From positions 124,001 through 188,000 of the forward strand of contig JAHHHH010000001.1 in assembly GCA_019359415.1 (NCBI GenBank): a stretch of 64,000 nt of DNA, in the 5' to 3' direction. Numbering within the stretch: the first letter of the stretch is position 1; every line of letters begins with the position of its first letter. A program made the translations under genes and the position numbers. Of the stretch, positions 1 to 64,000 are shown in pieces. Source of the DNA: Iphinoe sp. HA4291-MV1 (lineage in GTDB: Bacteria > Cyanobacteriota > Cyanobacteriia > Cyanobacteriales > Nostocaceae). The notes beneath the pieces were generated by a model. The model did no database searches. It saw only the letters and a list, made by a program, of their open reading frames with translations, and was not told where the DNA came from.

Positions 1-2
1 AT

Positions 3-203
3 CTGGGAGCAGCCAAAGAAGAAGCTCAAGCAACAGAACCTGATAAACAGCTAGCTGCTGGAAATTTAAAACGTATGGCTGAAACGTTGAAGACGACAGG
101 CGAAACTGTAGCGACAACTAAAACGCTTTGGCAAAATGTCAAACCTGTTTTAGAACAACTCCCAACCTGGTTTGGCGTTGCTAAACATTTCTTTGGTATC
201 TAG
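3..203 (+). CDS. C-terminal end of an unidentified protein (5' end outside window)
   Basis: An open frame enters from the left edge and stops at TAG 201-203. The visible 66 residues are Ala/Glu/Lys/Thr-rich at first (helical look) and end in a hydrophobic stretch, VLEQLPTWFGVAKHFFGI. I do not recognise the family. Short amphipathic tails of this kind (…PVLEQLP.W…) occur at the end of some cyanobacterial effector-associated or regulatory proteins, but that is only an impression. The gene is followed directly by a tandem-repeat array and no obvious terminator. Confidence 0.5.
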   Translation: MGAAKEEAQATEPDKQLAAGNLKRMAETLKTTGETVATTKTLWQNVKPVLEQLPTWFGVAKHFFGI

Positions 204-228
204 TAGAAAGGTAAGAGATCAAAAGTCG

Positions 229-470
229 AAACTTCGAGCTTGGAACTCGGAACTTCGAGCTTGGAACTCGGAACTTCGAGCTTGGAACTCGGAACTTCGA
301 GCTTGGAACTCAGAATGTCGAGTTCGGAACTCGGAACTTCAAGCTTGGAACTCGGAATGTCGAGCTTGGAACTCGGAACGTCGAGCTTGGAACTCGGAAC
401 TTCGAGCTTGGAACTCGGAACTTCAAGCTTGGAACTCGGAACTTCGAGCTTGGAACTCGGAATGTCGAGT
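229..470. repeat. 21-bp tandem repeat array
   Basis: About 11.5 head-to-tail copies of a 21-bp unit (consensus AACTTCGAGCTTGGAACTCG plus one G), with variants such as AATGTCGAG and AACTTCAAG. The period is a multiple of three, so several frames stay open across it, giving apparent Ser/Leu/Trp-rich ORFs that I do not regard as genes. Units contain short inverted parts (CGAGCTTGG/AACTCG). Confidence 0.9.
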
Positions 471-539
471 TCTACACTTAAACATCCAAGCTCAAAGCTT
501 TAATTGTCATACCGTCTCACTTTAATTTTGATACAAATG

Positions 540-625
540 GAAATTGGGAATTGGGCATGGGGCATTGAGAATTGGGAATTGGGCATTGGATTCTTAATTT
601 TGACTTTTGACTTTTGACTTGTTTT
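540..625. repeat. Short G/T-rich low-complexity repeats
   Basis: Repeated GGGAATTGGGCATTG-type words followed by three copies of TGACTTT (GACTTTTGACTTTTGACTT). Such simple dispersed repeats are common between genes of filamentous cyanobacteria. No gene is seen here. Confidence 0.7.
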
Positions 626-636
626 GCCCATTTTTT

Positions 637-1110
637 CTACACCTGTGACTTCTGAGTCTCCACCTTCCGAGATTTACGAGTAAACCTGCGTCCCATGTCA
701 TCAACCACTGCATCTAAACCCGTACCTTTACCATTTGCTTTCGCGTAGTTGTAAACCATCAACCCCGCCGCATAAGCTTCACTACCAACTGCCATAACAG
801 TATCATTCACAAGTTCTTGCAGTTGAGTTAATGACAGCAAAACTGGGTACAACGCTTCAAAGAGTTCCACATCTCGACGCATTTCAGACAAATCGAACGA
901 GCGAGGTAGAAAGTCTGGATTCTGTGTCGCCACCTCCAACGCCTTAGCCACAAACGCCCGACTCTTGTCACCCAACTTTGGCAAGGATTTACGCTCCTCA
1001 ATTGTCAAACCGATTAAAAACGGTAACTTTTCACGAATACTTGCGATCGCTTGCATGACTGCTTGTCGATCAGTTTGGGAAAGACTAGCACTGATTCGAT
1101 TTTCTGCCAT
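637..1110 (-). CDS. Conserved hypothetical protein, all-helical
   Basis: 157 residues, start ATG at 1108-1110. The sequence is smooth, without signal peptide or membrane segment, and looks helical. Notable stretches are PFLIGLTIEERKSLPKLGDKS near residue 30 and RSFDLSEMRRDVELFEALYPVL near residue 70, followed by a conserved-looking core GSEAYAAGLMVYNYAKANGKG and a basic tail (RRFTRKSRK). I recall similar uncharacterised proteins in cyanobacteria and Bacteroidetes, but know of no function. It stands alone between a repeat array and a transposon scar, so context does not help. Real gene is likely because the codon pattern is clean and the protein is not low-complexity. Confidence 0.75.
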   Translation of the reverse strand: MAENRISASLSQTDRQAVMQAIASIREKLPFLIGLTIEERKSLPKLGDKSRAFVAKALEVATQNPDFLPRSFDLSEMRRDVELFEALYPVLLSLTQLQELVNDTVMAVGSEAYAAGLMVYNYAKANGKGTGLDAVVDDMGRRFTRKSRKVETQKSQV

Positions 1111-1173
1111 TTTTTATACTCCTGGTGGAACATTTAGAATCAGTGTTCCCCAAAGAAGAAAGGATGACTAGAA

Positions 1174-1413
1174 CACCGATTCAGTATTCATACCCCAGTG
1201 CATGGTAGTTGGCTAAATATGGCAGAGACTGAACTCAGTGTCTTAGCACGGCAATGTCTCGATTGTCGTATTCCCGATCAACCTTCATTACAACGAGAAA
1301 CGATGGCTTGGGAACAACGTAGAAATGCTCAATCGCGAACAATCGATTGGCGCTTTACCACTGAAGATGCACGCATTAAGCTTAAACGACTCTATCCCTC
1401 ATTTCAACCCTGA
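1174..1413 (+). pseudogene. IS630-family transposase remnant (C-terminal end)
   Basis: The frame reads HTPVHGSWLNMAE…QCLDCRIP…W…R…IDWRFTTEDARIKLKRLYPSF and stops at 1411-1413. The word HGSWLN and the ending W.FTT.DARIKLKRLYP are hallmarks of the C-terminal part of cyanobacterial IS630-type (DDE, Tc1/mariner-like) transposases. Only about 80 of some 350 residues remain; the catalytic DDE core is absent, so it cannot be active. The remnant butts directly on an ftsW fragment. Confidence 0.8.
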
Positions 1414-1672
1414 CAGACTACTAGTGGCGATCGGCGTAACAATTCTGATGGTAGGACAATCATTACTCCACATTGGTGTTACCACTGGTGCCCTGCCAAC
1501 AACTGGTTTGCCATTGCCTATGTTTAGTTATGGCGGGAATTCGATGATTGCCAGTTTGATGGCAGCTGGGTTGCTCATTCGGGTTGCACGCCAGAGTAGC
1601 GAAGCTGAAGTGGTACCGTTGCAACAGGAGGGTGAGAAGAGGCGCAAACGGCGTCTTTTTCAAAAGAAATAA
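1412..1672 (+). pseudogene. ftsW: FtsW C-terminal fragment
   Basis: Beginning one base before the end of the IS630 remnant (and in another frame) the sequence encodes DRLLVAIGVTILMVGQSLLHIGV, then TTGALPTTGLPLPMFSYGGNS, then MIASLMAAGLLIRVARQSSEA and a basic tail ending RRLFQKK. The GALPTTG-LP-FSYGG block is the conserved last part of SEDS glycosyltransferases FtsW/RodA, and the acidic-basic tail fits FtsW of cyanobacteria. Only the last two transmembrane segments (about 87 residues of some 390) are present. The longest open frame (from 1325) is a chance fusion of out-of-frame transposase sequence with this piece. An intact ftsW must exist elsewhere, since the gene is essential. Confidence 0.8.
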
Positions 1673-1894
1673 GGCTCATCTCACCAAAGAAGGCAAAAGT
1701 TAAAAGGCAAAAGGCAAAAGAAAGAGGATTTCTTTCTTTTTACTTTTTCATTGTGCATAAGTTAATTTTGGTTTCATCTATAGAATGCTATATAAGTATC
1801 AGCAAAAAATTTCACTGTGCTGACTTGGTGCATAAACCACAGATTATTCAATTTGTCAATTAGCAAGCTCTAATACTCTCTCTGTACTCGCACT

Positions 1895-4018
1895 ATGAGT
1901 GAAAACACCCGTGTCAAAACAATTTTGCTCTTGGCGGCGAATCCAAGAAAGACTTCTGCGTTGCGACTGGATGAAGAGGTACGGGAAATTGATGAGGGAT
2001 TGCGACGCGCAAATAAGCGAGAACTGTTCAAGTTAGAGCAAAAATGGGCAGTGCGATCGCGCGACTTTTATCGAGCAATCCTCGACAGCCAGCCCCAGAT
2101 TGTTCACTTTTGCGGACACGGTACTGGAGAAGACGGAATTGTTCTGGAGGATGAAACGGGACAGATAGCGTTTGTGCAAGCAGATGCGCTCTCCGGTATG
2201 TTTAAGCTATTCGCCAGAAAGGGAGTTGAGTGTGTTCTGCTGAATGCTTGTTACTCAGAAGTGCAAGCAGAAGCGATTAGCCAACACATTGAGTATGTGA
2301 TTGGGATGAATCGGCAAATAGGCGATAAAGCTGCTGTTAATTTTGCTGTAGCGTTTTACGATGCTTTAGCTGCTGGGGAAGAAGTTGAGTTTGCCTATGA
2401 GTTAGGTTGCTCTCAGCTTATTGGTTTGAAGGAAAATCAAACTCCTGTGCTGAAAAGAAAATCGCTGAATCATCCCGTTGTTGAGAAAACGACGCGCCAG
2501 CGTATCTTTATCAGCTATAAACGCGATGTTGAGCCAGATGAACCAGTTGCTTCACAAGTTTTTCAAGCGCTGTCGCAGCAGCACGAGGTTTTTATCGATC
2601 AACGAATGCTGGTTGGTACGCGCTGGGCTGAACGCATTGAAGGGGAAATTCGTCAAGCAGATTTTCTCATCGTTTTCCTTTCGTCTCGCTCAGTTTATAG
2701 CGAGATGGTGGAGCAAGAAATCCGGATGGCGCACGAGATGGCGCAAGTGCAGGGAGGACGTCCCGCTATTCTCCCAGTGCGTTTGGCGTATCGCGAACCG
2801 TTTCAGTATCCTTTGAGTGCTTACCTAAATGATATCAACTGGGTTTTTTGGCGAGGTGAGGAGGATACACCACGCTTAATAACAGAGTTGACTCAAGCTA
2901 TATCGGGTGGCGAATTACCTATTGATGGGGCGCAAGCCAAAGCTGACTTACTTGAAGCGAGCGAACCTTCACCATTACCTCGACCTTTTTCTTCAGCACA
3001 GCCAGTGGTGTTGGAAATGCCAGAAGGGACGATGGACTCCCAATCTACATTTTATGTGGAACGTCCATCAGATGCGATCGCTATCAAAACAATTTCACAA
3101 CGGGGAGTTACCATTGCGATTAAAGGACCAAGACAAGTTGGTAAAAGTTCGCTGTTGATTCGTATTATTGAGGCTGCAGTGAATGCGGGTAAGCGAGTTG
3201 CGTTTTTGGATTTTCAACTTTTTGATAAAGCCGCTTTAACAGATGCTGAACTTTTCTTTCAGCGGTTTTGCAGCTGGCTGAGTTATGAGTTGGAAATGGA
3301 AGATCGAGTGGAGGAATTTTGGAAAACGCCACTAGGAAACAGCCAACGTTGTACCCGTTACGTTCAACGCCATATTTTAAAAGAGTTGGGCAAGACGCCG
3401 CTGGTTTTGGCAATGGATGAAGTGGATAAGGTTTTTGACGCCGACTTTCGCAATGATTTTTTTGGGATGTTGCGGAGTTGGCACAATAGCCGTGCTACGA
3501 TGCCTATCTGGAAGCAGCTTGATTTGACGCTTGTCACTTCCACCGAACCTTATCAGCTGATTGACGATCTCAATCAATCACCTTTTAATGTTGGACAGGT
3601 GATTGAACTACAAGACTTTACACCAGAACAGGTAGCTGATCTCAATCGCCATCACGGTTCAATCCTGAACTCCAGTGAGGAAAGGCAATTGGTAGTGTTA
3701 TTGGGCGGACATCCTTACTTAGTGCGACGGGCACTTTATTTAGTCGCCAGTCAACAAATTTCCACTGCTGAGTTATTTGCCAATGCAACTGCTGGTAATG
3801 GTCCTTTTGGTGATCATCTGCGTCATCACATTTCACTATTGCATAAAAAGACGGAATTGATTCAAGGGCTGCTGCAAGTCATTCGCCAGAATACCTGCGA
3901 AGATAAGCGCGTCTTCTGGCGATTGCGGGGTGCGGGTTTGGTGCGTGAGCAAGGACGAGCAGTTATGTCACGCTGTCAGCTTTATGCCGAGTATTTCCGG
4001 GAGAACTTGCGTGAGTAA
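1895..4018 (+). CDS. CHAT protease-like / TIR / STAND-ATPase multidomain protein
   Basis: 707 residues, ATG start at 1895. Three parts are visible. Residues 1-190: CHAT (caspase-like) domain with the dyad His75 in HFCGHG and Cys119 in VLLNACYS. Residues 200-340: TIR domain, opening RIFISYKRD, with SSRSVYSEMVEQEI where the last Glu matches the catalytic Glu of NAD-cleaving TIRs. Residues 390-707: ATPase with Walker A GPRQVGKSSLL near residue 412 and Walker B PLVLAMDEVDKV, like the AAA-like domain PF14516. CHAT and TIR domains are known as effector or signalling parts of bacterial immune and cell-death systems; here both lie on one chain. The stop overlaps the start of the downstream WD40 gene by eight bases, so the two are very probably co-translated. 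All key residues appear intact, so I expect an active protein. Target and trigger are unknown. Confidence 0.85.
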   Translation: MSENTRVKTILLLAANPRKTSALRLDEEVREIDEGLRRANKRELFKLEQKWAVRSRDFYRAILDSQPQIVHFCGHGTGEDGIVLEDETGQIAFVQADALSGMFKLFARKGVECVLLNACYSEVQAEAISQHIEYVIGMNRQIGDKAAVNFAVAFYDALAAGEEVEFAYELGCSQLIGLKENQTPVLKRKSLNHPVVEKTTRQRIFISYKRDVEPDEPVASQVFQALSQQHEVFIDQRMLVGTRWAERIEGEIRQADFLIVFLSSRSVYSEMVEQEIRMAHEMAQVQGGRPAILPVRLAYREPFQYPLSAYLNDINWVFWRGEEDTPRLITELTQAISGGELPIDGAQAKADLLEASEPSPLPRPFSSAQPVVLEMPEGTMDSQSTFYVERPSDAIAIKTISQRGVTIAIKGPRQVGKSSLLIRIIEAAVNAGKRVAFLDFQLFDKAALTDAELFFQRFCSWLSYELEMEDRVEEFWKTPLGNSQRCTRYVQRHILKELGKTPLVLAMDEVDKVFDADFRNDFFGMLRSWHNSRATMPIWKQLDLTLVTSTEPYQLIDDLNQSPFNVGQVIELQDFTPEQVADLNRHHGSILNSSEERQLVVLLGGHPYLVRRALYLVASQQISTAELFANATAGNGPFGDHLRHHISLLHKKTELIQGLLQVIRQNTCEDKRVFWRLRGAGLVREQGRAVMSRCQLYAEYFRENLRE

Positions 4019-7000
4019 CCCAAGCATTTACACCGTTGGCGGTACTGTGCAAGCCAACCAAAATGGTGTCTACATTCCCCGCAAAGCAGATGAGGAATTG
4101 CTGGCGCTGTGTCGAGAACGTAAGTTTGTGTATATCCTGACTTCGCGCCAGATGGGTAAGTCTAGCTTAATGGTGCGGACTGCTGAACAATTGGCAGATG
4201 AAGGAATTCAGACGGTTGTGATTGATTTAACGCAGGTGGGTGTGCAGGTGACTGCTGAACAATGGTATCTGGGGTTACTCACAATTATTGAAGGAACTCT
4301 GATGCTGGATACAGATGTGGTGCAGTGGTGGCAGGAACGCTCACATCTGGGTTTTACACAGCGGTTGACTTCATTTTTTCAGGATGTGTTGCTGAAAGAA
4401 GTTGCCTCACCGATAGTGATTTTTGTTGATGAAATTGATACGACACTCAGCTTAGATTTTACTGACGATTTTTTTGCTGCTATTCGCTATCTCTATGTTG
4501 TTCGCGCTTCAGATTCAGAGTTTCAGCGTCTTTCCTTTGTCTTGATTGGTGTGGCGACTCCGGGCGATTTGATACGTGACTCCAAGCGTACACCGTTTAA
4601 TATCGGTCAGCGTCTGGATGTGACTGATTTCACTTTTGAGGAGGCAAAACCACTGGCACAAGGACTAGGGCTGTCAACTCAGTCGGAACAGGTGTTGAAA
4701 TGGATGTTGGAGTGGACAGGAGGACATCCATATTTATCGCAGCGCCTTTGTTCTATTATTAGCCAGCAGGACAAGAAAAGTTTGTCAAAAGCTGATGTTG
4801 ATGGCTTGGTGAGTAGTACTTTCTTGGGTGCAATGAGTGAGCAAGATAATAACTTGCAGTTTGTCCGCGATATGCTGACTAAACGCGCACCAGACAAAGA
4901 AGGTGTTTTGAGTACTTATCGAGAAATTCGTCGGGGTAAGTCGGTTCTGGATGAGGAACAGTCGATAGTGAAATCTCACCTCAAGCTATCGGGTGTGGTG
5001 CGGCGCGAGCAAAATGTTTTGCAGGTGCGGAATAGAATTTATCGGCAAGTGTTTGATTTCAAGTGGGTGAATCAACATTTGCCGTTGAACTTGCGGGATG
5101 CTTGGGAGCGCCTCAAGCCGACACTGCCCTACCTAGTGGGAGTATTTTCAGTTTTAATGGGGACGATGGCGCTGTATGCTAACGAGCAACGTCAAGCAGC
5201 AGTCAATCAGCAACAAGAGGCAGAAACACAACGCAATGAGGCACGCAATCAGACAGAAAATGCTCACAAACAACGGAAATTAGCTCAACAAAGCGCAAAG
5301 AAAGCACAGGAAGCTCAAAAGCGAGCAGAAGCATCTCAACAGGCTGAAGCAAAACAACGTCAACTTTCTGAACAACGTGGAGTACAGTTAGCTGTTGCTC
5401 TGAAAAACACCCAAGTCGCTCAACAAGCTGAAACAAAACAACGTCAACTTGCTGAACAACGTCAATTAGAAATAGCTGATGCTCTGAAAAAAACCCAAGC
5501 TGCTGAAAAATTAGCTGTGCAACGTGAGCAAGAAGCGCAAACACAGCGAAATGTTGCCCAACAACGAGAAAAGGAAGCAAATAATGCAAAAGCAGAAGCA
5601 AAGAGGCAACAAGTCAATGCAGTAATCCTCGCGCAGACTCTAACTTCAGAAAACCTGTTTACGTCAAATTTAAATTTTGAGGCTTTAGTAGAAAGTTTGA
5701 AGTTAGGCAAACGAGTCAAACTTCCAGACAAGGATATAGAACCAGGTAACCGCATGAAAGCAGTCGCCACTCTCCAGCAGGTTGTTTATGGGATAAAGGA
5801 ACACAACCGACTGGAAGGGCATAGCAGTTCTGTCTGGAGTGTGGCATTCAGTCCGGATGGTAAAACTCTAGCTTCTTCTGGTGATGACAACACGGTACGG
5901 TTGTGGAATCTCAACGGGCAGCTACTCAAAACTTTGAGTGGGCATAGCAGTTTTGTCTGGAGTGTGGCATTCAGTCCGGATGGTAAAACTCTAGCTTCTT
6001 CTGGTGCTGACAACACGGTACGGTTGTGGAATCTCAACGGGCAGCTACTCAAAACTTTGAGTGGGCATAGCAGTTCTGTCAGGAGTGTGGCATTCAGTCC
6101 GGATGGTAAAACTCTAGCTTCTTCTGGTGCTGACAAGACGGTACGGTTGTGGAATCTCAACGGGCAGCTACTCAAAACTTTGACTGGGCATAGCAGTATT
6201 GTCTTGAGTGTGGCATTCAGTCCGGATGGTAAAACTCTAGCTTCTGGCAGTTGGGACGAGGTACGGTTGTGGAATCTCAACGGGCAGCTACTCAAAACTT
6301 TGACTGGGCATAGCAGTATTGTCTGGAGTGTGGCATTCAGTCCGGATGGTAAAACTCTAGCTTCTTCTGGTGATGACGAGGTACGGTTGTGGAATCTCAA
6401 CGGGCAGCTACTCAAAACTTTGACTGGGCATAGCAGTATTGTCAGGAGTGTGGCATTCAGTCCGGATGGTAAAACTCTAGCTTCTTCTGGTGATGACAAG
6501 ACGGTACGGTTGTGGAATCTCAACGGGCAGCTACTCAAAACTTTGAGTGGGCATAGCAGTGAAGTTTATAGTGTGGCATTCAGTCCGGATGGTAAAACTC
6601 TAGCTTCTTCTGGTGCTGACAAGACGGTACGGTTGTGGAATCTCAACGGGCAGCTACTCAAAACTTTGAGTGGGCATAGCAGTGATGTCTCGAGTGTGGC
6701 ATTCAGTCCGGATGGTAAAACTCTAGCTTCTTCTGGTGATGACAACACGGTACGGTTGTGGAATCTCAACGGGCAGCTACTCAAAACTTTGAGTGGGCAT
6801 AGCAGTGATGTCTCGAGTGTGGCATTCAGTCCGGATGGTAAAACTCTAGCTTCTTCTGGTTATGAAGAGGTACGGTTGTGGAATCTCAACGGGCAGCTTC
6901 TCAAAACTTTGAGTGGGCATAGCAGTGATGTCTGGAGTGTGGCATTCAGTCCGGATGGTAAAACTCTAGCTTCTTCTGGTTATGACAACACGGTACGGTT

Positions 7001-7742
7001 GTGGAATCTCAACGGGCAGCTACTCAAAACTTTGAGTGGGCATAGCAGTTCTGTCAAGAGTGTGGCATTCAGTCCGGATGGTAAAACTCTAGCTTCTTCT
7101 GGTAATGACAACACGGTACGGTTGTGGAATCTCAACGGGCAGCTACTCAAAACTTTGAGTGGGCATAGCAGTTCTGTCAAGAGTGTGGCATTCAGTCCGG
7201 ATGGTAAAACTCTAGCTTCTTCTGGTAATGACAACACGGTACGGTTGTGGAATCTCAACGGGCAGCTACTCAAAACTTTGAGTGGGCATAGCAGTTCTGT
7301 CAAGAGTGTGGCATTCAGTCCGGATGGTAAAACTCTAGCTTCTTCTGGTAATGACAACACGGTACGGTTGTGGAATCTCAACGGGCAGCTACTCAAAACT
7401 TTGAGTGGGCATAGCAGTTCTGTCAATAGTGTGGCATTCAGTCCGGATGGTAAAACTCTAGCTTCTTCTGGTGATGACAACACGGTACGGTTGTGGAATC
7501 TCAACGGGCAGCTTCTCAAAACTTTGACTGGGCATAGCAGTTCTGTCTTGAGTGTGGCATTCAGTCCGGATGGTAAAACTCTAGCTTCTTCTGGTGCTGA
7601 CGAGGTACGGTTGTGGAATCTGGATTTGGATGACTTACTGGCACGCGGTTGTGCTTGGGCGCATGATTATTTGAAGTACAACTCTAGTGTTCAGGATGAG
7701 GATCGCAAGGTGTGTGATGATGTTGGCGATGCTCGTCCTTGA
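4011..7742 (+). CDS. STAND ATPase - coiled coil - WD40 repeat protein
   Basis: I take GTG 4011 as start (MSNPSIYTVGGTV…); it overlaps the upstream stop as GTGAGTAA, and the longer frame upstream merely re-reads the previous gene. 1243 residues. Residues 1-300: AAA-like ATPase with Walker A SRQMGKSSLM and Walker B SPIVIFVDEIDT, homologous to the ATPase part of the upstream protein. Residues about 372-388: one hydrophobic, probably membrane-crossing segment (YLVGVFSVLMGTMAL). Residues 390-545: long Gln/Ala/Glu/Lys coiled coil. Residues 597-1204: fifteen WD40 units (GHSS.V.SVAFSPDGKTLASSG…VRLWNLNGQLLKT), enough for two seven-bladed propellers plus one. WD40 arrays of STAND proteins usually sense a ligand. 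With the upstream CHAT-TIR protein this makes a sensor plus effector pair; role in phage defence or programmed cell death is inference. Confidence 0.88.
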   Translation: MSNPSIYTVGGTVQANQNGVYIPRKADEELLALCRERKFVYILTSRQMGKSSLMVRTAEQLADEGIQTVVIDLTQVGVQVTAEQWYLGLLTIIEGTLMLDTDVVQWWQERSHLGFTQRLTSFFQDVLLKEVASPIVIFVDEIDTTLSLDFTDDFFAAIRYLYVVRASDSEFQRLSFVLIGVATPGDLIRDSKRTPFNIGQRLDVTDFTFEEAKPLAQGLGLSTQSEQVLKWMLEWTGGHPYLSQRLCSIISQQDKKSLSKADVDGLVSSTFLGAMSEQDNNLQFVRDMLTKRAPDKEGVLSTYREIRRGKSVLDEEQSIVKSHLKLSGVVRREQNVLQVRNRIYRQVFDFKWVNQHLPLNLRDAWERLKPTLPYLVGVFSVLMGTMALYANEQRQAAVNQQQEAETQRNEARNQTENAHKQRKLAQQSAKKAQEAQKRAEASQQAEAKQRQLSEQRGVQLAVALKNTQVAQQAETKQRQLAEQRQLEIADALKKTQAAEKLAVQREQEAQTQRNVAQQREKEANNAKAEAKRQQVNAVILAQTLTSENLFTSNLNFEALVESLKLGKRVKLPDKDIEPGNRMKAVATLQQVVYGIKEHNRLEGHSSSVWSVAFSPDGKTLASSGDDNTVRLWNLNGQLLKTLSGHSSFVWSVAFSPDGKTLASSGADNTVRLWNLNGQLLKTLSGHSSSVRSVAFSPDGKTLASSGADKTVRLWNLNGQLLKTLTGHSSIVLSVAFSPDGKTLASGSWDEVRLWNLNGQLLKTLTGHSSIVWSVAFSPDGKTLASSGDDEVRLWNLNGQLLKTLTGHSSIVRSVAFSPDGKTLASSGDDKTVRLWNLNGQLLKTLSGHSSEVYSVAFSPDGKTLASSGADKTVRLWNLNGQLLKTLSGHSSDVSSVAFSPDGKTLASSGDDNTVRLWNLNGQLLKTLSGHSSDVSSVAFSPDGKTLASSGYEEVRLWNLNGQLLKTLSGHSSDVWSVAFSPDGKTLASSGYDNTVRLWNLNGQLLKTLSGHSSSVKSVAFSPDGKTLASSGNDNTVRLWNLNGQLLKTLSGHSSSVKSVAFSPDGKTLASSGNDNTVRLWNLNGQLLKTLSGHSSSVKSVAFSPDGKTLASSGNDNTVRLWNLNGQLLKTLSGHSSSVNSVAFSPDGKTLASSGDDNTVRLWNLNGQLLKTLTGHSSSVLSVAFSPDGKTLASSGADEVRLWNLDLDDLLARGCAWAHDYLKYNSSVQDEDRKVCDDVGDARP
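5803..7620. repeat. 15 WD40-encoding tandem repeats, nearly identical in DNA
   Basis: Units of 123 bp (117 bp where two residues are missing, units 4, 5, 9 and 15) repeat fifteen times inside the WD40 gene. Most of each unit, e.g. GTGGCATTCAGTCCGGATGG, is identical at every codon; variation is concentrated in the positions coding for the residues between HSS and SVAF (SVW, FVW, SVR, IVL, EVY, DVS, SVK, SVN) and after SSG (DDN, ADN, WDE, YDN, NDN). Units 11-13 are virtually identical. The pattern indicates recent duplication and conversion. Confidence 0.95.
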
Positions 7743-7857
7743 GTTGGGTTGTCGGATTGGTGGGTGTGTTGCATTCATACGTGTTACCTCACCCTGCCCT
7801 ATCGGGCATCCCTCTCCTTATGCAACACCTAAAATGTCTAAAGAATTAATTAAATGA

Positions 7858-7923
7858 ATTGATGAGACGAGGGGAGTTTCCAGAGTTAGAAATCGAAGAA
7901 ATGGAATCAAGGAAACAAGAGTG
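7858..7923 (+). pseudogene. Possible C-terminal gene remnant
   Basis: A short frame reads ELMRRGEFPELEIEEMESRKQE and stops at 7921-7923. It has the look of the end of a Rpn/transposase-associated or similar acidic-tailed protein, but it is too short to identify. It is not part of the WD40 gene. Confidence 0.2.
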
Positions 7924-7953
7924 ACTGTTGAGGAGAGTTTAGAGGGTTTCTGA

Positions 7954-8214
7954 CTACCATTTCAAATAAGCAGCTTCAATTCCTTGCTCTCGTCGAACTT
8001 TTCCATCTTTTTCAAACCAAGCAATCACTTGTTGTGCAGTCAAATCTTCAATCTTTACTTCATATTCTTCAGCAATTTGCTTCAAAAGTCTGAGTGACGA
8101 GATTGTTAATCTGGTTAAAAATTTTTCCGGTGAGGACAGCAAAGCAGCATCTACTTTTTCTGATTCTTCTAGAGTTAAAAATTGTGGTGTCGATTGCTGT
8201 AATGGTAACTCCAT
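7954..8214 (-). CDS. Small conserved hypothetical protein
   Basis: 86 residues, ATG start at 8212-8214. Soluble and helical, with FLTLEESEKVDAALLSSPEKF, a middle LTISSLRLLKQIAEEY and an ending RREQGIEAAYLKW. I recall cyanobacterial proteins of this type (annotated only as hypothetical) but no function. No signal peptide, membrane segment or metal motif. It lies convergent with the WD40 gene and upstream-parallel to sufR, without clear linkage to either. Confidence 0.7.
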   Translation of the reverse strand: MELPLQQSTPQFLTLEESEKVDAALLSSPEKFLTRLTISSLRLLKQIAEEYEVKIEDLTAQQVIAWFEKDGKVRREQGIEAAYLKW

Positions 8215-8373
8215 AACTTTTGTCTAAGATTCTCTAAAATTCACTTCATTATTTGTGGTTGTCACTGCTAAGAACTCACTGATTCGTAAAGCTGATTACT
8301 AATTACCCATAATCCATGACTTAGACTTAATGAAAGTCTCTATCAATGGGGACAATTTCTTGGCGGGAAACAT

Positions 8374-9051
8374 CTAAAGTCTGTTTCTTCTAGCTTGTAC
8401 CAAATAGCCGCAACGATGTTCGCCGTTGATAATCCAATGAGTACGTTCTACTGTACAATCTGGTAGAACTGCAGCAAACATTTCTAATTCATGACCACAA
8501 ATGCTGGGGAAAGACTCTGCAACATCAGAAATCGCGCAGTTGTGTTCCATTAAGATAAATTGATCACCTTGCGATGACTCACTCGATTCTACAGGGTGAC
8601 ACTCAGCCATGTATCCTTCAGCTTTTCTCAGTTCTACCAAAGTCGCCACCCTCTGTGATAGCGAAGCGTCTCCCAAGCGATCGCGATATTCTTCTGCTTT
8701 GCGCTCCCATTGCTTTCGTAAAATCGAACTGACTTGGTCGCGTCCCACTGTTTGAGCTAATGTATCCAATAGAGAAACAGCAAATTGACCATAACCATCA
8801 GCACCATCTCGACGCAGGCGATCGCGTCCAGTACGAGTCAATTGATACATGTGCTGCGGACGTCCCATACCTCCCTGAACTGACACAGAAAAATAAATGA
8901 GTTCCTCCGCCTCTAGATCCTTAAGATGGCGACGAATTGCTTGCGGGCTAATATCGAGAGTTGCGGCTAACTCAAAAGCTGTAGCCTGCGGGTGTTTCAA
9001 AAGATATTCTAGAATATCTTGCTTTGTTGAGGACTGGTGGGTAGTCTCCAT
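8374..9051 (-). CDS. sufR: Fe-S cluster biogenesis repressor SufR
   Basis: 225 residues, ATG start 9049-9051, divergent from sufB. Residues 8-75 form a winged helix-turn-helix (TKQDILEYLLKHPQATAFELA…ISPQAIRRHLKDLE) of the DeoR/ArsR-like SufR type. The C-terminal half has the cysteines expected to hold a [4Fe-4S] cluster: CHPVES, HNCAISDVA, SICGHELEMF and LPDCTVERTHWI…GEHRCGY. Known role (Synechocystis and other cyanobacteria): when its cluster is present it represses the sufBCDS operon and itself; loss of the cluster relieves repression. Two matching operators lie in the 240-bp divergent region. Identification is firm from sequence and position. Confidence 0.95.
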   Translation of the reverse strand: METTHQSSTKQDILEYLLKHPQATAFELAATLDISPQAIRRHLKDLEAEELIYFSVSVQGGMGRPQHMYQLTRTGRDRLRRDGADGYGQFAVSLLDTLAQTVGRDQVSSILRKQWERKAEEYRDRLGDASLSQRVATLVELRKAEGYMAECHPVESSESSQGDQFILMEHNCAISDVAESFPSICGHELEMFAAVLPDCTVERTHWIINGEHRCGYLVQARRNRL

Positions 9052-9105
9052 CGTCGTCCCATAAATTCATTGGATTTGCAGAAAAATAGAAAAATATGAG
9101 TTTGA

Positions 9106-9119
9106 CAACAATCTTGTTG
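9106..9119. promoter_or_regulatory. SufR operator, site 1 (CAAC-N6-GTTG)
   Basis: CAACAATCTTGTTG is a perfect CAAC-N6-GTTG inverted repeat between sufR and sufB, matching the SufR binding motif described in cyanobacteria. It is nearer to sufR and 55 bases from its start codon. Confidence 0.85.
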
Positions 9120-9150
9120 TTAATCTAGCGTAAAATAAAGATATGTTAAA

Positions 9151-9164
9151 CAACATAATTGTTG
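9151..9164. promoter_or_regulatory. SufR operator, site 2 (CAAC-N6-GTTG)
   Basis: CAACATAATTGTTG, the second perfect CAAC-N6-GTTG repeat, is 45 bp (centre to centre) from site 1, about four helical turns. It is nearer to sufB, 127 bases from its start codon. Confidence 0.85.
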
Positions 9165-9291
9165 TTTTAGTCCTTATACTTATTCTAGCAGTCTCGTAAC
9201 CACTCGGTTACTAAATGTGGGAATCGGTGACAAAAACCCGTCTCCCGTCCTTAAAAAGATTCTACACAACGAACACAAGAGAAAACGACCG

Positions 9292-10731
9292 ATGAGTGCT
9301 ACTGTCAAAACCTTAGTCAACCAACCATACAAGTACGGCTTTATCACCAACATTGAAGCCGACATGATCCCACGTGGACTAAACGAGGACATTATCCGCC
9401 TCATCTGGACCAAGAAAAACGAGCCAGAGTTCATGTTGGATTTTCGCCTGAGAGCTTTTCGCCGGTGGCAAAAAATGACAGAACCAACTTGGCCCAGTGT
9501 TAAGTATCCTGCGATTGATTATCAGAATATCATTTACTATTCAGCTCCGAAACAAAAGAAACAAAAGCTTAACAGCTTGGACGAAGTTGATCCCGCTTTG
9601 TTGGAAACCTTTGAAAAACTAGGTCTTCCCCTGTCAGAACAGAAGCGATTGGCGAATGTCGCCGTCGATGCGATTTTCGATAGCGTTTCCATCGGAACTA
9701 CCTTTAAAGAAAAGCTGGCGAAAGAAGGCGTCATCTTCTGCTCTATCTCCGAAGCATTACAAGAACATCCAGAACTGGTGCGGAAGTACTTGGGTAGCGT
9801 CGTCCCAACAGCAGATAATTACTTTGCAACTCTCAATTCCGCCGTATTCACTGATGGTTCCTTCGTCTACATCCCCAAGGGTGTGAAATGCCCAATGGAA
9901 CTGTCTACCTACTTCCGCATCAACAACGGTGAAACAGGACAATTCGAGCGGACACTTATTATCGCTGATGAAGACAGCTATGTCTCCTACCTGGAAGGCT
10001 GTACTGCACCAATGTACGACAGCAACCAGCTACATGCTGCTGTCGTAGAACTCGTCACCCTCGACAACGCCGAGATTAAATATTCCACAGTCCAAAACTG
10101 GTATGCTGGAGATGCGAATGGCAGAGGCGGTATTTACAACTTCGTTACCAAGCGCGGTTTGTGTCAAGGTGTGAATTCTAAGATTTCTTGGACACAAGTA
10201 GAAACTGGTTCTTCTATCACCTGGAAGTATCCCAGCTGCGTGCTGGTGGGTGATAACTCTGTGGGTGAGTTCTACTCAGTGGCGCTGACAAATAATATGC
10301 AGCAAGCCGACACTGGCACCAAGATGATTCACGTTGGTAAGAACACCCGCAGCACAATTATTTCTAAGGGAATTTCTGCTGCTCACTCTAGCAATAGCTA
10401 CCGTGGTTTGGTGAAAATCAATCCGAAAGCGCAAGGAGCGCGGAACTATTCCCAGTGCGACTCAATGCTGATTGGGGATAATGCTCACGCGAATACCTTC
10501 CCTTATATTCAGGTACAAAATAATACTGCGAAAGTGGAGCATGAAGCTTCTACTTCTAAGATAGGGGAAGACCAATTATTCTACTTCGCACAACGGGGTA
10601 TTTCATCTGAAGATGCTGTTTCGATGATGATTAGCGGCTTCTGCAAGGATGTTTTTAATCAGCTACCGATGGAGTTTGCGGTGGAGGCTGATAAGCTGTT
10701 GAGTTTGAAGTTGGAAGGAAGTGTTGGGTAA
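9292..10731 (+). CDS. sufB: Fe-S cluster assembly scaffold SufB
   Basis: I start at ATG 9292 ([17 protein letters not shown]), the usual SufB beginning, giving 479 residues; the frame is open further upstream to 9217 but the extra residues match no family sequence. The protein is the SufB subunit of the SufBC2D scaffold on which [4Fe-4S] clusters are built in the cytoplasm. Family landmarks include [12 protein letters not shown]…[13 protein letters not shown], the beta-helix core with SYLEGCTAP and the C-terminal block [22 protein letters not shown] and [15 protein letters not shown]. It is the first gene of sufBCDS and follows two SufR operators, so it should be derepressed under iron or oxidative stress. 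Confidence 0.96.
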
Positions 10732-10735
10732 ATGG

Positions 10736-10865
10736 AACCGCAGATGGACGCGGATACACGCAGATAAAATATCCCAGTTTATCCGCGTTCGTCTGCGTAC
10801 CCTCCGGGTTCGCCTTTAGGCGTTCTCGTAAGAGTAGCCGTCTCCGGGCGTCTACATCTGCGGTT
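10736..10865. repeat. 130-bp dispersed element with 11-bp inverted ends
   Basis: Between sufB and sufC, AACCGCAGATG (10736-10746) is matched by its exact complement CATCTGCGGTT (10855-10865). Inside lie further complementary words (GATACACGCAGAT, CGTTCGTCTGCG, and the common cyanobacterial repeat word GTAGCCGTCTCCGGG). This looks like a non-coding repeat inserted in the operon. Confidence 0.6.
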
Positions 10866-10902
10866 TGAATAAAAAACCGCTCAGAAGCAAAAGAGAACAT
10901 TT

Positions 10903-11691
10903 ATGATTATTGAAAATAGTGAAGTTGTGCTGTCGGTACGGGATTTGACAGCTGAGGTTGATGCGACACCGATTCTTAAAGGTGTAAATCTTGAGGTGCG
11001 CTTGGGTGAAATCCATGCGATTATGGGACCGAATGGTTCTGGTAAGAGTACTCTTTCTAAGGTTCTGGCTGGACATCCGGCGTATGAAGTGACTAGCGGT
11101 GAGGTGATTTTCCACTCGGTAAACTTGCTGGAGATGGAACCGGAGGAACGTGCAAGGGCTGGCATATTTTTGGCGTTTCAGTATCCGTTGGAAATTCCAG
11201 GTGTGAGTAATTTGGATTTCCTGCGAGTGGCTTACAATTCCCGTCGCAAGGCGCAGGGTTTAGAGGAATTGGATGCGTTTGATTTTGATGATTTGATAGA
11301 GGAAAAGCTGGAAGTGGTGAAGATGAATCCTGCTTTCCTCAGTCGGAGTGTGAATGAAGGTTTCTCTGGTGGTGAGAAAAAGCGCAATGAGATTCTGCAA
11401 ATGGCGCTTCTGGAACCAAAGCTGGCAATTTTGGATGAGACAGATTCGGGTTTGGATATTGATGCGCTGAAGGTTGTGGCGAGTGGGGTGAATCAGCTGA
11501 CGAGTCCAGAAAATGCCACGATTATAATTACACACTATCAGCGGTTACTGAATTACATTGTACCAGACTTCGTTCATGTCATGGCAAACGGACGGATTAT
11601 CACGAGTGGTGGTAAGGAACTGGCGTTGGAGTTAGAATCACGCGGTTATGACTGGGTGTTGGAAGAGAATGGAGTTGAGGTGGGTGTGTGA
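10903..11691 (+). CDS. sufC: Fe-S assembly ATPase SufC
   Basis: 262 residues, ATG 10903. ABC-type ATPase: Walker [13 protein letters not shown] near residue 47, the SufC-type signature [37 protein letters not shown] (signature and Walker B read continuously), and an H-loop [11 protein letters not shown]. As known for the family, it binds SufB and SufD and drives conformational change of the SufBC2D scaffold; it is soluble and not a transporter subunit. Length is normal. Its stop overlaps the sufD start by one base (TGATG), so translation is coupled. A repeat element separates it from sufB, but no terminator is evident there. Confidence 0.96.
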
Positions 11692-13100
11692 TGAGCATTC
11701 TAGTTTCTCCCAGCCCGGTTCCTAATTCAAATCCAGTAGATTTGGCATCTGCTGTGTTGGATAGAGATGCTTATTTGACTGGATTATTAAATCAGGTGAT
11801 GCACCATGACGCATCTGTACAAAGTGTTGATGCTTGGTTGCAGGAGTTACGTGATGTTTTCGACGGGCTTCGCCAACGCGCTACGCTTTGGGTACGTCAA
11901 TCAGTTCTCCCCACCACCCACGATGAGGAATGGCGCTTTACCGATTTGTCGTCTTTACGGAAAGTGACATTTGAATCTGTTAGCAATCAGCCAACAGGTA
12001 TCAGTTTATCGGATATTAATCCCATACCAGAAGCTGCAAACCGCTTGGTGTTTGTCAATGGGATTTATGCGCCTGAGTTATCAGTGGTTGCAGGTTTGCC
12101 AGATGGGGTTGTCGTTAGCAATTTAACTGGTTTGCCTCTAGGCTATCGTCAGCGTGTGCAGCAGTATTTTGCTCAAACTGAAGGAGCACATGAAGTTTTT
12201 ACCGCCCTCAACACGAGTGGAATTCAAGATGTCGCTGTGATCTGGGTGGCGAAGAATGTGGTGGTGGAAACACCGATTCATTTGATATTTCTTGCTGCTG
12301 GTGAGTCTCCCACAATTTCTCTACCACGTTGTTTGGTGGTGGCGGAGACTGGTAGTAGTGTGACTTTGGTAGAAGAGTATAGGAACCGCAGAGGCGCAGA
12401 GAACACAGAGAATATCTATCTTACCAACGCGGTGACGGAGATTTGGATTGAGGAAAATGCTCAGGTTAATCACACTCGGCTTGAAGAGGAAGGTGGAGAA
12501 ACTTTCCATATTGGGAAGACTGCTGTTTCTCAAGCTCGTTACAGTCGATATACTTGTCATGCAATAACTCTGGGTGGAAAGCTGTCGCGCCATAATCTAG
12601 AGATTTTACAAGCTGGAGAACAAACGGAAACAACCCTCAATGGGTTGACGATGATTGGGGGAAACCAGTTGGCGGATACTCATAGTGCGATCGCACTGAA
12701 TTATCCTTATGGCAGAAGTCAGCAGTTGCACAAGTGTATTGTAGGCGATCGCGCTCATGCAGTGTTTAACGGTAAGATTTTTGTTCCAAAACCTGCACAG
12801 CAAACAGATGCAGTTCAGCTGAACCGGAACTTGCTATTATCTCCTAAAGCTAGAGTTGATACTAAGCCTCAATTGGAAATTACTGCAGATAATGTGAAAT
12901 GCGCTCACGGTGCTACCGTTAGCCAGTTGGAAGATGATGAAGTCTTCTACTTGCAAAGTCGGGGTATCAATGAAGATGATGCTCGCAATTTATTAATTAA
13001 CGCCTTCGCCGCCGAAATTATCAACCAAATACCTGTCCCCTCGTTACAAGAAAGACTCACACAAACTGTCAACAGTTATCAGTCAGTGACTAATGACTAA
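11691..13100 (+). CDS. sufD: Fe-S assembly scaffold protein SufD
   Basis: 469 residues from ATG 11691, which shares its A with the sufC stop; the alternative GTG three bases earlier would overlap more. The beta-helix and C-terminal block (HTRLEEEGGETFHIGKTAVSQ…, HKCIVGDRAHAVFNGKIFV, QTDAVQLNRNLLLS, KCAHGATVSQLEDDEVFYLQ) is diagnostic of SufD; the N-terminal third is variable as usual. It pairs with SufB in the cluster scaffold. The stop TAA lies inside the heptanucleotide array that continues to sufS, so the last residues (SVTND) are encoded by repeat sequence. Confidence 0.95.
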   Translation: MSILVSPSPVPNSNPVDLASAVLDRDAYLTGLLNQVMHHDASVQSVDAWLQELRDVFDGLRQRATLWVRQSVLPTTHDEEWRFTDLSSLRKVTFESVSNQPTGISLSDINPIPEAANRLVFVNGIYAPELSVVAGLPDGVVVSNLTGLPLGYRQRVQQYFAQTEGAHEVFTALNTSGIQDVAVIWVAKNVVVETPIHLIFLAAGESPTISLPRCLVVAETGSSVTLVEEYRNRRGAENTENIYLTNAVTEIWIEENAQVNHTRLEEEGGETFHIGKTAVSQARYSRYTCHAITLGGKLSRHNLEILQAGEQTETTLNGLTMIGGNQLADTHSAIALNYPYGRSQQLHKCIVGDRAHAVFNGKIFVPKPAQQTDAVQLNRNLLLSPKARVDTKPQLEITADNVKCAHGATVSQLEDDEVFYLQSRGINEDDARNLLINAFAAEIINQIPVPSLQERLTQTVNSYQSVTND

Positions 13101-13260
13101 TGACCAATGACTAATGACCAATGACCAATGACTAATGACCAATGACTAATGACTAATGACCAATGACCAATGACTAATGACCAATGACTAATGACCAATG
13201 ACCAATGACTAATGACCAATGACTAATGACTAATGACTAATGACCAATGACTAATGACTA
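13086..13260. repeat. Heptanucleotide tandem array (ATGACTA/ATGACCA), 25 copies
   Basis: 175 bp of uninterrupted 7-bp units, alternating between ATGACTA and ATGACCA types, filling the whole gap between sufD and sufS. It contains both the sufD stop codon and the first possible sufS start codon. This is the STRR class of repeats known in heterocystous cyanobacteria. Confidence 0.95.
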
Positions 13261-14525
13261 AAATGACTTATACTCAAGAAAGAACCCTTGCTGATAAAGT
13301 CCGTACTGACTTCCCAATCTTACACCAGGAAGTCAACGGCAAACCCTTAATTTACTTCGACAACGCCGCCACATCACAAAAACCCTTGCTCGTCCTCGAC
13401 ACTCTACGAGACTACTACGAGCAGTACAATTCCAACGTACATCGCGGCGTACATATCCTCAGCGCTAAAGCCACCGAAGCTTATGAAGTAGCCAGAGACA
13501 AAGTTGCTGCGTTCGTAAATGCTGCATCGCGTCAAGAAATTGTTTTCACTCGCAATGCATCTGAGGCGATCAATTTGGTTGCTTACAGTTGGGGAATGAG
13601 CAATTTGCAGCGAGGGGACGAAATCATCCTCTCGGTGATGGAACACCACAGTAATTTGGTACCTTGGCATTTTGTCGCGCAAAAGACGGGCGCGGTGCTG
13701 AAATTTGTTGAACTCGCTCCAGAAGAAACTTTTGATTTGGAACAGTTCAAAAAGCTGATTTCTGATAAAACAAAATTGGTGTCAGTGGTGCATGTTTCTA
13801 ACACTTTGGGTTGTATCAACCCTGTGAAGGAAATTTGCGAAATTGCTCACCAATATGGGGCAAGAGTATTAATTGATGCTTGCCAAAGTGTCCCTCATAT
13901 GCCGATCAATGTACAGCAAATTGGCTGTGACTGGTTGGTAGCATCAGGACATAAAATGTGCGCTCCAACAGGGATTGGCTTTTTCTATGGCAAGCTAGAC
14001 TTGCTGCGAGAAATGCCTCCCTTCCTCGGTGGTGGTGAGATGATTGCGGAGGTCTTTTTAGACCATTCAACCTACGCAGATTTACCACATAAATTTGAAG
14101 CGGGTACACCAGCCATTGGGGAAACAATTGCTCTTGGTGCAGCAGTAGATTATCTCAGTAGTATAGGTATGGATAAAATCTATGCCTATGAAGCTGAGTT
14201 GACTGGCTATCTATTTGAGCAGCTAGAACAAATTCCTCAACTTCGCATTTACGGTCCTAAACCTAAAGTAGCAGGTTTGGGTAGAGCTGCTCTTGCTGCT
14301 TTCACTGCTGGGGAAGTTCATGCTAATGACATATCTACATTATTAGATCAAGAAGGTATTGCCATTCGTTCTGGACACCACTGTACACAACCACTGCACC
14401 GTCACTTAGCTCTTGCTGCGACTGCGCGAGCAAGTCTATCTTTCTACAATACCCGTGAAGAGATAGATGTTTTTGTGAAAGCGTTGAAGGAAACGTTAGA
14501 TTTCTTTGGTGGTTTCTTAGCGTGA
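13254..14525 (+). CDS. sufS: Cysteine desulfurase SufS
   Basis: 423 residues from ATG 13254 ([15 protein letters not shown]); ATG 13263 is an equally good start and gives 420. PLP-dependent enzyme that converts cysteine to alanine and hands persulfide sulfur to the SufBCD scaffold. Visible features: N-terminal [44 protein letters not shown], the PLP lysine in [15 protein letters not shown] and the catalytic cysteine in [11 protein letters not shown], typical of group II (SufS) desulfurases. It is the last gene of sufBCDS. No Shine-Dalgarno is seen because the upstream region is a repeat array; the start codon itself belongs to the array. Confidence 0.95.
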
Positions 14526-14550
14526 ACACGAATGAACTCACACCCTTGGT

Positions 14551-15645
14551 TCAGTCCAATGGTGTGAAAATATCTTCCGAGTTAGGATTGAGGTAGGGAC
14601 GCTCTATGTCAAGCCCCAACCGCTGAAAGTGTTGGATAATATATTTCATCCGAGCTTGTTTTGATTCATCACCGTTTTGATGAGCTTCAAGCATTGCATT
14701 GGCAACAATTTCGCAGCGGTTTTCTCCAAACTGTTGTTGATCTACAAACTTTAGTTCAGAAGCAGGATGTTCGGCTAACCCAATACCAGGTACGAGTACC
14801 TTAGTAAATATGGGAACCTGCTCCCGAAAATGAGATTTATTTTCTGTGTAAATCGTCTGTAAGACTGGCAAAAGAATTTCTTTATATCGGTAAGACTCAT
14901 CTGGGTTATAAGGAAACTTGAGAAATCCTGAGTTATACAACCTGTAGTTCAAAGGGTTATGTAATACCTCGAAGGCGAAAGGGACTTTCACTTCATTCAA
15001 TTTTGTCGTTAAATATTTCATAGCCCAAACAGCAGCTTCTGGACTGAAGTTGAAGTAAACAACTATTCCCTCACTGTGAAATTTCATAGGCGGTAAACCA
15101 CCTATACCATCGCCATTTGCTCTATACCTATTTCCATGAATATAGCTGGAAGGCAACAAGACTGCTACTGGATCGTTTACAGTAGCAGATTGCAAAGATA
15201 AAGGAAGATGACGCTCTCGCTGGATGTGTAGAATCATCGTATCGAATTCTGCGGCAAGGCTACCATCAGCTTCCTGTCTAATGATGCGATATCCTGGATG
15301 AAAAAAACCTCTCCCATGATTGTTTCTGTCCAGTTGTTCATAAAATTCCCAATCTATTTCTCTGGAATCTATTTCTTGTAGAATTTGTTCGTTCGTCTTA
15401 ATTTCTGAACTGACTTCTGTTGTACGCGAACCTTCAAAGTAAATGCTATATAAAAATTTTGATAATTGAGAATTTAAATATTTGTACTGGATTTCCTGAG
15501 GCATTTTTTGTAGTTGTGCCACAGTAGCAGCAGGAGTTTCTATAGGAGGATAGTGAGGATGACTGATGCGGATTTTTGAGGATTCTATTTGAATGTTGCC
15601 AGCAATATCGTGTAAAGTCTCTTGTAAGGTAGGTGGTAATTGCAT
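14551..15645 (-). CDS. HopA1-family protein 1 (putative split lanthipeptide lyase)
   Basis: 364 residues, ATG 15643-15645. The protein aligns end to end by eye with the second HopA1-like protein (18059-19180): both begin with a helical segment then ISHP.Y.P.E.P, have SFLY.IY..GS-like motif, YERL or YEQLDRNN.G.G.F.PG…RQE.DG, YFNFSPEA, a PF.F.VL.NP..Y.RY.SG block and end with a NRC.I.AN…L..N..DI.TPL. This is the HopA1 family (PF17914), first named for a Pseudomonas effector. In actinobacterial class V lanthipeptides and thioviridamide-type RiPPs a HopA1-like protein works with an APH-like kinase to dehydrate Ser/Thr. Here it lies near two such kinases and a precursor peptide, so I infer the lyase role; it is 725 bp from kinase 1 with a DUF29 gene on the other strand between. 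Confidence 0.75.
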   Translation of the reverse strand: MQLPPTLQETLHDIAGNIQIESSKIRISHPHYPPIETPAATVAQLQKMPQEIQYKYLNSQLSKFLYSIYFEGSRTTEVSSEIKTNEQILQEIDSREIDWEFYEQLDRNNHGRGFFHPGYRIIRQEADGSLAAEFDTMILHIQRERHLPLSLQSATVNDPVAVLLPSSYIHGNRYRANGDGIGGLPPMKFHSEGIVVYFNFSPEAAVWAMKYLTTKLNEVKVPFAFEVLHNPLNYRLYNSGFLKFPYNPDESYRYKEILLPVLQTIYTENKSHFREQVPIFTKVLVPGIGLAEHPASELKFVDQQQFGENRCEIVANAMLEAHQNGDESKQARMKYIIQHFQRLGLDIERPYLNPNSEDIFTPLD

Positions 15646-15786
15646 GATAGATTCTCTTACATTTTGTTATTGACAGGGGATTGAATCAGGGAGTTTTTCC
15701 ATTTTGCAAAAAATATCTCTTTTTGTCCAGGAAAAATGAAGCGCATTGACTCTAGAATAAAAAAACAGGCTTATTCAGTTTAGGTT

Positions 15787-16233
15787 ATGAACCACACAGC
15801 AACGAGTGCTACCTACGAAGGAGATTTTTATGCCTGGCTGCTCAAAAGTGCTGAACTATTGCGACAAGGACAATTCTCAGAACTTGATTTAGAGCAGATT
15901 GCTGAGGAATTGGAAGGCATGGCCAGAAGCGATAAACGGCAGTTGATCAATCGCTTTGCTGTGCTGTTGTCACACTTGTTGAAATGGCAATATCAACCAG
16001 AACGGCGCTCAAAAAGTTGGGAACGAACCATTAGGGAGCAGCGCAAACGCATTTCATTATTGTTGGACGATAGCCCTAGCTTAAAGTATGAAATTGAGCA
16101 AAAGCTTGCGGATGCTTATGAAATTGCTGTGCTATCTGCGGCAAATGAAACTGGATTGGATGAAGACTGCTTCCCCGAAAGCTGTGAATATGCTTTAGAT
16201 CAGGTGTTAGATGCAGGATTTTACCCCGATTAA
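15787..16233 (+). CDS. DUF29 domain protein
   Basis: 148 residues, ATG 15787. Clear DUF29 family member: YEGDFYAWLLKSAELLRQGQFSELDLEQIAEELEGMARSDKRQL…LSHLLKWQYQPERRS.SW..TI.EQR…, helical throughout, no signal peptide. DUF29 proteins are very abundant in cyanobacteria, often in many copies; function is unknown. It lies on the strand opposite to the surrounding lanthipeptide-type genes, splitting kinase 1 from HopA1 protein 1, and is probably an independent gene that landed there. Confidence 0.9.
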   Translation: MNHTATSATYEGDFYAWLLKSAELLRQGQFSELDLEQIAEELEGMARSDKRQLINRFAVLLSHLLKWQYQPERRSKSWERTIREQRKRISLLLDDSPSLKYEIEQKLADAYEIAVLSAANETGLDEDCFPESCEYALDQVLDAGFYPD

Positions 16234-16369
16234 TCACAGTGCGATCGCTTTAAGCTTGCGCGATGCATTTGCCCTTTCTCATGCAGGGCATGACCTGCCC
16301 CTCAAGCTTCTTTTAGAAGCCCAACTGCCGCGCTCGCTCGCCGCCATGCGTCTTGAGACTGGAGTTCCG

Positions 16370-17524
16370 TTAAATTGACAGAAACTTTTCTGGCTTGCAT
16401 AGAAATTGTGTAGCAATGAAAAAATATAGCCCCTGGTGACTTAAAGCCATCTCTGGCTGAAGTTGAAATTCTGTTAGGAGTTGATAAATTAAACCAAGTC
16501 CAGCAAACTGAACAACCCGCTTGAGAAATTCCGGATAATCTTCTAAAACCTTTGGATAAGTATTGATATAAGCTTTTGTCATGGCGACAATAGAAGGACG
16601 AACGACTTCTAGAGGGATTGTGGCTAGCTGTATAGATTTTTTGACTTCAATAGCAGGATGAACAATCATACTGTTGAGCCAGAAAAGAAAATAGCCAAGA
16701 ATTGCTTTTCCTAAATCGCAAGCTGGATCGCCCCAACTACATGCTTCCCAATCAACAATCTTAATTAGACTTTGATCAGAATCCTGAATTTCCGTTACTA
16801 ACTTCTCCCAATGTCTAGGTATGAAAATCTTCTGAAATTGAATATTATTGTGTGTTAAACAGCAGTAGCGATGATTCAACACCAGTTCTGTAACAATTTC
16901 CCTTACAGCTTCGGATTGTTGAAAAATACCAAGGAATCTCCAGGAAACAGCTTGAGTCTTCTTTAAACTCTCAGGTTCAATTCTGCTGATAAGATAGTCA
17001 GAAAGATAATCAGGATAAGGAAGTTGATAGTTAAGTTTACATTCTTCCAGTTCAGTCAGAAAAGTGTAGCATTTCTGAGAACTCATCGTCTGTGAATGTA
17101 GCTTTGCTAAAGTCGTTCCTACCAACTCTGCAAGCGCTATTGGCAAAATTGTCTGATTTTCATAAGAACTTTGTAAGGTAATATAATCATTTGGGCATTT
17201 GTATATTAGTATCGAACTGCTGTCATCAAAATGCAGGACTTCTGGAGTGAATGATGAGACGTAATCTAAATCTTTGTGAGACTGCAAAAAATTATAAAGC
17301 TTCCACTCTTTAGAAATCCTAACATCGTGCTCAAGGCTTTTATAATCAGGTGTCTGCTTAACGAATAGCTTCTCCTGCTTTTGAGGAATATCGATTACCC
17401 AATAAAAATTTTTGCTTTGGTTAACGTCAAACTTCAGATAGTCTAAGTCGTCTTTTTGGCATATACCAGCACTTATCAAGTAAGAAAATAAGTTTTGATA
17501 GTTAAGATGAATTGTCACAAACAA
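16370..17524 (-). CDS. APH-like kinase 1, predicted pseudokinase (split lanthipeptide system)
   Basis: 384 residues, ATG 17522-17524. Aminoglycoside-phosphotransferase-like fold, clearly paralogous to kinase 2 (19203-20378): IDIPQKQEKLFVKQ (ATP lysine), EVLHFDDSSSILIYKC, the region CCLTHNN and IVDWEACSWGDPACDLGKAI, then a C-terminal helical lobe with FLKRVVQFAGLGLIYQL. The catalytic loop that should read H-x-D-x4-N reads HNNIQFQK: the catalytic Asp is Asn and the metal-binding Asn is Lys, read directly on the DNA at about 16823-16846. The DFG-equivalent Asp (IVDWE) remains. I infer a non-catalytic or altered partner. It follows the precursor gene after a strong hairpin. In class V lanthipeptide and thioviridamide-type clusters an APH-like protein phosphorylates Ser/Thr before HopA1-like elimination. 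Confidence 0.75.
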   Translation of the reverse strand: MFVTIHLNYQNLFSYLISAGICQKDDLDYLKFDVNQSKNFYWVIDIPQKQEKLFVKQTPDYKSLEHDVRISKEWKLYNFLQSHKDLDYVSSFTPEVLHFDDSSSILIYKCPNDYITLQSSYENQTILPIALAELVGTTLAKLHSQTMSSQKCYTFLTELEECKLNYQLPYPDYLSDYLISRIEPESLKKTQAVSWRFLGIFQQSEAVREIVTELVLNHRYCCLTHNNIQFQKIFIPRHWEKLVTEIQDSDQSLIKIVDWEACSWGDPACDLGKAILGYFLFWLNSMIVHPAIEVKKSIQLATIPLEVVRPSIVAMTKAYINTYPKVLEDYPEFLKRVVQFAGLGLIYQLLTEFQLQPEMALSHQGLYFFIATQFLCKPEKFLSI

Positions 17525-17583
17525 CCTTTTTTAGCTGACGATTGAGTTTTTATAAAAATATTTAATTAAGTTAAAACTTTGAA

Positions 17584-17623
17584 TTTCATCATAGAGTTTG
17601 GTGTAACTCTCTCTATGATGAAA
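17584..17623 (-). terminator. Hairpin between precursor gene and kinase 1 (partial terminator or processing site)
   Basis: TTTCATCATAGAG (17584-17596) and CTCTATGATGAAA (17611-17623) form a perfect 13-bp stem with a 14-base loop, 16 bases after the precursor stop. On the minus strand it is followed by only a short T-poor run, so it may be a leaky terminator or an mRNA stabiliser, as often seen after RiPP precursor genes. Confidence 0.7.
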
Positions 17624-17639
17624 ATAGACCAAAAGAGTT

Positions 17640-17855
17640 TTACTGGCAAAGAAGTACGCTTAGGTTGCTAGGATCATTCTGATCATTCTGACAGCCCAAT
17701 AAGCTCACCCCGCTATTTCCTCCTACTATTTGAACCAATTCACTATCAGTCAGTTCATTCAAAAAGTCTTCAGAATCAGCAAACAAGTCAGTTCCAGCGA
17801 CTGGGACATCATTTGTAATGTTATTTATGATGTTGTTATTGTGGTCTTTAATCAT
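17640..17855 (-). CDS. Putative lanthipeptide precursor with two Ser-x2-Ser-x3-Cys motifs
   Basis: 71 residues, ATG 17853-17855, preceded by AAGAGGAA ten bases upstream (good ribosome site). The first 46 residues form an acidic, amphipathic leader (LFADSEDFLNELTDSELVQI) closing with VGG, the double-glycine site typical of cyanobacterial RiPP leaders. The 25-residue core after GG contains SGVSLLGC and, eight residues later, SNLSVLLC, each exactly S-x2-S-x3-C, and each followed by Gln. This is the spacing that gives labionin rings in labyrinthopeptins. The core has no other Ser, Thr or Cys, so every reactive residue is used by the two motifs. Neighbours are two APH-like kinases and two HopA1-like proteins. 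No transporter, protease or LanC-like cyclase is in this window. A real precursor is strongly suggested; ring chemistry is inference. Confidence 0.8.
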   Translation of the reverse strand: MIKDHNNNIINNITNDVPVAGTDLFADSEDFLNELTDSELVQIVGGNSGVSLLGCQNDQNDPSNLSVLLCQ

Positions 17856-17890
17856 TTGAGTATTCCTCTTAATGTGTGCTTAGAATAACT

Positions 17891-17896
17891 ATTATA
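17891..17896 (-). promoter_or_regulatory. Possible -10 box (TATAAT) of the precursor gene
   Basis: On the minus strand TATAAT lies 36 bases before the precursor start codon, within a very AT-rich 203-bp gap between HopA1 gene 2 and the precursor. No convincing -35 is visible at 17 bases. The gap suggests the precursor has its own promoter. Confidence 0.4.
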
Positions 17897-18058
17897 AAAT
17901 TTTTTCTACAAAGTATTTCTAACAGTGGTAAATAAATTGTAAATTTTGTGTAAACACTGTTGAGTTTTGACTATTATTAATTGCTGAACACTCAACCGAT
18001 GAAACGAACTATTCACAAATCAAGTAAAATTGCCATATCTCATATGAAATAATTTATG

Positions 18059-19180
18059 TTACAAATTCAACGGCGTATATATGTCAACAGAATTAGCATT
18101 GAGGTAGGAACGCAGCAATTCTACTCCCAAAAGTGAGAATTGCTTGAGGATAGAGGTCATCCGCCCCTCTGGAGAGTTATCAAGCGAGTGCCAAGCTTCC
18201 AACAAACCATTAGCAATAATTTGGCAGCGGTTCATCCCAAAGCTTTCTTGTTCTGCAAATTTGCGGTCTGGTTCCTCTGCTAGACTTAGCCCTGGTGCCA
18301 GAAACTTGGTGAATAAGGGGACATCTGTGTGAAAATGCGCTTTTGTTTGTGCGTAAATACTCTCAAGAACCTGCCGGACGGCTTCATAGTTACTTTTCTC
18401 GAAATAGAGAACTCCTGAGTCATAACGCTTGTAATCACCTGGGTTATATAGCACTTTAAAGGTAAAGGGAATTGAGATATCGTTTAACTCGCGCGTCAGA
18501 CTGTCCATGACTGCTGCTGCACCTTCTGGGCTAAAATTGAAGTAAATTCGCACGATTTCTGGCTCGCGGTTTGAATGACTATAACTCCGTGGTCCTGCAT
18601 TGCTCACTGCCATGTAGAACCCGCTTTGCACAAAATTTCTTGGCATTCGGATAGCCACCAAGTCACCTACAGCGGCAGATTGTTCGGCGAGTTGGAGATG
18701 CTTCTCTGGTTGAACGTGTAAAGTTAAATTATTCTTGGTTACAGCAAAAGTGCCATCACTTTCTTGCCTCACCACAGACCAACCTGGGTCGAAATAGCCA
18801 CTACCCCGATTGCTCGAGTGCAATCGTTCGTAAAATGCTATATCTACTCCGAGGCGGGTGTTATTTTCTAAATCCTGGTGCAGTGGCAAATCAGCTGAAT
18901 CAGCGTCTGGTGCCAGAGTTGCTCGCATAGAGCCATTGTAATAGATACCGTAGAGAAACGAGCGCAGTTGCAAGCCAAAATACTTATTCTGAATATCTGT
19001 AGGCATTCGCTGGAAGCGGGCGACGACCTCATCTGGTAATTCCAAAGGTTTGTAATTTGGATGGCTAATACAGAAGTTGGAGTGGATTTGCACATTGCTG
19101 ACGATATCTTGCAAAGTATCGAGCAGCTGTTGTGAAGCAGAATCTGGCTGTTGAGTTTGAGAAGAATTTTCTAGTTGCAT
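18059..19180 (-). CDS. HopA1-family protein 2 (putative split lanthipeptide lyase)
   Basis: 373 residues, ATG 19178-19180, 22 bases after the stop of kinase 2. Same family as HopA1 protein 1: N-terminal helix with QLLDTLQDIVSNVQIHSNF, ISHPNYKPLELP, YFGLQLRSFLYGIYYNGS, YERLHSSNRGSGYFDPG, IYFNFSPEGAAAVMDSL, PFTFKVLYNPGDYKRYDSG and C-terminal NRCQIIANGLLEAW…LNANSVDIYTPL. Length and order of blocks are conserved between the two copies, which differ mostly by substitutions, so both should fold. Tight spacing with kinase 2 suggests translational coupling and a physical pair. The expected role is removal of phosphate from phospho-Ser in the precursor; that is from knowledge of class V clusters, not shown by this sequence. 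Confidence 0.78.
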   Translation of the reverse strand: MQLENSSQTQQPDSASQQLLDTLQDIVSNVQIHSNFCISHPNYKPLELPDEVVARFQRMPTDIQNKYFGLQLRSFLYGIYYNGSMRATLAPDADSADLPLHQDLENNTRLGVDIAFYERLHSSNRGSGYFDPGWSVVRQESDGTFAVTKNNLTLHVQPEKHLQLAEQSAAVGDLVAIRMPRNFVQSGFYMAVSNAGPRSYSHSNREPEIVRIYFNFSPEGAAAVMDSLTRELNDISIPFTFKVLYNPGDYKRYDSGVLYFEKSNYEAVRQVLESIYAQTKAHFHTDVPLFTKFLAPGLSLAEEPDRKFAEQESFGMNRCQIIANGLLEAWHSLDNSPEGRMTSILKQFSLLGVELLRSYLNANSVDIYTPLNL

Positions 19181-19202
19181 ATAGTTTCGTCGCGATTAAA
19201 CA

Positions 19203-20378
19203 TCAATCTTGTGCAGAAGGTCTGAATTGAGTGAGTTCTGTAACTGCAGTTCCAAAAACAGTCGCCAAGGATTGTTCCGGGCGACATAACAAACTCTTGG
19301 CAACCTGAAGCATGCAAATCCCTTTATTGCCAAAGGATTTTTGGTACTGAATCATTGCCTGAATCTGTTGAATTAATGCCAACCCCGTAAATTGCACGAC
19401 TCGCAGCAAAAAATTGGGACGATGCTCTAAAATCTCCGGGAAGTTATTGAAATAAGCGCTAGTCAGAGCAGCAATAGAAGGTTGAAGCTGTTCTAGGGGT
19501 GTCATAGCCAGACGCAGAGATTCTTCGATAGTCAGTGATTTACTGATAACTAAGCTACTCAGCCAGATTTGCAGGTAGCTGGCAATGAGCGTTCCCAAAT
19601 CAAAGGCAGGATCTCCCCAACAAGAGCGCTCCCAATCAATCAGCCGTATGATATTGGGACTTTGTTGTTCCCATTCTTGCTCCCAATTGTTGTGTAGGAG
19701 AATGTTGTTGAGTTTGAGGTCATTGTGAGTCAGGCAACAGGGTTGGAAAACATCGGCAAGCTCTCTCATTGCTTGACCTAAGCTTTCGTATCGCTGATAC
19801 AGCTTAAAGAATTTCAGCCCATCTGCAGGCACTATACCAAAAATTTCTGGTCCTATCCGTTCTATACTACGAATCCAGTTAGGCACATGAGCAGGGCTGA
19901 GATTATTAGGTTTTGCCGAGAAGAATTTCTGATAGTCTTGGCGGTTGAAAGTGGCTCGATGGATGGTAGCGAGGACGGTAGCGATCGCCTCGACGATTTG
20001 AGTTGGGAAAACATTCTCCTTGCCGTAGAAATCTGCTAAATCCCGATAGTCATCCAAGTAGCTGAAAACAATAATGGAATGCTCAGCCTCAAAATGAAGC
20101 ACCTCCGGCATCCAAGGTCGAAAATAGCTCAGTTCTGGGAATGTTTGTAAAAACTCTTGAATTCGCCATTCACTCAAAAACTCGCCCGCTGTTTTGCCTT
20201 CTTGATTGTGTCGTTCTTGCTTAATCAGTAGTTGACGACTGTCTGGTAAAGTCAGTAATAAGTTAAAGTTTTTTGCTCTTATCGGCTCAACCTGATACAG
20301 AGCTTCCTCCAACTGAGTACAGAGTCTCTGCTCAACTAAGTAGTTGAAAATATTTTTATCACTTAATACAAATGTCAT
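19203..20378 (-). CDS. APH-like kinase 2, catalytic residues intact (split lanthipeptide system)
   Basis: 391 residues, ATG 20376-20378. APH-type fold: SRQLLIKQERHNQEG (ATP lysine), EVLHFEAEHSIIVFSYL, catalytic loop CCLTHNDLKLNNILLHNN with the H-x-D-x4-N pattern complete, and IRLIDWERSCWGDPAFDLGTLI with the metal-binding Asp. The C-terminal lobe ends FLLRVVQFTGLALIQQIQ, as in kinase 1. Compared with kinase 1, this copy keeps all residues needed for phosphotransfer, so it should be the working kinase. It is the first gene of the minus-strand series kinase 2, HopA1 2, precursor, kinase 1, HopA1 1. Aminoglycoside resistance is an unlikely role given the neighbours. Confidence 0.8.
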   Translation of the reverse strand: MTFVLSDKNIFNYLVEQRLCTQLEEALYQVEPIRAKNFNLLLTLPDSRQLLIKQERHNQEGKTAGEFLSEWRIQEFLQTFPELSYFRPWMPEVLHFEAEHSIIVFSYLDDYRDLADFYGKENVFPTQIVEAIATVLATIHRATFNRQDYQKFFSAKPNNLSPAHVPNWIRSIERIGPEIFGIVPADGLKFFKLYQRYESLGQAMRELADVFQPCCLTHNDLKLNNILLHNNWEQEWEQQSPNIIRLIDWERSCWGDPAFDLGTLIASYLQIWLSSLVISKSLTIEESLRLAMTPLEQLQPSIAALTSAYFNNFPEILEHRPNFLLRVVQFTGLALIQQIQAMIQYQKSFGNKGICMLQVAKSLLCRPEQSLATVFGTAVTELTQFRPSAQD

Positions 20379-20778
20379 AAACTATCGTCATTCTATGTAT
20401 TTATCCTGCTGGCTTTGAGAAATTGCCCAACTTCTCCTCTTACACAACTGGATTTATGGACTGTCTTACAGCGTATCATTTTGTACGTAAATCCGTCTTC
20501 CTGTTAAGAGTTCCCTAAAAATTCGTAGTGTGATACTTGAGGGTGCAGAAAGTGAATTATATGCCAGTCGAATAAGTGTCTACTTTAGAGAGAAGAGTTC
20601 CGGGTCAAAAAAAATATTCCTGTAAATATAAAGCTTTTATTTATACATAACTAAACACTTGATATATTCTGCATTTAGAGTGACAAATAAGGAAATTTTT
20701 TCTAAATTATCTGGAACATTTTAGTTAGTTTTTCGACATGAGATCTAAAATCAATACCTACAAGATTTGGTAAAGATT
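20379..20778. other. AT-rich intergenic region between divergent genes
   Basis: 400 bp between kinase 2 and an exported protein, divergently transcribed, so promoters for both are expected here. It includes one copy of the dispersed word CTGTTAAGAGTTCCCT (20501-20516). I see no ORF, RNA gene or clear operator. Confidence 0.5.
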
Positions 20779-21324
20779 ATGAAACGGTTTCTTAAGTCTT
20801 TTGTGACAATTTCTGCATTGTCTTCTGTTGTCGTTGCTCCTATTCTTCTCTCATCTAGTGAAGCTTCTGCTTTTCCTCGACCAACAAAAAACGGCACTGA
20901 TGCTAGCTATATTGGTGCTGGTACTTCTGTTGGTGTAACCAATGGCGGACAAAGTGGTGATGCAGCGACATTTGGCGGAAATGCTACAGGTCGCTTGAAG
21001 TTGGGAGATACTCCTTTGTCTGCACGTGGTACAGTCACCTTTGGTGATCAGACAAGTGCTATCATTCCACACGTCTCTGCAGATGTGGGAATTGCTAAGA
21101 ATACCAATGCTTACGTGGGTGTTGGTTACCAGTTTGTCGAGTCTAATGGTAAACCAACTCCAACTGGTAACAAAGACGGAGTTGCTGTCGTCGCTGGGGT
21201 AGAATCTGAAGTTGCTAAAAACTTCCTCATCTATAGCAACGCAACGGTAGGAGTCAATGCTTACAAAAATAGCCCAGCTTCTGCTGTCGGTATCAATAGT
21301 GGTGTTGGCTTTCGTTTTAAGTAA
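20779..21324 (+). CDS. Small exported beta-strand-rich protein
   Basis: I use ATG 20779 (MKRFLKSFVTISAL…), the first residues of a clear signal peptide; a TTG 12 bases upstream is unlikely. 181 residues. Signal peptide to about residue 29 (cleavage near SEASA-F). The mature part is Gly/Ser/Thr/Val-rich with alternating pattern, e.g. GTSVGVTNG, LSARGTVTFGD, HVSADVGIAKNTNAYVGVGYQF, and ends SGVGFRFK, the C-terminal aromatic and alternating strand typical of small outer-membrane beta-barrels. I infer an outer membrane protein of about eight strands; function unknown. Single gene followed by two hairpins, the second a good terminator. Confidence 0.75.
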   Translation: MKRFLKSFVTISALSSVVVAPILLSSSEASAFPRPTKNGTDASYIGAGTSVGVTNGGQSGDAATFGGNATGRLKLGDTPLSARGTVTFGDQTSAIIPHVSADVGIAKNTNAYVGVGYQFVESNGKPTPTGNKDGVAVVAGVESEVAKNFLIYSNATVGVNAYKNSPASAVGINSGVGFRFK

Positions 21325-21356
21325 AGCTGTAGTTCATGTCGGGTGAACATACAGCT
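21325..21356 (+). other. Imperfect hairpin after the exported protein gene
   Basis: AGCTGTAGTTCA and TGAACATACAGCT pair with a single bulge directly after the stop codon, without a T-tract. Perhaps a 3' stabiliser. Confidence 0.4.
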
Positions 21357-21475
21357 GAACTTAGTGCTCGTAAGAGCCATGTTGTCTTGAATTCATGAAT
21401 TATAGACGAATCGTTTGCCTATTTTAAAGTGGCAAATGATAATTTATAACTCATAACTATAGTATAAGTAATATT

Positions 21476-21520
21476 GCTGGGTTTATCTAAGTGTTGCATC
21501 ATTGAAAAACCCAGCTTTTT
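21476..21520 (+). terminator. Intrinsic terminator
   Basis: GCTGGGTTT (21476-21484) and AAACCCAGC (21507-21515) form a 9-bp stem followed by TTTTT. It ends the unit of the exported protein, 150 bp downstream, and separates it from sulfite reductase. Confidence 0.7.
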
Positions 21521-21651
21521 GCCGTGTTAAAATTATAAAATTGCTCTTAATTCCGACCGGATTATCGGTAATAAATAAGCCGATAGGGTGCTTCTAAGTA
21601 CATGCTTCGGCACATTGAGATGATTTCTTGAAAAAACTTTGTACCACTCCA

Positions 21652-23682
21652 ATGGTTAAATCTGCTCCTCCCGTAACGACAAGCCGTAAGCCTTCCAAAG
21701 TAGAAGCAATCAAGGAACGCAGCAATTCTTTGCGTGAACCTGTTGCAACTGAAATACTTCAGGATACAACCCACTTTAGTGAAGATGCTATACAAATACT
21801 AAAGTTTCATGGCTCTTACCAGCAAGATAACCGTGATAATCGGGTTAAGGGACAGGAAAAAGACTACCAGTTCATGCTGCGGACAAAAAATCCGGGTGGA
21901 TTTGTCCCACCACAGTTGTATCTGACTTTAGACAAGCTGGCAAATGAATATGGTAACCATACCTTACGAGCAACCACCCGTCAAGGTTTTCAATTACACG
22001 GCATTTTAAAGAAAAATCTTAAGACAACAATTGCTGCCATTATCAATAATGTGGGTTCAACGCTGGGAGCTTGCGGTGACTTGAACCGCAACGTCATGGC
22101 ACCTCCAGCGCCTTTCAAAAATAAACCTGAGTATCAGTATGCCTGGGAATACGCTGATAATATTGCCGGCTTGCTGACGCCCCAAACAGGTGCTTACTAT
22201 GAAATTTGGCTAGATGGGGAAATGGCAATGAGCGCCGAAGAAAATCCACAGGTGAAGGCGGCGCGAGAGAAAAATGGCACTGGAACAATCTTCCATGACA
22301 AGGAAGAACCCCTCTACGGCACTTATTATATGCCGCGCAAGTTCAAAGTTTGTGTAACGGTTCCAGGAGATAATTCGATTGATTTGTATAGCCAAGACCT
22401 CACTTTGGTAGTCATAACTAATGACAAGGGAGAGTTAGAGGGATTTAACATCTTTGCTGGCGGAGGCTTAGGACGAACGCACAATAAAGAAGAAACCTTT
22501 GCCAGACTGGCTGATCCAATTTGCTATGTAGATAAAGATGACGTTTACGATATCGTCAAAGCGATTGTTGCAACTCAAAGAGATTATGGCGATCGCACAG
22601 ACCGCCGTCATGCTAGATTAAAATATCTCATCAACGATTGGGGCGTTGACAAGTTCCAGTCGATGGTCGAGGAATACTTTGGCAAATCACTCGCACCTTT
22701 CAAGCCATTGCCCGAGTTTAAATATGATGACTTCCTTGGCTGGAATGAACAAGGCGATGGTAAGCTATTCTTGGGTATTTCTATCGATAACGGTCGAATC
22801 AAGGATGAAGGCAACTTCCAGCTCAAAACCGCTTTGCGCGAACTTGTCGAGCAGTTTAACTTGCCTATCCGCCTGACACCTCACCAAAACGTCATTCTCT
22901 ACGATATTGAACCAAAAAACAAACAAGCTATTCAAAAAATTCTCAACCGTAACGGTGTCGTCTTTGAACCAGAGAAAATCGACCCCCTTGTACGGTATGC
23001 AATGGCTTGCCCAGCTTTGCCTACTTGCGGTTTGGCAATCACCGAATCGGAACGAGCAATACCAGGAATTTTAGAGCGAATTCGCACCCTTTTGGATCAA
23101 GTCGGTTTACACAATGAGCATTTCGTGGTAAGAATGACAGGTTGCCCGAACGGCTGCGCTCGTCCTTACATGGCAGAACTCGGCTTTGTGGGTAGCGCTC
23201 CGGAATCTTATCAAGTTTGGCTGGGAGGTTCGCCAAATCAAACACGGCTGGCGTTACCTTATATGGAGCGGCTGCACGATAATGACATAGAAACCCAGCT
23301 AGAACCGATTTTTGTCTACTTCAAGCAACAGCGCCAACCTGGAGAACAATTCGGTGATTTTTGCGATCGCGTTGGTTTTGATGCCATCCGCGAGTTCGCC
23401 GCCAAGTACGAATCTCAAACTGTTGCTCCGCCAGAAGTCACAGATGATGCTGATGGTTTAGTCGAGACAATGGCAGATTCTATCACAGCACCAATTACAG
23501 AAGAGAGTGATCATCAAGAAGTAGCAATTGCTAACACGACGACTGCGACAAGCAAAACACGCCATCGTGTCACTCTCCAGGATGAAGTTTACAGTAAACT
23601 GAAGGAAATCTCCCAGCGTCAAGGCAAGCCGATGACTTATTTGGTAAACGAGGCGCTTCTGGATTACTTGAAGAATCTGTAA
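21652..23682 (+). CDS. sir: Ferredoxin-sulfite reductase with C-terminal ribbon-helix-helix-like tail
   Basis: Start taken at ATG 21652 ([24 protein letters not shown]); TTG 21628 would add eight residues. 676 residues. Reduces sulfite to sulfide with electrons from ferredoxin. Visible motifs: [12 protein letters not shown], the siroheme/[4Fe-4S] cysteines in [15 protein letters not shown] and [21 protein letters not shown]. Residues up to about 580 are the normal reductase. Then follows a 50-residue acidic/Thr linker and a basic end [40 protein letters not shown], which has the strand-helix-helix pattern of a CopG/RHH DNA-binding domain. Such an extension is not part of the catalytic enzyme. 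Monocistronic here, with a repeat-rich downstream region. Confidence 0.93.
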
Positions 23683-23796
23683 GCACCACAAGGTAGGGGC
23701 ACAGCATGCTGTATCCCTACAAAGAAACCTGTATTGCTTAATTGAAAACGGCTATATCCTTGGTCATTGCTCACAAAGACACTAGCCGTGATATTT

Positions 23797-24158
23797 GTAG
23801 GACTTACGCAACGAAGATACAAGACACTACATCATGTTAGGAGCATGCCAAATGTGTAAATTTATTTTATTGTGTAGTGCGAGCATCTTGCTCGCTTCGG
23901 TAATAAAGTAAGGAGTAAGATGCTCGCACTACCATCTTTTTTACAAAATTGGGATGCTCCCCATCATGTTTGCGTTTTAAGAAGATGCACTTAATGATTT
24001 ATGAAGCGTAGCCGTTAGGCTATAGAGTTAACCGAAAACTGGTATGAAGTTCCAAGAAATTTGTCTCTTCACGTGGCTTGCAACTTCATACTGAAACATC
24101 TAAAACAGAAATTGGGATTGATGCACATTGATAGCTTTATCTCAAGCGTAAGTCCTAC
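23797..24158. mobile_element. MITE-like element with 13-bp terminal inverted repeats
   Basis: GTAGGACTTACGC (23797-23809) and GCGTAAGTCCTAC (24146-24158) are perfect inverted ends 362 bp apart. Such ends are familiar from small non-autonomous transposable elements of Nostocales. Inside is a large hairpin, TAGTGCGAGCATCTTGCTC (23875-23893) with GAGTAAGATGCTCGCACTA (23913-23931), one mismatch in 19 bp. No ORF inside. Its right end contributes the stop codon of the neighbouring pentapeptide gene. Confidence 0.7.
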
Positions 24159-24757
24159 TTGTTTGAGAATAGTGTTTCGTTTACATTAGCACCACTCAGC
24201 TTAGCACCACTCAGCTTGGCACCTCTGAGATCGGCACCTCTAAGATCGGCACTATTCAAGTCTGCATCACTCAAGTGGGCATATTTTAAATCAGCACCTC
24301 TTAGGTTGACACTACTCAGATTGGCACCATTCAGGTTGACCATAATCAGGTTGGCATCACTCAAATTGGCATCTGTTAGGTCCGCACCACTCAGATTAGC
24401 ACCATTGAGATTAGTATCACTTAAGTTTGCACCATTGAGATCGGCATGATTTAGGTAAGCACCAATCAGGTTCGCACTATTGAGGTCGGCATCTGTTAGG
24501 TTCGCACCACTTAGGTTCGCACCATTGAGATCGGCATCTGTTAGGTTCGCACCACTTAGGTTCGCACCACTTAGGTCGGTATCACTTAGGTCAGCACCAG
24601 TGAGGTCAGTACCACTTAAATCTGCAAGAGTCAGATTTCGACCTTTAGCTCCATAATTAATAATTTCTTGGACGAGATGAAATTTCTCATTGAATTTCAT
24701 GTTGTCCTTTAAATCTGAAGTTGCGCGAGTCACAAAGGGAACAGTTTTTACGGGCAT
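24155..24757 (-). CDS. Pentapeptide repeat protein A
   Basis: I choose ATG 24755-24757 (MPVKTVPFVTRATSDLKD) because AGAGGT lies six bases upstream; the open frame extends nine residues further. 200 residues. A 45-residue head with NMKFNEKFHLVQEIINYGAKGRNL is followed by about 28 pentapeptides of type A(D/N)LSG (LSGANLTDADLNGANLSG…), predicted to form a right-handed quadrilateral beta-helix. Soluble, no signal peptide. Role unknown; such proteins are very numerous in cyanobacteria. Paralogous to pentapeptide protein B 1.3 kb away. It ends NETLFSNK where B stops after NETLF; the extra residues and TAG come from a base change plus the edge of the MITE-like element. Confidence 0.88.
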   Translation of the reverse strand: MPVKTVPFVTRATSDLKDNMKFNEKFHLVQEIINYGAKGRNLTLADLSGTDLTGADLSDTDLSGANLSGANLTDADLNGANLSGANLTDADLNSANLIGAYLNHADLNGANLSDTNLNGANLSGADLTDANLSDANLIMVNLNGANLSSVNLRGADLKYAHLSDADLNSADLRGADLRGAKLSGAKLSGANVNETLFSNK

Positions 24758-25155
24758 AAATACCTCTACAAACAGATTGATCAAAAGTTGATCAGGTGCA
24801 TTTAACTCTACAGAGCTGATGCACTCATCATCATGACTCTAATTATATAACTATAATTTCCTCCTTAGGATAGATGTTGTCACAAAATTATACATTATTT
24901 TTCTTTTAAAGAAGTATAAATACTGTTAGCCATATCTGAGGAAAGTGGGCAGTAGCCACCCTTTCTTAAGGCTCCGCCACGCCAAAGACGTTAATCTAAG
25001 CTCCTGAGCAGGAAGCACGCTCTGCTCAGAATGACATCTTTCAGATTGCAATTTGGTATAAAATCTAAAACTCAAATGTCACAACTGCAACGAATCGCAA
25101 TAGCACCATCCAATGATAATAGGAGCAAATATTACTCACATCCCAGCAACAAAAT

Positions 25156-25240
25156 TTGGATTACTTGAAGAATCTGTAGCACGACAAGGTAAGGGACTTC
25201 CAAGAAATAAATTATCCCAGCATGCTGTGTTTCTACAAAA
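25156..25240 (+). pseudogene. Duplicated 3' end of sir
   Basis: TTGGATTACTTGAAGAATCTG followed by TAGCACGACAAGGTA (25157-25192) matches the end of sir and its downstream bases (GGATTACTTGAAGAATCTGT, then AAGCACCACAAGGTA at 23661-23695); the later words CAGCATGCTGT and TCTACAAA also correspond. So the last codons LDYLKNL plus stop and flank are present twice. See the duplication finding. Confidence 0.7.
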
Positions 25241-25390
25241 CCTGAGTTCGGGATAAGGAAAGGGACAGGTATTAAGCTGAAATTAAAGAGGGAACTCTTA
25301 ACAGGCAACAGGCAACAGACTGTTTCAAATGGGGATTTAGACCCCACTTGAAACGTACCACTTATAGAAATCGGGGTCTCCGGCTCCCAG

Positions 25391-25440
25391 AGGGAATAGG
25401 GAACAGGAAAACTGTTAAGAGTTCCCTGTTCCCTATTCCT
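25391..25440. repeat. Inverted repeat of the GGGAACAG / GTTAAGAGTTCCCTG family
   Basis: AGGGAATAGGGAACAG and CTGTTCCCTATTCCT enclose ACTGTTAAGAGTTCC. The word CTGTTAAGAGTTCCCT is also seen at 20501, 25288 (reverse) and twice near 29203-29230, so this is a dispersed repeat family. Confidence 0.65.
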
Positions 25441-25499
25441 TTCTTCGATAACATCACTTCAGCAACCTACCCTATGTTTAGTTTAGATGCCTACGTGTT

Positions 25500-26060
25500 T
25501 CAGAATAGTGTTTCGTTTACATTAGCACCGCTCAGCTTAGATCCTCTAAAATCAGCACCTCTGAGATCGGCACTATTCAAGTCTGCATTACTCAGATGGG
25601 CATATTTTAAATCAGCATCTCTTAAGTTGACACTACTTAGATTAGCACCACTCAAGTTGGACATAATGAGGTTTGCACCACTCAGATTTGCACCACTCAG
25701 ATTTGCACCTCTGAGATCGGCACCATTGAGATTGGTATCACTTAAGTTTGCACTATTCAGGTTGGTATCACTTAGGTAAGCACCAATTAGGTCAGCACCG
25801 CTCAAGTTTGCACCACTCAGGTCAGCACCGCTCAGGTCTGCACCACTCAGGTCAGTACCACTCAGGTTTGCACTACTCAGGTTTGCACTACTCAGGTCAG
25901 TACCACTCAGGTTTGCACCACTTAAATCTGCAAGAGCCAAATTTCGACCTTTAGCTCCGTAAGTGATAATGTCTTGGACTAGATGAAATTTGTGATCAAA
26001 TATCATGTTATCTCCCAAATCTGAACTTTCGCTAGTCACAGAATAGACATCAATAGTCAT
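25500..26060 (-). CDS. Pentapeptide repeat protein B
   Basis: Start ATG 26058-26060 (MTIDVYSVTSESSDLGDN) with CGGAGG eight bases upstream; the frame is open further but that part does not match the paralog. 186 residues. Head NMIFDHKFHLVQDIITYGAKGRNLALADL is closely similar to protein A, then about 27 A(D/N)LSG pentapeptides ending KLSGANVNETLF. Predicted beta-helix, soluble. Paralogous to protein A with the same orientation. Function unknown. Confidence 0.88.
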   Translation of the reverse strand: MTIDVYSVTSESSDLGDNMIFDHKFHLVQDIITYGAKGRNLALADLSGANLSGTDLSSANLSSANLSGTDLSGADLSGADLSGANLSGADLIGAYLSDTNLNSANLSDTNLNGADLRGANLSGANLSGANLIMSNLSGANLSSVNLRDADLKYAHLSNADLNSADLRGADFRGSKLSGANVNETLF

Positions 26061-26493
26061 AGTCAATACCTCCGGGAACACAGAACAAAAAGTTGACCAA
26101 GTGCATTTACCTGAAAATAGCTGTAACTTACAGAGCTTATGCACTTATAACGCTGTTTCAAATAGAAAACAGTATTTTCTATATTTACTACCTAAGATAG
26201 ATGATTAAGTTATATTTTTGTAGGTTCTAGTCAATCAACCTATCTTGAAAGTCTACTTCATAGTGTTGTCTGCGGTTCCAAATATCTCTAAACCGGATTT
26301 TTGCAAGAATTCGAATAATGGCGACATAGTTTCTACAAGAATGTTACAGTTAACTGCTGCGTAACAAGAGACATAAACAATTATGTAAATTTTTCAGATT
26401 TTTCCGGTTGTAGCTCGGAGTTCTCTTTAAAGGTTTGTAGTTTTACGATTTGTGTCACTTATTGGCAGACAACCAAATCAAACTCTGAATCAG
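26061..26493. other. Intergenic region, nothing recognised
   Basis: 433 bp, AT-rich, divergent promoters expected for the pentapeptide gene and the protease. I see no ORF, repeat or RNA signature. Confidence 0.4.
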
Positions 26494-27651
26494 ATGTATA
26501 TGACAATTTTGAAACATCCATCACTAGCTGTTTTTGCGGCTATCCTAACTACCTTAGGAACAGCACAATTAGCTAGAGCGATAGTAACTACAAATGATCC
26601 AGAACTACATCGAGTGGGGACAGGAGACTTTAGTGGTGTTGCATTGATTACTTCAGTCACAGATGATATAAAGTCTTCTTGTACTGGTTCCTTGTTAAAA
26701 GGAGGCTCCCATATTCTTACGGCAGCTCACTGTCTAACAGACACAAATGGTCAATTTCAAACCAACTACGTAAATACAACACAAGCGACTTTCAATTTGC
26801 CTACAGGTTCAGTCTCAATACCTGTTGTTGACTTTTTTGTGCATCCCGAGTATGACGGTGTGTACTATAAAGGCAACGACATTGCTGTTTTGCGATTAGA
26901 GACACCAGCGCCAAGCGAAGCTGAACAATATGACATTTATCGTGATGAAGATGAAGTTGGTCAAGTTTTCACACAAGTAGGATACGGCTATACAGGTACT
27001 GGATCTACAGGGTATGACTCACAAAGTTCTTTAGACACAGCATACTTTGGTCAGAATCAGTTTGATGCCTTGGTAGATGTTTTTGATTCGGTGTATAGGC
27101 AAGAATTTAAGGATTTTCCTGGAGTCGTTCTTGGAAGTCAATTATTTTTTGATTTCGATAACGCTCAAGCAGAAAATGATGCCTTTGGTGTTCACTTCAA
27201 TATCAATGACTTAGGATTGGGAGTTTCTGAATCCAACTCAGCTCCGGGGGATTCAGGAGCACCAGCATTCATTGACAATTTGATTGCTGGTATTACTTCC
27301 TATAGTTTGAGCGGTTCGGGTATTTCTGCTAACGCAATCAGTACAGATATTGATACGCAAAACAACAGCAGTTTTGGCGAATTTTCCTCAAGAACGCGAA
27401 TATCACATTATGCCCAATTTATTGATGATGCCATTGCAGGTAAAATCTCTGCTGTGGCTGCTCAACCGCAATCAGTGACAAAAAGAGCAAGGATGAAGTC
27501 GCTAAATATCAAAAGACAGCAAAGCTTGAAGGAGACTCCAAAAACAGTTCCAGAATCTACCTCCATACTTGGGATGTTAGCGTTTGGTGCTTGTTGTTTG
27601 CTTTCTCAAAAAAAGGTCAAAAGCCGTTGGTGCAAGGTAACCGTTAAGTAG
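26494..27651 (+). CDS. Secreted trypsin-like serine protease with PEP-CTERM tail
   Basis: Start ATG 26494 or 26500 (MYMTILKHPSLAV…); the frame is open from a GTG at 26452 but the signal peptide starts here. About 385 residues. Signal peptide with LAVFAAILTTLGTAQLARA. Chymotrypsin-fold triad: His in HILTAAHCLTD, Asp in GNDIAVLRLE, Ser in APGDSGAPAF. The C-terminus has VPESTSILGMLAFGACCLLSQKK plus a basic tail: a PEP-CTERM sorting signal (VPE, hydrophobic helix, basic end), so the enzyme is probably exported and processed by an exosortase. Substrate unknown. Single gene. Confidence 0.9.
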   Translation: MYMTILKHPSLAVFAAILTTLGTAQLARAIVTTNDPELHRVGTGDFSGVALITSVTDDIKSSCTGSLLKGGSHILTAAHCLTDTNGQFQTNYVNTTQATFNLPTGSVSIPVVDFFVHPEYDGVYYKGNDIAVLRLETPAPSEAEQYDIYRDEDEVGQVFTQVGYGYTGTGSTGYDSQSSLDTAYFGQNQFDALVDVFDSVYRQEFKDFPGVVLGSQLFFDFDNAQAENDAFGVHFNINDLGLGVSESNSAPGDSGAPAFIDNLIAGITSYSLSGSGISANAISTDIDTQNNSSFGEFSSRTRISHYAQFIDDAIAGKISAVAAQPQSVTKRARMKSLNIKRQQSLKETPKTVPESTSILGMLAFGACCLLSQKKVKSRWCKVTVK

Positions 27652-27837
27652 TAAGTAGGGCGCGTTAACGCGGTGTAACCCACTACAGGCGATTTGCTTA
27701 TTTTGATGCGTTACAGCAACTGCTTAGCGCACCCTACTACTTAGTTAGCTGTGGTAAAAGTAAATTTTTGTGACAATTACCCAAATTTTGTGTAAAATTG
27801 GTCCTCAGTAATTTGCAAACATCCTGCTGTAGTGCCA

Positions 27838-28641
27838 ATGATTTGGTCAAAGTCCCAAAAGATGAAATTATCTGTGCAAAAGATTCAACTTTCCTTCGTC
27901 GCCATCAGTTTAACACTTCTTGGCTGTACACAAGTGCAGGCACAGCCTGAAAACCCCAAGAGACAATTAAACCAAAAGGATAATCAAATGATTGCTAATG
28001 TTGAGGGATACGTAAAACCAGAGCCGCTGAACTCAGCTTTGAAAACTCAATTGGAAAAAGCGACATCAAGCCAGCGCGTAACCCTTTCCCTTTATGCTGC
28101 TAATGGTATTTGGTATGAGGCACTAAGCGCTGTAGGTGCACTGCGTCGCACCAATCCACAAGATACGTCTTGGGTAACTCTATTGCAAACTGTTGGTTTG
28201 AATGATATCACAACTGGAGCAAAAGTGGAGTGCTGTAACCTAGTGCAATTTCAAGGAACCTTTTTTGCGACTGGTGGCGGCGGTGGCGGCGGTGGACAAG
28301 GCGGCGGAGGTGGCGGTGGTAGATACGGCGGTGGCGGCGGTGGACAAGGCGGCGGCGGAGGTGGCGGTGGTAGATACGGCGGTGGCGGCGGTGGACAAGG
28401 CGGCGGCGGAGGTGGCGGTGGTAGATACGGCGGTGGCGGCGGTGGACAAGGCGGCGGCGGAGGTGGCGGTGGTAGATACGGAGGCGGCGGCGGTGGACAA
28501 GGCGGTGGTGGTGGCGGTGGTAGATACGGCGGCGGCGGTGGCGGCGGTGGCGGTGGTGGTGGCGGTGGTGGACAAGGAGGATTAGGGGGACAAGACGGAC
28601 AAGACGGACGAGGTGGACAAGGCGGACAAGGTGGCAAATAA
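27838..28641 (+). CDS. Exported DUF928-like protein with a long glycine-rich tail
   Basis: Start ATG 27838 (MIWSKSQKMKLSVQ); GTG 27832 and ATG 27862 are alternatives. About 267 residues. N-terminus hydrophobic, ending LTLLGCTQVQAQ: either lipobox (LLGC) or an AQA-type cleavage site. Residues 70-140 (LKTQLEKATSSQRVTLSLYAANGIWYEALSAVGALRR, then WVTLLQTVGLNDI) resemble the C-terminal half of the cyanobacterial DUF928 family, shorter than usual. From about residue 143 the chain is almost only Gly, with regularly spaced QGG and GRYGG (five period-19 units), then GQDGQDGRGGQGGQGGK. The DNA of the tail is a GGC/GGT repeat that probably changes length by slippage. Surface or extracellular matrix role is a guess. 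Confidence 0.7.
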   Translation: MIWSKSQKMKLSVQKIQLSFVAISLTLLGCTQVQAQPENPKRQLNQKDNQMIANVEGYVKPEPLNSALKTQLEKATSSQRVTLSLYAANGIWYEALSAVGALRRTNPQDTSWVTLLQTVGLNDITTGAKVECCNLVQFQGTFFATGGGGGGGGQGGGGGGGRYGGGGGGQGGGGGGGGRYGGGGGGQGGGGGGGGRYGGGGGGQGGGGGGGGRYGGGGGGQGGGGGGGRYGGGGGGGGGGGGGGGQGGLGGQDGQDGRGGQGGQGGK

Positions 28642-28689
28642 ACAGTGAATGTATTTTGCTACTGAGCTACTAAGTGTAAGACAAATGGT

Positions 28690-29300
28690 TTGTAAGGGCA
28701 CAGCATGCTGTGCCCCTACGATGTAGTGCATGCAGCCCAAAACCGCTATAGTGTTACACCCAACTCCCTAGAAGACCGATTCACTAATCCCAAAAACCCG
28801 GTTTGGTGTTACCACCGAAGACCGAAATTTCGTTGACTCAACTAGAAGAAACCGGGTTTTTTATTGGACTTTGGACAAAAAAAGTGGTTAGCGAGTAGTG
28901 CTCGCGAAGCAAAAATTAAGCACTAAAAATTACCTCAGTTATGTTTCAAACTAAGAGAGAGAGAGTCAAATGGGTAAAGTCTACTCAGATCTTGCACCTC
29001 TGGGTAGAAGCCTGGACTTAGTCAAAAGCAGCGCAATAAAGTTACATCTCTTTTCTTGGCTTTTCTCGATAAAACAAGGGCTTCAAAGTTCATACTGAGT
29101 GTAAAATATATATAAAATTTTATGGTGCAAGATGTGAGCGCCCAAGGGGCGCGATTACACGCCCGCAACGAATGAAAGAAACACCTCTTTTCCTTCTTTC
29201 CTGTTAAGAGTTCCCTGTTAAGAGTTCCCTGTTCCCTGTGTTTCTTGAGAGTCTAAGGAGATTTACGCAACTTTTTTTGTATTCAGTGTAGATTTTGAGT
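28690..29300. repeat. Repeat-rich non-coding region
   Basis: Contains the perfect 20-bp palindrome GGGCACAGCATGCTGTGCCC (28697-28716), a long-range inverted repeat AAAAACCCGGTTT (28792-28804) / AAACCGGGTTTTT (28849-28861), an element bounded by ATCTTGCACC (28988-28997) and GGTGCAAGAT (29124-29133), and two copies of CTGTTAAGAGTTCCCTG near 29202-29232. No gene seen. Confidence 0.6.
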
Positions 29301-29427
29301 GTTTTTTCACCACGGGATGTACAGAGCGCTTTGGTTGAATGTCGCCAGCCACCCTTCCAAGTGAATTTCCACGGGTTTTGGGAGAATGTCCCGGTTTACC
29401 AATCTGTGAAATAATTCTGTAAAAATC

Positions 29428-29794
29428 ACTATACCTGTTACGCCGCCTACGCCATCAACGCCAGCAACAGAATCATCATTACCAGTCACATCACCACCCG
29501 CCGCCCCAGCAAATGCTAATGACACCCCGTCATTAGTTCCACCAGAAAAACCAGAAGCTATCCCAGAAGCTGCATCTTCTGAGACATCAGAGCCAATAGC
29601 TACAGCAGAAGAACAAAAACAAGAACCAGAGTCCTCCTGGAACAATCTTTCAAGCAGTGGGCGTTATCAAAGGGAATGTGACTTTTACAACTGTTGAGGA
29701 AAAGACAACAGCGACCATTGCGATCGCAGAACAATGGTCACCACTGGAACCACCGGGTGGTATAGCAATCTTACTCAATCTGTTTGAGAAATAA
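29428..29794 (+). pseudogene. Frameshifted proline-rich protein remnant
   Basis: One frame reads TIPVTPPTPSTPATESSLPV…PPAAPANAND…PEKPEAIPEAASSET…EEQKQEPESSWNN and stops at 29695-29697; a second frame, overlapping from about 29655, continues VGVIKGNVTFTTVEEKTTATIAIAEQWSPLEPPGG and ends at 29794. Joining them needs one frameshift. The Pro/Ala/Glu-rich linker followed by a compact domain looks like real protein design, so I read a broken gene; family not identified. The opposite-strand ORF at 29307-29645 is its shadow. Confidence 0.35.
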
Positions 29795-29920
29795 CCTCAG
29801 TTTTTATACGGTGTCTAGTTCCTTTGGGCGCTACTACATATGGTTGGTATCCTAGCCCTTAGGCGACTGCCCTAAGGATATTGCGTTGTGCGCGACTGGG
29901 CTTTAGCCGACTACCCCTTA

Positions 29921-30480
29921 GGCAATCCTCATGTGCATAAGCTGAATTTGTTCACACCTAATAAAAAGAAGGATAAAGATAAACACAATTGTCCCGCTGA
30001 GTCGAACAAGCGGGTTTTTCATTTCAAATAAACCCCTTCCAGAAATACACTGTGAGGGGTTGTTTTTTGTCAACAGACACGTGGGAAACCTAGATTCGTC
30101 ATAGAAAGTTGCCTCTGTACCTTACAAGTATAAATTACATTACCCCTTGCAGGATGCGCTGCGAGGGGCTTGTTTTTGGTTGCTACTCCGTACTTACTTG
30201 TTGTACCTAACAGGTGCATAAGTTGAATTTGCTCGCACCTAGTTAGAGGTACGAAACACACAGTTACCCCGCCTGCTCCGCCGAACAAGCGGGTTTTTCA
30301 TACCTCTATCGTCTTCTATGGGGTGTGGTCAAAACCTGTTGGTAAAGGAATGGACATTGCCCATTGCCTATTGCCCAATGCCCAATGCCCAATGCCCAAT
30401 GCTAACCAACTACTTATGACCACACCCTCTTCTATGTTCCCCTTGCAGAAAACGCTGTGAGGGGCTTGTTTTCGCGGTAT
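29921..30480 (+). repeat. Tandem block of hairpin-bearing repeats (possible sRNA cassette)
   Basis: Two to three copies of a block of about 270 bp. Each has GTGCATAAGYTGAATTTG, then a hairpin of type CCCGCTGAGTCGAACAAGCGGGTTTTT (first copy) or CCGCCGAACAAGCGGGTTTTTC (second), then CCCCTTGCAG…GCTGTGAGGGGCTTGTTTT. The GC stem with T-tract looks like intrinsic terminators. Copies: CAAGCGGGTTTTTCAT near 30006 and 30288; the CCCCTT…GAGGGG hairpin near 30029, 30142 and 30438. No protein reading frame accounts for this. Confidence 0.6.
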
Positions 30481-30552
30481 ACTCTATCACACCGCCGGTG
30501 CCCATAGGCGCGTTGCAGACGATTGCCTTCGGCAGTGCCCTTGGGCAATCGC

Positions 30553-30687
30553 TACGAGATTTGTCAAAAGCACAATCTTAAGTTTGAAGTCGAAGAGATT
30601 GAGTTAGACGACAGGGATGACGCGATAGATTGGATCATTAAAAATCAGCTTGGAAGACGGAATCTGACGCCAGAGCAAGTTAGTTAG
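30553..30687 (+). pseudogene. Remnant of a phage/plasmid-type DNA-binding protein
   Basis: The frame reads YEICQKHNLKFEVEEIEL, DDRDDAIDWIIKNQLGRRNL and TPEQVS, then TAG. The block A.DWII.NQLGRRNLTPEQ is familiar from ParB-like or phage-type proteins with a helix-turn-helix (often continuing YLRG.RYN). Start and C-terminal part are gone, so it is a fragment. Confidence 0.5.
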
Positions 30688-30700
30688 GCACTTAAGCGTA

Positions 30701-30773
30701 ATAAAATGTCCCGCCGTCAAACCCAGATCCTCTACACCAACCCGTTAACTTAATACACGGCGGGACATTTTAT
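30701..30773 (+). terminator. Large perfect inverted repeat, terminator-like
   Basis: ATAAAATGTCCCGCCGT (30701-30717) and ACGGCGGGACATTTTAT (30757-30773) form a perfect 17-bp stem with a 39-base loop, followed by TTTTTT. Strong in both directions. It ends the relic region above. Confidence 0.7.
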
Positions 30774-30861
30774 TTTTTGGATCTCCCTTATACCTTTTCT
30801 CTGTTAGCCGCCAGTGCGGTCCTTCTGACAATCAATCCCTGACTTATTGACAAATGAATTG

Positions 30862-30990
30862 TAATTGAGATCTTGCACCAGCTTCAAAAACCAGGTACGA
30901 GTGCAACTCATACAATCTAGAAATCTTGGTTTTTCGTTAAGAAACCCGGTTTTTTTGGTCTTGTTGGGAATGCTGCAAGATTTGAGGTAA
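30862..30990. repeat. Dispersed repeat with GATCTTGCACC ends
   Basis: GATCTTGCACC near 30870 is balanced by CTGCAAGATTTGAGG near 30971, with AAACCCGGTTTTTTTGG inside. The same words occur near 28790-29133, so this is a related element. The rest of the gap to corA (up to 31284) shows nothing further. Confidence 0.45.
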
Positions 30991-31284
30991 CCTTAATCTG
31001 TCAGCGATGAGCTACGCTCATAATCACATGATATTTCGGCTTGCGTATACCGTCGAGGAATTTCACGCTGCCAAAGGCAGTATCAACTATGCGAGAATGC
31101 TGCAAAGGAGACTTTTGGTTAAGTGTAAATGGTCACACATTCACGCTAAAAAGCCATTGTTGTCAGAATAAATCACCTGATAAATTAATGAGATAAATTC
31201 GCCCACATTGTTCCATCGCATGATCAAAAGTCAAGAGTCCGAAGTCTTAAGAAAATGAACAATGATTAAATCAGCTAAAAATGT

Positions 31285-32439
31285 ATGGCAAGAAAACTTC
31301 GTCGCTCGCCCCAGATCGTCACTAAATCTTATAACGAAGGTAACTTCTATCACCAAAGCGGAACCATACCAGGAACCATAATTATTCCCGCAGATGCTTC
31401 ACCACCAGAGATTACGTTGATTGACTATAATGCTAGCGATGTTATCAGAAAAGAAATAAAAACTCCGGAAGAATGCGCCTCCTATCTAGATACGGAATCT
31501 GTTTCTTGGGTGGAAGTCCAAGGTTTAGGAGATGAAAACATTTTGAGACGGCTGGGAAAGGTGTTTGATTTACATCCTTTGGTTTTGGAAGATATAGTCA
31601 ATTTGCTAGAGCGTCCCAAAATAGAGGAATATGAAGACTATTTGGTGATTATTTGCCGAATGGTCGTACCAAAAGAAAGAAGATATGGATTTTATAGTGA
31701 GCAAGTGAGTTTTGTGTTAGGGAAATATTACTTGCTCACAGTACAAGAGGAACCAGAGCATGATTGTTTAGAGGGGGTAAGAACGCGCATTTGTAACAAC
31801 AAAGGCATTATCCGTAAGCGTGGAGCAGATTATTTAGCCTATAGTTTATTGGATGCAATTATCGATGGTTTTTTTCCAGTTTTAGAGCGTTACGGAGATC
31901 GAATTGAGGAGTTAGAAGAAGAAGTTATAGTAAACCCTTCGCGACAAACACTACAAAAAATTTATCAAGTTCGTCGAGAATTACTACAGTTGCGTCGCTA
32001 CATCTGGCCTCAACGGGATGCAATTAATTCTTTGATTCGCGATGGGAATGAACTTATTAGTGAAGAAGTGAGAATTTATCTGCGAGACTGTTACGACCAT
32101 GCAGTGCAGGTTATGGATATGCTAGAAACTTACCGGGAACTTGCATCTGGGTTGATGGATGTTTATCTTTCAGCAGTCAGTAACAGGATGAATGAAGTTA
32201 TGAAATTTTTGACAGTTATGTCTTCAATTTTTATTCCACTTACCTTTATTGCTGGAATTTATGGTATGAATTTCAACGCTGAAAAATCACCTTGGAATAT
32301 GCCTGAATTGAATTGGTATTGGGGTTATCCGGCTTGTTTAGCATTTATGGCAGTAATTGCCTTTCTACTGGTCTTTATCTTCTGGCGAAGAGGCTGGTTT
32401 CAGAATTTCTCAAAAATTAATCCTGATTCCAAAAGTTGA
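31285..32439 (+). CDS. corA: Magnesium/cobalt transporter CorA
   Basis: 384 residues, ATG 31285. Cytoplasmic N-terminal domain with LGKVFDLHPLVLEDIVN…RPKIEEYEDYLVIICRM and long helices (YGDRIEELEEEVI, RRELLQLRRYIWPQRDAIN, MDMLETYRELASGLMDVYLS), then two transmembrane segments at the C-terminus; the pore signature YGMNFN lies at the end of TM1 (FIPLTFIAGIYGMNF). The tail after TM2 is short and basic (FWRRGWF). All family features are present. CorA pentamers import Mg2+ across the inner membrane, gated by cytoplasmic Mg2+. Single gene; no riboswitch recognised upstream. Confidence 0.95.
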   Translation: MARKLRRSPQIVTKSYNEGNFYHQSGTIPGTIIIPADASPPEITLIDYNASDVIRKEIKTPEECASYLDTESVSWVEVQGLGDENILRRLGKVFDLHPLVLEDIVNLLERPKIEEYEDYLVIICRMVVPKERRYGFYSEQVSFVLGKYYLLTVQEEPEHDCLEGVRTRICNNKGIIRKRGADYLAYSLLDAIIDGFFPVLERYGDRIEELEEEVIVNPSRQTLQKIYQVRRELLQLRRYIWPQRDAINSLIRDGNELISEEVRIYLRDCYDHAVQVMDMLETYRELASGLMDVYLSAVSNRMNEVMKFLTVMSSIFIPLTFIAGIYGMNFNAEKSPWNMPELNWYWGYPACLAFMAVIAFLLVFIFWRRGWFQNFSKINPDSKS

Positions 32440-32492
32440 AATTATCAGCAAGTTGAATCTTAATGAGTGCAAGGGAGTTCATACACTAAGTT

Positions 32493-33206
32493 ATGAGAAA
32501 CGGTGATAACAATTTACTTATTTTAACGCTTTATATAATTGGCATTACTTACACCATTAACCAAATGGTCGAATCAGTTGCTGAACAAGTAAAGATAGAT
32601 TTCAATAAAGCATCTGTAGATGAACAACTGAAAAATCAAAATCTTCAAGACAAGATTGGGATTAGTTTTGGGGGACTGTTAGGTACATTCGACATTACAA
32701 AACCACAATCTTTGTCGATTAATATTCAAAATAAATCCGAGGATTTAGCAATATACGTTGATTGGGACAATTGTGCTTTTGAGGAATTTGACGGAACCTC
32801 AAAGCGAGTCATTCGGATGTCACCAGATATCACCCGTGACTTAGGCGTATTCCAAACTCCCAGTCTTATCGTCTTTGGTAAAACACTTAAAGAATCAGTT
32901 TCATCTGAAAGTGTTTTCCAGTTCGATAAGTTATCTGGAACGTACACAGCAACAAAAAACTCGATAGCCAACGTTCTCAAATGGAAAACAAGCCCCCTTA
33001 GGGCACAAAGACTTGAATTTAACAAATTTATGAGCAGGAAACGCAACTTTGATTTTTCACTAGATTTAGTGTTCCGGCTAGCTGAAACAAATGTGGGTGT
33101 AGCTCAAGGTAGTAATGCACCTCCCCTTTGCATTGTCAAGTGTCCCTTCACGGTGAGAAAACTACCTTGGACATATGCCTTGCCTTGGAATAAGATGCGA
33201 CGATAA
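32493..33206 (+). CDS. Hypothetical membrane-anchored protein
   Basis: 237 residues, ATG 32493. Hydrophobic N-terminus (NLLILTLYIIGITYTIN) suggests one transmembrane anchor or an uncleaved signal, then a soluble region with GISFGGLLGTFDITKPQSLSINIQNKSEDLAIYVDWDNCAFEEFDG. The middle seems rich in beta-strand. I do not recognise the family. It follows corA after 53 bp on the same strand and could share its transcript; it ends 45 bp before the RNase P RNA gene. Confidence 0.65.
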   Translation: MRNGDNNLLILTLYIIGITYTINQMVESVAEQVKIDFNKASVDEQLKNQNLQDKIGISFGGLLGTFDITKPQSLSINIQNKSEDLAIYVDWDNCAFEEFDGTSKRVIRMSPDITRDLGVFQTPSLIVFGKTLKESVSSESVFQFDKLSGTYTATKNSIANVLKWKTSPLRAQRLEFNKFMSRKRNFDFSLDLVFRLAETNVGVAQGSNAPPLCIVKCPFTVRKLPWTYALPWNKMRR

Positions 33207-33250
33207 ACTCAAACGACTGGTTCGGTCATTCAAAGACTACACTGGATATT

Positions 33251-33696
33251 AGGAGAGAGTAGGCGCAGGCGGTTGCAGACTAGTTTCGTTGAGACTGGTT
33301 TGAGGAAAGTCCGGACTCCCGAAAGACCAAACTTGCTGGATAACGTCCAGTGCGAGCGATCGCGAGGATAGTGCCACAGAAACATACCGCCAGAATCAAT
33401 TCAAAATTCAAAATTCAAAGTTCAAAATGAATGATGTTTTTGAATTGATTCTGGTAAGGGTGCAAAGGTGCGGTAAGAGCGCACCAGCACGACTGAGAGG
33501 TCGTGGCTCGGTAAACCCCGGTTGGGAGCAAGGTAGAGGAACTATGGTTGATCTTTTACCAGTTCCGCTAAACAAGAGCCGCTAGAGGCGTTTGGTAACA
33601 AGCGTCCCAGATAGATAACCGCCCTCTTGGTATAGAAAGGTAGTATGCGTTTCTAGATAAGAGAACAGAACCCGGCTTACGTTCCGACTCTCTCCC
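33251..33696 (+). ncRNA. rnpB: RNase P RNA (cyanobacterial type with STRR insertion)
   Basis: Bacterial RNase P RNA, the ribozyme that cuts tRNA 5' leaders. Seen: 5' stem AGGAGAGAGTAGGC pairing with GACTCTCTCC at the 3' end, the conserved GAGGAAAGTCCGGACTCCCG (CR-I region), CAGTGCGAGCGATCGCGAGGATAGTGCCACAGAAAC-like core, the universally conserved AGGGTGCAAAGGTGCGGTAAGAG and CACGACTGAGAGGTCGTGGC block, AAACCCCGGTTGGGAGCAAG, and AGATAGATAACCGCC…ACAGAACCCGGCTTACG near the end. At 33395-33452 the P12 helix tip is replaced by AATTCAAAATTCAAAGTTC-type short repeats, as known in Nostoc relatives. Ends are approximate by a few bases. Confidence 0.96.
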
Positions 33697-33738
33697 TCTT
33701 TTTGTCCTTTATTATTTGTCCTTAGTCTTTTGTTTTTT

Positions 33739-33829
33739 ACTAATGACTAATGACTAATGACTAATGACTAATGACTAATGACTAATGACTAATGACTAAT
33801 GACTAATGACTAATGACTAATGACTAATA
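33739..33829. repeat. Heptanucleotide tandem array (ACTAATG), 13 copies
   Basis: 91 bp of perfect ACTAATG units between rnpB and rnc, ending five bases before the rnc start codon. Unlike the other two arrays it has only one unit type. Confidence 0.95.
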
Positions 33830-33833
33830 ATTA

Positions 33834-34553
33834 ATGAGCATTGCTTATCCACGCCGTCAACGACAGCTCGAAAGCTTAGTCAGAAAATTAGGTCTATCGG
33901 TAGATGCGCCTATAAAATGGCAACTGCTTGACTTAGCGCTGACTCATCCCACTGTCTCCGAGTCAGCAAATTATGAACATTTGGAGTTTGTTGGCGATGC
34001 AGTCGTGCGATTAGTGGCAGCGCTTGTCCTATGGGAAAATTATCCTGATTGTCCAGTGGGAGATTTTGCAGCTATTCGTTCGGTGTTGGTGAGCGATCGC
34101 ATTCTCGCCCAATTAGCCAGAGAATACGGCTTGGAATTATATTTACTCGTTGCAGGCAGTGCGACTGCTGATAGAATTGGTCAGGAGTCAAGACTGGCTG
34201 ATGCCTTTGAAGCAGTCTTAGGTGCTCTTTATTTGAGTACGCACAATCTCGAACTCATCCGCTCTTGGCTAGACCCTCACTTCAAACAACTTGCAGCAGA
34301 AATTCGCCTCGATCCGGCTAGATTTAACTATAAAGCCGCTCTGCAAGAATGGACTCAAGCAAAGTATAAAGTTTTACCTGAATATCGAGTCGTGGAAATT
34401 CATCAACCGCAGCACAATCAAGAGCGTTTTCTGGCTGAGGTATGGCTACACGAACAAAAGCTAGGTGAAGGAAAAGGACGCTCTATCAAAGCTGCTGAAC
34501 AAGCTGCTGCAAAAGTTGCTTTTTTATCACTTGACAATCAGGAAAAGCCCTGA
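33834..34553 (+). CDS. rnc: Ribonuclease III
   Basis: 239 residues, ATG 33834 (MSIAYPRRQRQLESLVRKLG). Double-strand RNA endonuclease. Signature NYEHLEFVGDAVVRL at about residue 46 (canonical HLEFLGDAVL) and the second acidic site in ADAFEAVLGALYLS at about residue 120 supply the metal-binding residues. The C-terminal dsRNA-binding domain (NYKAALQEWTQAKYKVLPEYRV…EVWLHEQKLGEGKGRSIKAAEQAAAKVAF) is complete. Processing of rRNA and some mRNAs is its known role. It sits directly downstream of rnpB; no ribosome site is visible because a repeat array runs up to the start codon. Confidence 0.95.
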   Translation: MSIAYPRRQRQLESLVRKLGLSVDAPIKWQLLDLALTHPTVSESANYEHLEFVGDAVVRLVAALVLWENYPDCPVGDFAAIRSVLVSDRILAQLAREYGLELYLLVAGSATADRIGQESRLADAFEAVLGALYLSTHNLELIRSWLDPHFKQLAAEIRLDPARFNYKAALQEWTQAKYKVLPEYRVVEIHQPQHNQERFLAEVWLHEQKLGEGKGRSIKAAEQAAAKVAFLSLDNQEKP

Positions 34554-34623
34554 AATAAAACGGTAGATGATAAGCTGATAACTTGTTAGTTGTCCTTTAT
34601 CCTTCGTCATTTGTGAATAGCCA

Positions 34624-34791
34624 GTGACCAATGACTAATGACCAATGACTAATGACCAATGACTAATGACTAATGACTAATGACCAATGACTAATGACCA
34701 ATGACTAATGACTAATGACCAATGACTAATGACCAATGACTAATGACCAATGACCAATGACTAATGACCAATGACTAATGACCAATGACTA
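34624..34791. repeat. Heptanucleotide tandem array (ATGACTA/ATGACCA), about 24 copies
   Basis: 168 bp of mixed ATGACTA and ATGACCA units filling the gap between rnc and the oxidoreductase gene; the last unit is the start codon and second codon of that gene. Confidence 0.95.
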
Positions 34792-35915
34792 AGAAAATTA
34801 AAATTGCTGTAGTTGGTGTTGGGCGTTGGGGCGTTCATTTGCTAAGAAATTTTTTAGAACATCCGCAAGCGAGTGTAGTGGCGCTAGTAGATCCGAACCC
34901 AGAACGCTTAGCAGCAGTGAAACGGCAGTATAACTTAGATGACGAAATTCTACTGGCGACAGAGTGGCAAGTAATACAGCAAGTGCCAGGTTTAGAAGCA
35001 GTCGTCATTGCCACTCCCGCCAGCACGCATTACTCCATAATTACCGATGCCTTGCATTGGGATTACCACGTTTTAGCAGAAAAGCCTTTAACTCTCAACC
35101 CAGTAGAATGTCGAGAACTGTGTCAACTTGCCCAAAAACAGCAACGACAACTGATAGTTGACCACACCTACTTATTTCACCCAGCAGTTGAGCGAGGGAA
35201 AGCTGTCGTACAGGCGGCGAGTCAATTAGGTGATTTACGTTATGGTTACGCTACTCGCACTCATTTAGGACCAGTTCGCCAAGATGTTGATGTACTGTGG
35301 GACTTAGCCATTCACGATATTGCCATCTTTAATTCTTGGCTAAACCAAATTCCAGTGAAAGTGCAAGCAACGGGTACAGTGTGGCTACAACCAGGAGTCA
35401 AACAGATGAGGAAGCAGGAGAAGATAAGGGAGCAAGTAAACAATGATTATTCCCCCTCATCCTCCTCATCCTCCTCATCCCCCTCACCTCAAACCCAAGG
35501 ATTATCCGACCTAGTCTGGGTGACACTCACATATCCGAACAACTTTCAAGCGTATATTCACTTATGTTGGCTCAATCCTGATAAACAACGACGACTAGGC
35601 ATTGTTGGAAATCTTGGCAGTCTGATTTTTGATGAAATGTCTCCTACCTCACCTTTGACGGTACTACACGGCGAATTCGAACGGCAGGGAAACCAATTTG
35701 TTCCTGTGAATCAAAGGCAACAAGTGCTGGAAATAGAAACAGGTGAACCATTACGGCGAGTATGCAATCACTTTATCACTTGTGTCCTTGAGAATACTCC
35801 CTCAGAAATTTCCTCTGGCTTAATAGGTACGCAGTTAGTGCAAATTCTTGCTGCTTTAACAGAATCTCTTAATAAAGGTGGCAAGCCTGTTTTTCTTAAT
35901 GCAAATGAAGACTGA
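34785..35915 (+). CDS. Gfo/Idh/MocA family oxidoreductase
   Basis: 376 residues, ATG 34785 (MTKKIKIAVVGVGRWGVHLLRNFLEHP). N-terminal Rossmann fold with GVGRWG binding NAD(P), then VVIATPASTHYSI and the conserved AEKPLTL (the Lys-Pro pair of the family); the C-terminal domain includes DLAIHDIAIFNSWL. Typically these enzymes oxidise or reduce sugars or related alcohols; the substrate cannot be told. Around residue 205-245 is a low-complexity segment (NDYSPSSSSSSSSPSPQTQG) encoded by TCCTCCTCATCC repeats, an insertion within the C-terminal domain likely in a surface loop. The start codon ATGACTA is the final unit of a heptanucleotide array. Neighbours give no pathway hint. Confidence 0.88.
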   Translation: MTKKIKIAVVGVGRWGVHLLRNFLEHPQASVVALVDPNPERLAAVKRQYNLDDEILLATEWQVIQQVPGLEAVVIATPASTHYSIITDALHWDYHVLAEKPLTLNPVECRELCQLAQKQQRQLIVDHTYLFHPAVERGKAVVQAASQLGDLRYGYATRTHLGPVRQDVDVLWDLAIHDIAIFNSWLNQIPVKVQATGTVWLQPGVKQMRKQEKIREQVNNDYSPSSSSSSSSPSPQTQGLSDLVWVTLTYPNNFQAYIHLCWLNPDKQRRLGIVGNLGSLIFDEMSPTSPLTVLHGEFERQGNQFVPVNQRQQVLEIETGEPLRRVCNHFITCVLENTPSEISSGLIGTQLVQILAALTESLNKGGKPVFLNANED

Positions 35916-35919
35916 AATT

Positions 35920-37953
35920 CTACAACTTTGCATTTTGCATACTCAATGTTGAATTCTGCAATTCCTTGTTCAGGGTAGATGGAAAGCGGTTTTTTTTCAA
36001 GGCAGCTTCTTCTGCTGTTTGCTTCATCCCTTTTACTGCTTGATCCCCAGAGGAAATACTGAGGTTTTCTGAATCTTCTTTGCCTTCTGCGCCTAGTAAC
36101 AGTGAGGCATCAATTAAAGGCAAAGTTACTGTTATTGTCGTGCCTTGGTCAAGACCTGCACTCTCAAGAGTAATAGTACCTCCCATAAGTTCGATTAAAT
36201 TTCGTGAAATGGCAAGTCCTAGTCCTGTACCACCAAACTTATGTGAATTTGAATCACCCACCATTACAAAAGGGCGAAATAGTTTTTGCTGTTGAGTGGG
36301 ATCAATTCCTATACCTGTATCTGTCACAGAGACAATAACTTCAGATTTATCATCCCTACGTTGAATTTCTGTCGAGATTGTAATGCTTCCTTCTTCGGTA
36401 AACTTAGTTGCATTACCAATGACATTGATCAGCACTTGTTTAAGCTTTGCTGCATCAGCATTAACTGGAATTGTCTCATTCAATGGAGGAATATTTAACT
36501 GCAAGCCTTTTTGTTGAACATTAACTGATTGTATGTTAATAACCTCTTTAAGAACTTGCCGAAGGTCAATAGGTTGCAAGACGACCGAAAGCTTGCCTGC
36601 TTCTATTTTGGAAATGTCAAGTAAATCATTAATAATGCCTAATAAGTGAATGGCTGTGTCATCAGCACGTTTGAGAAACTCCAATTCTTCTTCTCGATCA
36701 TCGCACATGCCATCTCGAACCAGACGAACGCAATTAATGATGATGTTTAGTGGGTTTCTCAACTCATGAGAAGTTGTCGCTAAAAACTGAGTTTTTACCT
36801 GATTGGCGGCTTTTGAATCTTTCCATGCTATTTCCAATTCTTCTGCCCAATCTTTCAATCGCTCAACCATTTGCTCAAGTGCTTGCGCTAATTGGTTAAA
36901 CTCCCGAATTTTGAAGTTGTGAGGAATTGGTTTTGCTGATTGGTTTAAATGAAGATTTATAGCGTAGTCTCGCAATTGTTCTACAGGACGTGCCAAATAA
37001 CGAGCTAAATACAGTGACGCCAAAACACTTGCACCAATTAAACCTACTGTTAAAACAATGAGGATGAGTTTGATTCCCTCAAGACCATATAAAGCATTGT
37101 CCAAATCTGTAACGGCTATAATAACCCATTTTTTCTGTTGCCCTTCTGTTAGAGGACTGGGTATAGCAGTGTAGCCAGCAAGTAATTCTTCACCTTCTTT
37201 TTCAAAAAAGAAATGCAGAAAATATTTCCTTCCTGCTAAAGCCGCTTTCACAATTTTTTTGAGTCGCGAAGCATCTGTATGTTGAGCTATGTTAGTCCCA
37301 ACGCGATTAGCGATTGGGTGTGCCATAATTGTTCCATCATCAGCAATAACCATCGTTGAGCCTGTTAGCAAACCAGGCTTAGTTCTCGTTTTTTCTTGCA
37401 GTATTGTTGGACGAAGAATCAAGGCATAACGTAAATTTCCCATATTATCGTAGATGGGAGATGATAACAGTAATCGCAGTTGATTTGGTAAATCTCTTCT
37501 ACCAGTTGTTCCTATCTTTGGTGGTAATGCTGCCTCAACATTGAGTCCATCATTGGATATGGGAAATTTTAATTCGCCAATTGGTTGATCGCCGCAAGTA
37601 CTTGCAACAATGTTACCGCTTTGTGGTTCTGTCAGTTGAATGCACTCTACTTGCCTTGGTAGTTGTTGGGCTAGCTGGTTAAGAAATCGTTGTATTTCAA
37701 TAGGCGAACCTGACTGAATAACCGTTGTTTGACTTGCACTTAGTAAGTTTGTTTTTAAGGCAGCGCTCGCCTCTACAATTTTTTCACCTTTGATAATGGC
37801 ACTTTCTGTTAAATTTTGACGGGCAGTTTCCAGCAGGCTAGAACGTGCCTTTTTATAGGCTACAATCTCTCCTATCAATAAAACTGGAACCGACAGTAGC
37901 AAAATTTTCGATACTAAAATCCGACGAAAGGATGATTGACGGGATTTAGCCAT
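35920..37953 (-). CDS. Membrane sensor histidine kinase
   Basis: 677 residues, ATG 37951-37953. N-terminal membrane segment (ILLLSVPVLLIGEIVAYK, residues 15-33), a periplasmic sensor region of about 260 residues with Cache-like strands (ALILRPTI, GLLTGSTMVIADDGTIMAHPIANRVGTNI), a second membrane segment near 295-318 (LILIVLTVGLIGASVLASLYLARYLA), then HAMP, the HisKA dimerisation helix with phospho-acceptor His in ATTSHELRNPLNII (about residue 394), and an ATPase domain with N, G1 and G2 boxes (VLINVIGNATKFTE, VTDTGIGIDPTQQQKLF, GGTGLGLAISRNLIELMGG). The 50-residue tail is low-complexity. It is an orthodox kinase without receiver domain; the partner response regulator is not in the window. It converges with the oxidoreductase with only four bases between. 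Confidence 0.92.
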   Translation of the reverse strand: MAKSRQSSFRRILVSKILLLSVPVLLIGEIVAYKKARSSLLETARQNLTESAIIKGEKIVEASAALKTNLLSASQTTVIQSGSPIEIQRFLNQLAQQLPRQVECIQLTEPQSGNIVASTCGDQPIGELKFPISNDGLNVEAALPPKIGTTGRRDLPNQLRLLLSSPIYDNMGNLRYALILRPTILQEKTRTKPGLLTGSTMVIADDGTIMAHPIANRVGTNIAQHTDASRLKKIVKAALAGRKYFLHFFFEKEGEELLAGYTAIPSPLTEGQQKKWVIIAVTDLDNALYGLEGIKLILIVLTVGLIGASVLASLYLARYLARPVEQLRDYAINLHLNQSAKPIPHNFKIREFNQLAQALEQMVERLKDWAEELEIAWKDSKAANQVKTQFLATTSHELRNPLNIIINCVRLVRDGMCDDREEELEFLKRADDTAIHLLGIINDLLDISKIEAGKLSVVLQPIDLRQVLKEVINIQSVNVQQKGLQLNIPPLNETIPVNADAAKLKQVLINVIGNATKFTEEGSITISTEIQRRDDKSEVIVSVTDTGIGIDPTQQQKLFRPFVMVGDSNSHKFGGTGLGLAISRNLIELMGGTITLESAGLDQGTTITVTLPLIDASLLLGAEGKEDSENLSISSGDQAVKGMKQTAEEAALKKNRFPSTLNKELQNSTLSMQNAKL

Positions 37954-38242
37954 CGGTAGTCTCTCTTAGTATGTGCCCACCACAACCGCAACCCTAGGTA
38001 ATTAGAGCAGCTAGTGTTATTGAGTTATAAAAGTTTTCATTTCATAACCATATTAAAAATATAAAGTAATTTAATATCGAAAAGAAACCCAGGATACAAA
38101 TACTCATAGAAACTAGCTGATAGAACGACTGTTGTTGCATATAAATATTAAAGATGAAATTGCCACCAGAGGAGGTTTCTAATATCACTATTTTTGAAAA
38201 TCACACTTTGTATAGAAAACAAAAAACTATCAGACTAACCTC

Positions 38243-38935
38243 ATGGTACAACATCGTCCACATACCACAGTGGTTTTGGCGATGAGTGCAGACGGCAAGA
38301 TAGCGGATGTTAAGCGATCGCCTGCTCGGTTTGGCTCCAAGACTGACAAAGTACATTTGCAGGAACAAATCGCTTTAGCTGATGCTGTTTTATTCGGTGC
38401 TAGTACTCTGCGTGCCTACGGTACTACGCTAACCGTATCGCATCCACAACTGCTGCTACAACGGACTCAGGCAGGAAAGCCTCCCCAACCAGTCCATATA
38501 GTTATTACACATTCTGCTAACCTCAATCCGGAAATACGATTCTTTCAGCAGCCAGTCAAGCGTTGGTTATTCACTACAACAGCAGGAGCGCTTTTTTGGA
38601 AGGAACGCGTAGAATTTGAGCAAATTTTGACTTTTGAAACACCAACAACAAAATTTGACATTCAGGCAGCTTTACAACACTTAACAACTTTGGGTATAAA
38701 ACGCTTAACTGTTTTGGGCGGCGGTGAATTAGTCGCCTCCATGCTGGAACTGGATTTGATTGATGAATTTTGGCTCACTATCTGTCCATTGATCATAGGC
38801 GGTTCTACTGCACCCACACCAGTGGAAGGTAGCGGATTTTCTTTTGAGCTTGCTCCCCATCTGCAACTTATCAAAGTTCAGACAGTTGAGCAGGAAGTCT
38901 TTCTACATTATCGGCTGCAACGACCGACAGATTAG
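38243..38935 (+). CDS. RibD C-terminal/dihydrofolate reductase-like protein
   Basis: 230 residues, ATG 38243. Reductase domain of the RibD type: TTVVLAMSADGKIAD at the start, DAVLFGASTLRAYG (nucleotide-binding loop), TLGIKRLTVLGGGELVASMLELDLIDEFWLTICPLIIGG near the C-terminus. These match NADPH-dependent reductases of riboflavin synthesis and the related stand-alone group. Because the deaminase half of bifunctional RibD is missing, it may act on a different pyrimidine or pterin, or work as a split RibD. No neighbouring riboflavin genes. It lies 19 bp upstream of a FemAB/GNAT-like gene on the same strand, so the two may be co-transcribed. Confidence 0.85.
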   Translation: MVQHRPHTTVVLAMSADGKIADVKRSPARFGSKTDKVHLQEQIALADAVLFGASTLRAYGTTLTVSHPQLLLQRTQAGKPPQPVHIVITHSANLNPEIRFFQQPVKRWLFTTTAGALFWKERVEFEQILTFETPTTKFDIQAALQHLTTLGIKRLTVLGGGELVASMLELDLIDEFWLTICPLIIGGSTAPTPVEGSGFSFELAPHLQLIKVQTVEQEVFLHYRLQRPTD

Positions 38936-38984
38936 ATTACGCTAAATAAAGCTTGTGCTAAATTTTGTATCTTTAAAACCTCTA

Positions 38985-40178
38985 ATGGTGGAACAACTAA
39001 AGCCTCGTTATTCTGTCGCCTGGATGAATAAAATTGCTGAAATTCCCCAAGAGGCGTGGGATGCTTTAGCATTACCGCTCAAAACTCCGTTTTTAGAGTG
39101 GGAATGGCTGAAAAATCTCGAAACTTCCCAAAGCGCTACAGCTAAGACTGGTTGGTTACCGAATCACTTAACTGTATGGCGAGACAGAACGCTCATTGCT
39201 GCTGCTCCACTCTACCTAAAAGGACACAGTTCTGGCGAATTTGTTTTTGACCACCAGTGGGCAGACTTAGCACAACGCATTGGTGTAGAATACTACCCAA
39301 AAATGCTGGGAATGGCTCCATTTACCCCAGCCGAAGGCTATCGGTTCTTGGTTGCGCCAGGGGAAGATGAAGATGAAATAACGGCAATGATGGTGCATGA
39401 GATTGATGCTTTCTGCACCAAATACCGAATCTCTGGCTGTCATTTTCTCTATGTCGATCCCAAATGGCGTCCTATTCTAGAACGCCATGGCTTTACACCT
39501 TGGCTGCACCACAGCTACATCTGGGAAAATTTTGGGTTTAACAATTTTGATGACTACTTGGCGGTGTTCAACGCCAACCAGCGCCGCAACATTAAGCGTG
39601 AACGTAAAGCAGTCCAAAAGGCTGGTTTGAAACTACAACCTCTTGCAGGAGATGAAATTCCCAAGTCGCTTTTTCCTTTGATGTATCAGTTCTATGCTGA
39701 TACCTGTGATAAATTTGGCTGGTGGGGTAGTAAATACTTGACAAAGAGATTTTTTGAACAGCTACACGCCCATTATCACCATCGGGTTGTATTTTTCGCG
39801 GCATACAGTGAACAGGATGATCGTCAACCAGTGGGGATGTCTTTTTGTTTGTTTAAAGGTGACAGAATGTATGGACGCTACTGGGGTTGTTTTCAAGATA
39901 TAGATTGCTTGCATTTTGATGCTTGCTATTATGCACCAGTAGAGTGGGCGATCGCCAACGGTATCCAAATTTTTGACCCAGGTGCTGGCGGACGCCACAA
40001 AAAACGTCGTGGTTTCCCTGCGGCTCCCAATTACAGTTTGCACCGCTTTTATAATGGTCGCTTAGCACAAATTTTGCGGCATTACATCAGCGAGGTGAAT
40101 GAATTCGAACAGCAGGAGATTGAGGCAATAAATGCCGAGTTGCCGTTTAGCTTAAACCAAAATTCATCCCACATCTGA
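38985..40178 (+). CDS. FemAB-like / DUF482 acyltransferase
   Basis: Start taken at ATG 38985 (MVEQLKPRYSVAWMNKIAEIP); a GTG at 38955 would add ten residues. 397 residues. Matches the peptidogalycan biosynthesis/recognition family (DUF482, GNAT fold, PF04339): FLEWEWLKNLE, APLYLKGHSSGEFVFDHQWADLAQRIGVEYYPKMLGMAPFTPAEGYRFL, FNANQRRNIKRERK, QFYADTCDKFGWWGSKYLT, RYWGCFQDIDCLHFDACYY and FDPGAGGRHKKRRGF. Acceptor and acyl donor unknown. Tightly linked to the RibD-like gene. The last codons SSHI overlap the left arm of a strong inverted repeat that may serve as terminator. Confidence 0.9.
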   Translation: MVEQLKPRYSVAWMNKIAEIPQEAWDALALPLKTPFLEWEWLKNLETSQSATAKTGWLPNHLTVWRDRTLIAAAPLYLKGHSSGEFVFDHQWADLAQRIGVEYYPKMLGMAPFTPAEGYRFLVAPGEDEDEITAMMVHEIDAFCTKYRISGCHFLYVDPKWRPILERHGFTPWLHHSYIWENFGFNNFDDYLAVFNANQRRNIKRERKAVQKAGLKLQPLAGDEIPKSLFPLMYQFYADTCDKFGWWGSKYLTKRFFEQLHAHYHHRVVFFAAYSEQDDRQPVGMSFCLFKGDRMYGRYWGCFQDIDCLHFDACYYAPVEWAIANGIQIFDPGAGGRHKKRRGFPAAPNYSLHRFYNGRLAQILRHYISEVNEFEQQEIEAINAELPFSLNQNSSHI

Positions 40179-40207
40179 CCTGAAAGGCAGTGTGGGATGA
40201 ATTTTGG
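40157..40207 (+). terminator. 17-bp inverted repeat at the acyltransferase 3' end
   Basis: CCAAAATTCATCCCACA (40157-40173) and TGTGGGATGAATTTTGG (40191-40207) are exact complements; the loop CTGACCTGAAAGGCAG extends the stem with one bulge. It overlaps the last codons of the gene. Could be terminator or the left end of the adjacent IS605-type remnant. Confidence 0.55.
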
Positions 40208-40325
40208 GATAATGACGAATTGACCGACGAGCGTCATTGAACGCAGTTCAATCAGCAATGTTGGTCGATGATAGCGAAGCGGTAGCGAGTCATCGAGCGT
40301 CGGAATTGCCATTCTCCGGTCGATC

Positions 40326-41357
40326 TTGCGATTCAATGTACTGCTTCAAGGTCGAGATAGTAACGCTGCCACAAGTAGCAAGGCTATAAACATTGAACGC
40401 ATTGAGAAAAAATGGTTGTTCTTGACTTTTTCAAAGCTTAAAGGCTGGGTTAAGGTACGTTTGCACCGTCCTTTACCTGATGCTTTCAAACTAAAGAATG
40501 CACTTCTTACTGGTAAGGCAGACGGTTGGTATATCACAATTTGTCTAGAAGACCCAAACGTACCAGTTTTCAAACCAGATGATGTAACACCGACTTGGGA
40601 CAATACTCTAGGTTTGGATGCCGTACTTCATGAAGAAAACTACTTGGCAACTTCAGAGAATGCGAAGCTACCAGCACTGAAGTCTTTCAGGAAGTCTGAA
40701 AAAAGCTTGGCTAAGGTTTCTAACCGAAAATCTACCAAGAAAAAAGGAAGTAAGTCACGTCGTAAACTTGCCCGTGCGGAAGCACGGCAACATCAACGTA
40801 TTGCCAGAGCAAGGAAAGACCACGCTTTTAAGACGGTTCACGCACTGCTACGTACTAACAAAAAAGTTTTTGTACACGAAGATTTAAATTTGAAAGTTTT
40901 GTCTAAGCGGAACAAAGCGAAGCTTGATGAAAATGGTAAGTATTTACCCAATGGTCAGTCAGCTAAGTCTGGATTGAACAAATCCTGGAATGACGCTGCT
41001 TTAGGACAGTTTTTCACAATCCTAGAATACATAGCTGGAAAAGCTGGGGCTAGGGTAATTGCAGTCAATCCTGCATACACATCTCAATTACTTGCGTACC
41101 GTGACGAATTTATCTTTACTGACTGCGGTATTCGAGAGTATTGGGAGGACAAAGAATCGCTGCTTGTTGACCGCGATGTGAACGCATCTATCAACATAAA
41201 GCGCGTTGGGCTGGGACTGTTCCCAACGATAAAACGCCGTAAAGGGAATCCGGTTGTGGGTGACTCTACTACTAATAGTACCTCTAAGGAAGTTCTGGGA
41301 GTATTAAGAATGCACCAGAAGCCTACACCTTGTCTGTACTCAGACAGGTGTAGGTAG
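40326..41357 (+). pseudogene. tnpB: IS200/IS605 TnpB-type protein, N-terminally truncated and without zinc ribbon
   Basis: 343 codons open from a TTG at 40326. The RuvC part of TnpB is clear: LGLDAVLHE (first Asp), a basic KSRRKLARAEARQHQRIARARKDHAFKTVHALL helix, VFVHEDLNLK (Glu) and LLVDRDVNASINIKRVGLG (last Asp). The first 100 or so residues of a normal TnpB (WED/REC part) are missing, so I call it a broken or decayed gene, although the RuvC residues persist. Between the Glu and last Asp the usual CxxC…CxxC zinc ribbon is replaced by VNPAYTSQLLAYRDEFIFTDCGIREYWEDKE, with one Cys; this looks like a cyanobacterial subgroup. No TnpA lies next to it. A hairpin follows immediately. Confidence 0.75.
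41322..41354 (+). mobile_element. Right-end hairpin of the IS605-like element
   Basis: CCTACACCTTGTCTG (41322-41336) and CAGACAGGTGTAGG (41341-41354) form a 14-bp stem with one bulged T and loop TACT, overlapping the last codons and stop of the tnpB-type frame. Subterminal hairpins of this kind mark IS200/IS605 ends and overlap the omega-RNA 3' part in active elements. Confidence 0.6.
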
Positions 41358-41479
41358 TTCACTCAAAAGAAATAATAAGGAAAATAAACCGCCAAAATGC
41401 TAAGAACACCAAGGAAGATAAGAATTACACTTGAGAAAAGGGGAAAAACCCTTAAGGTAAGTTGATTTATACGGTGATT

Positions 41480-41866
41480 ATGAATTTGACTGTTGAAGGT
41501 TTAGCAGCAATTGACGAAAAACTTTCTCAGCGTCACATTGACCTTGATCCTGGTGGATATTTCATTATTTATTTAAATCGGGAGGAAGGATTAATTTGCG
41601 CCAGGCATTTCACGAATGTGATTGATGAGCGTGGTTTAGCCGTTGACCCAGAAACTGGGAAGGTCATTCCAGCACGGGGAAAGGTGGAACGCACTCACAC
41701 AACTGTGTTTAGTGGGAGAACAGCAAAGGAACTGTGTGTGAAAATTTTTGAAGAAACTCAGCTCTTGTGTCCAGTGACTCAGTTAACCCATGCGGCTTAT
41801 TTGGGTCGAGAGTTTGTCCGAGCGGAGATTTCCTTAGTGACAGGGCAAGATTATGTTCAGGATTAA
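41480..41866 (+). CDS. DUF4346 domain protein
   Basis: Start ATG 41480 (MNLTVEGLAAIDEKLSQRH); TTG 41462 is possible. 128 residues. Contains LDPGGYFIIYLNREEGLICARHFTNVIDERGLAVDPETGKVIPARG, recognised as DUF4346, found alone or attached to dihydropteroate synthase-like proteins in cyanobacteria. Function unknown. Soluble, with a C-terminal TQLTHAAYLGREFVRAEISLVTGQDYVQD. Confidence 0.85.
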   Translation: MNLTVEGLAAIDEKLSQRHIDLDPGGYFIIYLNREEGLICARHFTNVIDERGLAVDPETGKVIPARGKVERTHTTVFSGRTAKELCVKIFEETQLLCPVTQLTHAAYLGREFVRAEISLVTGQDYVQD

Positions 41867-41867
41867 A

Positions 41868-41940
41868 ACAGTGAACAGTAAACAGTGAACAGTTATCAGT
41901 TATCAGTAAACAGTGAAGTTGATAACTGATAACTGATAAT
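41868..41940. repeat. AACAGTGAACAGT / ATCAGTTATCAGT short repeats
   Basis: Three AACAGTGA units, TTATCAGTTATCAGT and the complement GATAACTGATAACTGATAA, giving a hairpin between DUF4346 and psb32 genes, which converge here. Probably acts as bidirectional terminator or is simply a dispersed repeat. Confidence 0.6.
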
Positions 41941-42689
41941 TATCCGTTGGAGGATGGCTGAAACACTTGGTAAATGTAGTAAGTCGCCATCGGAATAACG
42001 GTGGCGGCAATTAAAAGTCCTACTACCCAAGCAGTTGCATTACCTTTATCGGTGTCTTCTGCTTTCGTAAAGGTGCCTTCTACCTGCACTTTATCAACAA
42101 TTTGGGGAGGTCCGGGATCGGGTTCGCCAGATAGGACAGCAACCAGGCGATCGCTAGCATCTAGAAACGCCTGATTGTATTTGTTGCCGTCCCGCAGTGG
42201 TACTGTCAAGGTTTGGGAAGCTACACTCAGAGCAATATCATCTGACATTAAAGATTTCACTTTATCGCCAGTAACAATTGCAGTACCGTTTGCTGCGGTG
42301 TCAATCATTAATATCGTCTGATTTGCTTGTGTTTCTTGCGTGGGAAACCATTTTTCAAACAGCGCTTTGGTGAAGCTCTCAGGAGTTTCACCATAGTCAA
42401 GACGACGAATTGTGACAATTCTTACTTCATTACCCGTTTGCTTTGCCAAATTCTCCAGGCTGCTGCTAATCTGACCTTCATTTGTCCGGCTGATGACGTC
42501 AGCTTGATCCACAACCCAAGTGCGATCGCCACTTGTAATAGTTGGCAGATCATACACACCAGTTGCCCAAGCAGATGTGGCAAACAGTAAAGAAGCTAGA
42601 ATGACCGTTATTAGCGGCAGAAATAGCTGTTGGATGAGTTTTTCCCAGCTATATACTCGATTGAGGAGCTGTTTCATGGGATTTACCAT
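41940..42689 (-). CDS. psb32: Photosystem II repair protein Psb32
   Basis: 249 residues, ATG 42687-42689; ATG 15 bases later is also possible. N-terminal signal or anchor LPLITVILASLLFATSAWATG, then a TPM (TLP18.3/Psb32/MOLO-1) domain: WVVDQADVISRTNEGQISSSLENLAKQTGNEVRIVTIRRLDYGETPESFTKALFEKWFPTQE…TILMIDTAANGTAIVTG, and near the end a C-terminal membrane helix AWVVGLLIAATVIPMATYYIYQV. This arrangement (lumenal TPM domain held by a C-terminal helix) is that of Psb32, which protects PSII from photodamage and helps its repair in Synechocystis. Single gene. Confidence 0.92.
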   Translation of the reverse strand: MVNPMKQLLNRVYSWEKLIQQLFLPLITVILASLLFATSAWATGVYDLPTITSGDRTWVVDQADVISRTNEGQISSSLENLAKQTGNEVRIVTIRRLDYGETPESFTKALFEKWFPTQETQANQTILMIDTAANGTAIVTGDKVKSLMSDDIALSVASQTLTVPLRDGNKYNQAFLDASDRLVAVLSGEPDPGPPQIVDKVQVEGTFTKAEDTDKGNATAWVVGLLIAATVIPMATYYIYQVFQPSSNG

Positions 42690-43261
42690 ACGTAAATCTA
42701 TTCAAGACGAATTTTTAGATTTGTGTTATATCGACTTACCCTTTAACTATAAATGTAACTACAACCACACACACAGCAATAGTGCAGAATATAAAGCATA
42801 AATACTTGATGATTGAACTTCTTGCACTCATTCGCTCTTTTCGCGCTCTTCTTTGCGACGCCAGATACCTACACTCGGGAGACGTCGGTGCAGTACTGGC
42901 TCGCCTACTCTGCGAGAACGGCTCTTGCGCCAGCGCTCCCTTTCCTTCTCCTGTCGGAGACGCTCCGCGTTGGCGTAGCCTGTCCGCAGGACTTACGGAA
43001 CGCCTAACGGCGAACGGGTACGCCGAATGCGTGAGACAAAAAAATATTTATGCAAGAGGTCTATTGAAGTGCGAGCTTTGCCATAACCGTATGGTCAAAA
43101 TCTTTTCTACTTAAGTATTAACAAAATATTTGCAGAAATTATATCCCAATCTAAATAACGAGTTAATGAGAACTTTAAATATTAGCAGTTATGCTGGTAG
43201 CGATTTTAGCTAAAAGCTAATTTTGTATTTTATCAACCACATTTAGTCAAACACGCAAGTC
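42690..43261. other. Non-coding region with dispersed repeat words
   Basis: 572 bp. Near 42955-43020 are known cyanobacterial dispersed words (GGAGACGCTCCGCGTTGGCGTAGCCTGTCCGCAG, in pieces). Upstream and downstream parts are AT-rich. The 110-codon and 64-codon frames here are repeat-borne and show no family resemblance. No RNA gene recognised. Confidence 0.5.
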
Positions 43262-43741
43262 ATGAAATATCTACAGCACGTAGATCCTGTTTTTGACCAA
43301 CTATTTGCTAAAATTCCCTCAGAAATCACTGATACCTTCACAAAGGAGCAACTAGAAGCCATCAAAAAGGTTTTCGGTTCTCGTAATTGGACTCGTCATC
43401 CTTTAGATTTACGAGTTTCACTTCCCATTCCAAGACAACGATTTTATCTGGTATTATTAGCTGGTCCAGAACGTCGCTCAAAACAGCGTTTGCAATCTGA
43501 AAAAAGTGTGTATCGTTTTCGGACTCCAGGTAATATCGTTTTCCTCGTAGGATTTTTCATCATTCTATTGACTTCTGGCTTGACTACTTTCTCTTTTATT
43601 TTGTCCTTACTTTCTTCTACATCTACTTCTTTCTACCCTACATCAATTCCTTGGCTTTACAGTAAATTTGAATGCGAACACACCGGCAGAATTTGGAGAT
43701 ATGAGAAGTGTTGGGATTATGAACATAATCCTATGTTCTAA
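43262..43741 (+). CDS. Hypothetical single-pass membrane protein, copy 1
   Basis: 159 residues, ATG 43262. N-terminal soluble part VDPVFDQLFAKIPSEITDTFTKEQLEAIKKVFGSRNWTRHPLDLRVSLPIPRQRFYLVLLAGPERRSKQRL, a membrane helix NIVFLVGFFIILLTSGLTTFSFILSLL (residues 93-120) and a short tail. Clearly homologous to the next gene. I recall this family in cyanobacteria near secretion (HlyD/ABC) genes, which is only an impression; none is in the window. Separated from copy 2 by 29 bp, so probably an operon. Confidence 0.75.
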   Translation: MKYLQHVDPVFDQLFAKIPSEITDTFTKEQLEAIKKVFGSRNWTRHPLDLRVSLPIPRQRFYLVLLAGPERRSKQRLQSEKSVYRFRTPGNIVFLVGFFIILLTSGLTTFSFILSLLSSTSTSFYPTSIPWLYSKFECEHTGRIWRYEKCWDYEHNPMF

Positions 43742-43770
43742 GGTATACTTGCATTTACAGAAAAAACAAT

Positions 43771-44190
43771 ATGCCTCAAAATCGTTTCACCCAAGATTTT
43801 TCTAAAACTGACCCTTTTGTACAACAGTTTTTTGCTCGTATTTCTCCTAAAACAGCAACGACTTTTACCGATACCCAATTAGCAGCGTTAAAACAGGTAT
43901 TTCAAAATCGCACTGCTAAGGATCATGTTGTGGACATCAAGCTTTCTATCCCATTTCCGAAACAAGGCTTTTATGTGGTGCTGTTACTGGGCAAGGAAAA
44001 GCGATCAAAAGAGCGTCTACAGACTTGCATTTCCACACTTGTAAACAACATTTTCCTAATGGTTTTTGGGTTGTTGGTAATAACTTCTTTATTTGGGACG
44101 CTCTATATTGTTAAAATGGTGTCAGGAACTAATTCTTTTCCAGAGCAAGAAACTCCAATAAAGAAATTTAAAAGTTCATCGAATATTTAA
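43771..44190 (+). CDS. Hypothetical single-pass membrane protein, copy 2
   Basis: 139 residues, ATG 43771. TDPFVQQFFARISPKTATTFTDTQLAALKQVFQNRTAKDHVVDIKLSIPFPKQGFYVVLLLGKEKRSKERL aligns throughout with copy 1; then NNIFLMVFGLLVITSLFGTLYIV (membrane helix). The two share F..I…T.FT..QL.A.K.VF..R and the phrase S.P.P.Q.FY.VLL.G.E.RSK.RL, which defines the family. Function unknown. Confidence 0.75.
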   Translation: MPQNRFTQDFSKTDPFVQQFFARISPKTATTFTDTQLAALKQVFQNRTAKDHVVDIKLSIPFPKQGFYVVLLLGKEKRSKERLQTCISTLVNNIFLMVFGLLVITSLFGTLYIVKMVSGTNSFPEQETPIKKFKSSSNI

Positions 44191-44250
44191 AAGCTTCTAT
44201 GATCTACTTGGGTGAGTAAATACCTCTTTAGCTACTTTATCAAGTTAACA

Positions 44251-44400
44251 TCAATGATGCGTTAAAACTCCTCTGGTGTAATGTTCAAACAAAGGAGTGA
44301 GTATATCCGTAGCAGCAGCATGAACCCAAGTATCTAGCCTTCCGTATTGTGCTACAGTTTTTTCTGCTTTGTCTGCGATCGCCCGAATGTCTAAGTTCAA
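44251..44400 (-). pseudogene. Short-chain dehydrogenase/reductase remnant
   Basis: The minus strand reads LDIRAIADKAEKTVAQYGRLDTWVHAAATDILTPLFEHY, then stops at 44251-44253. The block A.K.V..YGRLDTWVHAAAT is the NAG-region of SDR enzymes (RLD.WVNNAA). Start, Rossmann motif and the Tyr-x3-Lys catalytic site are missing. Confidence 0.6.
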
Positions 44401-44483
44401 TACAGCCCTTTTGTAGAAGCGTTTTTGTTAGCGAACCACTACACCTATCAATGGCGATGGAACTGCTCTATTTTGTACCTTAT

Positions 44484-45047
44484 TCAAATCAAGGCTGGCT
44501 GGATTCCATACTTTACAGGACTGTCATTCCACCCGCGTAAAACCTTCAAATCCACGCGAGTAAGGCACTTTTTCGGGTCAGTAAAGGGGCAAGTGAAAAT
44601 TTCCACTTCAATCACTCCTGTAAGATCCCGAAAGTCTGCCCAATACTTAGAATTCTCATGGATGCAGTCTTCAACCCGTTTTCCTAAGTGGTCGTAGTAA
44701 GCAATCACGCTAACCCATCTGAAAGTACCTCGTTCCATGACTTGCATCTGGGATTCAAGCAACATAGCCTGAATCTCTGCATCCTGAAACAAGTTTACAA
44801 ACTCCTTCAATAAAGCAGATTTCACCCAATATTCCGGCAATGGGAATGTGGCATATCTGTTTTTACTTGCTTCTAGTTGATGATTTAGCTCATTATCATG
44901 GTTAGCGTTAAGCATGGTTTTTTGATGCTCATAAGTAGAAATCGGTCGTTTTCTGACTTCATACTCCTGCAAAGCAGCTGCGGTAATGACAAGCCGTCTA
45001 TTTAGTCTAAGAGTGGGAAGTTGTCCAAAGTGCAAAATTTGGTGCAC
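44484..45047 (-). CDS. Hypothetical protein with excisionase-like N-terminus
   Basis: 187 codons open from GTG 45045-45047; an ATG at codon 45 (MLNANHDNELNHQLEA) could be the real start. The first part VHQILHFGQLPTLRLNRRLVITAAALQEYE looks like the recognition helix and wing of an excisionase/MerR-like HTH (..L.FG.LP..RLNRR..I...AL.EY.); the frame continues upstream as HLGIDLCR before a stop. The second part has FRWVSVIAYYDHLGKRVEDCIHENSKYWADFRDLTGVIEVE. No family recognised. May be a decayed mobile-element gene; start uncertain. Confidence 0.45.
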   Translation of the reverse strand: MHQILHFGQLPTLRLNRRLVITAAALQEYEVRKRPISTYEHQKTMLNANHDNELNHQLEASKNRYATFPLPEYWVKSALLKEFVNLFQDAEIQAMLLESQMQVMERGTFRWVSVIAYYDHLGKRVEDCIHENSKYWADFRDLTGVIEVEIFTCPFTDPKKCLTRVDLKVLRGWNDSPVKYGIQPALI

Positions 45048-45331
45048 TCTACACAGGTCTATGCCTAAATGTCAAGCTGCTTTCACCAGACATAATTTTG
45101 CGATTAAGGATAGTGTACCTTCCTCACGATTTTAGTAAGCTGATTGAACATAAAAATCTTTTTAAGAAAATACTCTAAAGAATGATAACACGAATTAGAT
45201 ATATATCTAATTCGGTAGTTGTCAGTAGAATACTTAAGTATTATTGAAAACCTTTTCAAGGAAAATCATCGGTCATAGATGTATTACTCCTAACAATTAT
45301 GAAGAACCTGTAAAGATTGGTATAACATAAA

Positions 45332-46009
45332 TTAGCCGTGAACGTTTTGTTGCAAGTATGCAACTAGCTGCTCTCCTGCTGTGTCAATGTGTCTTTTTAA
45401 TAGCTTAACAGCAACTTTAGTATCGTGCTGTTGACAAGCTTCTAATAATTGATAATGTTCCTTTTGGGAGCGTTCTAGGTAATCCATCTGAGCCATTTGA
45501 AGCCGAACATAGCGGTCAATATTCAGGTGCAGGGTTTTAATCATTGTTAGTAGCCGAGGACGTTCAGCAGTCTCATAAAGCGTTTCATGGAATTTCCAGT
45601 TCAGTTGTGCTCTACAACCCGCGTCAGTTGTTTGGTCTGTCTGTTCTAAAATCACAGTGGCTTTTTCTAAATCTGATGGTGTCAGTTTAGGAATTGCTAG
45701 TTGAATCGCTTTTACCTCCAACGCGCTCCTAATCTCGAAGATTTCTTGTGCTTCTGCTGGAGAGAGTGCTGATACCGTTGCTCCGCGATTGAGATGGAGC
45801 GTCACTAATCCTTCTGCCTCAAGTTGACGTAGAGCTTCCCGCACAGGAATGCGGCTAACTCCAAACTGGGTGGCAATTTCATCCTGTCTGAGGGATTGTC
45901 CTTCCTGAAAAATTCCCTGCAAAATTGCTTCTCGCAAAGCGTCTGCAATCAAATCTGGAGTACTGCGTTGTTGTTGCAGCACATTGGCGGCGAGGTCATT
46001 TAAGTTCAT
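45332..46009 (-). CDS. GntR-family transcriptional regulator (FCD type)
   Basis: 225 residues, ATG 46007-46009. N-terminal winged helix [62 protein letters not shown] is textbook GntR; the C-terminal all-helical FCD ligand domain has [35 protein letters not shown] and [10 protein letters not shown]-like [18 protein letters not shown] (metal/ligand His region). It is transcribed away from the adjacent leuA-type gene, with an 84-bp gap holding twin TGTATACA palindromes. I infer it controls leuA and itself, with an unknown small acid ligand. Confidence 0.92.
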
Positions 46010-46017
46010 AATTTATA

Positions 46018-46042
46018 TTGTATACAAAAAAATGTATACAAT
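46018..46042. promoter_or_regulatory. Twin palindromic operator for the GntR regulator
   Basis: TTGTATACAA (46018-46027) and ATGTATACAAT (46032-46042) are two palindromes centred 14 bp apart in the divergent gap. TGTATACA-type sites are typical of FCD GntR regulators. Confidence 0.75.
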
Positions 46043-46093
46043 ATTCAAAAGATTTGTCTAACAATCCCTCTATTTATACCACGGGAGACAGTT

Positions 46094-47722
46094 ATGAGCA
46101 TTCGACCCCAACCAGACCAAGTCATTATCTTTGACACAACGCTACGAGATGGTGAACAATCACCAGGCGCAACGCTGCTGGTGGAAGAGAAACTAGCGAT
46201 CGCTCATCAACTGGCTCTGTTGGGGGTTGATGTGATTGAAGCAGGATTTGCGGTAGCGAGTCCCGGAGATTTTGAAGCTGTCAGAACCATAGCTCAACAA
46301 GTCGGTGTACTTGGCGGACCAATTATTTGCTCTTTAGCAAGAGCAATTCGACAAGATATTCAAGCTGCTGCTGAAGCATTACAACCAGCGGCTCATACGA
46401 GAATTCACACCTTTATTTCAACCTCAGATATTCACCTGAAGTACCAGTTGAAAAAATCTCGCAGCGAAGTTCTGGCGATCGCTGAAGAAATGGTTAGCTA
46501 TGCCAAGTCTTTTGTAGAGGATGTGGAATTCTCACCGATGGATGCTAGCCGGACTGATCCAGAATTCCTTTACCAGGTTTTGGAACGAGTAATTGCTGCA
46601 GGTGCAACTACCATCAATATTCCTGATACCGTCGGCTATTGCATACCCAAAGACATGGCGGCTCTGATTCAGGGTGTTCAAGAAAATGTGCCTAATATTC
46701 ATCAAGTCATTCTTTCGGTTCACACTCAAAACGATTTGGGTTTAGCGACAGCGAATGCTTTGACGGCAATTGAAAATGGTGTGTGTCAAGTAGAGTGTAC
46801 AGTGAATGGAATTGGTGAACGAGCCGGAAATGCAGCATTGGAAGAGATTGTCATGGCGTTGCAGGTTCGCAAACCTCATTTTAATCCCTACTTTGGTCGT
46901 CCGGTTGATTCCGATGCACCCCTGACAAACATCAAGACGCAAGAGATATACAAAACCTCTTGCTTGGTTTTGCAATTCACAGGAATTCTGGTTCAGCCCA
47001 ATAAAGCCATTGTTGGCGCAAATGCTTTTGCTCATGAATCTGGAATTCACCAAGATGGAATTCTCAAACATCGGCAGACTTATGAGATTATGGAAGCTGC
47101 TGACATTGGTCTTTCTGAAAACAGAATTATTTTGGGTAAGCACTCTGGACGGAATGCTTTCCGAACCAGACTCCAGGAATTGGGGTTTGAGTTGAGCGAG
47201 GCAGATTTGAACAAAGCCTTTATGCGGTTCAAGGAAATTGCTGACAAGAAAAAAGAAATGTCCGATTGGGATTTAGAAGTGATCGTTCGGGATGAAACGC
47301 AAATTCAAGTAGACAAAGGCTATCAACTCGAACACGTCCAAGTCACCTGTGGAGATTGCACCTGTCCGACTGCAACCATCACAATTGTGACACCCAATGG
47401 AGAAATTTTAACCGATGCAGCAGTAGGAACTGGTCCTGTGGATGCTGTTTATAAAGCCATCAACAGAGTTGTGCAGATTCCCAACCAACTGATAGAGTTT
47501 TCCGTTCAGTCTGTGACTGGTGGAATTGATGCTCTGGGAACAGTCACAATTCGCTTACGGCATCAGGAACGCATTTTCTCTGGACAAGCTTCTGATACTG
47601 ATATTGTAGTAGCAGCAGCTTACGCCCACATGAATGCACTGAATCGCCTTTATCGATTTTTGCAAAGACAGACAGAAAAGTCGCAATCTCCAACTCAAGA
47701 CTCCGCACCAGTTCATAAGTAA
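46094..47722 (+). CDS. leuA: 2-isopropylmalate synthase (LeuA type)
   Basis: 542 residues, ATG 46094. Condenses acetyl-CoA with 2-ketoisovalerate, the first committed step to leucine. TIM barrel with [40 protein letters not shown] (metal His) and [20 protein letters not shown]; then [20 protein letters not shown] and the C-terminal regulatory domain ([15 protein letters not shown]…, feedback type). Identification is firm within the LeuA/homocitrate/citramalate group; the presence of the full catalytic set and leucine-type C-domain supports LeuA. It has its own GntR regulator and lies beside NRPS genes whose code includes Leu, so it may supply Leu or 2-ketoisocaproate to them. May be a second copy; cannot be told here. 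Confidence 0.92.
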
Positions 47723-47743
47723 GACTTACTTGGTGTTCTTGAC

Positions 47744-47786
47744 AAGGTAGTTCAGAACACTGATTTCTAGCGCTCTGAACTGCCTT
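47744..47786 (+). terminator. Hairpin after leuA
   Basis: AAGGTAGTTCAGA and TCTGAACTGCCTT pair over 13 bp (one G-U) with a 17-base loop, 22 bases after the leuA stop. No strong T-tract, so termination may be partial. It also lies past the 3' end of the converging NRPS gene. Confidence 0.55.
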
Positions 47787-48014
47787 CAGACACGATGGGT
47801 TTCGACCAAGTATAGGGCTGAAACGCTTTATCGAGAGGCGTTTGAGCAATGTGATTGGTGTAGATGCACCCGTTCTTAATTATAGGCAAGTTTCCAGACT
47901 TATCTAATTCAATAAACAAACAGTTTGTGTTTCTCGATTCCTATAAATCTCAGTATTACAGTTAGCGATCGCTTTTTTGTGGTCTCATCTCACGCTCCGA
48001 AGCGTTGCTCCCAG

Positions 48015-51000
48015 TTACGGATGTTGCGCCATCTGTGGTTCTTCAATCATCGCCTGTACCTGCTTGATACAAGCTCTCAATCGTTCGGCTAAAACCTGGA
48101 CGTGAGGTTCATTCAGCATTGTGATGTGATCACCTGGAACAAGGTGGATATCCAGAGGTTGAGCAGAAAACTTGTTCCAACCCAATCCTAATTCATCTAA
48201 AATCTCAGAGTTTGCATTACTCTCGCTAGCCTTAAAAAACGCAACCTGAGCCGGATAGATTGCCTGTGGCATATAAACAGAAACAGTTTGAAAGTTAGTT
48301 TTGTAAACCTGCATCAAACCACGAAGTTGCTTTATTCCAACATCAGGAGGCAGTAAATTGACTATTTGTAACTGCTCTTTGAAGTAGTTCAGTTGCTCCA
48401 TAGGATCAAGAACTTTGAGAGCTTCTTCAGATAGGTTTAAGCTCTTTCCGTAGATCCTTTCAAATAAGCTGGCAATCCTGTTTAGCCATCTAGTATCATT
48501 AATGCCATCAAAATCTAGTTCATTAGTTCTATAACCTGGTGCACCAGAGTCTAAAATGGCAAGTAGAGCGACCTCATATCCCCGCTGATGTAACTGAGTC
48601 GCTATTTCAAAAGCTACCATACCGCCAAAGGAATGACCACCCAAAAGATACGGTCCTTCGGGTTGAATGGACTGTATTGCTTCAATGTAATAAGCTGCCA
48701 TATCCTCAATTCGTGTGTGCGGCTTTGATTCCCCATCAAGACCGAGTGGTTGCAATCCATAAAATGGTTGGTCTTTACCTAAATGATGAGCCAGGTTGTA
48801 TAAATAGATAGTATTACCACCCGCTCCTGGCACGCAGAAGAGAGGTCGCTTAGAACCATTAGGCTGAATAGGTACCAAAGGAGACCAATTTGAAGCATCT
48901 ATCGGCTGGCGGAGAATAGTCGCTAGTTGTTCAATAGTTGAGTTTTGGAAGAGTGTTGCCAAGGGTAGATTTTTCTTGAATTGCTGCTCAATCCGAGCCA
49001 TGAGTTGCACGGCTAAAAGAGAATGGCCACCGAGATCAAAGAAGTTATCTTTTACTCCAACAGGGTAGACTTTCAGAACTTCTGCCCAGATTTGTGCTAG
49101 TTGTTGTTCCACGATGTCAAGAGGTGGGACAAAGCTAGTTTCTACAGCGAGTCGGTTTGTATCAGGCGCTGGAAGGACACGGCAGTCTACTTTACCGTTG
49201 GGAGTCAACGGCAACGACTCCAGCATCACTATTGCATTTGGCACCATGTAATTTGGCAGCTTTGTTTTCAGGAATTGTCGCAACTCGCTGATTGTGGGTG
49301 CTGACTGGTTTTGTGGCACGATGTAGGCGACTAAGCGTTGATTCCCAGGAGTGTCAACTATTGCTGTGACCACAACGGAATGAACCGATGGGTGTTGACT
49401 CAGTACTGCTTCTATCTCGCCCAATTCGATGCGGAAGCCGCGAATTTTTACCTGATTGTCGATGCGTCCCAGGTATTCGATGTTGCCATCGGGCAAATAG
49501 CGTGCTAAGTCCCCAGTTTTATATAATTTGGAATTTGGAATTTGGAATTTGGAATTGTCAAAGGGGTTGGGGATGAATTTTTCGGTTGTCAATTCTGGGC
49601 GGTTGAGGTAGCCTCGTGCTAAACCAGCACCACCGATGTGCAACTCTCCTGGTACGCCAATCGGCACTGGTTGTAAGTGCGAGTCTAAGATGTAAACTTG
49701 CGTGTTGGCTATTGGGCGACCAATGGGGATTGACTGTATGATTGTCTCAAGTGGTCTGCCGATAGGGTGACAACAAGTAAAAGTCGTACTTTCTGTCGGA
49801 CCGTATCCATTAATGATCTGCGTGGATGGCAGAGTTTCAGAAGCTCTCTGAACGTGAGCAACCGAAAGTGCTTCCCCGCCAATCAGTAGCTGCTCAATTC
49901 CTGACAACGTTTGGGAGGCGTCATCAATTATAGAGTTGAACAAAGCAGCTGTCAGCCATAAGGTAGTAATGCCATGTTTGTGGATTTCATGGCAAAGTTC
50001 CTTAGATGTAGGAATATTTCCTGGGTAAAGAACACATCGTGCACCATGCAACAAAGCTCCCCAAATCTCGAATGTCGAAGCATCAAAAGAAATTGGGGCC
50101 ATCTGCAGAAATCTTTGTGTTGCATCTAAATGAGCGTAATCGACCCCAAACAACAAACGGTTAACGCCACGGTGAACAACTTCAACTCCCTTAGGCACTC
50201 CCGTAGAACCGGAGGTATAAATCACATAAGCCAAGTTAGTTGCTTGCACAGCAGTGATGAAATTGTCCTGAGGAGACTGGGAAATAAGCTGAGCGTCACT
50301 ATCCAAGCAAACAAGCTGCGCCTCGTGCTGTGGTAGCCTCTCAACTAAGTGCTGTTGCGTCAGCAGCACCGACACAGCCGCATCTTCTAACATAAAACTT
50401 AAGCGTTCAGTTGGATACTCTGGGTCAAGCGGCACATAAGCTCCACCCGCCTTGAGAATTCCCAACAGTCCCACCACCATATCCAGTGAGCGTTCCACAC
50501 AAATGCCCACTAGTACCTCACGACCAACACCCAAAGCCTGCAAGTAATGCGCCAATTGGTTCGCACGACAGTTCAACTCATTGTAGGTCAGTTGTTGATT
50601 TTCATACACCAGTGCTACCGCATCCGGGGTGCGCTCCACCTGTTCTTCAAATAAGGAATGGATACACTTATCGAAGGGATACTCCACCTGGGTATCGTTC
50701 CACTCCACAAGTAACTGTCGTTGCTCAACTTCACTCAGCAGGGGCAATTGGGAAATCGGTTGCTGTGGATTGGCAACAATACCTTCAAGCAATCTCTGGA
50801 AATGAGCCACCATCCGCTCGATAGTTTCTGGAGCAAACAAATCCGTCGCGTAAGCTACCATGACCCCAAGACCTTGGGGATGCTCCCATATGTGCCATTC
50901 TAGGTCAACACGCGTTGTGTTGTACTCCAACTCTAAGCGACTTAGTTCCAGCCCTTTTAGTTGTAACTCTTGGATTGGCGCATTCTGTACAGCAAATATC

Positions 51001-52172
51001 ACCTGAAACAATGGGTTTTGACTAAGATTGCGCTGTGGCTGCAGTTCCTCCACCAACTTTTCAAAGGGGAAATCCTGATGAGCATAGGCTCCCAATGCCA
51101 CCTCGCGAACCCTGGTGAGCAAATCGCTAAAGCTGGGATTGCCTGAGACATCAGTACGCAGTACCAGATTGTTGACAAAAAAGCCAATTAGTCCTTCGCA
51201 ACTACTGCGGTTGCGGTTGGCGATGGGGGAACCCACCACAATATCTGTTTGACCTGTGTAGCGATGCAATAATACTTTGAAAGCAGCAAGCATGGTCATG
51301 AAAAGAGTCACTTCATGTTGCTGGCTGAGTTTCACTAGCGCCTGTTTCAGATTCAGGGGGAGTTCTAGAATTTGTGTGGCACCAGCAAAAGACTGCACTG
51401 CTCTTCGGGGGTAGTCGGTGGGCAACTGCAGTACTGTAGTATCTGCCAACTGTTGCTGCCAGTACTGTAGTTGTTCCATTTGTGTTTGTTGTTGTAACCA
51501 CTGCCGCTGCCAGACAGCAAAATCAGCATATTGAATTGAAAGTTCTGGTAACTGTGAAGGCTTGCCAGCGACAAAAGCTTCGTAGAGTAAGGTTAGCTCA
51601 CGATTCAACACTCCTATTGACCAGCCATCTGATATAATGTGGTGCATGACCAACAGCAGCACATGTTCAGTCGGTGTCAGGCACAATAGCATCACGCGCA
51701 GCAACGGTAGCTGAGTGAGGTCAAACGGTCGGGAGGCTTCAATGCTTGCCAGTTTGCGGACTTCATCTGAGCGTTTTTCTTGAGGCAGCTCTTGCAGGTC
51801 AATAGTGGCAAGTGTTAACTCAAAAGTGGACGCAATTAGCTGCGTCGGCTTTGCATCAATTGTCTGGAAGCAGGTACGTAGGGTTTCGTGACGGCGGATA
51901 ATTTCATTAAGGCTGCGCGAAAGCGCCAACACATCTAGGCTACCGACAAGACGCAATGCAAAAGGTATGTTGTAGAAAGGATTACCAGGCATCAGCTGGT
52001 CTAGGAACCACAAGCGTTGTTGGGCAAAGGATAGAGGCAATAAGCCAGTGTCTCTACTTTGTGGGCTTATTTCTTGTTTTTGTAAGTTTTCCTGTTTTTT
52101 GTTACGTAGTTTTAAGAGAAGTTCTAATTTCTCTGGAGACAAATCTGCGATTTTTTTAGAGATCTTGCTCAA
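48015..52172 (-). CDS. NRPS: C-A(Val-like)-PCP-TE, terminal module
   Basis: 1385 residues, ATG 52170-52172. Last module of the assembly line. Condensation domain residues 45-470 with HHIISDGWS near 173; adenylation domain about 500-990 with YTSGSTGVPKG (A3, near 650), NGYGPTE (A5) and GRIDNQVKIRGFRIE (A8); PCP with DNFFDLGGHSLLAV near 1041 (phosphopantetheine Ser in GGHS); thioesterase with GGHSFGG (nucleophile Ser near 1178), ILDSGAP and GDHITML (acid and His). By hand-alignment to GrsA the specificity residues read D-A-F-W-L-G-G-T-F plus the fixed Lys, close to the valine code DAFWIGGTFK. The TE should release or cyclise the product. 186 bp lie between it and the gene upstream in transcription. 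Confidence 0.95.
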   Translation of the reverse strand: MSKISKKIADLSPEKLELLLKLRNKKQENLQKQEISPQSRDTGLLPLSFAQQRLWFLDQLMPGNPFYNIPFALRLVGSLDVLALSRSLNEIIRRHETLRTCFQTIDAKPTQLIASTFELTLATIDLQELPQEKRSDEVRKLASIEASRPFDLTQLPLLRVMLLCLTPTEHVLLLVMHHIISDGWSIGVLNRELTLLYEAFVAGKPSQLPELSIQYADFAVWQRQWLQQQTQMEQLQYWQQQLADTTVLQLPTDYPRRAVQSFAGATQILELPLNLKQALVKLSQQHEVTLFMTMLAAFKVLLHRYTGQTDIVVGSPIANRNRSSCEGLIGFFVNNLVLRTDVSGNPSFSDLLTRVREVALGAYAHQDFPFEKLVEELQPQRNLSQNPLFQVIFAVQNAPIQELQLKGLELSRLELEYNTTRVDLEWHIWEHPQGLGVMVAYATDLFAPETIERMVAHFQRLLEGIVANPQQPISQLPLLSEVEQRQLLVEWNDTQVEYPFDKCIHSLFEEQVERTPDAVALVYENQQLTYNELNCRANQLAHYLQALGVGREVLVGICVERSLDMVVGLLGILKAGGAYVPLDPEYPTERLSFMLEDAAVSVLLTQQHLVERLPQHEAQLVCLDSDAQLISQSPQDNFITAVQATNLAYVIYTSGSTGVPKGVEVVHRGVNRLLFGVDYAHLDATQRFLQMAPISFDASTFEIWGALLHGARCVLYPGNIPTSKELCHEIHKHGITTLWLTAALFNSIIDDASQTLSGIEQLLIGGEALSVAHVQRASETLPSTQIINGYGPTESTTFTCCHPIGRPLETIIQSIPIGRPIANTQVYILDSHLQPVPIGVPGELHIGGAGLARGYLNRPELTTEKFIPNPFDNSKFQIPNSKLYKTGDLARYLPDGNIEYLGRIDNQVKIRGFRIELGEIEAVLSQHPSVHSVVVTAIVDTPGNQRLVAYIVPQNQSAPTISELRQFLKTKLPNYMVPNAIVMLESLPLTPNGKVDCRVLPAPDTNRLAVETSFVPPLDIVEQQLAQIWAEVLKVYPVGVKDNFFDLGGHSLLAVQLMARIEQQFKKNLPLATLFQNSTIEQLATILRQPIDASNWSPLVPIQPNGSKRPLFCVPGAGGNTIYLYNLAHHLGKDQPFYGLQPLGLDGESKPHTRIEDMAAYYIEAIQSIQPEGPYLLGGHSFGGMVAFEIATQLHQRGYEVALLAILDSGAPGYRTNELDFDGINDTRWLNRIASLFERIYGKSLNLSEEALKVLDPMEQLNYFKEQLQIVNLLPPDVGIKQLRGLMQVYKTNFQTVSVYMPQAIYPAQVAFFKASESNANSEILDELGLGWNKFSAQPLDIHLVPGDHITMLNEPHVQVLAERLRACIKQVQAMIEEPQMAQHP

Positions 52173-52358
52173 GTGAGTATCCTCTTTAGAATTAAAAGAT
52201 TAAGTATTTTGATAGTTTTAAAAAGTTTTCGCTACCTTTGAAAGGTTAATTTGGAAATGTCCTTGAATCAGGAGTTTCAAAAGATACCTGTTCACTGTGG
52301 CGAAAAACTCAAGACACTAAAGTATTGTTGTCTGTTGCATCCGCCTTTGAAGGAACGC

Positions 52359-55300
52359 TCAAGTATTTTCGGCTTTTAGCATCGCTTTTACTTGGTCATC
52401 GTCAAGTTCTTCTAACTGAGCCAAGATATCGTCATCTGTTTGCTCAACTAGTCTGTGTACTATCACACTAGACAATTGTGCCACCGTTGGATTCTCAAAC
52501 AAGCAGCGCAATGGCAACTCCAACTGGAACACATCTTGCACCCGGGAGATCAGCACAGTTGCCAGCAGCGAATGTCCTCCCAACTCAAAGAAATTATCGT
52601 GAATGCCTATTTGTGGGACGCTCAGCACTTGTTGCCAGATACTAGCAAGCTGACGTTCAATCTCCGTCCGTGGCGCTACCCACTTACTAGCTCCAGAGCG
52701 TCCTTGACTATCCAGAGTGAGCAGTTGTTCTCGGTCAATTGCCCCTGTGTTCGTTAGAGGTATCTGTTGCAGCTCGACAAAATCGCTGTTGCTTTTAGTC
52801 CCGAAGCGATCGCGCACCATTAATTCCGTGAAGCTAGCAAATGAGGAATCGTTATTGCTAGCAGTGAAATAAGCAGTTAACGTCTGTATAGCATAAGACT
52901 TGCTATCCGTGTACCGTTGAATGTTTCGATTGCTGTCATCTAAACCCACAATCAGGTGTGCTTGATTGCGATACAAAGCTGCGAGCAAAGAGCTTAATCC
53001 TTGCTCTTTTGAGATGATATAGTAGCCCATACCGCGAGCAGCATCGCGGGCATATTCGGGATTTCCCTGACTCATGCCCAAGTCATCCCACTGCGCCCAA
53101 TTAAAACAGTAGGTTTGCGAATGTAAATGATATCGTTGATACAGAGAACAACAATCTAGAAAACTATTAGCAGCAGAATATGCACTAAAGGTAGCCCCTC
53201 CAAATACACTATTTACTGAAGAGAAAGAAATAAATACTGCTTGAGGGTTGTTCTTAATGAGTTGGTAAAGCGTCCATGTACCATGAACCTTAGGTCGCAA
53301 CATAGAATCGAAAGTCTGGGGAGTTTCCACCGTTACCCAGTGCTCATCTATAACTTTCCAGTGGTACTCTAAATTCTCCTCTCCTGCTAAATGAATAATC
53401 CCTGATAGTGGTTCATTCCAAATTGACTCGGCGTGAGCAACAACATCAAGCAAACCATCAAGGTCGCATATATCAACGGCTTTGTAAATAAACTCACCAC
53501 CTGCTGCTTCAATTGAAAGGTAATTTTTGATACGCTTAGCCAGACGTGTTTCCCCCTCAAGATGCTTCGACCATTCAGTTCTATCCGGCAACTCTGTTCG
53601 ACCTACAGTAATAAGTTTTGCACCATACTCCTTAATCAAAAATTGGCACAGATATGTACCTATTCCGCCCAATCCCCCACTCACCAAATAAATTCCACCC
53701 TGCTTGAGGGGAATATCCTGGGTTTGTTGCTGCAACATATCCACTTTGGCAACAGACGAGGAAAGACGCTGATTGTTACGATAGGCAATTTCTGAATCGC
53801 TTCCCGCAACGCCCAGTTCTCGAAGAATATGCTCTGCATTCACCTCAAAAGACTCAACTTCTAAATCGATATGGCGGCATTGCAACCAAGATAACTCTAA
53901 AGGAATTGTCTTTAAAAATCCTATCAGCGTAGATTTTTCATAAGCAATCTTGTCACCGGGTGAGGTAAACTGTGCATGGCTGGAAATGACTTGCAACTGA
54001 ACCGAATGCTCAGAACCTTGGATTTTTGCTAGAGCTTGTATCAAAAACAGCAGACTGTAGATTCCTTGTTGTTGAGCATCTTCGAGAGCCTCTAAGCTGG
54101 AAACTTCCCCAGCATAGTCGTCATAAGTCCACAGATGCAGAATTTGGGCGATACGGAAATTATCGGCTTTTAAGGACTCTAGCAGGTGCCGATAGTGTTC
54201 TCTTTCATTAGGATTAATGCAATAGGAATCGTGACTAAGTTGGGCGAAATTTAACCCCGCTTCCACAGTAATGTATGGTTGATTGAGCCGATTAAGTTCT
54301 CTACAGATAAATTTTCCTAATCCTAAGCGATCTAGGAAAACCAGGTAAGAACCTGTATGAAGGTGATTCGTGTCGGTTGCTGCTTGTTTGGGACGCCAAA
54401 TCTTGCGGTAAAACCAGTCGGGAAGAGTATTGGCATTGCCAGTCCTGATGTCAAGCTGTTTGAGAATGTCGTTAAATTCACCAGCTTCAAAAGATTTTCT
54501 CAGTTGCTGTCGCTGGATCTTACCAATGGCAGTTTTGGGAATTGCCGACTTTTCTACCGGAACTACATAGTCTGGATTGACGCCGATGTTTTGAACAACC
54601 TGGCTGCGGATTTCCTTAGTGAGATTGACAACTTCTGCCTCATCAGCGATCGCGGAACTGAAAAAGATTGCCAATTTATCAGTATGGTCAAATGCACCCC
54701 GAACGGCAACGGCTGCGGTAAATGAAACCTCTACGCCTGAAAGCTCTTCTACTGCCGATTCGATTTCATGACTGTAATAGTTGAGACCATTAATAATTAT
54801 GATATCTTTCTGGCGACCAGTAATTGTCAGGCATCCCTGATGTAAAAAACCCAAGTCTCCAGTTGTGAACCAACCATCTTCCGTAAAAACTTCCCGGTTA
54901 AATTCATTGTTGTTATAATACCCCGACATTACAGTGTTTCCACTGGCTTGCAGAGAGCCAATCGTATCTTCACAGACGACTTGGTTGTTACTATCTACAA
55001 TTCGCAAGGAAACCCCAGGAATAGGTGCTCCCACGTCCACAAATGAATCATCATCATCTGTTGATAAGAGCGAAAAGTTATTTGAGTAAGTGACACCACT
55101 AGACACTTCAGCCATACCCCAAGCAGGGTGCATGGCAGTTGGGTTGAGCTTATGAGGAGCAAGCAGTTCAAGAAACCGCCTCGCTGTCTTAGCGACAATC
55201 GATTCAGCTCCATTCAAGACAAATTTCAGACAGGATAAATCCCAATGCCGTTGGCTAATTTCTGAGGCATGGTTATTGATCAGCCCGAAAGCGAAGTTGG

Positions 55301-58300
55301 GGGCAAAGGTGATGGTGACTCGATTTTGTTCAATCCAATCCAGCCACCTTAGAGGTTCTTGTAGAACCAGTTGGGTGGGTACCTGGATTTGTTGGCAACC
55401 TAAATAAACGTCCCGGATATGGAAATATATAATGCCAGCAACGTGATCCAGAGGCATCCAGTTTAAACCAACATCAGAACTAGAAAAACCGTTCATTTGA
55501 ATCGAGCCTGCGGTTCTACTTAGCAAATTGTAATGGCTGAGCATGACGCCTTTAGGTATACCCGTGCTTCCGGAAGTGAGAACTAGCAGAGCTACATCAT
55601 CAGGTAGGCAAGGTTGCCAATTTCGGTCTGGTTCAAAAGTGCGCAAGTCATCAACAGTTATCAGTTGAAAGTTCTCTTTCTTCAATCCCTTTGACCAGGA
55701 ATGAATTGCCTCTACTTGGGTTGCACTTGTCAGCACTATTGGTCGCCCTAGCATGTGCCAAGCATTCTCCAGCTTGCGTGTGGCACTATTGTCTTGCGAG
55801 TAGGTCGGGGCGATCGCTACAGGTACTGGAACAAAGCCCCCCAGCACACAGCCCCAAAATGCAGGGATGAAATCTTGATTTTGCTCCAACTGGAAAATCA
55901 CCTTGGACTGTGGCTTCAAACCCAGCTTTCTTAATCCCGCTAGAATTCGCTGCGCCTCTTCCAGTAAGTCCCGATAAGATTGACTTATTTCGCTGCCATT
56001 GGATTGGATATAGACGATTTCTTTGGTTGGGCTGTGTTTGGCTGCCCGCACTAAAGCTTGTGCTAGAGTCGTCGGGGCATCAGCAGGAAGTCGAAGTGGT
56101 TCACCATGACTGATGGCTGGCTTGTTTGACCCCGATTTCTCGTTGAAAGCCTCCCCCGGTTCCCCTCTTGTTGCTGCTTGCGACTCGCCCCTTTCAACGG
56201 CGGCGACTTGACAATTAGGAAGCAAATCTGATATGTGTAGCAGGGGTAGGCGAGACACCTGCTCAGTAACGACCACCGCCACCTGCTCAATTTCGCTTAG
56301 CGATCGCAATTGCTCTTCCCATTTTTGCACCAATTCGGAGTCAATGACCTCAAGACGGGTTAAGGTTTGTTCGTCCACTTGTCCTGTAGCCAACAGTGGC
56401 AGAGTAGACAACGGCACATAGGCGCACGGTAGCATATAAGCGGGTAGAAGGGCTTGCAAGTGAGATTGCAGTTGCTCTGGATTGAAGGCTCCTGACAAAA
56501 CTATGTAAGCCACCAGCTGCGGACTTCCTGTTTCTGTTTCCCGTACTAGCACCCAAGCATCCTCTACAGAAGGAGCCGCCAACAACGCTGCTTCCACCTC
56601 CTGGAGTTCTACCCGAAAACCTTTAATCCAAGTCTGCCTTACGCTAGAGTCTAGTAATTCTAATGTACCATCGAACAAACGGCGTCCCAACTCACCTGTC
56701 TTGAACAAATAAGCGTCGGGAGTCTGTTGGAAGGGATTTTTCACAAAGCGTTGTGCCGTCTTTTCCTCAACCTGGAGGTATCCCCTAGCCAAACCCGTCC
56801 CGCCGATATAGATTTCCCCCTTCACCCCGATTGGTACTGGTTGTAACTGCTGATCCAAAACGTAAATCGGTCTGTAACTTGGATAACCAATTGGCACAGT
56901 CTGCTGAGTGCCAAGTTGGGAGCAAGCAAAGCAACTTACCTCTCCAGCTGCCTCAGGTAAGCTGTAAAGGTTGTACAGCCTAGCTGTGAAATGCGCTCTA
57001 AACGCCTCAGCTACTGACCTTTGCAACGGCTCTCCACCGCAAAGAACCAAACGTAGAGAATTCAAGTGGGTCGTTAAATCCTCACTTTTGGACTCAATAA
57101 AAGATGATAGGACTGAAGGGACAAAGCCAACTATACTTACCTTGTGTTTGGCAATCAGGTGCTGTAAGTAGATTGGATCGTCTTGAGTGTTTGCCGCAGC
57201 AATGATCAAACGTCCCCCATGAATTAAAGGCCAGAAGATTTCCCAAACAGCTGTATCTTGAGCTAAGGGGGCTTTGTGTAATACAGTATCAGCAAAAGAC
57301 ACGGCAAAAGTCTGTTGCAGCCAATCCAAACGGTGAGCGATCGCACAATGATCTACTAATATCCCTTGCCTCGACGAGTAGATAACATAAGCAAGGTTTC
57401 CAGGTGTTGCCCCACTTGTTGGGTTTTCCTTGCTTTGTTGTGCAATTTTCTCGGTGTCTGAGTTTAAAGAAATTACTTTCGTCTTATGTTTTGGAAAGTG
57501 CTCTGACAACAAATACTGTTGCGTCAGTATTACCGACACCTTTGCGTTTTCCAGCAGAAACGCCAATCGCTCAGTAGGATATGCTGGATCAAGCGGTAAA
57601 TAAGCGCCACCTGCCTTAAGAATACCCAGCAGTCCCACTACCTGCTCTAAGGAGCGCTCCAAACACAACCCAACTAGCACCTCTGGTTTCACACCCAAAG
57701 ACTGCAAATGGTGCGCCAATTGATTTGCTTTTGTGTTCAATTCATGGTATGTAAGAATTTCATCTTCAAACACCACTGCTACTGCGTTGGGCGTCCGCTC
57801 CACCTGTTCCTCAAACAACTGATGGATAGACTTATCCTGGGGATAGTCTACTTGAGTCGAGTTCCACCCTACCAACAATTGATGACGCTCTGCTGGACTC
57901 AACAGTGGTAATTCTGCAATTCGCGCTTCTTGATTGGCGACAATTGCTTTGAGTAAAGTTTGAAAATGTTGGGCTAGGCGAGTAATTATGGTCGCATCAA
58001 ATAAATCAGTGTTGTAGCACCAAACGCCCTCTAAACCTTCGGGAACTTCCCAGAAGTGTACTTCTAGGTCAAACCTGGCTCTAACATCAATTGGCAAGCG
58101 CATATTCTGGATATTTAAACCTGACAAATTGCCAGAAGACTGGGGCGCATTCTGGAGGGCAAATATCACCTGTACCAAGGGATTACGACTCAAATCTCGC
58201 TCTGGCTGTAGCTTTTCCACCAACATCTCAAAGGGCAAGTCTTGGTGGTCATAAGCTGACAACGTTGTTTGCCGCACTTGCGCTAAAAAGTCTCGAAAGC

Positions 58301-59438
58301 TGGGGTTTCCAGAGAGATCGCCCCTTAATGCTAAAGTGTTAGCAAAAAACCCCATTAACTGCTCGATTTGGGGGCTGTTGCGGTTGGCGATGGGGGAGCC
58401 AACAACAATGTCTAACTGACCACTATAACGAGAAATTAAGACCAAAAAAGCTGCCAGTAAGGTCATAAACAACGTTGCGTCTGACTCCTGGCTCAGTTGC
58501 TTGAGGCGTTGCGTTAGGTCGTGATCAAGTAGAAAAGACTCAGCTCCACCCCGGAAGGTCTGGACTGGGGGACGCGGTTTATCAGTAGGCAGTTCTAGTA
58601 CGCTAGGGGCACCAGCTAACTGTTGTTGCCAGTAATTCAGTTGGCGTTCGAGGACAATGTCTGTCATCCACTGGCGTTGCCAAAAGGCAAAATCAGCGTA
58701 CTGGATGGGTAATTTAGCTAGTGGGTAGGGCAATCCTTGAGTAAAAGCCTCATATAGCTGAGATAACTCACGGTTGAAGATGTTAAAAGACCAGCCATCG
58801 TAGATAATGTGATGCATCTTCAACAGCAGTACATACTCCTGGGGACTTAGTTGGAGTAGAGTGAATTGTACTAATGGCCCAACGGCCAAATCGAAGGGCT
58901 GGGATGCAACGGACTTCGCCATTTGTCGAATTTGGTCAGTTTGCTCCTCGGCTGACAACCCCTGCAAGTCATGGATGGGTAAAATTAAGGCAGTAGGAGG
59001 GGCAATTAGCTGGATAGGTTTTCCGTCTACCGTTGGGAAAGTTGTTCTTAAGACCTCGTGGCGGCTGACAAGTTCACTCAGGCTCTGCTCCAGTGCAATT
59101 ATATTCAGTGACCCATCTAGTCGCAGCGCCTTCAGCATATGGTAAGAATCATTGTCCGGTGAGAGTTGCTGTACAAACCAGAGTCGCTGTTGAGCAAAAG
59201 ACAGTGGTAGTTCACCGTCCCGTGGCACGGGTTGAATAGAAAGATGATCGGAGACTTTAACCTGCTTTGCCTCTTGTAAAAAGGAAATAATTTCTGTTTT
59301 GCGTTTAGCTATTTCTTGGCGCAGCGTTGGAGTTAAAACCCCTTCAGCCGCGTGGCAACGCAAGCGATCGCCATCGGTTTCTAGGTTAATACTCAAATTC
59401 CTGAGTTGACAAAGGAATTCAAAGGTGCTAGTATCCAT
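52359..59438 (-). CDS. NRPS: docking-C-degenerate A-acyl ligase-KR-PCP
   Basis: 2359 residues, ATG 59436-59438. Residues 1-58 are a TubC-type docking domain (MDTSTFEFLCQLRNLSINLE…LTPTLRQEIAKRKTEI). C domain 70-500 with HHIIYDGWS near 207. First adenylation domain 530-1010 is degenerate: the A3 loop TSGSTG.PKG is replaced by YSSRQGILVD (near 678), YGPTE by YSLPE, TGD by TGE, GRIDNQVKIRG by SSVRQTWIKG. It has no carrier of its own. Second adenylating domain (about 1140-1720), intact A3 LTSGSTGIPKGV near 1285, is of the acyl-ligase type with WMPLDHVAGI, MHPAWGMAE and TGD. A PKS-type KR follows: VSGGLGGIG near 1915, Ser in SFSSVNSVFGG, Tyr in FSAYSAANSF. PCP DNFFELGGHSLLA near 2279. A reduced, hydroxy-acid-type unit is my inference. 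Confidence 0.92.
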   Translation of the reverse strand: MDTSTFEFLCQLRNLSINLETDGDRLRCHAAEGVLTPTLRQEIAKRKTEIISFLQEAKQVKVSDHLSIQPVPRDGELPLSFAQQRLWFVQQLSPDNDSYHMLKALRLDGSLNIIALEQSLSELVSRHEVLRTTFPTVDGKPIQLIAPPTALILPIHDLQGLSAEEQTDQIRQMAKSVASQPFDLAVGPLVQFTLLQLSPQEYVLLLKMHHIIYDGWSFNIFNRELSQLYEAFTQGLPYPLAKLPIQYADFAFWQRQWMTDIVLERQLNYWQQQLAGAPSVLELPTDKPRPPVQTFRGGAESFLLDHDLTQRLKQLSQESDATLFMTLLAAFLVLISRYSGQLDIVVGSPIANRNSPQIEQLMGFFANTLALRGDLSGNPSFRDFLAQVRQTTLSAYDHQDLPFEMLVEKLQPERDLSRNPLVQVIFALQNAPQSSGNLSGLNIQNMRLPIDVRARFDLEVHFWEVPEGLEGVWCYNTDLFDATIITRLAQHFQTLLKAIVANQEARIAELPLLSPAERHQLLVGWNSTQVDYPQDKSIHQLFEEQVERTPNAVAVVFEDEILTYHELNTKANQLAHHLQSLGVKPEVLVGLCLERSLEQVVGLLGILKAGGAYLPLDPAYPTERLAFLLENAKVSVILTQQYLLSEHFPKHKTKVISLNSDTEKIAQQSKENPTSGATPGNLAYVIYSSRQGILVDHCAIAHRLDWLQQTFAVSFADTVLHKAPLAQDTAVWEIFWPLIHGGRLIIAAANTQDDPIYLQHLIAKHKVSIVGFVPSVLSSFIESKSEDLTTHLNSLRLVLCGGEPLQRSVAEAFRAHFTARLYNLYSLPEAAGEVSCFACSQLGTQQTVPIGYPSYRPIYVLDQQLQPVPIGVKGEIYIGGTGLARGYLQVEEKTAQRFVKNPFQQTPDAYLFKTGELGRRLFDGTLELLDSSVRQTWIKGFRVELQEVEAALLAAPSVEDAWVLVRETETGSPQLVAYIVLSGAFNPEQLQSHLQALLPAYMLPCAYVPLSTLPLLATGQVDEQTLTRLEVIDSELVQKWEEQLRSLSEIEQVAVVVTEQVSRLPLLHISDLLPNCQVAAVERGESQAATRGEPGEAFNEKSGSNKPAISHGEPLRLPADAPTTLAQALVRAAKHSPTKEIVYIQSNGSEISQSYRDLLEEAQRILAGLRKLGLKPQSKVIFQLEQNQDFIPAFWGCVLGGFVPVPVAIAPTYSQDNSATRKLENAWHMLGRPIVLTSATQVEAIHSWSKGLKKENFQLITVDDLRTFEPDRNWQPCLPDDVALLVLTSGSTGIPKGVMLSHYNLLSRTAGSIQMNGFSSSDVGLNWMPLDHVAGIIYFHIRDVYLGCQQIQVPTQLVLQEPLRWLDWIEQNRVTITFAPNFAFGLINNHASEISQRHWDLSCLKFVLNGAESIVAKTARRFLELLAPHKLNPTAMHPAWGMAEVSSGVTYSNNFSLLSTDDDDSFVDVGAPIPGVSLRIVDSNNQVVCEDTIGSLQASGNTVMSGYYNNNEFNREVFTEDGWFTTGDLGFLHQGCLTITGRQKDIIIINGLNYYSHEIESAVEELSGVEVSFTAAVAVRGAFDHTDKLAIFFSSAIADEAEVVNLTKEIRSQVVQNIGVNPDYVVPVEKSAIPKTAIGKIQRQQLRKSFEAGEFNDILKQLDIRTGNANTLPDWFYRKIWRPKQAATDTNHLHTGSYLVFLDRLGLGKFICRELNRLNQPYITVEAGLNFAQLSHDSYCINPNEREHYRHLLESLKADNFRIAQILHLWTYDDYAGEVSSLEALEDAQQQGIYSLLFLIQALAKIQGSEHSVQLQVISSHAQFTSPGDKIAYEKSTLIGFLKTIPLELSWLQCRHIDLEVESFEVNAEHILRELGVAGSDSEIAYRNNQRLSSSVAKVDMLQQQTQDIPLKQGGIYLVSGGLGGIGTYLCQFLIKEYGAKLITVGRTELPDRTEWSKHLEGETRLAKRIKNYLSIEAAGGEFIYKAVDICDLDGLLDVVAHAESIWNEPLSGIIHLAGEENLEYHWKVIDEHWVTVETPQTFDSMLRPKVHGTWTLYQLIKNNPQAVFISFSSVNSVFGGATFSAYSAANSFLDCCSLYQRYHLHSQTYCFNWAQWDDLGMSQGNPEYARDAARGMGYYIISKEQGLSSLLAALYRNQAHLIVGLDDSNRNIQRYTDSKSYAIQTLTAYFTASNNDSSFASFTELMVRDRFGTKSNSDFVELQQIPLTNTGAIDREQLLTLDSQGRSGASKWVAPRTEIERQLASIWQQVLSVPQIGIHDNFFELGGHSLLATVLISRVQDVFQLELPLRCLFENPTVAQLSSVIVHRLVEQTDDDILAQLEELDDDQVKAMLKAENT

Positions 59439-59441
59439 TAC

Positions 59442-62400
59442 TCAAAACTCCACTACTTCGCCACTGACTTGTGTAACTGATAAATCTTCTGCTGCCCAAT
59501 TCATTACTTCCATATAGGATGTTATCCCTGCTACTGTGGGAAACTCAAACATTTTCTGTACAGATAGGTCAAGTCCAAAAGCTGAGTTGATCCGTGACAC
59601 CACTTGGGTAGCTAGCAGGGAATGACCACCAAGCTCAAAGAAATTGTCCTTAACACCAATGCGTTCAACTCCCAAAACTTCACTCCAGATTTGAACCAGT
59701 TGAGCTTCAATAGGTGTTCGAGGTGAAACAAAGCCAGTGGCAAGAAGATTTCTAGTAGCTGCATCAGGTGTTGGTAGAGAGCGACGATCCACCTTGCCAT
59801 TAGGTGTCAAGGGCAGGGCATTGAGGAGGACGAAAGCTTGGGGCACCATGTAATTGGGTAGCTTTTGTTGGATAAATTCACGCACCGAGGGCACTAGCTT
59901 CTGGACTAACTTGCCGTGTAGGGGATTGTTAGTGTAGTCAGTCCAGGGTTTGGTAGTGACTGCCTGAGTATCCCAAAAAGCGTGCGCTATGCATGGGCGT
60001 AGCGCCATCGCCCCTTGTGCGTCAGATCCGGGCGTGGAACTGTTGCGGCAGAACACCACATCATAGCAACCATCCTGACTACTCTCCCACCAACTCAAGT
60101 GGACAGTGTAGTCTATATGCTGCCCCAACTCCCAAAACTGCTCTGGATTGATGCCAACTGCTGACTGTTGTGCTAGCAACTGCCGCAGTTGCCCCACTGT
60201 TTCGACACTAGGGGGATGTTCCAACCATTGCCAAATCTGTAATGCTTGCTGCACCCGTTGATTAGGCACGCGTCTGATTCCCAACAGTTCTGGCTGTCGA
60301 GCGTGCAGTTGATTTTGAATTTGTCTGAACGAAAGCCCGTCGAGTTGCCAGTTTAACCAAGGAACTACCGTTGTTTGGACATCAGTACCCACATGCAGGG
60401 TGACATCATAGCGGAATTGGGTTAGCTCATTTTGAGAGTGACCGCGTTTGAGCTGAATCTCCACCCAAGCAATTTGGGGAAAGCGTTGTCTCAAGGCGAT
60501 GAAGAAACTGGGGTCGATGACCAATTCTTCTTCGGCGGCTACACTAGAGTGTACCTGCTGCTGCCATTGCTCAATAGTTCTTGATTCACCGGCTTGGGAC
60601 AACTGCACGGCGGCATGGTATGGCTTCAGTAGCGGCAAGCTGCGGACATCGCCCACGAAGATCGTGCCCTTTTGGCTAATCGCCGCCATTGCTCCTTCTA
60701 GAACTTGCAACAAATACTCAACACTGGGGAAATACTGCACGATTGAGTTCAAAATGACAGTATCGAATTCTGCTTTGGGAATACTTTCAAAGTTATCTGC
60801 CATTTTGTGCAGTAGCCGCACATGTTCTAGACCCTCAACTGCACCGCATAGTTGCTCAACGTGCTGTAGGGCGGCGATGGAATAATCGGTTCCCCAATAC
60901 TGTTGGCAGTCTTTGGCAATGCGAGATAGCAGTAACCCTGTTCCACAACCAATTTCTAACGCCCGCTTCGGGAACAGGGCCTTAATTCGGCTCACCGTAC
61001 TCTCAACCCACTCCTGCATTTCCCCATCTGGGATGGGCTGTCTGGTATAACTACTGTTCCAACCAGCAATATTAAACGTTACGTCATCTGTGGATGCTTG
61101 AGGTTGGCTATAGGCTTGTTCGTAGAGTGTTTGCCAATCCGAAACATACTCGCTCTGCCACTGGGCAAACTGCTGAGGTATTGCTTTTTTATTTGTAAAA
61201 CTAGGTACCAAGTAAGCCACCAGACGTTGATCGTTAGGGGTGTCAACTCTGGCGACGACACTCTCCTGTATCAAGGGGTGTTGGCTCAAAACTGCTTCAA
61301 TTTCCCCCAGTTCGATGCGAAAACCGCGAATTTTCACCTGATTGTCGATGCGTCCCAGGTATTCGATGTTGCCGTTACTTAAGTACCGTGCCTTATCCCC
61401 AGTTTTGTAAAGCCGGGAATGCAGCTCATCGCTAAAGGGGTTGGAGATAAATTTATCTTGTGTCAATTCTGGACGGTTGAGGTAACCGAGTGCTAAACCT
61501 GCACCACCAATGTGCAACTCTCCTGGTACACCAATTGGCACTGGTTGTAAGTGCGAGTCTAAGATGTAAACTTGCGTGTTGGCTATTGGGCGACCGATGG
61601 GAGGTGAGATATGCTCTGGTCCATTGGCAACTACTAGCCCAGAAGTTGTGACAACAGTATTCTCAGTTGGACCATAATTATTCACTACTTGGAAGGGAAC
61701 TAAAGAAGATGGATACTGATGAAGCTTATCTCCACCAGTCAGTATGCAACGCATTGCTAAACTTTGTGTCCATTCTAGAGATAATAACCTCTGTGCCAGT
61801 GGTGTTGGTAAAAAACTGATAGTAACCTTTTGTGAGATCAACCAGTCTCGCAGCTGTTGTGGTTCACTAAGCAGTTCAGATTTTACTAAGTAGATACTTG
61901 CTCCCGCAGTAAGGTTTGACCACAATTCCCATACCGCAGCATCAAATGCTGTTCCTGCTAGTTGAGTAGCTTTGTCTAATGGAGTGATTTCAAAGGTACG
62001 TTGATGCCAGAACACCAGATTTAGCAATCCGGTATGTGCAATCAGCACTCCCTTAGGCGCTCCCGTAGAACCGGAAGTATAAATCACATAAGCCAAGTTA
62101 GTTGCTTGCACACCAATGATTGGATTCTCCTCACTCAACTGGGAAATCACCTGCCAATCAGTATCCAAACAAACAAACTGCGCTTTATACTCAGCTAGTC
62201 TCTCAACTAAGTGCTGTTGGGTCAGTAGTACTGAAACAGCCGCGTCTTCTAGCATAAAGCTCAAGCGTTGTTGAGGATACTCTGGGTCAAGCGGCACATA
62301 AGCCCCACCCGCCTTGAGAATTCCCAACAGTCCCACCACCATATCCAGTGAGCGTTCCACACAAATGCCCACTAGCACATCTGCTCCTACACCCAACGAG

Positions 62401-64000
62401 CGCAAGTAGTGCGCCAATTGGTTAGCGCGACAATTCAACTCATAGTAGGTCAATTGTTGATTTTCATACACCAGTGCCACCGCATTTGGGGTACGCTCTA
62501 CCTGCTCCTCAAACAACTGATGAATACACTTATTCTGGGGATAGTCTGCTTGAGTCGAGTTCCATTCCACCAACAGTTGATGGCGCTCCCGCTGTGTTAG
62601 CAAGGGGAGTAAAGCAACTGGTTGTTCTGGGTTAGTGACAATCGCCGCTAACAAAGTTTGGAAATGTTTCATCATGCGGGCAATGGTCGCCGCATCAAAT
62701 AAATCAGTATTGTAATAGCAAACGCCCTCAAGACCTTGGGGGACTTCCCAGAAGTGAACTTCTAGATCAAACCGCACCGTGTCAAGCCCCCAAAACATCT
62801 GCTCGACCCTTAAACCAGGCAAATCCAAAGGGGAGGAGGGAGCATTTTGGAGAGCAAACATCACCTGCACTAGTGGGTTGCGATCTAAGTTTCGCTCCAG
62901 TTGCAACTGTTCGACTAACATGTCAAAAGGTAAATCTTGATGGTCATAGGCATCTTGAGTCACCTGTCGCACCTGCTTTAGTAGAGCTTCAAAGGTCGCT
63001 TCTTTGGAGAAATCGAACCTCAGTGCCAAAGTATTGACAAAAAATCCAATCAATGGTTCGATTTCTCTACGGTTGCGATTAGCGATCGGGCAGCCAATCA
63101 CAAGATCCGTTTGTCCACTGTAGCGAGACAGTAACACGACAAAACCTGCCAGCAGCGTCATAAACAAAGTGCTTTCAGACTCCTGGCTGAGCTTTGTGAT
63201 CTGTTGTGTCAGCTTGCCATCTAGTTGAAATCGCTCTGTACTTCCTTGAAAAGTCTGTATAGCTGGCCGGGGGCGGTCTGTGGGTAGTTCTAATAGAGGT
63301 GGCGCTCCAGTTAACTGTTGCTTCCAGTAGCTTAACTGACGCTCCAGTACCTGAGTTGTCAACCACTGGCGCTGCCAAACGGCGAAGTCGGCATACTGCA
63401 CAGATAACTCTGGTAACACAACAGAACTACCCGTTAAAATGGCTCGATAATAGGCTGACAGATCGCGGGTCAAAACGCTTACTGACCAACCATCAGCAGC
63501 AATGTGGTGAATCGCTAACAGCAGTACGTACTCCTGTTGAGAAACTTGCCAAAGCATGACTCGCAGCACAGGACCATTAGCCAGATCGAATGGTTTGTAG
63601 GCTTCTTTTTTCGCCAGTTGCTTCACTTGTTTCCAGAGATCTGGCACATTCTGTAGATCCACCACTGGCAAGGTTATGGTTATATTTGGAGCGATCGCCT
63701 GTACTGGCTTGTTATCCTTGATCTCAAAGCGAGTACGCAGAACTTCATGGCGCTGCACCATCTCCCCAAGCGCTTGTTCCAAAGCTTTGATATTGAGATT
63801 CCCCACCAGACGCACGGCAAGAGGTATTGTGTAGGCACCACTTTCGCCTTCCAAGTGATGCATAAACCACAGACGCTCCTGTGCCCAAGATAAAGGTATG
63901 TCTGTGTCTCTAGAAACAGGCAAAATCGCCGGAACTGTTAAACCCGAACCAGTTTGAAGTTCACTTGAGATCACTTCACTTAACTGAGCGATCGTTGGTG
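59442..64000 (-). CDS. NRPS: (PCP)-C-A(Leu)-N-MT-PCP, 5' end outside window
   Basis: Frame runs to the right edge; residues before the apparent GTG at 63974 read PTIAQLSEV, the end of a preceding PCP, so the protein continues beyond the window. Visible: C domain with HHIAADGWS near residue 154 (counting from 63974), A domain with YTSGSTGAPKG near 631, A8 GRIDNQVKIRGFRIE, then an N-methyltransferase inserted after A8 (EIGCGTGLLLSR SAM motif near 1005), the A domain resuming with KLPNYMVP, NGKVDRR, and PCP DNFFELGGHSLLAT near 1441. Specificity residues by hand-alignment: D-A-W-F-L-G-N-V-V, identical to the leucine code DAWFLGNVVK. So the module should add N-methyl-leucine. Only three bases separate it from the next NRPS gene. 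Confidence 0.93.
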   Translation of the reverse strand, partial: PTIAQLSEVISSELQTGSGLTVPAILPVSRDTDIPLSWAQERLWFMHHLEGESGAYTIPLAVRLVGNLNIKALEQALGEMVQRHEVLRTRFEIKDNKPVQAIAPNITITLPVVDLQNVPDLWKQVKQLAKKEAYKPFDLANGPVLRVMLWQVSQQEYVLLLAIHHIAADGWSVSVLTRDLSAYYRAILTGSSVVLPELSVQYADFAVWQRQWLTTQVLERQLSYWKQQLTGAPPLLELPTDRPRPAIQTFQGSTERFQLDGKLTQQITKLSQESESTLFMTLLAGFVVLLSRYSGQTDLVIGCPIANRNRREIEPLIGFFVNTLALRFDFSKEATFEALLKQVRQVTQDAYDHQDLPFDMLVEQLQLERNLDRNPLVQVMFALQNAPSSPLDLPGLRVEQMFWGLDTVRFDLEVHFWEVPQGLEGVCYYNTDLFDAATIARMMKHFQTLLAAIVTNPEQPVALLPLLTQRERHQLLVEWNSTQADYPQNKCIHQLFEEQVERTPNAVALVYENQQLTYYELNCRANQLAHYLRSLGVGADVLVGICVERSLDMVVGLLGILKAGGAYVPLDPEYPQQRLSFMLEDAAVSVLLTQQHLVERLAEYKAQFVCLDTDWQVISQLSEENPIIGVQATNLAYVIYTSGSTGAPKGVLIAHTGLLNLVFWHQRTFEITPLDKATQLAGTAFDAAVWELWSNLTAGASIYLVKSELLSEPQQLRDWLISQKVTISFLPTPLAQRLLSLEWTQSLAMRCILTGGDKLHQYPSSLVPFQVVNNYGPTENTVVTTSGLVVANGPEHISPPIGRPIANTQVYILDSHLQPVPIGVPGELHIGGAGLALGYLNRPELTQDKFISNPFSDELHSRLYKTGDKARYLSNGNIEYLGRIDNQVKIRGFRIELGEIEAVLSQHPLIQESVVARVDTPNDQRLVAYLVPSFTNKKAIPQQFAQWQSEYVSDWQTLYEQAYSQPQASTDDVTFNIAGWNSSYTRQPIPDGEMQEWVESTVSRIKALFPKRALEIGCGTGLLLSRIAKDCQQYWGTDYSIAALQHVEQLCGAVEGLEHVRLLHKMADNFESIPKAEFDTVILNSIVQYFPSVEYLLQVLEGAMAAISQKGTIFVGDVRSLPLLKPYHAAVQLSQAGESRTIEQWQQQVHSSVAAEEELVIDPSFFIALRQRFPQIAWVEIQLKRGHSQNELTQFRYDVTLHVGTDVQTTVVPWLNWQLDGLSFRQIQNQLHARQPELLGIRRVPNQRVQQALQIWQWLEHPPSVETVGQLRQLLAQQSAVGINPEQFWELGQHIDYTVHLSWWESSQDGCYDVVFCRNSSTPGSDAQGAMALRPCIAHAFWDTQAVTTKPWTDYTNNPLHGKLVQKLVPSVREFIQQKLPNYMVPQAFVLLNALPLTPNGKVDRRSLPTPDAATRNLLATGFVSPRTPIEAQLVQIWSEVLGVERIGVKDNFFELGGHSLLATQVVSRINSAFGLDLSVQKMFEFPTVAGITSYMEVMNWAAEDLSVTQVSGEVVEF

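Follow-up and report, generated by a model that had tools for sequence, protein, structure and literature searches.

Which proteins might close the thioether rings of a lanthipeptide in a cyanobacterium whose genome yields no match to LanC cyclases? This question is raised by lanA, a small gene within the 64,000 nucleotide stretch of Iphinoe sp. HA4291-MV1 DNA analysed here (the window), which forms an operon with two pairs of kinase-fold and lyase-fold genes on one strand in the order K - Y - lanA - K' - Y' (Table 1). Translation of the open reading frame confirmed that, as an earlier note on this DNA had claimed, the core comprises exactly two S-x2-S-x3-C motifs, SGVSLLGC and SNLSVLLC, each followed by Gln, and is devoid of any further Ser, Thr or Cys (4 Ser, 2 Cys and 0 Thr in total). 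Two such motifs were obtained in 0.022% of 100,000 shuffles of the core. The leader, whose end reads FADSEDFLNELTDSELVQIVGG, runs to a double glycine (residues 45-46), after which it is presumably cut; the core that follows, NSGVSLLGCQNDQNDPSNLSVLLCQ, is 25 residues in length. At the level of sequence, lanA is supported as a putative precursor of the lanthipeptide type. As in RiPPs with double-glycine leaders, the GG leader goes together with a C39 peptidase exporter in the genome, where we detected 12 C39 matches, none of them inside the window and the nearest approximately 31 kb from lanA on the same contig.

Table 1. Features of the lanA operon, with positions given for the window.
Feature	Position	Strand	Evidence and remarks
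K, APH-fold kinase, LanK-like	19203..20378	(-)	catalytic loop HNDLKLNN intact; LxmK model 3.4e-22, below cut-off
Y, HopA1/LanY-like phospho-Ser lyase	18059..19180	(-)	PF17914 1.1e-59; equivalents of CaoY Arg187/Lys219 kept
lanA precursor	17640..17855	(-)	71 aa; translation, family models, alignment
lanA leader, residues 1-46, GG end	17718..17855	(-)	translation and alignment; cleavage inferred
lanA core, residues 47-71	17643..17717	(-)	translation and motif count
Motif 1, SGVSLLGC	17691..17714	(-)	in the lanA core
Motif 2, SNLSVLLC	17646..17669	(-)	copy kept in 11/11 precursors
Hairpin 3' of lanA, possible partial terminator	17584..17623	(-)	13-bp stem; 8/200 shuffles fold equally well
K', APH-fold protein	16370..17524	(-)	catalytic Asp replaced by Asn (HNNIQFQK)
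Y', HopA1-fold protein	14551..15645	(-)	aligned Arg187 replaced by V, Lys219 by E

In the window the operon is flanked by what we take to be suf genes (SufD, SufS) on one side and nirA on the other, and an oppositely oriented DUF29 gene (15787-16233, (+)) separates K' from Y'. SufS, SufD, NirA, DUF29 and an OMP-like protein were found in none of the nine other loci of the window type (4.8 to 20 kb), indicating that the position of the operon in the genome is not fixed. By eye, the window also encodes a protein whose long tail carries glycine-rich repeats, GGGGGQGG and GRYGG units (27832-28641, (+)), and, near this gene, a protein that reads like a secreted protease of the trypsin type (26452-27651, (+)). 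A strong stem in the gap between lanA and K' was observed in all nine loci folded, with that of L035 residing in a second stretch further downstream, and its arms vary in sequence among these loci. Possibly, this hairpin would favour the lanA message over that of K' and Y'.

The properties of K and Y are in line with the earlier note, which had called the enzymes class V-like. Y scored 201.6 bits with the HopA1 model PF17914 (cut-off 22.7) and resembles LxmY (chain 9dk1_B, E 3.7e-8), and K scored 44.4 bits with the APH model PF01636 (cut-off 23.2); the match of K to the class V LxmK model reached 79 bits, far below the equivalog cut-off of 315. The catalytic Asp of the kinase is intact in K. 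Y, as expected for a HopA1-family LanY lyase of class V, retains the catalytic residues that correspond to Arg187 and Lys219 of CaoY, which are described as required for phosphate elimination (PMC9486802). We consider it very likely that K and Y make a lanthipeptide. The LANC_like model, which also detects the cyclase domains of LanKC, returned no match in the own genome (95% complete). Hence, the LanC cyclase that marks class Vb was not found there, nor was the three-domain LanKC synthetase of class III, which is likewise absent from the operon. With respect to class Va, marked by LanX and LanD together with AviCys, a decarboxylase is absent among the identified operon genes. Altogether, six of the 16 genomes searched are devoid of a LanC-like match (own, G004, G493, i.e., Nostoc JL33, G463, G055 and G378); in the other ten, the operon and the matches reside on different contigs, and the matching proteins have lengths of roughly 1,000 amino acids and above or are fragments.

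A profile scan of one genome per species (84,980 species) returned 13 loci, seven of them of the window type, and related genomes were searched further in sets of 60, 388 (order) and 218 (family) genomes. Ten window-type loci with a visible precursor, the window included, encode 11 precursors, two of which belong to a Microcoleus MAG; the remaining hosts are Brasilonema (four genomes, counting the own), Rhizonema, Scytonema, Nostoc CHAB 5824, Nostoc JL33 and G055. As far as the contigs reach, the order K-Y-A-K'-Y' was observed in the window and in the nine other loci. The earlier note had proposed an alignment of homologues in which S..S...C should be conserved while other positions drift. When this alignment was run, the expectation held: the S, S and C residues were unchanged in 16 of 16 motif copies, while position 3 is occupied by L, I, V or A, positions 5-6 by L, V or I with one exception, and the linker differs in length and sequence among the 11 precursors. 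However, the presence of two motifs is not the rule: the C-terminal copy occurs in all 11 precursors, the upstream (N-terminal) copy in five. Two precursors, from G055 and Microcoleus, contain an extra Cys outside the motif. The window type is rare: Y' matches with E up to 1e-100 were obtained in five of the 388 order genomes, and, by score, at least nine of the 218 family genomes contain a window-type Y' among the matches listed. In Nostoc CHAB 5824 (L187:5460-6626, also L040) an in-frame stop splits the Y gene, and the precursor has GT at the position of GG in the others.

The second pair, K' and Y', with its lost catalytic residues, was absent from the earlier note, and we think that it is the more important part. 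In window-type loci, Asn replaces the catalytic Asp of K' in 10 of 10 cases, with the second metal-binding Asp (DWE) being retained, and Y' has neither the Arg nor the Lys aligned to Arg187 and Lys219 in nine of nine. When the set was widened to 88 K-type rows, 16 were devoid of the catalytic Asp and formed one tree group (SH-aLRT 100), as did 16 Y' rows (SH-aLRT 100); 15 loci are common to both groups, L038 being without a full Y' and L091 without a full K' at contig edges. Upon addition of seven more K'/Y' loci, the branch between the active copies and the rest received values of 100 (Y) and 99 (K) in quick unrooted trees with long branches. The Asp is absent in the 22 K' rows fetched and present in the other 84 K rows; its loss is a clean mark of K'. 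The aligned Arg187 was found in none of the 22 aligned Y' rows (the window counted; two more are unaligned). Among the 87 other Y rows, it is also missing from 12, and the aligned Lys219 is missing from 13; six Y' rows, in turn, keep this Lys. Consequently, only some Y' can firmly be called a dead lyase.

The dN/dS values amount to 0.18-0.37 for K' and Y' as compared to 0.17-0.27 for K and Y (three comparisons each). K' and Y' are under purifying selection, and the idea that they decay was rejected on these values; they are maintained proteins, probably with a changed job. AlphaFold models built from shallow alignments (pLDDT 52 for Y' and 48 for K') were too poor for use, and a search of PDB sequences returned no match for Y' and one chance-level match for K'. 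The own genome harbors a second active-plus-inactive K/Y system (L078, contig C76, 4938-10707) with three tandem Cys-rich precursors of a different pattern, the GGSIVCVGGSVACSVIIIANSC type.

The presence of K' was then compared with the composition of the adjacent precursor. HopA1 loci came from three sources: 100 genomes sampled evenly across the order, of which 26 gave a total of 51 matches (one short fragment left out), parts of the family searches (among the matches listed) and the loci already found. The counted set comprises 64 HopA1 loci that have a same-strand precursor no more than 2 kb away. K' is present in 23 of them and absent in 41, where loci without a detected K gene were counted as being without K'; a further 30 loci without K' and without a same-strand precursor within 2 kb stand outside the 41. 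Duplicates (L187-L190, identical to L040, L039, L041 and L037), the other contig half of L094 (L083), L139 on the contig of L092, the fragments L101 and L206, and L091 and L191, located at a contig edge with no precursor in view, were dropped. The precursors of L039, L040 and L093, which had been missed by the search pattern, and the window's own were added by hand.

A core containing Cys was observed in 23 of 23 loci with K' versus 15 of 41 without (Fisher 1.2e-7), and the pattern S-x2-S-x2-3-C in 16 of 23 versus one of 41 (Fisher 7e-9), the latter being a Lys/Ser repeat; both P values are too small, because the set was deliberately enriched in K' and ten of the 23 K' loci are orthologues. 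By tree reading, K' comprises about nine lineages. Among the 13 K' loci outside the window type, six have S-x2-S-x2-3-C, a number not attained in any of 5,000 shuffles (mean 0.87). In the 15 loci with a Cys core and no K', one of which is L097 with two S-x-[TS]-x-C, the motif occurs at chance (one; shuffle mean 1.5). The six motif-bearing loci, e.g., L192 (STFSGGC and STWSNGC) and L198 (SNTSNTC and SNTSYTC), fall together with the window type into a single Y' group (SH-aLRT 99) and likewise a single K' group (89). The other K'/Y' groups, comprising the C76 type of the own genome, L102, L195, L196 and L197, have Cys cores with other patterns. Thus, the ring pattern of the precursor covaries with the K'/Y' lineage.

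The survey also revealed HopA1/APH loci of other kinds. Ten pairs form a separate group (L085, L095, L099, L103, L105, L114, L140, L143, L146 and L149), in which the kinase Asp is kept and Gln or Glu replaces Lys219 of the lyase; no precursor was seen within 2 kb of any of these pairs, and this group may serve a job other than peptide modification. In L098, L106, L113, L141, L148 and L150, three to six tandem precursors without Cys, many with a KSFS-like C-terminal end, are located beside active K/Y pairs and may give rise to dehydrated, uncyclised peptides. Read-through of stop codons inside some HopA1 matches was considered and dropped, as the genes of L194 and L200 are intact open reading frames; the matches seem to run past the gene end.

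Which type of ring would be formed? A likeness of lanA to SapB is suggested by Pfam and NCBIfam models. The own precursor scored 24.4 bits with RamS, the Pfam model of the SapB precursor (cut-off 24.3), and 23.6 bits with the NCBIfam SapB/AmfS model NF033212 (cut-off 25). The precursor of Nostoc JL33 reached 31.4 bits with the latter model (29.6 for the core alone), and the cores of Scytonema, Rhizonema, the own genome and G004 27.9, 24.1, 22.3 and 15.6 bits, respectively, so that two of the five precursors scored passed its cut-off. Within the 11-member alignment, seven precursors matched RamS and five the SapB/AmfS model at E up to 1; ten precursors from other K'/Y' loci yielded no match to the SapB/AmfS model at E up to 0.1. 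The S-x2-S-x3-C motif, present in all 11 precursors, is the labionin precursor motif, and labyrinthopeptin cores show this spacing twice (SDWSLWEC, STGSLFAC); it does not distinguish between labionin and lanthionine plus dehydroalanine. Two lanthionines are described for SapB and AmfS and labionins for rochsin and durhapeptin, and the same synthetase group is described to yield Lan-only, Lab-only or mixed products, making the ring type hard to predict (PMC13380574). As the motif is common to lanthionine peptides of the SapB/AmfS type and two relatives pass the cut-off, labionin is unreadable from sequence. Hence, of the earlier claim of two labionin or lanthionine/dehydroalanine systems, the lanthipeptide-type precursor stands, while labionin is not established; we hold labionin rather than lanthionine in the product as a tentative option.

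Taken together, we favour, on sequence rather than on chemistry, a pathway of the class V type with lanA as the precursor, in which K and Y would dehydrate and K' and Y' would probably close or steer the rings. As judged from the biochemistry of the family, a K/Y complex would bind the leader, K would phosphorylate the four core serines, and Y would eliminate the phosphate to generate four dehydroalanines; CaoK/CaoY (PMC9486802) and LxmK/LxmY (PMC12141560) are reported to perform the dehydration in their pathways. For the core, monoisotopic masses of 2617.21 (linear) and 2545.17 Da (four dehydrations) are predicted. We newly propose that K' and Y' could act as a cyclase or ring-steering scaffold, which would link the Cys of each S-x2-S-x3-C to the residues derived from the serines of that motif, by lanthionine plus dehydroalanine or by labionin. 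The pair could still bind leader and core, would probably no longer phosphorylate, and might most simply be used to hold the dehydrated core and to promote or steer the addition of Cys. This idea is reasonable given the precedent of RosX, a kinase-fold protein without kinase residues reported to close AviMeCys rings (PMC12291118). Formation of AviCys was set aside, since LanD was not seen among the operon genes and most cores continue beyond their last Cys. An unlinked double-glycine (C39) exporter would remove the leader and export the peptide, plausibly a small, hydrophobic, SapB/AmfS-like product with surface activity or a signalling role. On balance, we lean towards K' and Y' being needed for proper ring formation. 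More speculatively, cyanobacteria may have evolved a new lanthionine or labionin cyclase from a duplicated and then disabled kinase-lyase dehydratase (K'/Y'), and might so make SapB-like ring peptides without a LanC domain.

The main rival to the cyclase idea is closure under substrate control, because the rosin lanthionine is described to form in this way, with help from RosK/RosY and no dedicated cyclase (PMC12291118). K and Y would then make dehydroalanines to which Cys adds alone, and the role of K' and Y' would be one of regulation or chaperoning, in which they keep hold of the leader, shield reactive intermediates or pass the peptide on to the exporter. For RosX-like proteins, protection of an intermediate is described as well (PMC12291118), and the 15 Cys cores beside HopA1 genes without K' point in the same direction. 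However, K' and Y' are present only where the core has Cys (23/23), and the covariation of ring pattern and K'/Y' lineage fits a ring-acting part better than a general helper; we regard substrate control as rather unlikely.

The Lys219 kept in six Y' rows and the second metal-binding Asp of window-type K' would be consistent with K' and Y' being an additional dehydratase, specialised for example on one Ser per motif, whose active site is unusual. This reading is improbable, considering that the catalytic Asp is absent from every row of the K' group, that C76-type K' is also without much of the N-lobe, and that an association with Cys would be difficult to account for in a dehydratase. Still far less credible is a decaying relic that makes nothing: the residues lost from K' and Y', the defects of Nostoc CHAB 5824 (stop in Y, GT for GG) and the rarity of the operon (Y' in 5/388 order genomes at the threshold given above) would fit such a relic, but the losses are common to whole groups, the dN/dS values of K' and Y' argue against decay, the motif residues are invariant in 11 of 11 precursors, and the post-lanA hairpin is found in all nine loci folded despite differing arms.

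How class V thioether rings are closed without LanC has been answered only in part, by RosX for AviMeCys, and K' and Y', found only beside precursors containing Cys, are a concrete, testable candidate for this step. If the proposal is true, one fold pair dehydrates in one copy and closes rings in the other, with its lineages setting the ring type. Moreover, two kinds of bacteria that are filamentous and differentiate would make a SapB-like core with two different synthetase architectures, and a role in surface growth or development would be directly testable.

Like SapB and AmfS, which are class III products of the synthetases RamC and AmfT, the lanA core matches the RamS and SapB/AmfS models; unlike them, the operon has no LanKC-type synthetase, the leader is of a different type, and four window-type genomes (own, G004, G055 and G493) contain no LanC-like match. 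With labyrinthopeptins (LabKC), compared by the strings given in the earlier note, lanA shares the repeated S-x2-S-x3-C; the enzymes are of a different kind, and labionin is only a candidate here. Labionin peptides are described as almost all arising from class III LanKC enzymes (PMC10604976). A 2025 review places class V lanthipeptides so far only in actinobacteria (PMC12328550), whereas 'type-B' class V LanA ORFs, linked to LanK/LanY and all cyanobacterial, were reported in 2022 (PMC9486802). As a small cyanobacterial ORF with Cys and Ser/Thr beside LanK/LanY, lanA may be one of them; the second, inactive pair and S-x2-S-x3-C set it apart from type-B as described in the text of that paper (PMC9486802). 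The earlier note had regarded the combination as new, which has to be narrowed with respect to these precursors; new here is the K'/Y' pair with its lost residues. Neither the operon nor the inactive pair is reported in the titles and abstract openings among the matches listed by full-text literature searches, outside of which most subscription literature lies. The closest resemblance is to cacaoidin, lexapeptide and rosin of class V, described with a stand-alone APH-type kinase and a HopA1-type lyase beside the precursor and, in LanX, with a further kinase-fold protein without kinase residues (PMC9486802; PMC12291118); as in class V, the own genome is without LanC. The lanA system differs from class V in its GG leader, its cyanobacterial host and its operon, in which LanD was not seen among the genes and the extra kinase-fold protein K' is paired with a lyase-fold partner of its own, Y'.
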